Shown here in pieces: positions 1 to 40,230 of a stretch of 40,230 nt of DNA (its first letter is position 1; the number at the start of each line of letters is the position of its first letter). The DNA comes from an uncultured Bacteroidota bacterium. GTDB taxonomy: Bacteria > Bacteroidota > Bacteroidia > Chitinophagales > Chitinophagaceae. The position numbers were made by a program, and so were the translations under genes. The stretch spans positions 1-40,230 of the forward strand of contig CAIYAG010000269.1 of the NCBI GenBank assembly GCA_903924075.1, in the 5' to 3' direction. The notes below the pieces were generated by a model. That model saw only the letters and a program-made list of their open reading frames with translations. It searched no databases and was not told the origin of the DNA.

Positions 1-597
1 TGCATTAATGCCGCCTTGAATATCTGCATCCTGGTTATCACCGATCATAATGCTTTCTGCTACAACAGCTCCTGCTTTTTGTAGGGCGTATTCGAATATT
101 TCTTTATTGGGTTTTAAGCTATTACTTGCTTCAGAAGTAACTACCTGATCAAAATAGTCAGTAAGATTGCTTTCTCTTAGTTTATTGTGTTGCACAGATT
201 CAAATCCATTGGTAACAAGGTGCATTTTATATTGCTTGTTTTTTAAATAATCAAGGATCTCAACAGTATAGGGAAACAGTTTTTTCTTAGTTGGTAGTAG
301 TTCTAAGAACTGCACAGACATTTTTCTTGCCAAGGGTTCATCGGCAATTTTGAATTCCAGTAATGCCAGCCACATACGTTTCCAACGCAGTTCTTCCTGT
401 CTTATAAATCCTTTGGTATATCTGTCCCATAATCGATGATTATGAAAGCTATAATGCGTAAAAAATTGTTCAAAATCGGTTACTCCCCTGTTAATCAGCA
501 AATTTGTCTGATAGAGGTCGGCCAGTGTTTCCTTTGAATTGGCTTCAAAATCCCATAAAGTATGATCAAGGTCGAAAAAAAGCTGACGATATTGCAT
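1..597 (-). CDS. YjjG-family HAD hydrolase / noncanonical pyrimidine nucleotidase (3' end truncated by window edge)
   Basis: Own translation of the minus strand from ATG at 597: MQYRQLFFDLDHTLWDFEANSKETLADLYQTNLL..., HAD motif I (FFDLDHTLWDF) and a C-terminal GDNQDADIQGG motif; frame open to position 1. Confidence 0.88.
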   Translation of the reverse strand, partial: MQYRQLFFDLDHTLWDFEANSKETLADLYQTNLLINRGVTDFEQFFTHYSFHNHRLWDRYTKGFIRQEELRWKRMWLALLEFKIADEPLARKMSVQFLELLPTKKKLFPYTVEILDYLKNKQYKMHLVTNGFESVQHNKLRESNLTDYFDQVVTSEASNSLKPNKEIFEYALQKAGAVVAESIMIGDNQDADIQGGINA

Positions 598-671
598 GGC
601 CACAAAATACGAACAAATACAATCGGAGGATTAGCAAAAATCCGCGAACTTTGCAAACTTAAAGCAATCGT

Positions 672-1370
672 ATGAACATTATTATTACTGGAGCATCGAA
701 AGGAATTGGAAAAGCAATAGCTCAAGCATTTGCACAACCGGGCAATCAATTATTCTTGTGTAGCAGGAATGAAAAGGAACTTATGACAACCGTTGAAGAA
801 TTACAAAAAGATCATCCAGATACTGTTTTTAATTATCGAGCAACCTATATGGGTAACAAAACCGATGTTATTCACTTTGCAGATTGGTGTTTAAAATTTG
901 GGGTGCCAGACATTTTGATCAATAATGCCGGACAATTTATTCCTGGTAGTATCCACAATGAACCAGAAGGACATCTTGAGAAAATGCTCGAGATCAATTT
1001 ATATAGTGCTTATATTCTTACACGTAGATTATTACCTGCAATGATCAAGCAAAAAAGCGGACATATTTTCAATGTTTGTTCCATTGCATCCTTAAATGCA
1101 TATGCAAATGGAGGCGCTTATAGCATCAGTAAATTTGCTTTGCTAGGATTCAATAAAAATTTGCGCGAAGAAATGAAACCAAACGGGATCAAAGTAACAG
1201 CTGTAATTCCGGGTGCTACCATGAGTGCTAGTTGGAAAGGAGCTGATATAGATCCGAATAGAATCATGGAAGCTGATGATATTGCTACGATGGTGTATGC
1301 AGCATCTAAGTTGTCTCCCCAAGCAGTGGTAGAAGAAATTATTCTGCGCCCTCAATTAGGCGATCTATAA
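672..1370 (+). CDS. Short-chain dehydrogenase/reductase (SDR)
   Basis: TGASKGIG nucleotide-binding motif, NNAG, YSISK catalytic motif. Confidence 0.93.
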   Translation: MNIIITGASKGIGKAIAQAFAQPGNQLFLCSRNEKELMTTVEELQKDHPDTVFNYRATYMGNKTDVIHFADWCLKFGVPDILINNAGQFIPGSIHNEPEGHLEKMLEINLYSAYILTRRLLPAMIKQKSGHIFNVCSIASLNAYANGGAYSISKFALLGFNKNLREEMKPNGIKVTAVIPGATMSASWKGADIDPNRIMEADDIATMVYAASKLSPQAVVEEIILRPQLGDL

Positions 1371-2255
1371 TTCAGTTTCTATAGCCAATAAAATTTGCCA
1401 AGCGTCGCTCACTCTATTTTGATTGAGCAGCTCGGCTGCATACTTATGCAATTCCACTTCCATTTCAGTAGGGTTAATGGAAAAGTATTGAATAATATTT
1501 TTCAGCCTTTCGTTTTCAAATACAGGGTCAATTTCAGGAATAGTTTGTACGTTGGCTAATTGCGCTAATTGATTACCCGTTAAAATTTTACTATTCCGAA
1601 TCCCGGTAGGAAGTTGATCAATACCAATTGCAATGGCAGTATTTGGTTTGTCGATTTGAAACATATTGCTTGCATCTACTTTGCAATACCAATCCCCGCC
1701 CATTCTTGCAACAAGTTGTAATTTCCGTTGATCTATTTTTCCGTCACTACTGATCATGGCATCATTCACATGCATACACATTACTTCTGCAATCACTAAC
1801 TGTCCAGATCCACCAACCTCACCGAGGCTTTTTGTTTCAATAATCTTACATTCGATTTGAATTTTTGATTCCTTTACCATTGGTGGTTTTACAAGTGTTG
1901 CAGGTGTTTTTGTAAAGCCCGCTTTTATAAACTCGTCCACTTCTTTTGCATATTCACAACTCGACAAACTTGTTTGTTGCACCATTTCGTAGTCAACAAT
2001 ATTTATGACACATTCAGGCACTTCAAGTACATTGTTGAAAGTATCTTTTGTAGTATTATCACGCATTTTTCTGGTGCAAGAAAAAATGATGATTGCAGGA
2101 TTGTAAGAGAAAAGATTAAAAAAACTAAAAGGAGATAAGTTTACGTTGCCATCCAAACTGATGGTACTAGCAAAACAAATTGGTCTCGGCGAAATTGCAG
2201 CTTGCAACCACTGCATTTTTTCTGGGGTGCTTAAGTTTTTAAAATCTATCAACAT
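1365..2255 (-). CDS. Flavin reductase-like (DIM6/NTAB) FMN-binding protein
   Basis: N-terminal SPRPICFASTISLDGNVNLSPFSFFNLFSYNPAIIIFS is typical of the flavin reductase-like domain. Confidence 0.85.
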   Translation of the reverse strand: MLIDFKNLSTPEKMQWLQAAISPRPICFASTISLDGNVNLSPFSFFNLFSYNPAIIIFSCTRKMRDNTTKDTFNNVLEVPECVINIVDYEMVQQTSLSSCEYAKEVDEFIKAGFTKTPATLVKPPMVKESKIQIECKIIETKSLGEVGGSGQLVIAEVMCMHVNDAMISSDGKIDQRKLQLVARMGGDWYCKVDASNMFQIDKPNTAIAIGIDQLPTGIRNSKILTGNQLAQLANVQTIPEIDPVFENERLKNIIQYFSINPTEMEVELHKYAAELLNQNRVSDAWQILLAIETEL

Positions 2256-2260
2256 TGCAA

Positions 2261-3268
2261 CTAGTTTTTCTTTTTGCTAAGAATTGAAAAATCGCTCTCT
2301 TCTTTTACAATGGAATTTGTTAGTATGCCTATGCCATCAATTTCCATTTCAATTGTATCCCCTTCTTTAAGCCATTGAGCAGAAGTGTTAGGGTCATTCA
2401 ATTTTGAACTGATATTTTTTTCAAGAAAGCAACCTGTGCCAACAGTGCCACTTCCAATGATATCCCCTGGTTGCAAGTCTGCGCCATAAGAACAGCGTTC
2501 AATAATCTCAGCAAAAGTCCAGTTCATATCTGATAGGTTTCCACCACTCACTTGCTCTCCGTTAACTGCACACCTCATCTCAAGGTTCCAGTTTTTTCCG
2601 GTATGTCCAAATGGTGCAGGTACTTCAAATGGTTCTAATTCATCTAGTGTAACTAAACAGGGTCCGATCGCAGTTGCAAAGTCTTTTCCTTTTGTTGGCC
2701 CCAAATGCAATTGCATTTCTTCGAGTTGTAATTTTCTTGCACTAAAATCATTAAAGATCATCAAGCCGCCAATATAGTGATCTGCTTCTTCTGCGGGAAT
2801 ATTTCTGCCATGTTTACAAATTACGACGGCCGCTTCTAACTCAAAATCAAGTTCCTCTAAATGGTCAGGCATACATTTGATTGCTCCGGGACCTTGAATA
2901 GAATGATGATTACTAAAATAGAAAACAGGAAATTGATCATAAGCAGCGGGCAATGAAACCTGTGGATTTTTTTTGGTTGCTTCAGCATGTGCACGAAATG
3001 CAAAAGCATCTCTGCAAGATGTAGGAAATGGAACTGGTGCTAATAAATCTAAGTCTTCCATTGGAATACCTCTATCGGCATTGATACGCCCTGATTTGAT
3101 CGCTGCATCCACTTGTTGTGCAATAGGATACATATCGTCCCAGTAGTGCAAAAACATATTCATACTATTGGGTAATTCAGGATGTAAGAGGTCGCAGTCG
3201 AATATTAGTCCATCTACTAAAAAAGCCAATTGATCGTGTCCATCGGTGAGATAAGAAACCAGTTTCAT
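2261..3268 (-). CDS. Fumarylacetoacetate hydrolase family protein
   Basis: Motifs DFELEAAVVI, GLMIFNDFSARKLQ, KDFATAIGPCLVT, GDIIGSGTVGTGC. Confidence 0.9.
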   Translation of the reverse strand: MKLVSYLTDGHDQLAFLVDGLIFDCDLLHPELPNSMNMFLHYWDDMYPIAQQVDAAIKSGRINADRGIPMEDLDLLAPVPFPTSCRDAFAFRAHAEATKKNPQVSLPAAYDQFPVFYFSNHHSIQGPGAIKCMPDHLEELDFELEAAVVICKHGRNIPAEEADHYIGGLMIFNDFSARKLQLEEMQLHLGPTKGKDFATAIGPCLVTLDELEPFEVPAPFGHTGKNWNLEMRCAVNGEQVSGGNLSDMNWTFAEIIERCSYGADLQPGDIIGSGTVGTGCFLEKNISSKLNDPNTSAQWLKEGDTIEMEIDGIGILTNSIVKEESDFSILSKKKN

Positions 3269-3431
3269 GTACTTTCAAATTATATTGCGAAAATATGCTA
3301 AAAAGTGCAGTGCCGTTCTCTTGCTTTTATTCAAAAAGATTATTAACTTTCTGTTCAAAGCTGGCATATCCCACTATCCCTGGCAAAATATTCAGATCCT
3401 GTTCATGGCAAATAACTTGTAAGTCCGTTTT

Positions 3432-4379
3432 ATGGATAGAGAAGATATCTACATTATAAGCAGAAATAGTAATTGGTCGGCCAAAAATGTTGACGCAGCT
3501 TTAAAACAACATGTCTATAAAGATGCCAATGCTTGGAAAAAAATGCTCCATTTGTTTTTTTTGGTTCTTGCCATTGGATTTACTACAGCGGGCATCATTT
3601 TCTTCTTTACCTATAATTGGAACGGCTTAAATAAGTTCGTAAAAATTGGATTAATAGAGCTCATCCTTTTAACTACAGTTTTCATTGCGTTGTTTTCAAA
3701 GATGCGTTTATTGATCAAGCATATTCTATTAACAGCTGCTTCAATATTAGTGGCTGCATTATTTGCAGTATACGGGCAGATTTATCAAAGTGGCGCAACA
3801 TTGTATGATTTTTTTCTTGGATGGACGCTATTTGTAACTATCTGGGTGATCGTTACAAACTTTGCTTTTTTGTGGGTCTTGTTCCTGTATTTGGTGAATG
3901 CCACTTTTACTTTTTATGTGCAATTAGAGACTAGCCGTTTATCCGAAAAACAGGCATACCTAGCTGTATTGATCATGAATGGTTTATGGCTTTTGCTGTT
4001 TCTATTGCTCTCCAAAAAATATGCCTATTTTAAATTAGTGAACTGGTTGAAAAACCTTGTTTTTATATTCATTGTTAGTGTTGCAACTTTGGCAGTTTGG
4101 GAGGGCCTTGTAGAGAAATACGAAACTTTATTAATTGTATTGATCGCCTGTACTTTGGTGATTTACCTATTGGGTTTAAAGTATGCCTTCACGCATAAAA
4201 ATCTTATTTTTCTTGGAATTATTCCATTCAGTTTTATTATCATTCTTTCTGCTGTTTTTATAAAAGTATTACCTAATGAATGGGTATTCTTGATCAATGG
4301 TGTTTTTATCACAGTGAGTGTAGGCTATCTGATCAAATATTTGCTAATCATTCAAAAATCAGAAAAATGGCAAAGTTAG
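3432..4379 (+). CDS. DUF2157-type multispanning membrane protein
   Basis: Soluble N-terminus then many TM helices (FAVYGQIYQSGATLYDFFLGWTLFV); followed by DUF4401-like and GDYXXLXY-like genes as in known Bacteroidota clusters. Confidence 0.75.
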   Translation: MDREDIYIISRNSNWSAKNVDAALKQHVYKDANAWKKMLHLFFLVLAIGFTTAGIIFFFTYNWNGLNKFVKIGLIELILLTTVFIALFSKMRLLIKHILLTAASILVAALFAVYGQIYQSGATLYDFFLGWTLFVTIWVIVTNFAFLWVLFLYLVNATFTFYVQLETSRLSEKQAYLAVLIMNGLWLLLFLLLSKKYAYFKLVNWLKNLVFIFIVSVATLAVWEGLVEKYETLLIVLIACTLVIYLLGLKYAFTHKNLIFLGIIPFSFIIILSAVFIKVLPNEWVFLINGVFITVSVGYLIKYLLIIQKSEKWQS

Positions 4380-5446
4380 ATCATCTCAAAACAGTAATAG
4401 AAGAGCTACAGCAATCAGAAGGAGAAGGCTTTGTTTTGAATCAGATGAACCTTTCTGAAGAAATCATGAAATATGAAAAAGAAAATGTAAGCTTGTTTAT
4501 CAAAGTGATCACCATTCTCGGAGGTCTTTTGGGAAGCACGTTTCTGGTTGCCTCTATAAGTATTTTATTTAGGTTAAATAGCAAGCCAACTTTGATACTT
4601 GGCTTTGCAATTTTTCTAATAGTAATTTCTGTTTTGGCAAGTAGGTTTAATAAGACATTGATTTTTGACACAAGTTTCGTATCCATACTTTTATGGGGTT
4701 CTTTTTTGGTTTCAATAAGTTTATCTCAATTAAAAGTTGATGAACAATTCATTTGCGTTTCCTACCTTTTAATTGGCGTATTTACGATAGTGGCATCAAA
4801 AAATAGTTATCAATCATTGATAGCTTTATTGATGATCGCTGGAAGTTTATTTTGGTTGATACATGTTTCAAAATATGTATGGCTTTTTCATGGCTATATC
4901 ATTGTTGTTGTGATTGCTTTAGTTCAAATTTTTCAAAATGAAGCAATGATCATTACTTCAAAAAGTGTTTTAAAAAAAATATATGCCCCATTAAAAATCG
5001 GACTTATTATCATTCTCCTATTTAGCTTAGGGGTAATGAGTGATAAGTCGGTAATGCATTTTGATGTAAAATATCCCTGGATTTCCTCTATTGTACTACT
5101 AGTTGCTGTTATATTATTTAGTAGAAGCCTAATGAATAAATTAGATATAGTTGAAAACAATAACAAGGCATTGGTTTATCTTATTGGGTTAATTGTTTTA
5201 GGCCTGACCTCAGTATCGCCTGGAATTGTTGGGTCAATTCTAGTATTGCTGCTTTGTTTTTATGTGAATTATAAAACAGGATATGTTATTGGAGGCCTCA
5301 GCCTTATTTATTTTATAATCATGTTTTATTATGAGCTTGATTATAGCCTTTTAATAAAATCCGAATTGTTGTTGGCTGCTGGTGCACTTTTTGGAGGCAT
5401 CTATTTTTTAAGTGCTAGAAAAATGGTGACAGATGAAAAAAATTAA
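4367..5446 (+). CDS. DUF4401-like membrane protein
   Basis: ORF track starts at 4280, but the likelier start is ATG at 4367 (MAKLDHLKTVIEELQQSEGEGFVLN) just before the upstream stop; multiple TM helices. Confidence 0.72.
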   Translation: MAKLDHLKTVIEELQQSEGEGFVLNQMNLSEEIMKYEKENVSLFIKVITILGGLLGSTFLVASISILFRLNSKPTLILGFAIFLIVISVLASRFNKTLIFDTSFVSILLWGSFLVSISLSQLKVDEQFICVSYLLIGVFTIVASKNSYQSLIALLMIAGSLFWLIHVSKYVWLFHGYIIVVVIALVQIFQNEAMIITSKSVLKKIYAPLKIGLIIILLFSLGVMSDKSVMHFDVKYPWISSIVLLVAVILFSRSLMNKLDIVENNNKALVYLIGLIVLGLTSVSPGIVGSILVLLLCFYVNYKTGYVIGGLSLIYFIIMFYYELDYSLLIKSELLLAAGALFGGIYFLSARKMVTDEKN

Positions 5447-5921
5447 AGTAATCCTTATTTTACTAAACCTCATTGCTTTACTGGCATTTGTTAATTATTC
5501 TGCCATCCAAAAGGAAAAAATCCTACAAGATGGTACATTGATTTATTTGGAGCTGATCGAGAATAATGCAAAGTCGCCTTTGATACAAGGCGACATGGTT
5601 GCTTTAAAATACAAGATCGTACAAGGTTTGATTTTTGATACTCTTTACAAGCGGGGCTTTGTTGTTGTAAAGCTCGATTCTAATTCAATCGCTGAACGAG
5701 TTAGGTTTCAACCGAAATCTGTTCCAATAAACGAGCAGGAGTACTTAATAGAATATAGTAAAGGCTTTTTTTCTTTGAACATTGGCGCTGAGAATTATTT
5801 CATTCAACAAGGCGACGCCAAAAAATATGCACTTGCTAAATATGGGGCAGTAAAAGTGGACGCCAGTGGAAACAGTCTATTAATGGGATTATATGATGAA
5901 CACTTGAAGAGAATAGAATAA
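5433..5921 (+). CDS. GDYXXLXY-domain protein
   Basis: N-terminal TM segment and QGDMVALKYKI motif; 14-bp overlap with upstream gene. Confidence 0.75.
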   Translation: MKKIKVILILLNLIALLAFVNYSAIQKEKILQDGTLIYLELIENNAKSPLIQGDMVALKYKIVQGLIFDTLYKRGFVVVKLDSNSIAERVRFQPKSVPINEQEYLIEYSKGFFSLNIGAENYFIQQGDAKKYALAKYGAVKVDASGNSLLMGLYDEHLKRIE

Positions 5922-5954
5922 TTGCCTATCTTTTACTTGCAATTATTGCTGTTT

Positions 5955-8486
5955 ATGAAGACAAGAATTTGTTTTATTTTTTCACTAATTATTTCTTTTC
6001 AAATCCTTTTAGCTCAAAGTTCAGCAACTAGTTGGATTCGAGTAAATTTATTGGGCTACCCAACCAGATTTATTAAAGTAGCTGTTTGGTGTAGTAAGGA
6101 TAAAGTTGCACTGCAAGAATTTGAATTAGTAGATGCTTCGAATAAAACAGTGGTATTTAAAAACTCTGCTGGCGATAACTATGGTGCGTATGGCCCATTT
6201 GCAACTACTTACCGATTAAATTTTTCGGGCTTTCAAAAACCAGGTAAGTATTTTCTAAGAACTGGTAAAACGGAATCCCCTGTTTTTATTATCAATGATA
6301 CCGTTTATAAATCCACTGCCGACTTTTGTCTGCGCTATATGCGTCAACAAAGAAGTGGCTTCAATCCTTTTTTAAAAGATAGCTGCCATACCCACGATGG
6401 TTATACCGTTTATGCGCCAGTGCCAGATGGTACTCATATTGATGTGAGTGGTGGATGGCATGACGCGAGTGATTATTTACAATATTCAGCCACTTCTGCA
6501 AATGCAACCTATCATTTATTAGCAGCTTATCGTGATTTTCCGAATGTGTTTGGCGATACGAAGCAGGCTAATGGATTAGAAGGTAAAAACGGAATTCCTG
6601 ATGTAGTGGATGAAGCAAAATGGGGATTGGATTGGTTACTCAAAATGCATCCTAAAGATGATTGGTTATTTAATCAATTAGGCGATGATCGCGACCATCG
6701 AGGTATGCGAATACCTAAAGAAGATAGTTTTTATAATAAGGGATTTGAGCGCCCCGTCTATTTCTGCACTGGTGCACCACAAGGATTATTCAAATACAAG
6801 AACAGGGCAAATGGGGTTGCATCCACAGCAGGGAAATTTGCTAGTAGTTTTGCACTAGGTTATCAAGTGCTCAAAAAATGGGATCCTGCTTATGCGAAAA
6901 AATTGTACAAGAAAAGTTTTACAGCTTATCAGTTAGGTTTAAAAAAACCCGGGGTTGCTCAAACTGCTCCAGGTGGCGCACCTTATTTTTATGAAGAAGA
7001 CGATTGGAAAGATGATATGGCGTTGGCCGAAACGCAGTTGTATCAAATCACGAAAGACAAATCTTATTTGTCGAACACGTTCAAACTATTAAGCAAAACA
7101 CAAGATTCTACTTGGATGGGTAATGATACGATGCGCCATTATCAATGGTATCCATTTATTCGTTTAGGTGTAAATGAATTGGCTAAGTATTATCAACATT
7201 CGGTAATGGCAACTGAAACGATGCTCTACTATGAAAATGATATTTTTAATGTGTGGAGTAAGGCCGAGCACAATGCTTTTTTCAGAGGTGTACCCTTTAA
7301 CTGGTGTAGTAATAATCTAACAACATCTTTTGCCATTGAATGTTATTGGTATCGCAAACATGGAAATTTATTCAATTTTCAAGAATTGGAGCAGTCGAAT
7401 TTCGATTGGCTATTTGGATGTAATCCCTGGGGTACAAGTATGGTATATGGTTTACCGGCTAGTGGTGATACGCCTAAAGATCCGCATTCTGCATTTACAC
7501 ATCTTAAAAATTATCCTATTGATGGGGGATTGGTGGATGGTCCTGTTTATACTTCTATTTATAAAAACCTGATTGGGATCCGCTTGGTACATGAAGACAG
7601 TTATGCAGATTTTCAAAGTGATCTGGCCGTGTATCATGATGATTACGGCGATTACAGCACTAACGAACCAACGATGGATGGAACGGCCTCATTGATTTAT
7701 TTGTTGGCAGCAAAAGCAGCTGAATCAAATCAAGCAATCAAATACAGTGTAGTAAATCCCCTGTATCAACCAAAGCCAAAAACATTGGTTAAATCACATG
7801 GGGCAATTGTTAGATCTGACTCAACCTTAAAGGAATTAGCCATCGTATTTACTGCAGATGAATTCGGAGAAGGCTTGCCAACGATCATCAAAACTTTAAA
7901 TAAAAATAATGTTTGGGCATCCTTCTTTTTTACAGGAAGATTTTATCGGAATCCGATTTTTCAAAACGAAATTGAGCAATTGGCAAAAAGCAACAATTAT
8001 CTTGGTCCGCATTCTGATCAGCATTTGTTGTATGCAGATTGGAACAAGCGCGATAGTACACTCATTACCAGGGCAAGATTTCAATTCGATTTTAATCAGA
8101 ACCTTGCGGCTATGCCTAAAGACAGATGGGCCAGTTCTAATACACAATATTTTATTCCCCCTTATGAGTGGTGGAATGATGATATTGTTCGCTGGTGCAA
8201 TGAAAAAGGAATTACGCTATTCAACTTTACTCCAGGAATAGGAACGAATGCGGATTATACCTGGCCGGAAATGGGGAATGCCTATAAGTCGAGTGAATTA
8301 CTCATGAGCAATTTGAAAAAATTCGAAGCTACAAATCCTAATCATTTGAATGGTGCGATCATATTAATTCATGCAGGAACCGATCCGAGAAGAAAAGATA
8401 AGTTGTATGATCATCTGGATGAGCTAATTTCCTTTTTAAAAGAAAAAGGCTATCGGTTAAAAGATATACCTAGTTTTTTAAATTAG
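5955..8486 (+). CDS. Secreted glycoside hydrolase family 9 with N-terminal CelD_N/Ig-like domain and C-terminal polysaccharide deacetylase-like domain
   Basis: Likely start MKTRICFIFSLIISFQILLAQS (signal peptide) at 5955; GH9 motifs DVSGGWHDASDY and YHDDYGDYSTNEPTMDGTASLIYLLA; C-terminal deacetylase-like AIVFTADEFGEGLPTIIKTL...SFFFTGRFYRN...GPHSDQHLL. Confidence 0.88.
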   Translation: MKTRICFIFSLIISFQILLAQSSATSWIRVNLLGYPTRFIKVAVWCSKDKVALQEFELVDASNKTVVFKNSAGDNYGAYGPFATTYRLNFSGFQKPGKYFLRTGKTESPVFIINDTVYKSTADFCLRYMRQQRSGFNPFLKDSCHTHDGYTVYAPVPDGTHIDVSGGWHDASDYLQYSATSANATYHLLAAYRDFPNVFGDTKQANGLEGKNGIPDVVDEAKWGLDWLLKMHPKDDWLFNQLGDDRDHRGMRIPKEDSFYNKGFERPVYFCTGAPQGLFKYKNRANGVASTAGKFASSFALGYQVLKKWDPAYAKKLYKKSFTAYQLGLKKPGVAQTAPGGAPYFYEEDDWKDDMALAETQLYQITKDKSYLSNTFKLLSKTQDSTWMGNDTMRHYQWYPFIRLGVNELAKYYQHSVMATETMLYYENDIFNVWSKAEHNAFFRGVPFNWCSNNLTTSFAIECYWYRKHGNLFNFQELEQSNFDWLFGCNPWGTSMVYGLPASGDTPKDPHSAFTHLKNYPIDGGLVDGPVYTSIYKNLIGIRLVHEDSYADFQSDLAVYHDDYGDYSTNEPTMDGTASLIYLLAAKAAESNQAIKYSVVNPLYQPKPKTLVKSHGAIVRSDSTLKELAIVFTADEFGEGLPTIIKTLNKNNVWASFFFTGRFYRNPIFQNEIEQLAKSNNYLGPHSDQHLLYADWNKRDSTLITRARFQFDFNQNLAAMPKDRWASSNTQYFIPPYEWWNDDIVRWCNEKGITLFNFTPGIGTNADYTWPEMGNAYKSSELLMSNLKKFEATNPNHLNGAIILIHAGTDPRRKDKLYDHLDELISFLKEKGYRLKDIPSFLN

Positions 8487-8488
8487 GT

Positions 8489-8773
8489 CTACCACCTGTC
8501 TTCCTCAGGAATATCCTCTTCCTTTTGTTTGAATTGTTCGCGCGATTTTCTTTTTTGTTCTTGGCGTTCTAAAATTAGTAAGGCGATCAATTTGCCGGCA
8601 TCTTCATTGGGGTGTTCGGCCAGTAATTGCTTTAATTTATTTTCAGATACATCCACTGCATACAATAAGTAAACGAGTTTAGAAAAGTCTTTTGCGATGA
8701 GTTCATTGAGAGTAGCCACCAGTTCATCGAATGATAATTTTTCTAAAGAAATGAGATCGAAATGATTTTTCAT
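8489..8773 (-). CDS. Conserved hypothetical small acidic/charged protein
   Basis: 94-aa ORF starting at ATG, 1 bp from the next minus-strand gene, coding-like composition. Confidence 0.6.
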   Translation of the reverse strand: MKNHFDLISLEKLSFDELVATLNELIAKDFSKLVYLLYAVDVSENKLKQLLAEHPNEDAGKLIALLILERQEQKRKSREQFKQKEEDIPEEDRW

Positions 8774-8774
8774 G

Positions 8775-9569
8775 TTATCTGTATTTTTCCATTACTCCCA
8801 AACCAAATAAAGCATAATCATATTTTACAGGATCCGCTGCATCCAAGGTACGCAAGTATTGGGTGAGATCAATTGCGGCAGTCCAGTCTGCTTGTTTACG
8901 ATCTAGTAATTTAAATCTTTTAGCAACCCTTGCAACGTGCACATCAATCGGACAGATGAGTTCTGAAGGTGTGATTTTTTTCCAAATGCCAAAATCAACT
9001 CCATTCTTGTCTTGTCGAACCATCCAGCGCAAGTACATGTTCAAACGCTTGCAACCAGAATTTTTATCAGGCGTAGCGATATGTTTCCTCGTTCTATTGG
9101 GTGCATCTTCGAGTGAGAAAAAATAATGATGAAAATAAATGAGTCCTTGTTCCACTCGATTCTTTTCTGATGCCTTTAAAATTTCTGGTGGGAAAAAGGC
9201 TGACTCAAGACTTTTGTTATTTGAATAGTGATGTTTTAGAAACTCGATACTATATAAAAGATCGGTTGCGTTAAAAGTTCGGTGTTTGAATGCCAGCAAT
9301 TTTTTTAAATCTTCATCGGAATGGTTCAAACAAAAATCATGAGGCGCCATTTGCATCAATTGCATTAATTCCTTCGCCTTATTGATGATGGTGGTTCTAT
9401 TGCCCCATGCGAAAATGGCAGCAAAAAAACCGGCTATTTCAATATCCTGTTTTTTGGAAAATAAATGAGGGATGCAAACAGGGTCTGCATCTATAAAACT
9501 GGGTTGGTTATATCGATCCACTTTTTCATCAAAAAACGCCTTTAATTTCTGCTGGTTATCTAAAGGCAT
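8775..9569 (-). CDS. TIGR02757 / DUF2400 family protein
   Basis: Motifs SFIDADPVCIPHLFSKKQDIEIAGFFAAIFAWGNR, LNMYLRWMVRQDKNGVDFGIW, ICPIDVHVARVAK. Confidence 0.85.
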   Translation of the reverse strand: MPLDNQQKLKAFFDEKVDRYNQPSFIDADPVCIPHLFSKKQDIEIAGFFAAIFAWGNRTTIINKAKELMQLMQMAPHDFCLNHSDEDLKKLLAFKHRTFNATDLLYSIEFLKHHYSNNKSLESAFFPPEILKASEKNRVEQGLIYFHHYFFSLEDAPNRTRKHIATPDKNSGCKRLNMYLRWMVRQDKNGVDFGIWKKITPSELICPIDVHVARVAKRFKLLDRKQADWTAAIDLTQYLRTLDAADPVKYDYALFGLGVMEKYR

Positions 9570-9684
9570 AAAGCAAGGTTTTTCATTGATTAATTGTGAA
9601 AATTAACCTTTCTGAATTAAATCGAAACATTCTTAATTAACTTTATCACTCATTGCTATATTTTATTCATCAATCACATGCTAT

Positions 9685-11952
9685 ATGAGAAAACAGATTT
9701 TCGCTGCTGCAGTTTTGCTTCTGTCGGCTTCTTTTTTGCAGGCCCAGATAAAAGCACCAGCAACCATTCCTACTTATAAAAATGCTAAAGCTTCCATTAC
9801 TGAGCGGATCAATGATCTTTTAAAGAGAATGACGGTAGAAGAAAAAGCCGGTCAGCTGAATCAAGTAAATGGAGGTGTATTTACCGGACCAGCAGCAAAC
9901 GATCCTGGTCAGAAAGCAAAAATGCAAATGACCCGTGAAGGTAAAGTGGGATCTTTTTTAAATGTCATTGGCGTGAAAGAAACCAAGAATGCTCAAAAAG
10001 TGGCTGTAGAAGAAAGTCGCTTAGGTATCCCTTTACTTTTCGGATTTGATGTGATTCATGGCTATAGAACCATTTTCCCTATTCCTCTTGCAGAAGCCTG
10101 CAGTTGGGATTTAGTGGGCATCGAAAAAAATGCTTCTATCCATGCCAAGGAAGCTGCCTCAGCCGGTGTTCATTGGACCTTTGCACCCATGTGTGATATC
10201 AGCAATGATCCACGTTGGGGTAGGGTAATGGAAGGTGCGGGAGAAGATCCTTATTTGGGTGGAATGATATCTGCAGCAAGAGTAAAGGGTTTGCAGGGAG
10301 ATCTGAGTGATGCGAATCATATCATGTCGACCGTTAAGCACTATGCAGTTTATGGCGCAGTTGAAGCGGGAAGAGAATATAATAATGTGGATGTTTCAAG
10401 AGTGGCTCTTTGGAACAAATATTTACCTCCTTATAAAGCAGCAGTTGGTGCAGGTGCAGCAACTGTGATGAATTCATTTAATGTATTTGATGGTGTTCCT
10501 GCAAGTGGGAACAAATATTTAGTCACTGATGTGCTTGAAAAGAAATGGGGTTTTAAAGGATTTGTGGTGAGCGATTGGGCCAGTTTTGGAGAAATGGTAA
10601 CACATGGTTATGCTGCTGACGCAAAAGATGCAGCATTGAAAGCATTTCAAGCAGGAAGCCATATGGATATGGAAGCAAATGTTACCGGAAAATATCTACC
10701 AGAATTATTGAAGGAAGGTAAGATTACCATGAAGCAATTAGATGAAGCAGTAGCAAGGGTTTTATATTTTAAATTCAAGTTGGGTTTATTTGATGATCCT
10801 TATAAATTTTCAAACGAAGCCAGAGAATCAGCTACATTGTTTAGCGAAGCCAATCGTGCAGTGGCATTAGAAGCAGCAAAGCGTTCTATTATTTTATTGA
10901 AAAATAACCATGATGTATTGCCATTAAATGCATCATCAGGTAGAAAGATCGCTTTGATCGGTCATTATGCAAATAGCAAAGAAGACATGTTCGATTTCTG
11001 GATCGCCAATGGAACTGCGAATGATGCAATAACAGTGTATGATGGTATGCAGAAAAGATTCGGCGCCGCTAATGTTTCATTTAGCAAAGGCTATAATGAT
11101 GATGCAACCACAAACGAGACATTGATCAAAGAAGCTGTTGCAGCCGCAGATAATGCAGATGTTGTTGTGGTAAATATTGGTTTATCTGGTAAGATGGCTG
11201 GAGAAGATAGAGCGCTTGGTAATATTAATATTTCTGATGGACAGGTTGCTTTATTAAAAGCCTTGCAAAAAAATGGCCGCCCAGTTATTGCACTAGTGAA
11301 TAGTGGTAGACCGATGGTGTTAACGCAAATTCAAAATTACACAACTGCCATTTTACAAACATGGATCTTGGGTACTGAAACTGGAGATGCCGTTGCTGCG
11401 GTATTAGCAGGTGATTATAATCCATCAGCAAAAACAGTAATGAGTTTTCCATATGCATTGGGTCAGATTCCTATTTATTATAACCATTTTAATACAGGTC
11501 GCCCAATCCCCGATACAGGTGATCAAGGCTGGAAATCTCGTTACAGAGATCAACCCAATGATCCGTTGTATCCATTTGGATATGGATTGAGTTATACTAA
11601 TTTCACCTATAGTGGCATGTTGATCAACAAAACTGCTATTCAAAAAACCGAACCATTGCAAGTGAGTATCACCGTAAAAAACACTGGTAAATTTGATGGA
11701 GAGGAAGTGGTACAATTATACATCAGAGATATCACCGCATCAATTGTTCGCCCGGTTAAAGAATTAAAAGCCTTCCAGAAAATCTTCTTAAAAGCAGGCG
11801 AGAGCAAAGAAGTGAAATTCACACTAACTGCTAAAGACCTAAGCTTCTATGACGCAGAAGGAAATAGTATCATTGAAGCGGGAGCGTTTAAAGTAATGAT
11901 TGGGGGGAACTCGAAAGATGTGACGGAGAAAGATTTTGAAGTAAGGAATTAG
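9685..11952 (+). CDS. bglX: Glycoside hydrolase family 3, periplasmic beta-glucosidase (BglX-like)
   Basis: Signal peptide; MTVEEKAGQLNQ, FGFDVIHGYRTIFPIPLAEACSWD, GFVVSDWASFGEM (nucleophile Asp), C-terminal fibronectin III-like domain. Confidence 0.94.
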   Translation: MRKQIFAAAVLLLSASFLQAQIKAPATIPTYKNAKASITERINDLLKRMTVEEKAGQLNQVNGGVFTGPAANDPGQKAKMQMTREGKVGSFLNVIGVKETKNAQKVAVEESRLGIPLLFGFDVIHGYRTIFPIPLAEACSWDLVGIEKNASIHAKEAASAGVHWTFAPMCDISNDPRWGRVMEGAGEDPYLGGMISAARVKGLQGDLSDANHIMSTVKHYAVYGAVEAGREYNNVDVSRVALWNKYLPPYKAAVGAGAATVMNSFNVFDGVPASGNKYLVTDVLEKKWGFKGFVVSDWASFGEMVTHGYAADAKDAALKAFQAGSHMDMEANVTGKYLPELLKEGKITMKQLDEAVARVLYFKFKLGLFDDPYKFSNEARESATLFSEANRAVALEAAKRSIILLKNNHDVLPLNASSGRKIALIGHYANSKEDMFDFWIANGTANDAITVYDGMQKRFGAANVSFSKGYNDDATTNETLIKEAVAAADNADVVVVNIGLSGKMAGEDRALGNINISDGQVALLKALQKNGRPVIALVNSGRPMVLTQIQNYTTAILQTWILGTETGDAVAAVLAGDYNPSAKTVMSFPYALGQIPIYYNHFNTGRPIPDTGDQGWKSRYRDQPNDPLYPFGYGLSYTNFTYSGMLINKTAIQKTEPLQVSITVKNTGKFDGEEVVQLYIRDITASIVRPVKELKAFQKIFLKAGESKEVKFTLTAKDLSFYDAEGNSIIEAGAFKVMIGGNSKDVTEKDFEVRN

Positions 11953-12013
11953 TGAAGAGATAAGAGTGAAGAGTGAAGAACGGATAATCAATCGGCTCGA
12001 AATTATTTTTCTT

Positions 12014-12037
12014 AAACCCTAGGCATGCCTAGGGTTT
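12014..12037 (+). terminator. Perfect 24-bp palindrome AAACCCTAGGCATGCCTAGGGTTT followed by T-rich tract; probable terminator for bglX
   Basis: Self-complementary sequence followed by TTCTTTT on the plus strand, 62 nt after the bglX stop. Confidence 0.75.
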
Positions 12038-12070
12038 TTCTTTTGAATGAAATACATCTTTTTCTTTAAA

Positions 12071-12091
12071 ACTCTTGGCATAGCCAAGAGT
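12071..12091 (-). terminator. Hairpin ACTCTTGGC-ATA-GCCAAGAGT; probable terminator for the minus-strand gene ending at 12137
   Basis: 9-bp stem, 3-nt loop; minus strand reads ...GCCAAGAGTTTTAAAG. Confidence 0.65.
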
Positions 12092-12136
12092 GAATCGTTT
12101 AGACAATGCCAGTCCGTTCTTCACTCTTCACTAAAA

Positions 12137-13297
12137 TCATCCAATTGCCTGGTTAAGATCTTCTATAAGATCTTCAACGTCTTCAATCCCAACACTCAAC
12201 CTAATCAAAGAGTCTGTTAACCCGTTCTTGATGCGTTCTTCTCTTGGAATGGATGCGTGTGTCATGGTTGCTGGATGATTGATCAGTGATTCAACTCCGC
12301 CCAAACTTTCAGCCAGAGAAAACACTTTGGTGCTACTTAAAACTCTTGTTGCATTTTCAACGCTATCATCTTTTAAAGTAAAACTCATCATGCCACCAAA
12401 CCCGCGCATTTGTTTTTTGGCAATTGCGAAATTGTGATGGTCTTCAAAACCACACCAGTAAACCCTTTGCACTTTAGGATGATTGCGTAAGAAATGGGCG
12501 ATCTTCTCACCGTTCTCACAATGACGTTGCATCCGAACGTGCAAAGTTTTTATACCTCTCAAAACTAAGAAGCAATCCATTGGGCCAGGTACTGCACCGC
12601 TCGACTTTTGAATAAAATAAAGTTGATCACGCAAGTCAGCATCATTCATCATCAAGCAACCTTGGATCAAATCGCTATGACCACCTAAATATTTGGTAGC
12701 TGAATGCATCACAATATCTGCCCCTAGTGTTAATGGATTTTGTAAATAAGGTGATGCAAAAGTATTGTCTACACAAAGTATTGCTTTTGCTTTTTTAGCA
12801 ATTACTGCAACTGCTTCAATGTCGGTAATATTCATGAGTGGATTGGTTGGTGTTTCAATCCAGATCAATTTTGTTTTGGCTGTAATAACTGAGGCAATAT
12901 TGTTTGCATCAGTTGTATCTACGTAAATAAATTTAATACCAAACTTGGCAAATATTTTTGTGAAAAGGCGATAGGTGCCGCCATACATATCATTCGCGGC
13001 AATTACTTCATCACCTGGTTCTAATAATTTAATTACAGCATCGGTTGCTGCAACACCACTGCTGAAAGCCAATCCGAACTTAGCCTGCTCAATTTGCGCA
13101 TAAGCTTCTTCCAATGCTTTTCGGGTTGGATTCTGACTGCGTGCATATTCAAAACCTTTATTAACACCAGGAGCAGCTTGCACAAAAGTGGAGGTTTGAT
13201 AAATAGGAGTCATGATCGCCCCAGTGGATGGATCCGGTTCAGCGCCTGCATGAATATACTTTGTTCCCAGTCTCAAATTATTTTCTTGACTACTCAT
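12137..13297 (-). CDS. Cystathionine gamma-synthase / gamma-lyase family PLP enzyme
   Basis: MTPIYQTSTFVQ, ANDMYGGTYRLF, CVDNTFASPYLQNPLTLGADIVMHSATKYLGGHSD (PLP lysine), SLGGVESLINHPATMTH. Confidence 0.93.
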   Translation of the reverse strand: MSSQENNLRLGTKYIHAGAEPDPSTGAIMTPIYQTSTFVQAAPGVNKGFEYARSQNPTRKALEEAYAQIEQAKFGLAFSSGVAATDAVIKLLEPGDEVIAANDMYGGTYRLFTKIFAKFGIKFIYVDTTDANNIASVITAKTKLIWIETPTNPLMNITDIEAVAVIAKKAKAILCVDNTFASPYLQNPLTLGADIVMHSATKYLGGHSDLIQGCLMMNDADLRDQLYFIQKSSGAVPGPMDCFLVLRGIKTLHVRMQRHCENGEKIAHFLRNHPKVQRVYWCGFEDHHNFAIAKKQMRGFGGMMSFTLKDDSVENATRVLSSTKVFSLAESLGGVESLINHPATMTHASIPREERIKNGLTDSLIRLSVGIEDVEDLIEDLNQAIG

Positions 13298-13299
13298 TG

Positions 13300-13884
13300 T
13301 TATTTCTTTTTAGAAGTTTTTTCATCTACCAACAAAATTGGAAGACTGGTTTTGATATCATCCCAGAGGAAAATCAGGTTGGCGCCATTTTTCCCATCTT
13401 CAAAATACATCGTGAATGCTTCTGCAGGATCGGTGTTTTTTTCAACATCAATATCTGTTCTGATCAGATCCTTTTTACTATCGTAAGTGAAATTGCCCCA
13501 ACAGAAATTGTCTTTATTAATGATGATCGTCCATTTATTTTCGGTTGGTAAACAGTAAACCGTATAACGACCTTTTGGCAATATTTTTCCTCCAATTTTT
13601 AAAGCTTGAAAGGTTTCAATTTCTGTGGCTTCATTAGCGCCTAGTCGCCACATTTCGTTATACTTGATAATTCCGCCAAAAATAGCACGGCCATTTTTAA
13701 GAGGCCTGCCATAAATAATTCTAGCAACTGGTTGGTCTTTTGCTTTGCCACTCATTTTAAGAATGGGATAATTTGCTGGCCAATAGCTCATATCCATCGG
13801 TGATTTATCTAACTCTGTTGGTTTGGGTTGTGCGAAACTCGATAGGGCTAAGAATAGGCAGATCGTTAAAATAAATGGCTTCAT
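13300..13884 (-). CDS. DUF2911 domain secreted protein
   Basis: Signal peptide MKPFILTICLFLALSSFAQ; ARIIYGRPLKNGRAIFGGIIKYNEMWRLGANEATEIETF typical of DUF2911. Start moved to ATG at 13884. Confidence 0.85.
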   Translation of the reverse strand: MKPFILTICLFLALSSFAQPKPTELDKSPMDMSYWPANYPILKMSGKAKDQPVARIIYGRPLKNGRAIFGGIIKYNEMWRLGANEATEIETFQALKIGGKILPKGRYTVYCLPTENKWTIIINKDNFCWGNFTYDSKKDLIRTDIDVEKNTDPAEAFTMYFEDGKNGANLIFLWDDIKTSLPILLVDEKTSKKK

Positions 13885-13927
13885 CGGTAGCAATAATTTA
13901 TGGTAAGTATCAAACAAAGATAAGTGC

Positions 13928-14521
13928 CTATTGGTTCTGTAATCGCGCTAACTCGATTTGTGCAAATTTTTTAACATCCGGGAAAAAGGCTTCATATTGC
14001 GCTTTAAGAAAGGCATATTCCGATTCAAATATCTCAAAAGCTGGTTTGTGATCTGTGAGGTATTTAGTTCGTCTCACCAATCCGCCAAAACTCTTATCAA
14101 TTGCACCCACATAGCGATAATGAAATAACCAGTTATGCGTACTCATATGTGGTATTTGAGCAGCAAATTTTTCAGGTAAATAGTGGATGTTTTCTTCTAA
14201 ATGAGCGTACACTTTTTGAGTATAGGGTTGCCACTCTATTTCACTTAATTCATTGGTGTCTAGTGCAAGAAAATGATCATACACTACATCCATAAATGCT
14301 CCAGCGTATGTACCCACAGCTGATTTAAAAACCTGTTTGCCAATATGCGTAGCGGAATGTTGATCAGTAAATTGATCAATTGCACGATGTAATCTGATAC
14401 CCTGTTGGATACCAATCGGATAATCGTATTGTTTTTTACCCTTTACATAATCACTGATCATATTGCCCACCAGGATCTCTGGTTGTTCAAAGGAAAGATA
14501 TGCGTGGGCTAGTAAATTCAT
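13928..14521 (-). CDS. Acyl carrier protein phosphodiesterase (AcpH-like, DUF479)
   Basis: MNLLAHAYLSFEQPEILVGNMISDYVKGKKQYDYPIGIQQGIRLHRAIDQFTDQH. Start moved to ATG at 14521. Confidence 0.88.
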   Translation of the reverse strand: MNLLAHAYLSFEQPEILVGNMISDYVKGKKQYDYPIGIQQGIRLHRAIDQFTDQHSATHIGKQVFKSAVGTYAGAFMDVVYDHFLALDTNELSEIEWQPYTQKVYAHLEENIHYLPEKFAAQIPHMSTHNWLFHYRYVGAIDKSFGGLVRRTKYLTDHKPAFEIFESEYAFLKAQYEAFFPDVKKFAQIELARLQNQ

Positions 14522-14546
14522 AGCACAATGATAGTGCAAAAGCCAG

Positions 14547-15986
14547 CTATTTTTTGATACCCTCATTTAAAATCCAGTTTGCAACCATAGAAGCTGCGTC
14601 TGGGGAGAAGGTTTCATCAATGGCTTCGTACGACTGGGCTTTGAATTTTGATGTTTGAAACAAGTGATTTAGTGAAGCAAGCTCTTTTACTTGATAATGC
14701 TTATTTCCAGCTTTCTTTAATGCAGCATCGATACCAGCCAAATTCTCGGTACTGGTAATTTGTATATCGTATGACCCATTCAATGCAAGTACTGGGATCT
14801 TGATTTTTTGAAGATTCTCTGCGGGTTGGTAATTTAAAAAATAGTTAAGCCAGTATAAACCATTTTGAAATTGTTTTGCAACTTTTAAAAAGCTCTCTTC
14901 AGGATTTGCATAAAGTATTTCATTCTCTTTACTGTCTGTCACATTTTTTTTCCAATCTGCATAATTGGCTTTCATTTGATTGGTAATGGTAGTAATATCA
15001 GTTGATGCAGCAAATGGTTCATTCAATTTATTGATGATAGTTGTAGCCAGCGCTTTGTCTGCATCACTAAGGTTGGGTTTGATGATATTTCTACCCATTT
15101 GAAAATTCCAGATATCTTGGCCAGCAATGCCAGGACCAGCTAATAAAACCAAAAAAGCAACCGCCTTATTTTTTGATGCCACCATTGGAGCGATCATGCC
15201 ACCTTCGCTATGGCCTACTAATCCAATTTTGTTTTTATCAATATCCGTTCTGTTCAATAAATAGTTGATGCTATTATTTACATCTCCAGCAAAATCAACG
15301 GATGTAAGTTTAGTAGGATCTCCATTACCCAAATTACTTTTTCCAGCACCACGATCATCAACTCGTAAAACAGCAACGCCTTGTTTGGTTAGAAGGTCGG
15401 CCAAAACTGCATAGGTTTTATGTCCGAACATAGTACCGTCTCTGTCTTGAGTACCACTTCCTGAAATGATAATCACTGTAGGGAAGCTTGTTTGATTGCT
15501 TGGTTTGGTAAGTGTTGCGCCGTAGTGGACGGTTTTTTCCGCGTTATCATATTCCACTTCTTCTGCAATATATCCAAATGGCTCCTTAGGTGTTTGTGGA
15601 CGAACTTTTCCCTCTGCTGCCTTCGGGATCTCATCGTCTTTCAATCTCTTCATGTCTAAAGGAAATGAGCCTGGTCCCTGACTAAATGTTCCTGTTAGTG
15701 CATCTTTACCATCCCAGCTAGCTCGGTAACCGCCTTTAATTAATTGTATTTCGCAAAGCAAACTATCTTTTATCAATTCTGTTTTGTTGACCATTAAGCC
15801 AAATGCTTTCTGATCGGGGCTATCGAATAATGCAGCATACCCTTTATCTGTTTTACTGATGCGAATAACGATACGCAATTTTACAGCTCCTGCTTTGAGC
15901 GTTCCCATCCATGCTCCAGTAATCTCCTGTGCATGCGTGTTAGAAAAAAATAAAACAGTGGCAATTAATATGGTTAGTTTTTTCAT
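14547..15986 (-). CDS. Secreted alpha/beta hydrolase (serine aminopeptidase-like)
   Basis: Signal peptide MKKLTILIATVLFFSNTHAQ; IISGSGTQDRDG; nucleophile elbow GHSEGG. Start moved to ATG at 15986. Confidence 0.88.
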   Translation of the reverse strand: MKKLTILIATVLFFSNTHAQEITGAWMGTLKAGAVKLRIVIRISKTDKGYAALFDSPDQKAFGLMVNKTELIKDSLLCEIQLIKGGYRASWDGKDALTGTFSQGPGSFPLDMKRLKDDEIPKAAEGKVRPQTPKEPFGYIAEEVEYDNAEKTVHYGATLTKPSNQTSFPTVIIISGSGTQDRDGTMFGHKTYAVLADLLTKQGVAVLRVDDRGAGKSNLGNGDPTKLTSVDFAGDVNNSINYLLNRTDIDKNKIGLVGHSEGGMIAPMVASKNKAVAFLVLLAGPGIAGQDIWNFQMGRNIIKPNLSDADKALATTIINKLNEPFAASTDITTITNQMKANYADWKKNVTDSKENEILYANPEESFLKVAKQFQNGLYWLNYFLNYQPAENLQKIKIPVLALNGSYDIQITSTENLAGIDAALKKAGNKHYQVKELASLNHLFQTSKFKAQSYEAIDETFSPDAASMVANWILNEGIKK

Positions 15987-15990
15987 TCTT

Positions 15991-16653
15991 TTATTTTGGT
16001 TGTTGTTTTTTAAAGAAGAGATAGGAATAGGCAAATGGAACGATACAAATAATTGCAGTGATACTCATAAATGCAATGAAAGCATATTCTCCTGGTAAAA
16101 AAACAGTGATGATCGTCATAGTACTACCACCCACCATCCACATACTACCCGCTAATTTGTGGGTTTCTCTCCAGTTATCATCGTTCTCCAAAGCCCAGGG
16201 TGTTCTAAATCCTGCGAAATAATTGGGTTTGATATCTTGCATATATTTTCCCATAAAAGCAAAGAAAATACCAAGTGCAGGAAAGATCACTCTTGTGATA
16301 TTATCCGATTTATTTGTTGCCGCGTAGGTGATTACAAAATTGATAAACGACATTAAGAGGGCAAGTGTTAAGCCTAATTTTTGGAAAAGTTCAGGTGATT
16401 GACCTGCAGTTTTTTTCGGATCAATTTTGGGTAAATTGGTAATTAGAAGGTAGCATCCAATAGAAAGCACTGTAAATAAGACTGTCAAAAAAATGAGTGT
16501 TGATTTATCGCTATAATCGTTAGGACGCCCATCCATATCAAAATGTGTGGGTACAATTTTGGGAAGTGTTGGATAAATGGCTGCTAAATATACAATTGGT
16601 ATGATTGATATTATACCAACGATCCAAAGCATCATTGATTTATTGTTTTTCAT
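15991..16653 (-). CDS. SdpI-like / DUF1648 membrane protein
   Basis: PTLPKIVPTHFDMDGRPNDYSDK (DUF1648) and FAGFRTPWALENDDNWRETHKLAG (SdpI). Confidence 0.85.
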   Translation of the reverse strand: MKNNKSMMLWIVGIISIIPIVYLAAIYPTLPKIVPTHFDMDGRPNDYSDKSTLIFLTVLFTVLSIGCYLLITNLPKIDPKKTAGQSPELFQKLGLTLALLMSFINFVITYAATNKSDNITRVIFPALGIFFAFMGKYMQDIKPNYFAGFRTPWALENDDNWRETHKLAGSMWMVGGSTMTIITVFLPGEYAFIAFMSITAIICIVPFAYSYLFFKKQQPK

Positions 16654-17432
16654 CGTACAACTTTATTTATGGATAAAAAATCATGAATGGTTGAAAATTC
16701 GTAACCCTTAGATTTAAGGTCTGTAATGAATTGGGTTAGCCGATCTAATAAAGGTTGCCCACACAGTTTTCTAGTAAAAGCTGGCAAGCTTAAATTAGTG
16801 ATATCAATAAATTCCCAAGGATGGAAGTACAAACAAACGTACCCGTCTTTTTCGAGTGTTTGAATAGTTAGTTGTTTGAAAAAGGAATAGGGAAAGTTTT
16901 TGAAACTCAACCAGAATAAGGGGATCCTTAGGTTTGGAGAAACAGATGCAGGTATTCTTTTCAGGCCCTGATCCATATACACAGTTCTTGGTAAATGAAG
17001 GTTATTGTATTTACCCGGCAACCAAGTTGGGTTGATTGATGAGTCATATTCATAGCCAGCTTTTATAACTTCCTGCATATCTACAACACGCATGCGGGGC
17101 ATGCGTAGTCCGGTTACAGTTTGTTCGCTGATTTTTTCTAAAGCCAACTTCGATTCCAATAAATGTTCATTATTAAAATGCGAATGATAAAATGTGTGTG
17201 ATGCAATTTCATGCTTTGCTGCATGAGATCGAATGCTCTCTGGAAAATGGTTCGCAAAATTTGCTGTGGTGAAAAGCGTAGTTGGGATTGCTTGCTGATC
17301 AATCATTTTCATAACGGCGTCGAGTCCGTCTTTACCCAATTGCAATTGCTGATCAATAGAAATATTGTATTGATAGTCGAGTGGCATATCAAACTCTTCC
17401 ACATCAAAACTGATCAGTACTTGTGGTCTCAT
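16650..17432 (-). CDS. Polysaccharide deacetylase family protein (CE4-like, ArnD/PuuE-type)
   Basis: LISFDVEEFDM (motif 1), HEIASHTFYHSHF (HxxxH motif 2), CLYFHPWEF. Confidence 0.85.
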   Translation of the reverse strand: MRPQVLISFDVEEFDMPLDYQYNISIDQQLQLGKDGLDAVMKMIDQQAIPTTLFTTANFANHFPESIRSHAAKHEIASHTFYHSHFNNEHLLESKLALEKISEQTVTGLRMPRMRVVDMQEVIKAGYEYDSSINPTWLPGKYNNLHLPRTVYMDQGLKRIPASVSPNLRIPLFWLSFKNFPYSFFKQLTIQTLEKDGYVCLYFHPWEFIDITNLSLPAFTRKLCGQPLLDRLTQFITDLKSKGYEFSTIHDFLSINKVVR

Positions 17433-18370
17433 ATTAAATTTGAATCTTTAACGATATAGTGTGGTCGCTGTTTGCTCTGCATAAAGAGTTTACCCAAGTA
17501 AATTCCGATGATGCCGAGGATCATCAATTGCAATCCACCAAAAAATGCAATGGTTGCGATCATGGACGCCCAACCTGAAACATAATGACCCGATACTAGG
17601 CTGATCACAATATAGGGGACATACAAAATGGAACAAATAGAGAAAAATAAACCAAGGTAAGCAGCTATATACAATGGTTTGGTACTAAAAGAAGTAATGC
17701 CCTGTAAAGCCAAACGCATCATTTTTTTAACCGTATACTTACTGATTCCAGAACCTCTGTTTGCAGCAGTATATTCAATACCAATTTGTTGAAATCCCAT
17801 CCACTTGATCATGCCGCGCATAAAAATATCTGCTTCGGTAAATTGAGAAAAAATCTCCACCACTCTTTTGCTCATCAATCTAAAATCTGCGGTACCTGGT
17901 TCCAATTCAATTTCAGAAAGATTATTGATGACATCATAAAAAAGATTGGAGGTCAGTTTTTTCATTTTACTGATCTCTTTGTGATCGTTTCGGATGGTGT
18001 ACACAATATCGTTTCCGTTTTCCCATTCCTTGATCAAACTAGGGATCAGTGCAGGTGGATGCTGTAAATCACCATCCATCATGATGGTTGCATCAGCTGT
18101 TGATCGATCCAAGCCGGCTTTTAATGCGTTTTGGTGACCAAAGCTTTTGGTTAGTGCCACATAAAAAATATTGTTTTCCTTTTGTGCACATTCTTTGATG
18201 TATTCTAAAGTCCCATCTGTACTGCTGTCTTCCACAAAAATGAGTGAATAATCGTAAGCTAATTGACTGAATACAGATTTAATCTCTTCCATTAGTAAAG
18301 GAAGATTACCACGTTCATTACAAACAGGTATAACGATAGAAATTGATTTTCTTACTTCAGATATCAGCAT
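17429..18370 (-). CDS. Family 2 glycosyltransferase, polyprenyl-phosphate type (GtrB/ArnC/DPM1-like) with C-terminal TM helices
   Basis: SISIVIPVCNERGNLPLLMEEI, LIFVEDSSTDGT, ATIMMDGDLQHPPALIP; two C-terminal TM segments. Confidence 0.92.
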   Translation of the reverse strand: MLISEVRKSISIVIPVCNERGNLPLLMEEIKSVFSQLAYDYSLIFVEDSSTDGTLEYIKECAQKENNIFYVALTKSFGHQNALKAGLDRSTADATIMMDGDLQHPPALIPSLIKEWENGNDIVYTIRNDHKEISKMKKLTSNLFYDVINNLSEIELEPGTADFRLMSKRVVEIFSQFTEADIFMRGMIKWMGFQQIGIEYTAANRGSGISKYTVKKMMRLALQGITSFSTKPLYIAAYLGLFFSICSILYVPYIVISLVSGHYVSGWASMIATIAFFGGLQLMILGIIGIYLGKLFMQSKQRPHYIVKDSNLI

Positions 18371-18437
18371 GCTCAAAACGCTTATTTGTAAAGCTAAAAC
18401 TTATTTGCTTACTCGCCAATGTAATGAAGTTAGAAAA

Positions 18438-19295
18438 CTAGGACTTAGCCGCTTTATATTGTTGAATAATGGCATTTATACCTTGGAACATGCTAGTGGA
18501 GGGAGACCAATGCAGTAATTCTTTGGCTTTTGAGATATCTGCGATGGTATTCATGATTTCTGCAGGTCTTTTTTCGCCACTACTTATCACTGGAAGTTGG
18601 GTACCGCAAATGGATTGAACCATTTGAATGAGTTCAGCTACCGAATAACTTTCTCCAGAACCTATATTAAATATTTCAAATTTTTCTATCTCTATACATC
18701 GCATGATCGCATCAATAAAGTCGTCTATATAGATGTAATCTCTTTTTGGTTCTAAATCTTTTACCTGCACTTTGTCTCCATTCAAAACCTGTAATATGAT
18801 TTCGGGAATGAGAAAGTTATCAGATTGCCCATAGCCATATAAATTAAATGGCCGAATGATAACTGATCTCACATCAAAAGTATCAGCATAAAATCGGCAG
18901 TAATCTTCAGCGGTTTTTTTGGAAAGCGCATAAGGATTTGGGGTATAAATTTTTGCCGTTTCAGGGATAGGAAGTATTTCTGGATTGCCATAGAGATAGG
19001 AGCTAATAAATACCATTCTTGCTCCATGTTTTTTGCAATACTCTAATGCGAGTAATGTTCCCTGGGCATTTGTTTGCATGAATAGTGCGGGGTCTTTCCA
19101 ACTATCAGGAACGAAAGTTTTTGCAGCCAAATGAATCAAGATCTCTGTTGCTGGAATGTTTTCCCAAGTCATTGCTTTTGTAATATCCCCAGCGATACTT
19201 TGCAATTCAATTACATCATGGTTTGCTTGTTTTAATGCCTTGCAAAGCATTTTACCTACAAAGCCATTTGCACCTGTAACGAGAATTTTAGACAT
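18438..19295 (-). CDS. NAD-dependent epimerase/dehydratase (extended SDR)
   Basis: ILVTGANGFVGKMLC, YALSKKTAEDYCR (YxxxK), RDYIYIDDFIDAI. Confidence 0.92.
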   Translation of the reverse strand: MSKILVTGANGFVGKMLCKALKQANHDVIELQSIAGDITKAMTWENIPATEILIHLAAKTFVPDSWKDPALFMQTNAQGTLLALEYCKKHGARMVFISSYLYGNPEILPIPETAKIYTPNPYALSKKTAEDYCRFYADTFDVRSVIIRPFNLYGYGQSDNFLIPEIILQVLNGDKVQVKDLEPKRDYIYIDDFIDAIMRCIEIEKFEIFNIGSGESYSVAELIQMVQSICGTQLPVISSGEKRPAEIMNTIADISKAKELLHWSPSTSMFQGINAIIQQYKAAKS

Positions 19296-19998
19296 AGAGA
19301 ATTTTATCTTTCAACTGATCAAAACATTCAATTGCTTCAATATAATCATCGGGCCTACCAATGTCTAACCAAAGCCCAGTATAAGTATTAACAAATACAG
19401 ATTTCTTTTTCTCTAATAGATCAAGCATCAATTGATCAAATCCATAAGGGCAATTATCTGGAATATAATTCAATACTTTTTTATTGAGCATATAGATTCC
19501 CATACTCACTTCAAAACTTTTAGTTGGTTTTTCTCTGAAGCCAGTGAGTATATTATTTTCAGTTTGCAAAACACCATAGTCGATCTTTTCTTCTCTCAAG
19601 TGAGAAGAGATACTGAATAAAGCATCATTATTCACATGGTTCTCAAAGAAATCTTTATAGGCAAGATCTGTAAGAATGTCTCCATTCATCACTAGAAAAT
19701 TATCTGGTAGTTCTTTGATCAATTTGAGTGGCCCCATGGTACCCAAGGGTTGATCTTCTAAAGAATAATTAATGGAGATTCCCCATTTGCTACCATTACC
19801 AAAAAACGCAGCGATCAATTCGGCTTGATGGTTTACTGCTAGTGTGATATGCGTAAATCCTTGAATCACCAATTGTCGGATGATCACTTCCAGTATTGGA
19901 TATTCGCCAATTGGCATTAACGGTTTAGGTAATACCACGGTATAGGGACGAAGTCTACTCCCTTTACCGCCAGCCAATATCACTGCATGTTTATTCAT
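19288..19998 (-). CDS. Sugar nucleotidyltransferase
   Basis: AVILAGGKGSRLRPYTVVLPKPLMPIGEYPILE, LGTMGPLKLI, NGDILTDL. Confidence 0.92.
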   Translation of the reverse strand: MNKHAVILAGGKGSRLRPYTVVLPKPLMPIGEYPILEVIIRQLVIQGFTHITLAVNHQAELIAAFFGNGSKWGISINYSLEDQPLGTMGPLKLIKELPDNFLVMNGDILTDLAYKDFFENHVNNDALFSISSHLREEKIDYGVLQTENNILTGFREKPTKSFEVSMGIYMLNKKVLNYIPDNCPYGFDQLMLDLLEKKKSVFVNTYTGLWLDIGRPDDYIEAIECFDQLKDKILYV

Positions 19999-20004
19999 GA
20001 TGCA

Positions 20005-21006
20005 TTAAATATTATAAGTGTCTGTTTTATAGCGGGCTAAGTTTTCGGGAACTGTAAACCAGTCGATGGTTTTCTGTAACCCCTTTTTGAATCCTTCTAA
20101 ACCGCCATATGCAGGCTCCCAATTCATGATTTTTTTTGCTTTTTCATAGCTAGCGAACAATCGTTCTACTTCACTCTTCTCGGGTCTTAACCGATCGCTG
20201 TCTAATTCAAAATGTATTTTCTTTCCCATCAATTCTGCGATCAGTTCAGCGGTATGCAAAACTGAAATTTCAAATCCGCTTCCAACATTTGTAACTGTAC
20301 CGTTGATCGCATCACATTCCATTGCTTTGATGAATCCGTTGGCAGTATCTTCTACAAAGGAAAAATCACGAGTTGGCGTAAGTGCTCCTAGTTTGATGGT
20401 TTCTTTTCCAGAAGCTATTTGTGAAATGATGGTTGGGATCACTGCTCTTGCAGATTGCCGCGGACCATAAGTATTAAATGGTCTGAGTACTGCAACTGGT
20501 GTATTGAATGAGGTATAAAAAGACAATGCGATCTGATCTGCACCGATCTTACTGGCAGAGTAAGGAGATTGACCTTGCAAAGGATGTTCCTCTGTGATAG
20601 GCACAAAACGAGCGGTACCATATACTTCGCTAGTAGAAGTATGCACTACTTTTCGAATATCCAATTCTTTCGCAGCTTGTACAATATTCAATGTGCCTTT
20701 AATATTCGTATCAACATAAGTATCTGGAGAGTGATAGGAATAAGGGATGGCAATGAGTGCGGCCAAATGCAGAACGGTATCACATCCTTTCATAGCGGTT
20801 TTTACACCATAGGGATCTCTGACATCGCCCATAAAAACTTCGAATTTTCCTTTCACTGCAGGATCACAGTAATCGAGCCAACCCCAGGTATTAAAAGAAT
20901 TATACAATGCAAAAGCGCGAACATCATAACCCTGTTTTACGAGCATCTCTGTTAGGTGCGAACCGATAAAACCGTCAGCTCCTGTCACTAATATTTTTCG
21001 TTTCAT
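20005..21006 (-). CDS. NAD-dependent 4,6-dehydratase, LegB-like
   Basis: KILVTGADGFIGSHLTEMLVKQGYDVRAFALYNSFNTWGWLD; STSEVYGTARFVPITEEHPLQGQSPYSASKIGADQIALSFY; RQSARAVIPTIISQ. I recognise this as LegB-type. Confidence 0.88.
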   Translation of the reverse strand: MKRKILVTGADGFIGSHLTEMLVKQGYDVRAFALYNSFNTWGWLDYCDPAVKGKFEVFMGDVRDPYGVKTAMKGCDTVLHLAALIAIPYSYHSPDTYVDTNIKGTLNIVQAAKELDIRKVVHTSTSEVYGTARFVPITEEHPLQGQSPYSASKIGADQIALSFYTSFNTPVAVLRPFNTYGPRQSARAVIPTIISQIASGKETIKLGALTPTRDFSFVEDTANGFIKAMECDAINGTVTNVGSGFEISVLHTAELIAELMGKKIHFELDSDRLRPEKSEVERLFASYEKAKKIMNWEPAYGGLEGFKKGLQKTIDWFTVPENLARYKTDTYNI

Positions 21007-21038
21007 GTCTCTATTTATAGATGATGGCTCCTTACATG

Positions 21039-22211
21039 TTAAGTAATGCTAAAATCTCTCTTTAACAATTGGTAAATGATCACAAACCAAACGATACAGC
21101 AAGGTAAGGCTTTCAGAGAGTATCGAACGATTTGCTCCCGAATGTAATGGGGTACCAAATCTGTAGGTGAAAGAATGGTCAATAAAAAAGTAAGCACTAA
21201 AAGTACGATCGGGAAAAATGTTCTTGGGTGGGCTTGTATCACATACCAGATCGCTAAGCCCGTTACTGCAATAACATAGGTGGGCGATTCTGCTGATGAA
21301 CTAAAGATCACTACGCCGATCAATGCCAATGCTAAGTAAGAAAGTCTAAAGTTAACCCAATGGTATTGTATGGTTCGCAGAAAGGGTAGCGCATATAAAA
21401 TAGCTGCAGGAACAGTAAACAAGTAGTTGGGAAGATTTCCAATTTGAAAAATTCGGCGCACCATTCCCATGAATGAGATATCCTGCATTCCTACTGTATC
21501 TATAATGATATTAGTTGCATTTTTTTCGACAAGCGAGTGTGCCCAATCTTGATAAGATTGAATTACAAATGCCGGAGAAGAAAGCAACATAGGTAAACAG
21601 AAAAAGACAATACACCAACCTATAAAACTCAAGAAAAAACGTAATTTATTATCTGAGAAAAAGAAGAAAGCTATACCTACAATCCCATAGATCTTAACAT
21701 ATAAACCTGCCACGATAAATAAGGTAGCAAGCACATCTTGTTTCTTTTCTGTAAAAACAAAACTCAATATGATCCAGCCGGTTAACATGGTATTGAACTG
21801 AACACTATGGGTGGCAGTCATCATTTCAATCATGCTAATGAGCAAGATCACATTCTTGTTTCTTTCGCTCACTGGTAAATGACCGATCGCAAAAAAAAGT
21901 ACCCAGGCGTTTACCAAACACCAGAGAAAACAGCCCAAAAAAGTGGGCAAAATGGCAAAAGGGGCGATGATCAAACCAAAGAACGGACCATAATGGTTCA
22001 TATCGGCATGGTCATCGGGGTAAGGCAGGTACAGATTTTGTTGATTGATACTATGCCAGAATACGTGCTTATATATTAAAAAATTATTGATATCGTCAAG
22101 CCCACGGCTCATTTCAACGGAAGCAGCAATGGCTGCCAATGCAAACCAAAGTACGGCAGGTAGTGGGATCGTGTATTTCCCCAGCTTGATATCTTTTAAT
22201 AAAAATTGCAT
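21039..22211 (-). CDS. Multispanning membrane glycosyltransferase, DUF2029/GT87-like
   Basis: About 10 hydrophobic helices, NLYLPYPDDHADMNHYGPFFGLIIAPFAILP (DUF2029-like); start moved to ATG at 22211. Confidence 0.75.
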   Translation of the reverse strand: MQFLLKDIKLGKYTIPLPAVLWFALAAIAASVEMSRGLDDINNFLIYKHVFWHSINQQNLYLPYPDDHADMNHYGPFFGLIIAPFAILPTFLGCFLWCLVNAWVLFFAIGHLPVSERNKNVILLISMIEMMTATHSVQFNTMLTGWIILSFVFTEKKQDVLATLFIVAGLYVKIYGIVGIAFFFFSDNKLRFFLSFIGWCIVFFCLPMLLSSPAFVIQSYQDWAHSLVEKNATNIIIDTVGMQDISFMGMVRRIFQIGNLPNYLFTVPAAILYALPFLRTIQYHWVNFRLSYLALALIGVVIFSSSAESPTYVIAVTGLAIWYVIQAHPRTFFPIVLLVLTFLLTILSPTDLVPHYIREQIVRYSLKALPCCIVWFVIIYQLLKRDFSIT

Positions 22212-22309
22212 TTTTTCGGCAATAGCCAAGTACAAAAATAGGTGAGGAATTGAATTAGAAAATTAATATTCAATAAAATGGAAGATTCCGGAAAACCGGA
22301 CAAAAAAAT

Positions 22310-22317
22310 TACTTTTG
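22310..22317 (+). promoter_or_regulatory. Candidate Bacteroidota -7 promoter element TACTTTTG
   Basis: Exact match to TAnnTTTG, 35 nt upstream of ATG 22352; short inverted repeat TCCGG-AAAA-CCGGA about 10 nt upstream. No clear -33 TTTG box seen. Confidence 0.35.
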
Positions 22318-22351
22318 CGCTCGATTGATTTAATCACTTAAAAAAGAGGAT

Positions 22352-23326
22352 ATGAGCAAAGGACCCGTTTCGCAGTTTATTCAGCACCATTACCGCCATT
22401 TTAATGCAGCGGCCTTGGTAGATGCTGCTAAAGGATATGAAACCCATTTATTGGATGGAGGAAAAATGTTAGTGAGTTTGGCAGGTGCCATGAGTACTGC
22501 CGAGTTAGGGATCAGCCTTGCTGAAATGATCCGACAAGACAAAATTGCCATCATCAGTTGTACTGGTGCTAACTTGGAAGAAGACGTCATGAACTTAGTA
22601 GCTCACAGCCATTATAAGCGTGTGCCCAACTATCGTGATCTTACACCACAAGATGAGTGGGATCTATTAGAAAACCACTATAACCGCGTTACAGATACCT
22701 GTATTCCTGAAGAAGAAGCCTTCCGCAGATTACAGAAGCACTTGGTGAAACAGTGGAAAGATGCAGAAGCTGCAGGTGAACGTTATTTTCCGCATGAGTT
22801 CTTATACAAGACCGTTTTATCGGGAGAGTTAGAACAGTACTATGAGATTGATCCAAAAAACAGTTGGATCATTGCTGCCGCTGAGAAGAATTTACCGATC
22901 GTGGTTCCGGGTTGGGAAGACAGTACCACAGGTAACATCTTCGCGAGTTATGTGATCAAAAACGAATTGAAGGCAAGCACTGTAAAAAGTGGGATCGAAT
23001 ACATGGTTTGGTTAACAGAATGGTATCGTGCAAACAGTGGAGGTAAAGGCGTTGGCTTCTTCCAAGTTGGTGGAGGTATTGCTGGAGATTTTCCAATCTG
23101 TGTAGTTCCGATGATGTACCAAGATCTGGAATGGCATGATGTTCCTTTCTGGAGCTATTTCTGCCAGGTAAGTGATTCAACAACCTCTTATGGATCATAC
23201 TCTGGTGCAGTTCCAAACGAAAAGATCACATGGGGCAAACTTGATATTCATACACCGAAATACATTGTTGAAAGCGACGCGACCATCGTAGTGCCGTTGA
23301 TTTTCGCGTATCTACTTGGGTGGTAG
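22352..23326 (+). CDS. Deoxyhypusine synthase-like family protein
   Basis: KMLVSLAGAMSTAELG, SCTGANLEEDVMN, PIVVPGWEDSTTGN, conserved SGAVPNEKITWGK carrying the DHS active-site lysine. Confidence 0.92.
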   Translation: MSKGPVSQFIQHHYRHFNAAALVDAAKGYETHLLDGGKMLVSLAGAMSTAELGISLAEMIRQDKIAIISCTGANLEEDVMNLVAHSHYKRVPNYRDLTPQDEWDLLENHYNRVTDTCIPEEEAFRRLQKHLVKQWKDAEAAGERYFPHEFLYKTVLSGELEQYYEIDPKNSWIIAAAEKNLPIVVPGWEDSTTGNIFASYVIKNELKASTVKSGIEYMVWLTEWYRANSGGKGVGFFQVGGGIAGDFPICVVPMMYQDLEWHDVPFWSYFCQVSDSTTSYGSYSGAVPNEKITWGKLDIHTPKYIVESDATIVVPLIFAYLLGW

Positions 23327-23387
23327 ATTTTTAGTGAAGAGAGAAGAGTGAAGAGTGAAGAACGGACGTAGATTATCTTAACGAATT

Positions 23388-23408
23388 ACCCTTGGCAAAG
23401 CCAAGGGT
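23388..23408 (+). terminator. Hairpin ACCCTTGGC-AAA-GCCAAGGGT followed by T7; probable terminator of the DHS-like gene
   Basis: 9-bp perfect stem, 3-nt loop, T tract on the plus strand. Confidence 0.8.
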
Positions 23409-23440
23409 TTTTTTATGCGACCAACTTTATCTAAATGAAA

Positions 23441-23463
23441 AACCCTAGGCAAGGCCTAGGGTT
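23441..23463 (-). terminator. Hairpin AACCCTAGGC-AAG-GCCTAGGGTT; probable terminator of the M28 peptidase gene
   Basis: 10-bp perfect stem; minus strand reads GCCTAGGGTTTTTCATTT. Confidence 0.75.
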
Positions 23464-23539
23464 AAAAAATGATTGTCTATAAACAAATGATTGTCCGTTC
23501 TTCACTCTTCACTCTTCACTCTTCACTCTTCACTTTCCT

Positions 23540-25087
23540 CTACCTGCTCGGCATATTCAACTTCATATCGCGCTTCAACATGTTATCACGATTTGCAATG
23601 TCCCATGCTGTATAGAAGATCATTTGCACACGTTTTTGCATGAGGTCGAAGTTGATTTTTTCGATGGTGTCTGTTGGTTTATGATAGTCGGCCTGTAACA
23701 TACCATCATAGAAGAACAAAATAGGAACGCCTTTTTTTGCGAAGTTGTAGTGGTCGCTTCTGTAGTAGATATTGTTCTTATCTGCCGGATCATCGTATTT
23801 GTAATCCAATACCAAATTGCTTGAAAGTTTGTTTGCAGCTTCATTGATTGGTTGCAATTCAGAACTTAATTTATCATGCCCAATCACATAAACCGTATTC
23901 GCAGAATCAGCAGTTTTACGTTCTGTATCAATTCTACCCACCATATCAGTATTCAGATCAGCTGTTGTTTTATCCATTGGATAGATCGGATGTTCTGAAT
24001 AATAATCAGAACCCCAGAGTCCTTTTTCTTCACCGCTTACCGTCATGAACACAATATTTCTACGCGGACCTTTTCCTTTTTTAGCTGCAGCTGTAAATGC
24101 CTCAGCCATTTGCATAACTCCAACTGTACCAGAACCATCATCATCTGCCCCGTAATAGATCACATCGCCTCTTTTACCTAAATGGTCGTAATGGCCAGTT
24201 AACATTAGGTACTCATCTTTTTTATCGGTACCTGGAAGTATGGCAATCACATTACTGCTTTCTAGGTTTTCAGTTGTTTTATCAGCTGCAACTTTGATTT
24301 CAGAAGTGTAGACTTTTTGCTTTAATAATTTGATCTGATCGATACTTAATTTTTCTGAGCGTCCAGTTAGTGCCGAAGCTACTTCAGCTGAAACAGTTGC
24401 CATCAAGAAACCATTGCTGGTATTAGGTTTCAAGTACATATTGCCTTTGGTGGAAGTAGGGTTCTTTTTAGGAAAGTCGGCCGAAATGATCAACAAACCC
24501 GCAGCGCCTTTTGCAATAGCTGCTCTCATCTTCATACTGGCAGATGCCGGATTCGACATCATAGCACGCATGCCACCTTGTGCAGGCATTGCGGTTCCAG
24601 ATGCACTTCCTTCTAAAACAAAAACCAGTTTTCCCTTTACATCAAGGTTCGCATAATCGTTGATCTGTTTAGCAGAATCAACAATTCCAAATCCTGCAAA
24701 AACAGCATTCTCGAAGTTCCAAACACCGGTAGAAACGGTTTGTAGGTTAAAACTGAAATCCTGATCCCAAGCAAAACTCCTACCATTCACAGAAAGTTTT
24801 TTTCCTACTAAAGCATCCTGATACACAGGATAAATTTGTTGATAGCTATCGCCATTACCTGGCTTTAGTCCCATTCTTTTAAATTCAGACTCTATATATG
24901 CAGCGGCTCTTTTTTGTCCGGGAGATGCAGTTTCTCTTCCTTCCATTTCAGCAGAAGCAATGATCGATAATTTTTGTTTTAAGTTTTGTGGATTGATGAT
25001 GCTTCCAAATTTTGCAACATCAGAAGGTGCCTGTGCAAATGCCATAGTACCAATCAAGGGAAGGCAAATCAGTAACATTTTTTTCAT
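23540..25087 (-). CDS. Secreted M28 family metallopeptidase with PA domain
   Basis: Signal peptide; LTGHYDHLGKRGDVIYYGADDDGSGTVGVMQMAEAF, SGEEKGLWGSDYY, RSDHYNFAKKGVPILFF. Confidence 0.93.
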   Translation of the reverse strand: MKKMLLICLPLIGTMAFAQAPSDVAKFGSIINPQNLKQKLSIIASAEMEGRETASPGQKRAAAYIESEFKRMGLKPGNGDSYQQIYPVYQDALVGKKLSVNGRSFAWDQDFSFNLQTVSTGVWNFENAVFAGFGIVDSAKQINDYANLDVKGKLVFVLEGSASGTAMPAQGGMRAMMSNPASASMKMRAAIAKGAAGLLIISADFPKKNPTSTKGNMYLKPNTSNGFLMATVSAEVASALTGRSEKLSIDQIKLLKQKVYTSEIKVAADKTTENLESSNVIAILPGTDKKDEYLMLTGHYDHLGKRGDVIYYGADDDGSGTVGVMQMAEAFTAAAKKGKGPRRNIVFMTVSGEEKGLWGSDYYSEHPIYPMDKTTADLNTDMVGRIDTERKTADSANTVYVIGHDKLSSELQPINEAANKLSSNLVLDYKYDDPADKNNIYYRSDHYNFAKKGVPILFFYDGMLQADYHKPTDTIEKINFDLMQKRVQMIFYTAWDIANRDNMLKRDMKLNMPSR

Positions 25088-25104
25088 ATAGCTGTTTTAG
25101 TTTT

Positions 25105-25560
25105 TTAAGAGCAGGTCATTTTATTAACACGGGTGGCATGACGGCCCCCTTCAAATGCAGTGGACATAAAGGTTTCCACCATTTGTTGCGCCACAAAATA
25201 GGAAACGAATCGGGCTGGGATGCAAATGATATTCGCATCATTATGTTGACGAACTAGTAAGGCAACATCGTTTTGCCAGCAAAGGCCAGCACGAATACCT
25301 GCATGTTTATTGGCAGTGATTGCAACCCCATTTGCAGAACCACATAACAAAATACCAAATGATGCTTCCCCTTTTTCAACTGCGGTAGAAACAGCATGTG
25401 CATAGTCTGGATAATCAACTGAATCTGTTGTGTAAGTGCCAAGATCTTTTACAGGCAAACCTTTTTCGGTTAACCATTTTACTAATTCAGCTTTGTAGGC
25501 AACTCCTGCATGGTCACTACCAATGGCAATGGGTTTAGTACTATCGAATACGAATGACAT
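25105..25560 (-). CDS. rpiB: Ribose 5-phosphate isomerase B
   Basis: IAIGSDHAGVAYKAEL, DYPDYAH, CGSANGVAITANKHAGIRAGLC, HNDANIICIPARF. Confidence 0.92.
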   Translation of the reverse strand: MSFVFDSTKPIAIGSDHAGVAYKAELVKWLTEKGLPVKDLGTYTTDSVDYPDYAHAVSTAVEKGEASFGILLCGSANGVAITANKHAGIRAGLCWQNDVALLVRQHNDANIICIPARFVSYFVAQQMVETFMSTAFEGGRHATRVNKMTCS

Positions 25561-25629
25561 CGATCTAAATTTAAGGGTTGAAGTTAAAAATTTGTAGCGA
25601 TTGCTATTTAAAAAAAGGTTGAATGGTTA

Positions 25630-26889
25630 TTATTTCAAAATCTTCATTTTCACCATTTCAATGCGGGTATCGCTTACAGCAACAATATCGAATTTATAAT
25701 GACCAATGATGATGGTTTCTTTTAATTTCGGAATGGTCTCATGTTCGTTGATGATGTATCCACTAAGGGTTTCAGAATCAGTGACAGCGAAATCCATTTT
25801 GTATTTTTCATTCAGGTAGTCGAGCTCAAGCCGACCGCTAAACATGAATTCATCTTCTGTGAGTTGTTTTTCCTCGAATTCTGCCACATCATATTCATCG
25901 TGAATTTCTCCGAAGATTTCTTCTAGAACGTCTTCCATGGTAACAATACCTGATGTTCCACCAAATTCATCTACCACCCAGGCAATACTTCTGCGCTCTT
26001 TGGTGAATTTATTGATCAGGTCAGTTGCACTCATACTTTCAGGAACAGCCATCATTGGGTGCATGATAGATTTAACGGAACTAGGCTTTTGAAATAGGTC
26101 TAATTGGTGTACATAGCCCAAAATATTGTCAATATTTTCATCATATACTACCAATTTGCTCAATTGGGTACTAATGAAATGCGTTCTAAGTTCTGCAATA
26201 GAACAATTGATATCTACTCCCTCAATTTCAGTTCTAGGAACTAAACACTGACGGATCTTCACCAATGGTAAACTCAAAGCATTCTCAAATAATTCGGTAT
26301 TAAGTTCAGAATTGTCTTCATCCAGGTCTTTGGTTTGCTGAAAAAAATGCTCCAGATCAACCTTGTTAAAAGCATCGTTGCGATTATTCAAATGCAGGTT
26401 GAAAACGTATTTCAGGATCCATTGAGACATGTCTACAAATAAGGAAGCAACGGGTTCAAATAAGGTATAAAAAAACTGAGCGATCGGTGCAAATAGGCTG
26501 AGAAGTCTTTCACTCTTTGCTTTGAAAACGGCTTTAGGTATGAATTCCCCTAATACCAACACAACGATAGTAGAAATTAAAGTATCAACAATTAGTTGAA
26601 CAATACTATTCTTAAAATTGATAGGGCGCCAAGCAATCGATTGAAGTAATTCATCGAAAAGCAAACCATAGATAACAAGAAAAATATTTAAACCAATCAG
26701 GCATGATCCGATAAATTTTGCCGGATTTTCCATGAAGTTGGCGAGGATTATGCCACTCTTTTTGCCCTGCTTTTTTTTGAGCTCGATACTCAATCGATTC
26801 GCACTTACAAATGCAATCTCATAGCCTGCAAAAAAACCAATCATCACCAACGTGCCAATGATAGAAAGGAGGATATACAGTTCAGACAT
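25630..26889 (-). CDS. CNNM/CBS/CorC_HlyC domain membrane protein (GldE/hemolysin-like)
   Basis: N-terminal CNNM TM region, CBS pair (LVPRTEIEGVD; WVVDEFGGTSGIVTMEDVLEEIFGEIHDEYD), C-terminal transporter-associated domain. Confidence 0.9.
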   Translation of the reverse strand: MSELYILLSIIGTLVMIGFFAGYEIAFVSANRLSIELKKKQGKKSGIILANFMENPAKFIGSCLIGLNIFLVIYGLLFDELLQSIAWRPINFKNSIVQLIVDTLISTIVVLVLGEFIPKAVFKAKSERLLSLFAPIAQFFYTLFEPVASLFVDMSQWILKYVFNLHLNNRNDAFNKVDLEHFFQQTKDLDEDNSELNTELFENALSLPLVKIRQCLVPRTEIEGVDINCSIAELRTHFISTQLSKLVVYDENIDNILGYVHQLDLFQKPSSVKSIMHPMMAVPESMSATDLINKFTKERRSIAWVVDEFGGTSGIVTMEDVLEEIFGEIHDEYDVAEFEEKQLTEDEFMFSGRLELDYLNEKYKMDFAVTDSETLSGYIINEHETIPKLKETIIIGHYKFDIVAVSDTRIEMVKMKILK

Positions 26890-26944
26890 GGCGGAAAAAT
26901 AGGATAAATTATTTGTACTGCAAAGCTAGGGTAATCTAGTAAAA

Positions 26945-26972
26945 AACTACCCCCGATTCTTCGGGGGTAGTT
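26945..26972 (-). terminator. Intrinsic terminator for the minus-strand ECF operon
   Basis: AACTACCCCCGA-TTCT-TCGGGGGTAGTT: 12-bp perfect stem, 4-nt loop; T tract on the minus strand. Confidence 0.88.
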
Positions 26973-27032
26973 ATGTTGGCAGGCAACATGAGAATTGACA
27001 AAAAATTGATTTATAGGTGAAATATTTAAGTA

Positions 27033-28388
27033 TTATTTAAAGTCGACCGTACAATTCTGACACTTCAAATCCAATTTTGCACCCTTCCCATCGCCTACTG
27101 ATGCTGTGAAATGGTTATCTGAATCACTTTCTGTGGAATATCCTCTCACCACTATTGGGCGGGGGCTATTAGCGTTACCTGCTGTTGCACTTATGTTTTC
27201 TTGTTTGGGAGCAGTTTTAGTTTCTTCTTTATCAACAATTGGTTTTTTATCAAAACCAGCGTATACGGTACTATAAGCTCCGTGATAAACTACGTTATAA
27301 TTTTTCACATTCCGCATCGGCAATCTGATATCGGCATATTTATCATTGATTTTAATAGATTCTAAGCTGGGTCCAATATTGCGCACTTTAACGTCTGCAT
27401 TGGTGCCATCTAGGTCCATTGAATTATTTAGTTTGGTAATACGTAGGTTGCCATAGTTTTTACGACATACGATACTGCCAACTTCTTCTATTTCATATTC
27501 ATCGTTGGTACTGCGCACCATTAATTTTTTAACTGAACCTGCTTCAATGGTTGCATACTTGGTATCAAGATCCAAATCATCTGCATCCTTGGCAATGAAT
27601 CTACCATTGATCAATTCTACTTCTGCGGTTTTTGTATTTCCAATGCTGACATTAGAATATTTCGACCTCAGAAAAAGTTTGTTTACATCTCCCAATTCTA
27701 ATCCACCATTGGTGATATCTGCGCTTAGCTTGTTTAAACTTCCATCAATTGTAACCTCCGCATATTTTGATTCGAGGTCTAGATTATTTTCTTTTGGAAT
27801 ATAAATGGTAACTGTTTTTTTAGGTTTCCCTTGTCCAACAAATAAGTCAGTACCAGAAAGAGATAGATTAGAACCTCCCCAAGAAACATTATTGCCATCA
27901 ATTCTATAAAAATTATTTCCACTAGCACCTGTTTTAATTCTAATAGTATTTGCAGAACTTCTAAACGTTAGATTAATTTTTTCGAACCACTCTGCATCCG
28001 TTATTTTTGAAGCATCTCCATCATACATAATGGTGGTTACCACTTTTACTTTTTGTTGGTCCCATACTTTGATGTCGAGGTTCCGACTACTATTTTCAAT
28101 AAATATTTCAGCAGCTTTTGCAGCTGGCAACTCCATGCTTATTTCTTTTGATTTTAAATCTTTCGGATCTACTTGCTTAAAATTTGAAACAGTTAGCCTG
28201 TTTAAATTAGCTTGTGAATGCGCCATTTCTGCATTAACAGACGACAAAACCTTTTGCTCTGCTTCGAGCTTTTGTTTTTGAACTAAAAGATCGCTGTTGG
28301 TATTTACAGATTCCTGTGCAATGCTTGTAAGTGAAAGACTAAACCCTAGAGAAGCTAATGCTATTTTTCCTAGTAAAGAACGATTCAT
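27033..28388 (-). CDS. DUF4097-like beta-helical putative adhesin/surface protein
   Basis: Signal peptide; repetitive beta-rich pattern (LDLESKYAEVTIDGSLNKLSADITNGGLELGDVNKLFLRSKYSNVSIGN); last gene of sigma/anti-sigma operon. Confidence 0.65.
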   Translation of the reverse strand: MNRSLLGKIALASLGFSLSLTSIAQESVNTNSDLLVQKQKLEAEQKVLSSVNAEMAHSQANLNRLTVSNFKQVDPKDLKSKEISMELPAAKAAEIFIENSSRNLDIKVWDQQKVKVVTTIMYDGDASKITDAEWFEKINLTFRSSANTIRIKTGASGNNFYRIDGNNVSWGGSNLSLSGTDLFVGQGKPKKTVTIYIPKENNLDLESKYAEVTIDGSLNKLSADITNGGLELGDVNKLFLRSKYSNVSIGNTKTAEVELINGRFIAKDADDLDLDTKYATIEAGSVKKLMVRSTNDEYEIEEVGSIVCRKNYGNLRITKLNNSMDLDGTNADVKVRNIGPSLESIKINDKYADIRLPMRNVKNYNVVYHGAYSTVYAGFDKKPIVDKEETKTAPKQENISATAGNANSPRPIVVRGYSTESDSDNHFTASVGDGKGAKLDLKCQNCTVDFK

Positions 28389-28398
28389 GTATTGGCAT

Positions 28399-29127
28399 TT
28401 AAAGATTTAAAAAATAGGTTTTCATGGTATCAACGGCCGGCCTGTTTTGTTTATATCGGCTATTGAGTTTTTGCATTTCTGTTTGTAACAATTTCAACAT
28501 GTTTAATTTTTGCTGGTATACATTGATCAGTTGATCCAACAATTCATCGCTCATGCCGTTTTTCTGTATATAGGACTTGATTTGTTTTTCATCTTTCTCC
28601 ATTTGTTGCAATTGCAAATGGAAGTCTTTAAAATAATTAGGCGACTCTGCATAAATAGGAGTAGTGCTGATCCTGGCTTTTTGTAAATTAATGACCTGGG
28701 TAAAGCTGGCTTCCATCAGATTCATTTTTGAATGATCAGATTCATTCAATTCATCTACAGAATGGATTGTGGTAATTAGAGATGCCGCAGGATAATTCTT
28801 TTGTTTGTTCAACTTCTGTTTATCAACAGAGGCGAGTTCAGTCTCCACTTTTTTAATAATCGAATCCTTTTCTTCAATAACCGAGGGAATTATTTCTTGA
28901 TGAGTTGATCTTACAATAGTTGATTCGGTTCTATTTGATTTATTTAAGAGTAGTATCCCTAATCCGGCTAATAATATCACAGATGCTGCAATAGCCCATT
29001 TGCGAATAGCTACCGACCTTACCGGGGCTTCAAATGATGCTTGGATGCCCGACCAAACCTTATCACTTGGTTCATCAGATTCTAGCGTTTCTTTTTGTGC
29101 TAATAAATATTTTTTTAACTCATCCAT
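28399..29127 (-). CDS. Putative anti-sigma factor (single TM)
   Basis: MDELKKYLLAQKETLESDEPSDKVWSGIQASF then one TM helix; 8-bp overlap with ECF sigma gene. Confidence 0.65.
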   Translation of the reverse strand: MDELKKYLLAQKETLESDEPSDKVWSGIQASFEAPVRSVAIRKWAIAASVILLAGLGILLLNKSNRTESTIVRSTHQEIIPSVIEEKDSIIKKVETELASVDKQKLNKQKNYPAASLITTIHSVDELNESDHSKMNLMEASFTQVINLQKARISTTPIYAESPNYFKDFHLQLQQMEKDEKQIKSYIQKNGMSDELLDQLINVYQQKLNMLKLLQTEMQKLNSRYKQNRPAVDTMKTYFLNL

Positions 29128-29671
29128 TCACTGCAATTTGTTTACCGATCTTTTCTTTTAAAATTTGTTTGGCACGATGGTATTGACTTTTACTCGTTGA
29201 TTCACTGATTGCCAAAAGTGTTGCTATTTCTTTGTGGGTGTAATCCTCAAAAACATAGAGATTAAAGATCTGTCTGCAACCTTCGGGTAATGCTTTGATC
29301 TGCTGATACACGAGCTCTATATTTACCAACTTCCACCATACTTCTTCCTGTTCATCTGCAATCTGATCGTGTTGTTCTTCCCAATCCTGCCATTGCCATT
29401 TTTGCTTGCTTTGCCGAATGCATTCGTTCACCACAATCCTTTTTAACCAGCCTCCAAACTGATTTGCTTCTTTCAGCTGCTGCAAATTTTTAAAGGCAAG
29501 TATAAATGCATCTTGCAAAATGTCTTCGGCTGAACTGCTATTACCTGTCATTCTACAACAGATATGGAACATGGCTTTACTGAACTGTTGATACAGCTGC
29601 GATTGCGCCGATGCGTCGCCTTTTACCGCTTTTCGCACCAATAGCGTAAGTATGTTGTTAGCTGCTTCCAA
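29120..29671 (-). CDS. ECF-type RNA polymerase sigma-70 factor
   Basis: DILQDAFILAFKNLQQL (region 2), LPEGCRQIFNLYVFEDYTHKEIATLLAISESTSKSQYHRAK (region 4). TTG start in the track. Confidence 0.92.
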   Translation of the reverse strand: MEAANNILTLLVRKAVKGDASAQSQLYQQFSKAMFHICCRMTGNSSSAEDILQDAFILAFKNLQQLKEANQFGGWLKRIVVNECIRQSKQKWQWQDWEEQHDQIADEQEEVWWKLVNIELVYQQIKALPEGCRQIFNLYVFEDYTHKEIATLLAISESTSKSQYHRAKQILKEKIGKQIAVNG

Positions 29672-29774
29672 ATCTTGTTCAGTAATAAGAGTACAAAATG
29701 TGATTTAGGTTGGAACGAGTAGGAAAATATTTTTCTCTCAGTGCAATTAAAGGAATTTAGGTATCCCCTAAAAC

Positions 29775-29809
29775 AAAAAAGTTAGCAGTGGTAGGCTGCT
29801 AACTTTTTT
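29775..29809 (-). terminator. Intrinsic terminator of the aldo/keto reductase or bidirectional hairpin
   Basis: AAAAAAGTTAGCAG-TGGTAGG-CTGCTAACTTTTTT. Confidence 0.75.
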
Positions 29810-29827
29810 AATGGTAGATCTTATCTA

Positions 29828-30817
29828 TTAAAATTCTGCAAGCTTTGGCTTGGTACCAACAATAGTATCAATTTGCTGCAAGATTTCGGTAGTTAATAAA
29901 GGAAGTACTTTTAATGCTTCTAAATTATCTAGTAATTGTGCTTTTTTAGTGGCACCCAAAATGGCAGTTGTTACGTGTTCATTTTTAACACACCAGGCAA
30001 TGCTTAGCGCAGCCTGGCTCACACCTAGCTCTTTGGCCAAACCGCCCAATTTTTTAACACGGGCAAGAAGGTCTTCGGCCATCCATCTGTCTTTCAGCCA
30101 GTCAAAACCCTCAATTGCAAAACGAGATCCTTCTGGGATGCCGTCGTTGTATTTGCCAGATAAAAGTCCTGATGCCAATGGACTCCAGATAGTAGTACCC
30201 AGTCCCACATTTTTATAAACCTCCAGGTATTCGTTCTCAACTTTATTACGCTCAAACAAATTGTATTGTGGTTGTTCCATCGAAGGTCCGATGATGCGAT
30301 AGTCTTTAGCTACACGATGTGCTTCCATGATCTCAACACCACTCCATTCACTGGTACCCCAGTATAAAATTTTACCTTGTTGAATCAGTGTATTCATAGT
30401 TAATACTACTTCTTCAATAGGTGTGTTTTTATCAGGACGATGGCAGAAATACAGATCCAGATAATCAGTCTGAAGCCTTTCTAAAGCTTCATGGCAGGCT
30501 TCTGTTAAATGTTTTCTGCTTAATCCGGTTTGATTGGGTTTATTGTCTTTGCCTCTCCATCCAAAAAAAGCTTTTGATGATAGGGTGTAAGAAGTGCGAT
30601 CCCATTTTTTTTGTTTTAAAACGCGCCCCATCATTTTTTCGCTTTGCCCCAGTGCATACACTTCCGCATTATCGAAAAAATTGATGCCATTATCATAGGC
30701 GATACCCATCAGTTCATCTGCTGTTCCGTCTTCAATCTGTTTGTGAAATGTTACCCAACTTCCGAAGCTGAGAATGCTTAATTGTAAGCCAGTGCGGCCC
30801 ATTCTTCTATATTCCAT
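29828..30817 (-). CDS. Aldo/keto reductase (KCNAB/YghZ-like)
   Basis: MEYRRMGRTGLQLSILSFGSW, FFDNAEVYALGQSEKMMGRVL, YLDLYFCHRPDKNTPIEE, MEQPQYNLFERNKVE. Confidence 0.93.
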   Translation of the reverse strand: MEYRRMGRTGLQLSILSFGSWVTFHKQIEDGTADELMGIAYDNGINFFDNAEVYALGQSEKMMGRVLKQKKWDRTSYTLSSKAFFGWRGKDNKPNQTGLSRKHLTEACHEALERLQTDYLDLYFCHRPDKNTPIEEVVLTMNTLIQQGKILYWGTSEWSGVEIMEAHRVAKDYRIIGPSMEQPQYNLFERNKVENEYLEVYKNVGLGTTIWSPLASGLLSGKYNDGIPEGSRFAIEGFDWLKDRWMAEDLLARVKKLGGLAKELGVSQAALSIAWCVKNEHVTTAILGATKKAQLLDNLEALKVLPLLTTEILQQIDTIVGTKPKLAEF

Positions 30818-30838
30818 GATCTTTTATTTTTAATTCAA

Positions 30839-31429
30839 TTATTTAATAGTACTACTATCGGGCACTATAAAAAAGCTGCCCGGTTGTACGTGGCCAATAT
30901 GCACGTCAGTTAAATTCTGATCTGAGCTAAAGCCAATACCAATCAACCTTTGACGGGCAGGTTGCGACTGACTAATATAAACAGGTTTATCTGTAGAAAA
31001 CCTTTGTGTGTTTTGATCCCAGAGCAATTCTTTTGAGATAAGTGTATCGCCTTTTACGTTGAAAACAATGACGCTATCTTTTAGTAACACTTTGCTATCT
31101 CTTTCGGAATAGCTACCATAACGTGCGAATAATTTGCTGGAGATATGTAATGAATCATCAAAGAAATCGACTTTCAATGTTTTTGGATATTCCACTTTCC
31201 TGCCGTATTCATCTTGTGTCAACAGCATGGAAGGCGCAACGAGTTTGGCCTTTGTTTTTCCACTCTGGCTCATATAACTTTCTACATTCTTTGCTTCATC
31301 AACACCCGCCACTTTTTTGCCCAGACCTTTTACAACATTGATATCGTTTTCGCATCCAATCAGCACAAAAAAGCAGCCGAATAGAAGGGCTGCTATAATT
31401 GTATGAATATGGTGGTTGCGATTAATCAT
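30839..31429 (-). CDS. lptC: LPS export ABC transporter periplasmic protein LptC
   Basis: Lipoprotein-like N-terminus (LIGCEND); YPKTLKVDFFDDSLHISSKLFARYGSYSERDSKVLLKDSVIVFNVKGDTLISKELLWDQNTQRFST is typical of Bacteroidota LptC. Confidence 0.85.
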   Translation of the reverse strand: MINRNHHIHTIIAALLFGCFFVLIGCENDINVVKGLGKKVAGVDEAKNVESYMSQSGKTKAKLVAPSMLLTQDEYGRKVEYPKTLKVDFFDDSLHISSKLFARYGSYSERDSKVLLKDSVIVFNVKGDTLISKELLWDQNTQRFSTDKPVYISQSQPARQRLIGIGFSSDQNLTDVHIGHVQPGSFFIVPDSSTIK

Positions 31430-32774
31430 ATTTACGTTTTACAAACCAAACATCGCTCAAACTTAAACCAAATGAAAGGCGAAAGAACCCTTCTGTTACA
31501 TTATTAACAGAACTACCTCTTTTCCCAAATTGTAAGGAAGTGTTTACAATAGCAAACTGGTTATTATAGGAATTCCATTTGCGTATTGGAATTCCAGTAC
31601 CTAATGAGGCACCATACATTTTCAAACCATTTCCATCTGCATTCACATAGTCTTTACCAGTAAAGAACCCTAGACGATAGATAACAGTACCCCATGCACT
31701 TCTTCCACTAGCAGGATCTGGTGAAAAGGATAAACCCATTTTAAACATCCAGTTATCATTAACCTGATCTTGCAATCCCATGAAACGATAATCGCTCCAT
31801 TTGGTTGCGGTATATTCTGCACCGATACTCCAGAGTTCAAAAAGACCTCTAGGGGCAAGTGTTGTTTTTCTGAAAGTGATACCTGCAGCATAAGAAGCCG
31901 GCATTGTAATGGTACCTTTTATTTTGGTTTGAGCAGTTACTGTGTCGATCGTTGAAACTGCACCATTTGCATCATAATTGTAAGTTGTGTTGGCTTGGTC
32001 TTGAGTAGCATTCATAGTAGAACCAAGATTACCAGTAACCCCAAAACGAACCAGATACTTATTTACTGTTTTATAAGCTGGATAATTTTTAGTTTTTAAG
32101 GTAAACTCGTATTGCATACCAGTTGAAAGGAAGAAGGAACTAAAATTTGTTACTGAAGTAGATTTTGATTTGTTATAAGTAACGGTATCGTTAACAAAAC
32201 CAACCATGGTAGATACTTCTTTGCGGCCAAAGTTCACTCCTGTATTAAAACCAATACTAAAACCCTTCCATTTTTTTCCTAAACCCACAAATACCTGGTT
32301 TAATCCACCGCTACCTTGATACAGGTCTGCAATACTATCACCTGCTGCTCTGCCAGATTGGGTAACAGAATAATTGACTCTACTCAAAGGTCTTAAGCCA
32401 AAAGCCAATCCGATATTTTTATCTTTATTAATAGGAATACCTAAAGCAAAATAGGATGGTATTAGGTTATTAGACACAAATTTCCCATCAGGATTATTAC
32501 TTCTTAGGGTTCTACTATCAATGGTTAATCCAATATCATATGAAACCATGAACAGGTTAGAATATGCTGCAGGGTTCATGAAATTGATGGATTGGCCATT
32601 GTTATTGGCATTCCCGTCGGCATATGCCGCTCCTAGTCCGCCCAATGCGCGACTAATAATATGCTGTCCTTGATACCAATCACCCATTCCATATCTGGAA
32701 AAAGGGGAATTCTCTTGGGCATGGGCAGTTAGTAGTGGAAAACCGAAAACTAATACCGTAAAAAACCTAAACAT
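31422..32774 (-). CDS. Outer membrane beta-barrel protein
   Basis: Signal peptide MFRFFTVLVFGFPLLTAHAQ; NSPFSRYGMGDWYQGQHIISRALGGLGAAYAD...; alternating beta pattern. Start likely ATG at 32774. Confidence 0.75.
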   Translation of the reverse strand: MFRFFTVLVFGFPLLTAHAQENSPFSRYGMGDWYQGQHIISRALGGLGAAYADGNANNNGQSINFMNPAAYSNLFMVSYDIGLTIDSRTLRSNNPDGKFVSNNLIPSYFALGIPINKDKNIGLAFGLRPLSRVNYSVTQSGRAAGDSIADLYQGSGGLNQVFVGLGKKWKGFSIGFNTGVNFGRKEVSTMVGFVNDTVTYNKSKSTSVTNFSSFFLSTGMQYEFTLKTKNYPAYKTVNKYLVRFGVTGNLGSTMNATQDQANTTYNYDANGAVSTIDTVTAQTKIKGTITMPASYAAGITFRKTTLAPRGLFELWSIGAEYTATKWSDYRFMGLQDQVNDNWMFKMGLSFSPDPASGRSAWGTVIYRLGFFTGKDYVNADGNGLKMYGASLGTGIPIRKWNSYNNQFAIVNTSLQFGKRGSSVNNVTEGFFRLSFGLSLSDVWFVKRKYD

Positions 32775-33495
32775 TGTTAAACTCACTGATCGCATACAGG
32801 CCTTTATAAATTAGGTAAGGGTCGGCAAATATCTTGTTTTTTAAGTGCGGTACAAAAAAAGGCATATCCCCCCCGGTTAATAGCACGTTAAAGTTGTTGT
32901 ATTTCAAGGCATAAGCGTCAATAATTCCGTCAATTTCTTTACTCATTCCGAGGATTACACCGCTCAAAAGGTTGGTTTTGGTGTCGTAACCGATCAGAGG
33001 GAACTGGTTTTCAGCCTCAATTAAGGGTAATAAAGCCGTGTATTCGTGCATTGAACGGAAACGCATTTGCATTCCTGGAGAGATGCTACCCCCTAAAAAT
33101 TCGTGCTGAATGTTCACAAAATTGTAAGTAATACAGGTTCCAAGTCCAATAACCAGATTGTGTTGATGGGGAAAAAGGTCAACAGCTGCTGCAACTGCAG
33201 CTAATCTGTCGGCACCAATGGTTTCTGGTTTTCCAACTGGGGTGGAGAATGGAATTTTACTAGTATGCCCCAATTTGTGGTAGATCGTATGGGCTTTTAA
33301 TACTTCTTCTGCAGCGGGATTATGGTTGATAACTGAAGCCAGTATTGATTTTGATGGATTAAAATCATGGATGATTTTCTCCAATGTTTCTGGATTGTCG
33401 TTCTCAAGAACCAATAGTTCCTGCATTTCCCTGCCATTGAACAGAGCACATTTTAAGCGAGTGTTGCCAAAGTCGAAGCAGCAGGTTCTTTGCAT
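32767..33495 (-). CDS. coaX: Type III pantothenate kinase
   Basis: CCFDFGNTRLKCALF, IGADRLAAVAAA, VIGLGTCITYNFV, GGSISPGMQMRFRSMHEYTALLP. Start likely ATG at 33495. Confidence 0.92.
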   Translation of the reverse strand: MQRTCCFDFGNTRLKCALFNGREMQELLVLENDNPETLEKIIHDFNPSKSILASVINHNPAAEEVLKAHTIYHKLGHTSKIPFSTPVGKPETIGADRLAAVAAAVDLFPHQHNLVIGLGTCITYNFVNIQHEFLGGSISPGMQMRFRSMHEYTALLPLIEAENQFPLIGYDTKTNLLSGVILGMSKEIDGIIDAYALKYNNFNVLLTGGDMPFFVPHLKNKIFADPYLIYKGLYAISEFNNV

Positions 33496-33572
33496 AAATG
33501 GTTTTATTTCCTTTAATGTCGGCAAGATGCGAAAGTTTTCGGTTCTTTGGAAAATCTAAGGGAACTATTATT

Positions 33573-34436
33573 ATGTTTATTTCAGGGTTTACGATTATTA
33601 GAAATGCAGTTTCGAACGATTACCCCATTCTAGAGGCGATCCGTTCTATTTTACCAATGGTAGATGAAATGATTGTTTTGGTAGGAGATTCTTCTGATGC
33701 AACCCTTGCTTTGATTGAATCAATTCAAGATGAAAAGATAAAAATTCATCATTCTATCTGGGATACAGCTAACAGCAAGGGTGGTAGCATTTTAGCTGTT
33801 GAAACTAATAAAGCTTTGAAATTTGTGGATCCCAAAAGCGATTGGTTATTTTATATTCAGGGCGATGAAATGATCCATGAAAAATATCATGCTGCTATTT
33901 TAAAAGCTTGTAGGGAATATAAAGACGATCTGCGTGTAGAAGGACTTTTATTTAAATACCTGCATTTTTATGGCACTTACGATTATGTAGGCGATAGTAG
34001 AACCTGGTATGCGCATGAAGTAAGAATTATCAGAAACGATAAAAACATTCAAGCGTATCGCGATGCACAGGGATTTAGAAAGGGCAATGAAAAATTGCAG
34101 GTTAAACCCGTTGACGCATATGTGTATCATTACGGGTGGGTAAAGAGCCCGGAATCGATGCAGCAAAAAAGAAAAAATGTGGCAGGTTTTTGGCAGCCCG
34201 ATTCAGGCATTGAAAACGAACCCGACTTTTTTGATTTTAATCAGTTCGATTCGCTTGAAAAATTTACAGGTACACATCCTGCTGTGATGCATGAAAGAAT
34301 TGCTAATAAAAATTTTCATGTGGAGTTAGATATTCAAAAAAAGAAATTCTCATTTAAGGATAAGCTCTTATACCGATTTGAAAAAATGACGGGGATCCGT
34401 TTATTCGACTTTAAGAATTATCGACTTTTGAAGTAG
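33573..34436 (+). CDS. Glycosyltransferase (GT2-like)
   Basis: MFISGFTIIRNAVSNDYPILEAIRSILPMVDEMIVLVGDSSD; DWLFYIQGDEMIHE. Start moved to ATG at 33573. Confidence 0.8.
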   Translation: MFISGFTIIRNAVSNDYPILEAIRSILPMVDEMIVLVGDSSDATLALIESIQDEKIKIHHSIWDTANSKGGSILAVETNKALKFVDPKSDWLFYIQGDEMIHEKYHAAILKACREYKDDLRVEGLLFKYLHFYGTYDYVGDSRTWYAHEVRIIRNDKNIQAYRDAQGFRKGNEKLQVKPVDAYVYHYGWVKSPESMQQKRKNVAGFWQPDSGIENEPDFFDFNQFDSLEKFTGTHPAVMHERIANKNFHVELDIQKKKFSFKDKLLYRFEKMTGIRLFDFKNYRLLK

Positions 34437-35607
34437 TTGCAATTTTCCAAAGTATTGCTAAAGGAAGGATATGCAATAAAACACCGTATTGGTAATTCAA
34501 ATTCACTTCTACCAAACAACTCAGTCCAATGGCAATGGTCCAACAAAGGATAGCCATATTTTTTTGTTGAATGCCCATGATTGCAGGATACATGAACCAT
34601 GCAGTAAACAAAAGCATACCCCACCAGCCACTGCCTATCCACCAAAATAACCACTGATTAAAGGGCCAGCCAAATGTTAAGGTTTGTCCGCTGAAATACT
34701 TCGAAAAAGAAGATTGTACAGCTGCTGGAATACCTTGCCAGCCAGTATTTACCCAACTATACGTTTGAATATATTTCCAGGATGCAAAGTTGATTGCCCT
34801 TCTTGTTCCGTCAGAAAAACTCGCATCATAACTCCCAGGTTTATATTGATTCCATTCCCAAATACTGTAAGCTATTTTCTGTTGCATGGTTGGGAAACAG
34901 AAATAGGAAATCGTAAACAGTAATAAGATGGTAGCTACACCAATGAAAATAGGAGAGAATTTTTTTCGATTCGATTTGATGAATAGTTGAATGGCATAAC
35001 AGGTTATTATAATGATTGATAAGATCCAACCTGTACGCACTGCTAAAAATAAAATGAGGACCAATAAAATTGCAGCTAAAATCTGCTTGTATTTTTTTGT
35101 GAAAATAGGAGTGAATAAAATGAAGAGTAAGCTGCTACAAAGAAAAATCGAAAACCGAACATGGTCTGTGTCCATAAATGTAGGCAATGATCTGCCAGTA
35201 CCATAGGCTTGATTCACTGCAGCATAATCTTTGAAATACCAAAAAAGTGGATAGCTTAATGCAATAGCTGTTGCAATCAACCAAATATTCATCCATGTTT
35301 TTTCAACAACTATTTTTGGACTAGAGTAAACAATTAATACAATTGCAGGATAGCCACTAAGCGTTAATAGGTAATCAAAATTCGACTTCCCCATGGGGTC
35401 TTGCCAAGCACCCAATAGCCATAAAACAAGGGGAACAATACTCCAAATAAAAATTGGGTTCCTGAAAAAAGATCGGTCTGTTTTTATCATTTGAAAAACC
35501 GCATACAAAGCCCAAACAAGCACAATGATCGAAAGCAATGCCCTGCTCCAGAACAGGCCTCCAAAAAGGATGATCAAAAGATAAACCGTCAGATTTTTTT
35601 TCAGCAT
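34411..35607 (-). CDS. O-antigen ligase/polymerase-like multispanning membrane protein
   Basis: About 10 TM helices with an extracytoplasmic loop (SYDASFSDGTRRAINFASWKYIQTYSWVNTGWQG) typical of the O-antigen ligase fold. Confidence 0.7.
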   Translation of the reverse strand: MLKKNLTVYLLIILFGGLFWSRALLSIIVLVWALYAVFQMIKTDRSFFRNPIFIWSIVPLVLWLLGAWQDPMGKSNFDYLLTLSGYPAIVLIVYSSPKIVVEKTWMNIWLIATAIALSYPLFWYFKDYAAVNQAYGTGRSLPTFMDTDHVRFSIFLCSSLLFILFTPIFTKKYKQILAAILLVLILFLAVRTGWILSIIIITCYAIQLFIKSNRKKFSPIFIGVATILLLFTISYFCFPTMQQKIAYSIWEWNQYKPGSYDASFSDGTRRAINFASWKYIQTYSWVNTGWQGIPAAVQSSFSKYFSGQTLTFGWPFNQWLFWWIGSGWWGMLLFTAWFMYPAIMGIQQKNMAILCWTIAIGLSCLVEVNLNYQYGVLLHILPLAILWKIATTSKVDNS

Positions 35608-35696
35608 AGTATCAAATCTTTTCAATGCTACTGAATATTCGGGAGATAAAAAACAAAGATCCCTTGCTTTCCTTTAAATTTATGTCCGTCTAAGGT

Positions 35697-36602
35697 ATGT
35701 GGCAATCAATCATTGAAAATATTAAAGAAGGAAATATAAAAGCATTGGCTCGTGCTATTTCATTGGTAGAAAATGAAGTAGCCGGCTATGAACAATTTCT
35801 TGCTGAGTTGCCGAATAATGGTACACCGGTAATTGGTGTTACGGGTCCACCTGGCGCAGGAAAAAGTACCCTAGTAGATGCGCTCATTGCTCATTGGGTA
35901 ACAAGGGGCAAAAAGCTGGCAATATTATGTGTAGATCCTTCTTCGCCATTTAATTTAGGTGCTTTATTAGGAGACCGAATTAGAATGAACGAGTGGTATA
36001 CCCATCCCAATGTGTTTATCCGTTCATTGGCTACAAGAGGTTCTTTAGGAGGGTTGCATCCGCATATCATTGAGATCACGGCTTTATTACAGGCGGCTAC
36101 ATTTGATTATATCATTGTAGAAACAGTTGGAGTTGGACAGAGTGAGATTGAAATTGCAGGATTGGCAGATACAACTGTTGTTGTAGTAGTGCCCGAAGCT
36201 GGAGATGAAGTGCAGACCATGAAAGCCGGGTTAATGGAAATTGCTGATCTGTTTGTGGTGAATAAAAGTGACCGACCAGACGCTGACGCCTTCGTGCGTA
36301 ATCTTCGATTCATGCTTTCGAATGGCGCACATACTGCTCATGAAATAGCCGTTTTAAAAACAGTGGCTTCTTCCAGAGAAGGGATTGATGCTTTGGCAGA
36401 TGCTATTGAATTGCATCATCAACAATTAGCCATCTCAGATAAAAAAGTCTGGCTATTAACTGAAAGGGTATATCAACTGATTCAAAAAAAGAAGATGCTG
36501 GGAGTTGAAAAAGAAGACATTCGTAACAGCATCGCTTTACAGATCCATCAACCCCATTTTAATTTATTTGATTTCGCAAAAAAATATAGCAATGCACTCT
36601 GA
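35697..36602 (+). CDS. meaB: Methylmalonyl Co-A mutase-associated GTPase MeaB (ArgK family)
   Basis: GVTGPPGAGKSTLVDALI (P-loop), LCVDPSSPFNLGALLGDRIRM, RSLATRGSLGGLH, VVNKSDRPDAD. Confidence 0.93.
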   Translation: MWQSIIENIKEGNIKALARAISLVENEVAGYEQFLAELPNNGTPVIGVTGPPGAGKSTLVDALIAHWVTRGKKLAILCVDPSSPFNLGALLGDRIRMNEWYTHPNVFIRSLATRGSLGGLHPHIIEITALLQAATFDYIIVETVGVGQSEIEIAGLADTTVVVVVPEAGDEVQTMKAGLMEIADLFVVNKSDRPDADAFVRNLRFMLSNGAHTAHEIAVLKTVASSREGIDALADAIELHHQQLAISDKKVWLLTERVYQLIQKKKMLGVEKEDIRNSIALQIHQPHFNLFDFAKKYSNAL

Positions 36603-37530
36603 TCTAGATGAAGCCAACATATCAGTTGTTATGGCAACTTATAATGGCGAACACTTTTTGCGAAAACAGTTGGATAGTATTTTACAACAAACACTTGCTC
36701 CTATAGAAATTATTATTGTTGACGACTGCTCTAATGATGGAACGGTTACTATTATAAAAGAATATGCCGCTCGTTTTTCAACAATTCGGTATGTTTTAAA
36801 CGAAAAAAATCTAGGCTATATTGGCAATTTTGAGAAAGGGATGATGATGGCTCAAGGTAATTTTATTGCGTTGAGTGATCAGGATGATATTTGGGTTCCA
36901 AGCAAATTAGAAAAATTATATCAAGGGTTGGGATCGCATTTATTGATCTATAGTGATTCTGAATTGATCGATGAAAATGATGCACCGCTGCATAAAAAAA
37001 TGTCGGATATAAAAAATCAGATCGCTTACGATAACTGCCTGATGTATACAATTGGCGCATGGGCACCTGGTCATACTTTTTTGTTTAAGAAAGAGTTACT
37101 CGATCGATGTATTCCTTTCCCCACCATCGTTACACATGATTTCTGGATCGGCTTTGTGGCAACTTGTTATAGTCCCATTCAATATCTTCCTGAGCCACTG
37201 GTTCAATATCGCCAACACAATTATAACGCCATAGGTGCTGATACACTTGCAAAAAAAACAAATCAAATAAAGCCTAGTAAAGAAGAATTGCAAGAAAAAA
37301 GCAGGATTAGAATGCGGATGTTATATGAAAAATGCCCCCCGGAATTAATAGAGCAAAAACAAGTATTCAAAACCATCTCAGATAGCTATCAAAATAATTC
37401 GTTTAAGAATAATCTTACCAGGATGATCACTTTTTTTAAATATCGAGATCTGATACTGGCGTATAAAAAGAAATCGGAATTAATGAAAATGCTGTTCTGT
37501 TTAAAACTTTTTTTTAAAATAGATTATTAG
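36592..37530 (+). CDS. Family 2 glycosyltransferase (rhamnosyltransferase-like)
   Basis: ISVVMATYNGEHFLRKQLDSILQQTLAPIEIIIVDDCSNDGT; ALSDQDDIWVPSK. Start likely ATG at 36592, overlapping the meaB end. Confidence 0.9.
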   Translation: MHSDLDEANISVVMATYNGEHFLRKQLDSILQQTLAPIEIIIVDDCSNDGTVTIIKEYAARFSTIRYVLNEKNLGYIGNFEKGMMMAQGNFIALSDQDDIWVPSKLEKLYQGLGSHLLIYSDSELIDENDAPLHKKMSDIKNQIAYDNCLMYTIGAWAPGHTFLFKKELLDRCIPFPTIVTHDFWIGFVATCYSPIQYLPEPLVQYRQHNYNAIGADTLAKKTNQIKPSKEELQEKSRIRMRMLYEKCPPELIEQKQVFKTISDSYQNNSFKNNLTRMITFFKYRDLILAYKKKSELMKMLFCLKLFFKIDY

Positions 37531-37536
37531 AAGCAC

Positions 37537-38427
37537 TTATTTTTTGGTGAGTGCAGTATAAACTCTTTTGAAATAATTTTTTGCATTGATACTCCATGGG
37601 ATCGAAAGTTGTTCGAGTGGCCCGTCGAATGCATCACCCCTTCTAAGAAAATATTTCGAAAAGGTTCCGGAAGTCATTCCCCATTTTGAAATAAATTTTG
37701 AATACCCGGCATTGTGTTTCACTCTTTTTACAGAGATCGAACCGAAATGATACACTCGGCTACTGGCAATTCCTTTGAATGTTCTTACGCCCAATTTCCA
37801 GAGTTTCATAGAAAAATCGGGATCGGAATACATACCCGGACTAAACTCGATACTATATCCTCCAGCCAGGTCCCAGATATCTTTGTGAACAATATTGGGT
37901 GGCCATGTGGCACCTTGCCAATCCTGCATGGGTAATTCTTTATATTCTTTAAGTAGAGCAGCTTCATTGAAGGTTTCAATGGAATTCCCATAGCTTTTTT
38001 CGATGGAGCAACTACTTTGTGCTTTGATCTCAATAGCCGTAGAAGAAAAGAAAAAATAGGGATGTCCAATTAAATCGATCGCTTCTTTGAGGGGTTTATC
38101 CCAATCCGGACAAACATACATATCATCATTAATATAAAGCAGGTATTCGGTGGATGCTAAATTGCGGCAACTATTAAGCGCATAGCAAACACCGATATTT
38201 TCTGCACTATAGGAATAACTAATATCAGGTTGTGTTTTGATCCATTCTAAGCTACCATCTTTGCCCTCATTGATATGAACAATGATCTCATGGCTATAAA
38301 AAGAATGCTTGCGAATGCTGTTGATGCAGAGTTGTAGATAAGCCAAATTATTCCAGCTAGGGATCATGATCGAAAACAAAGGGGTTGCATCCGATTTGCG
38401 ACTGATTTTTTCTATGCTTATACTCAT
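37537..38427 (-). CDS. Family 2 glycosyltransferase
   Basis: FSIMIPSWNNLAYLQLCINSIRKHSFYSHEIIVHINEGKDGSLEW; LLYINDDMYVCPDWD. Confidence 0.88.
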   Translation of the reverse strand: MSISIEKISRKSDATPLFSIMIPSWNNLAYLQLCINSIRKHSFYSHEIIVHINEGKDGSLEWIKTQPDISYSYSAENIGVCYALNSCRNLASTEYLLYINDDMYVCPDWDKPLKEAIDLIGHPYFFFSSTAIEIKAQSSCSIEKSYGNSIETFNEAALLKEYKELPMQDWQGATWPPNIVHKDIWDLAGGYSIEFSPGMYSDPDFSMKLWKLGVRTFKGIASSRVYHFGSISVKRVKHNAGYSKFISKWGMTSGTFSKYFLRRGDAFDGPLEQLSIPWSINAKNYFKRVYTALTKK

Positions 38428-38441
38428 GTAGAACACCAGCT

Positions 38442-38675
38442 TTAGTCGTTATACTGTTCTTTTTCGTTTTTCCACCAGCGCCATCCAATGTATCCCATGA
38501 TTGCTAAGGGTGTAAAAGCTAAATAGATAATGGCCGAATTGAGGGCTTTTGCGGGTCCTTCACCCAACTGAGAGGCGGTTTTTGTGCAGATAGAACATTG
38601 CGCCAAAACCGACTGTGTGCTGCAGATCAGCACCATCACCATACCCATGAAGACCCAAAAAGATTTTTTCATCAA
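38442..38675 (-). CDS. Conserved small membrane protein with CxxC
   Basis: Signal/TM then CSICTKTASQLGEGPAKALNSAIIYLAFTPLAIMGYIGWRWWKNEKEQ, resembling a small Bacteroidota protein family. Confidence 0.65.
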   Translation of the reverse strand: MMKKSFWVFMGMVMVLICSTQSVLAQCSICTKTASQLGEGPAKALNSAIIYLAFTPLAIMGYIGWRWWKNEKEQYND

Positions 38676-38748
38676 CTACGAATTCGGTTCAAAGATAGCG
38701 CGTAAAACTTCTCAACTTTCCTTAACTTTCTTGCTCAACCCAACAAAC

Positions 38749-40044
38749 GTGAACCAAAGAAGAGCTTTTTTACAGAAAATGGGCTTGCTCGCGGGAGCAT
38801 TCTCAGCCAATAGTCTTTTTAACGAATTGCATGCAGCCAATTTTGATGCGGCTCAGAAAAAAGTGCAATTGCTAAGTCCAGAACAAGTTGCCATGGACGA
38901 AGACTATTGGTCGGTGATTCAACAGAGTTATACGGTTAACAGTAATTTGGTAAACCTCAATAATGGGGGAGTTAGTCCCTCTCCAAGAGTAGTTCAGGAG
39001 GCGGTTGCGCGGTATAACGACTTGTCTAATCAGGCTCCTTCCTATTATATGTGGCGGATTTTAGATCAGGGCAGGGAACCCTTGCGTTACAAATTAGGCG
39101 TCTTAGCGGGATGTTCACCTGAAGAGATAGCGATTAATCGTAATGCTACGGAGGCATTGAATACCGTCATATTTGGATTAGATCTAAAAGCAGGCGATGA
39201 AGTGATTGGAACCAAGCAAGATTATCCCAATATGATCAATGCCTGGAAGCAGAGAGCCCTGCGTGAAGGAATTGTTTATACGCAGTTGAACTTCAAGTTT
39301 CCAATTGAGAATGATGAAGAAATTGTTTCTACTTATGAAAAAGCGATCACTTCAAAAACCAAGGTCGTTCACATCACACATATCATTAATTGGATCGGTC
39401 AGATTTTGCCTGTAGCTAAGATTGCAAAAATGGCGAAGTCGAAGGGATGTGAAGTAATTGTAGATGGTGCACACTCATTTGGATTATTAGATTATAAGAT
39501 CCCTGATTTGAACTGCGATTATTTTGGAACCAGTTTGCATAAATTTTTAAGTGCACCAATTGGTAGTGGGATGTTATGGATCAGTAAAGAAAAAATATCG
39601 AAAGTATGGCCGTTGGTTTGCAACGACAATCCACATGGAACTGATATTAGAAAGTTTGAAACCATTGGTACGCGTAGCTTTCCGATAGAACAGGGAATTG
39701 GTGAAGCGGTTAATTTTCAAATGGCGATCGGTTCAAAAAGAAAAGAAGACAGGATCAGGTATTTAAAAAATTATTGGGCTAATAAAGTAGTGAATCATCC
39801 AAAGGTTAAAATTCATACTTCTTTCAAACCAGAATATTCATGTGCAATTTGTGGGGTAAGTATTGATGGAATGACGCCAGGTGAATTAGATGCTGCTTTA
39901 CTGAATAATTACAAAATCCATACAGTAGGAATTGTTTGGGAGAATATCAGTTGCGTTCGAATTACACCACATGTGTACACCAGAATACAAGATTTAGACA
40001 AGCTTGCTTTTGCCATCAGAGAGTTGGCAGATAAGCAGAAATAA
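38749..40044 (+). CDS. Tat-exported class V aminotransferase (isopenicillin-N epimerase-like)
   Basis: Probable GTG start at 38749 giving MNQRRAFLQKMGLLAGAFSANSLF (Tat-like); VIVDGAHSFGLLDYKIPDLNCDYFGTSLHKFLSAPIGSGML (PLP lysine). Confidence 0.85.
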   Translation: MNQRRAFLQKMGLLAGAFSANSLFNELHAANFDAAQKKVQLLSPEQVAMDEDYWSVIQQSYTVNSNLVNLNNGGVSPSPRVVQEAVARYNDLSNQAPSYYMWRILDQGREPLRYKLGVLAGCSPEEIAINRNATEALNTVIFGLDLKAGDEVIGTKQDYPNMINAWKQRALREGIVYTQLNFKFPIENDEEIVSTYEKAITSKTKVVHITHIINWIGQILPVAKIAKMAKSKGCEVIVDGAHSFGLLDYKIPDLNCDYFGTSLHKFLSAPIGSGMLWISKEKISKVWPLVCNDNPHGTDIRKFETIGTRSFPIEQGIGEAVNFQMAIGSKRKEDRIRYLKNYWANKVVNHPKVKIHTSFKPEYSCAICGVSIDGMTPGELDAALLNNYKIHTVGIVWENISCVRITPHVYTRIQDLDKLAFAIRELADKQK

Positions 40045-40076
40045 AAAAAGGCCGACAAATTATGTCGGCCTTTTTT
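40044..40076. terminator. Bidirectional intrinsic terminator between convergent genes
   Basis: AAAAAAGGCCGACA-AATTA-TGTCGGCCTTTTTT; A and T tracts on both sides. Confidence 0.9.
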
Positions 40077-40093
40077 ATGAGTAACCAATAAGT

Positions 40094-40210
40094 TTATGAT
40101 GACTGTTTAACAGTGATCTTCTTAGATTTAACGCCATTAGCTGGTCTGCTTTTGCCAAAAGAACCTTTGAATCTTTTGCCTTTTGCGGTTTTTTTATCGC
40201 CTCTTCCCAT
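40094..40210 (-). CDS. 30S ribosomal protein Thx (38 aa; not in the ORF track)
   Basis: Own translation: MGRGDKKTAKGKRFKGSFGKSRPANGVKSKKITVKQSS*; matches the Thx pattern MG(K/R)GD(K/R)(R/K)TxxGKxxxGxxGKxRP. Confidence 0.88.
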   Translation of the reverse strand: MGRGDKKTAKGKRFKGSFGKSRPANGVKSKKITVKQSS

Positions 40211-40230
40211 GATGATTTTTTTTGAGTGAA

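Follow-up and report, generated by a model that had tools for sequence, protein, structure and literature searches.

A dispersed heptad-bounded cassette with two terminator-like hairpins, placed between converging genes of an uncultured Chitinophagaceae bacterium

The gap between two converging genes in a 40,230-nt stretch of DNA from an uncultured member of the Chitinophagaceae (the whole stretch is called the window here) is filled by one copy of a dispersed non-coding cassette, which probably acts as a two-way intrinsic terminator; we put the probability of this reading at roughly 0.7. The family, its anatomy, its paired and co-varying stems and its placement can be read directly from the DNA. 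The source genome is a draft assembly of 3.44 Mb in 471 contigs, 94% complete, and among named organisms it is closest to Sediminibacterium and other Chitinophagaceae. The two copies in the window and the neighbours of the first are laid out as follows.

9685-11952, plus strand: left neighbour of copy 1, a GH3 glycosidase gene (bglX-like), TAG stop at 11950-11952
11951-12132: copy 1, whole element, inverted arrays of 7-bp units around a 138-nt core
11951-11984, plus strand: left arm of copy 1, AGTGAAG AGATAAG AGTGAAG AGTGAAG AACGGA, overlapping the TAG of the GH3 gene
11980-12117, plus strand: core of copy 1, 138 nt from ACGGA to TCCGT (model R1, 131 bits)
12014-12037, plus strand: hairpin 1 of copy 1, perfect palindrome AAACCCTAGGCATGCCTAGGGTTT, T tract on the plus strand
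12071-12091, minus strand: hairpin 2 of copy 1, ACTCTTGGC-ATA-GCCAAGAGT, short T tract on the minus strand
12113-12132, minus strand: right arm of copy 1, minus-strand reading AGTGAAG AGTGAAG AACGGA
12137-13297, minus strand: right neighbour of copy 1, gene of a PLP-dependent enzyme of Cys/Met metabolism, stop at 12137-12139
23333-23366, plus strand: left arm of copy 2
23362-23498, minus strand: core of copy 2, in the opposite orientation to copy 1 (model R1, 131.2 bits)
23388-23408, plus strand: hairpin of copy 2, ACCCTTGGC-AAA-GCCAAGGGT, T tract on the plus strand
23441-23463, minus strand: hairpin of copy 2, AACCCTAGGC-AAG-GCCTAGGGTT, T tract on the minus strand
23494-23534, minus strand: right arm of copy 2, five AGTGAAG units and AACGGA on the minus strand

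Read as GTGAAGA-type heptads, the left arm of copy 1 consists of GTGAAGA GATAAGA GTGAAGA GTGAAGA (11952-11979) and ACGGA (11980-11984), and the right end of TCCGT (12113-12117) and two TCTTCAC units (12118-12131). An earlier note on this DNA had described these heptads, the ACGGA/TCCGT pair, the palindrome and the second hairpin, and all of them lie at the positions that it gave. It had also held that the element fills the convergent gap, which is the case: the first heptad begins on the last base of the bglX TAG, and five bases separate the last heptad from the stop of the PLP-enzyme gene. The inner arms (11965-11984 and 12113-12132) are 100% complementary over 20 nt. Across the window we counted 12 heptad-pair matches against 0.21 expected, with none of 100 shuffles as high; a chance origin of these pairs is excluded. 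The related copy reported 11 kb away is real as well, flanked by a deoxyhypusine-synthase-family gene and an M28 peptidase gene. Neither copy has an ORF inside, and both lie between protein-coding genes, outside 23S rRNA. A known RNA family for copy 1 was rejected, as the best Rfam match within 11900-12200 reached 21 bits against a gathering score of 39.8 and nothing came near any Rfam gathering score.

A covariance model search of the source genome returned 25 full cores scoring at least 100 bits. Among 100 relatives searched, the closest (G035) had 7 cores and the other 99 no convincing core, two very weak matches being at chance level for the size of the search. The dispersed non-coding repeat family postulated in the earlier note is thus borne out; a genome-wide count of only two copies had been set beforehand as the result that would speak against it. 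The cores of the source genome agree in the order and spacing of their parts and in their flanking motifs (AATCGTTT..GACAAT, on either side), and their stems differ. Unrelated terminators might look alike by convergence, given that a hairpin with a T tract is a generic design, but the order, spacing and non-stem motifs common over 135 nt and the 25 strong model matches make this scarcely credible. Independent terminators without a family were rejected on the covariance model search.

The stems were compared over 35 model-aligned matches, a few of which are one core read on both strands. In this alignment, which was fitted to the structure and hence favours pairing, 97.7% of cells are paired, and slid controls nevertheless stayed at or below 60%. 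Both sides change in 16 of 19 pairs, 115 cells are compensatory and only four show a one-sided change; none of 500 shuffles reached these pairing and covariation values. The near absence of G-U steps suggests that the stems turn over by wholesale exchange or by correction at the DNA level. At two orthologous pairs of sites in the source genome and G035 the stem has been replaced outright: CCCTAAGC versus CCCTTGGC at L061/L294, and a longer stem, CCCCGTCCCGAG, versus CCCTTGGC at L079/L290.

Convergent gaps hold 26 of 28 classifiable cores, against a background of 24 convergent gaps among 210 in a 420-kb sample of the genome, where classifiable means that a gene was called on both sides by a simple longest-ORF rule that may err in single cases; this enrichment was one of the checks proposed earlier. 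In 21 aligned cores, T tracts stand behind hairpin 1 on the plus strand and behind hairpin 2 on the minus strand, the combination of hairpin and T tract that marks intrinsic (Rho-independent) terminators. For copy 1 itself, the claim of T tracts on opposite strands held for hairpin 1. Its hairpin 2 has only a short minus-strand tract (GTTTTAAAG), which is longer in most other copies, and a simple terminator scan accepted hairpin 1 and not hairpin 2. The hairpins fold with z values of -3.8 to -5.1, and a read-through RNA folds at -73.8 kcal/mol (z -8.6) with the arms closing the stem.

We infer that transcription ends at the cassette. Each transcript would cross a stop-codon-rich heptad arm just past its own stop codon and would then meet first the hairpin with the U tract on its own strand; hairpin 1 would terminate the GH3 transcript and hairpin 2 the PLP-enzyme transcript. 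In RNA reading through from either side, the inverted arms would pair into a long stem around both hairpins, which might be a substrate for RNase III. Paired intrinsic terminators of convergent genes likewise combine two hairpins whose U tracts lie on opposite strands, but the cassette is delivered as a repeat family with end arrays of its own. In this lineage, many ends of convergent genes appear to be furnished with the same portable, two-way terminator-like cassette, the stems of which turn over with pairing kept.

Most heptad arrays, whether or not they accompany a core, lie on the coding strand 0 to 10 nt past a stop codon. GTGAAGA repeats contain a stop in every frame of the coding strand, so that an array can stand only at or after the end of the preceding gene. 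Array length has a sharp mode at four units (77 of 116 arrays in the source genome, 55 of 78 in G035), to which an altered fifth is added, and long arrays of 10 to 15 units are also present. Heptads are often found at contig ends of the draft genome; GTGAAGA arrays of at least 10 units stand at the ends of contigs C17, C34 and C37 and probably break the assembly. Many stretches of the source genome and G035 were picked for holding heptads, which biases heptad densities in them, and the control stretches of two further relatives (G066 and G070) were picked regardless.

Arms and core do not always occur together. At the bglX site, the heptad arms of G035 lack a core, and neither arms nor core is present in relatives at about 77% protein identity. 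The arms are thus a module separable from the core, and gain and loss of the core at this site cannot be polarised, since the nearest relative has arms only and the more distant ones lack both. The same comparison of orthologous loci, which the earlier note had suggested, found the core in both genomes at four other sites (L049/L289, L061/L294, L079/L290 and L115/L291). At all but two of the heptad loci compared between the two species, the other species also has such heptads; one exception has a different gene content and one a different heptad family. One site carries ATTCAAA-type units in the source genome (L340, 256-341) and AGATAAA-type units in G035 (L316, 5143-5171).

Over 15 orthologous sites, AGATAAA occurs 2 times in the source genome versus 47 in G035, and AGTGAAG 76 versus 36, despite flanks that are about 83-88% identical. 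Because the units differ together at these sites, they have evidently been homogenised within each genome, presumably by gene conversion, re-insertion or selection by a common binding protein. This concerted change bears on the idea that the heptads are tandem repeats made by polymerase slippage, tolerated past stop codons and found around ordinary terminators by chance. Heptamers are over-represented in many bacteria, where slippage has been proposed (PMC4692102), and the arrays of 10 to 15 units would fit. We nevertheless regard slippage as unlikely, as lengths peak sharply at four units in place of a broad, unconstrained distribution, the arms are inverted with left matched to right, the core belongs to a defined family, and the units change in concert at orthologous sites.

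The cassette had further been likened to MITE and REP elements. Its terminal inverted repeats (20 nt, 100% in copy 1) agree with the former, but MITE status did not follow, with neither a target-site duplication nor a clean insertion site found among the compared orthologous loci. A REP-like nature in the strict sense was not upheld either: the ends are tandem heptads, and a search with PF01797 (RAYT/Y1 transposase) gave 0 matches in the 94% complete source genome and was positive in 5 of 14 control genomes. Like BIME, REP and REPIN elements of E. coli and Pseudomonas, the cassette is multi-copy, extragenic, mosaic and hairpin-forming, and those elements likewise often lie at gene 3' ends. It differs from them in having 7-bp tandem arrays as ends, in a genome without a RAYT match, in its near confinement to convergent gaps, and in stems that vary between copies by compensation with pairing kept, where a REP or BIME would have a conserved short palindromic unit. 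REP/RAYT identity was rejected on the lack of a transposase match and of conserved stem sequences. Movement in trans by a DNA transposase, as for a classical MITE or REP/BIME, would account for the inverted ends, the many copies and the small size; the PF01797 result, the lack of a visible target duplication and the variable stems, with interiors replaced and arms staying, make it quite improbable. A phage origin was also rejected, the arm 19-mer having no match in viral contigs. We infer that the cassette is mobile. Arms of the same units accompany a PF05635 gene of the source genome, a possible autonomous parent, but PF05635 is not known as a transposase.

PF05635 is the 23S-rRNA intervening-sequence protein (IVP/S23p), a widespread four-helix bundle with a mysterious role. 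The source genome has two such genes, one between a GTGAAGA arm with a half-core and a 14-unit array, the other flanked by arms of a second heptad family (AATTCAA/AAGTCAA) that also occurs elsewhere in this genome. At 62 of 86 PF05635 loci, the inverted-repeat match between left and right flank exceeds the 95th percentile for mismatched pairs, and the flank arrays of these 86 loci typically have about four units of 7 or 8 bp, differing between elements. In a set of 30 loci spread over the phylum, arrays of 7/8-bp units reach 19 per 12 kb beside the PF05635 gene versus 22 per 78 kb further off, so that they are about five times as dense near the gene. Four genus relatives without a PF05635 gene have 2 period-7 intergenic arrays in 400 kb, and two relatives with one have 19 in 234 kb, in stretches chosen regardless of heptads. 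A dependence of period-7 arrays in general on the PF05635 gene is supported. Strict dependence of all heptads was rejected, as two genomes (G069 and G013) have the second heptad family with no PF05635 gene detected. Most PF05635 elements of three relatives (G066, G070 and G073) have units of their own, which differ from those most common in non-coding DNA of the sampled G066 and G070 stretches. We found no description in the open-access literature of heptad arrays that stand inverted on either side of a PF05635 gene in the space between protein genes.

These arm pairs also bear on the possibility that the heptad arms are sites in the 3' UTR at which a protein, perhaps a PF05635 pentamer, binds RNA or DNA in a sequence-specific way, and that they are kept by selection independently of any mobile element. 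The arms stand just past stop codons on the coding strand, their unit number is fixed, their units change in concert between species as expected if a common binder had changed, and Xanthomonas heptads are similarly placed (PMC4692102). Such sites alone would leave unexplained both the conserved core and the inverted arm pairs that bound PF05635 genes, and we consider this account rather unlikely.

There is, in our estimate, an even chance that the arms are the ends of IVS-like elements, which carry the PF05635 gene in other copies, and that the window cassettes are ORF-less relatives that would spread as heptad-bounded gene ends undergo exchange or conversion with one another. In the Coxiella 23S IVS, (GACAGAT)3 GACAGAA precedes the S23p start and terminal inverted repeats are present (PMC4990558). 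The cassettes resemble it in inverted terminal repeats that form a stem, in heptads (there before the ORF) and in the occurrence of PF05635 in their ORF-bearing relatives; unlike it, they lie between protein genes and not in rRNA, and the window copies have two terminator-like hairpins and no ORF. A PF05635 ORF between inverted repeats, as in an IVS, is found at the related loci and not in the window copies. Other intergenic tandem heptads have been described, namely TAACTGA repeats in Beggiatoaceae, cyanobacteria and some Bacteroidetes (PMC4679880) and GGGAATC repeats in Xanthomonas (PMC4692102). Head-to-tail 7-bp units stand at many intergenic sites here too, but ordered into inverted arms whose length hardly varies and which enclose either a terminator core or a PF05635 gene.

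A bolder version, put forward tentatively and on balance doubtful, is that PF05635 genes define a phylum-wide class of small elements ending in inverted arrays of about five 7/8-nt units. The pentameric ring of the protein may bind a five-unit arm (one unit per subunit, TRAP-like) and drive the spread or homogenisation of arms, and the window cassettes would be ORF-less members of the class co-opted as two-way terminators. The five-unit ring is suggested by the four-unit peak with its altered fifth unit, by an X. campestris family member that is a pentamer (PMC4990558) and by the five chains of 2rld, the closest solved relative of the PF05635 protein of the source genome. If the link to PF05635 is true, the repeats would be ends or binding sites of the elements of IVP/S23p proteins. 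It offers a testable connection between two puzzles, the abundant bacterial 7-bp tandem repeats and the role of these proteins.

Several smaller observations concern the arms and their surroundings. In loci L349-L448, from the genus and from Bacteroidota, IVP/S23p genes are often bounded by inverted 7-bp, 8-bp and a few 9-bp arrays, and the PF05635 locus L380 has arrays of 11 GGGTTAAAA and 9 TTTAACCCC units. Repeats of AGTCAAAATTCAAAA are present in G069 and G013, and in G069 they lie almost exclusively on one strand (11 vs 1). A AATGGAGGA block behind some arms was considered as a relic of the PF05635 start codon, as at L350, and this did not prove general. Other repeat modules, among them GGGGCTTCGCCC-type and CCCCTCCTGGGAGGGG palindromes, stand just inside the arm at L072, L070, L078 and L117, so the arms are joined to several kinds of interior. 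Within one gap on the minus strand of L110, from base 1523 (contig C265 of the source genome), GTGAAGA-type heptad units occur in alternation with several parS-like sites (GTTTCACGTGGAACC and variants).
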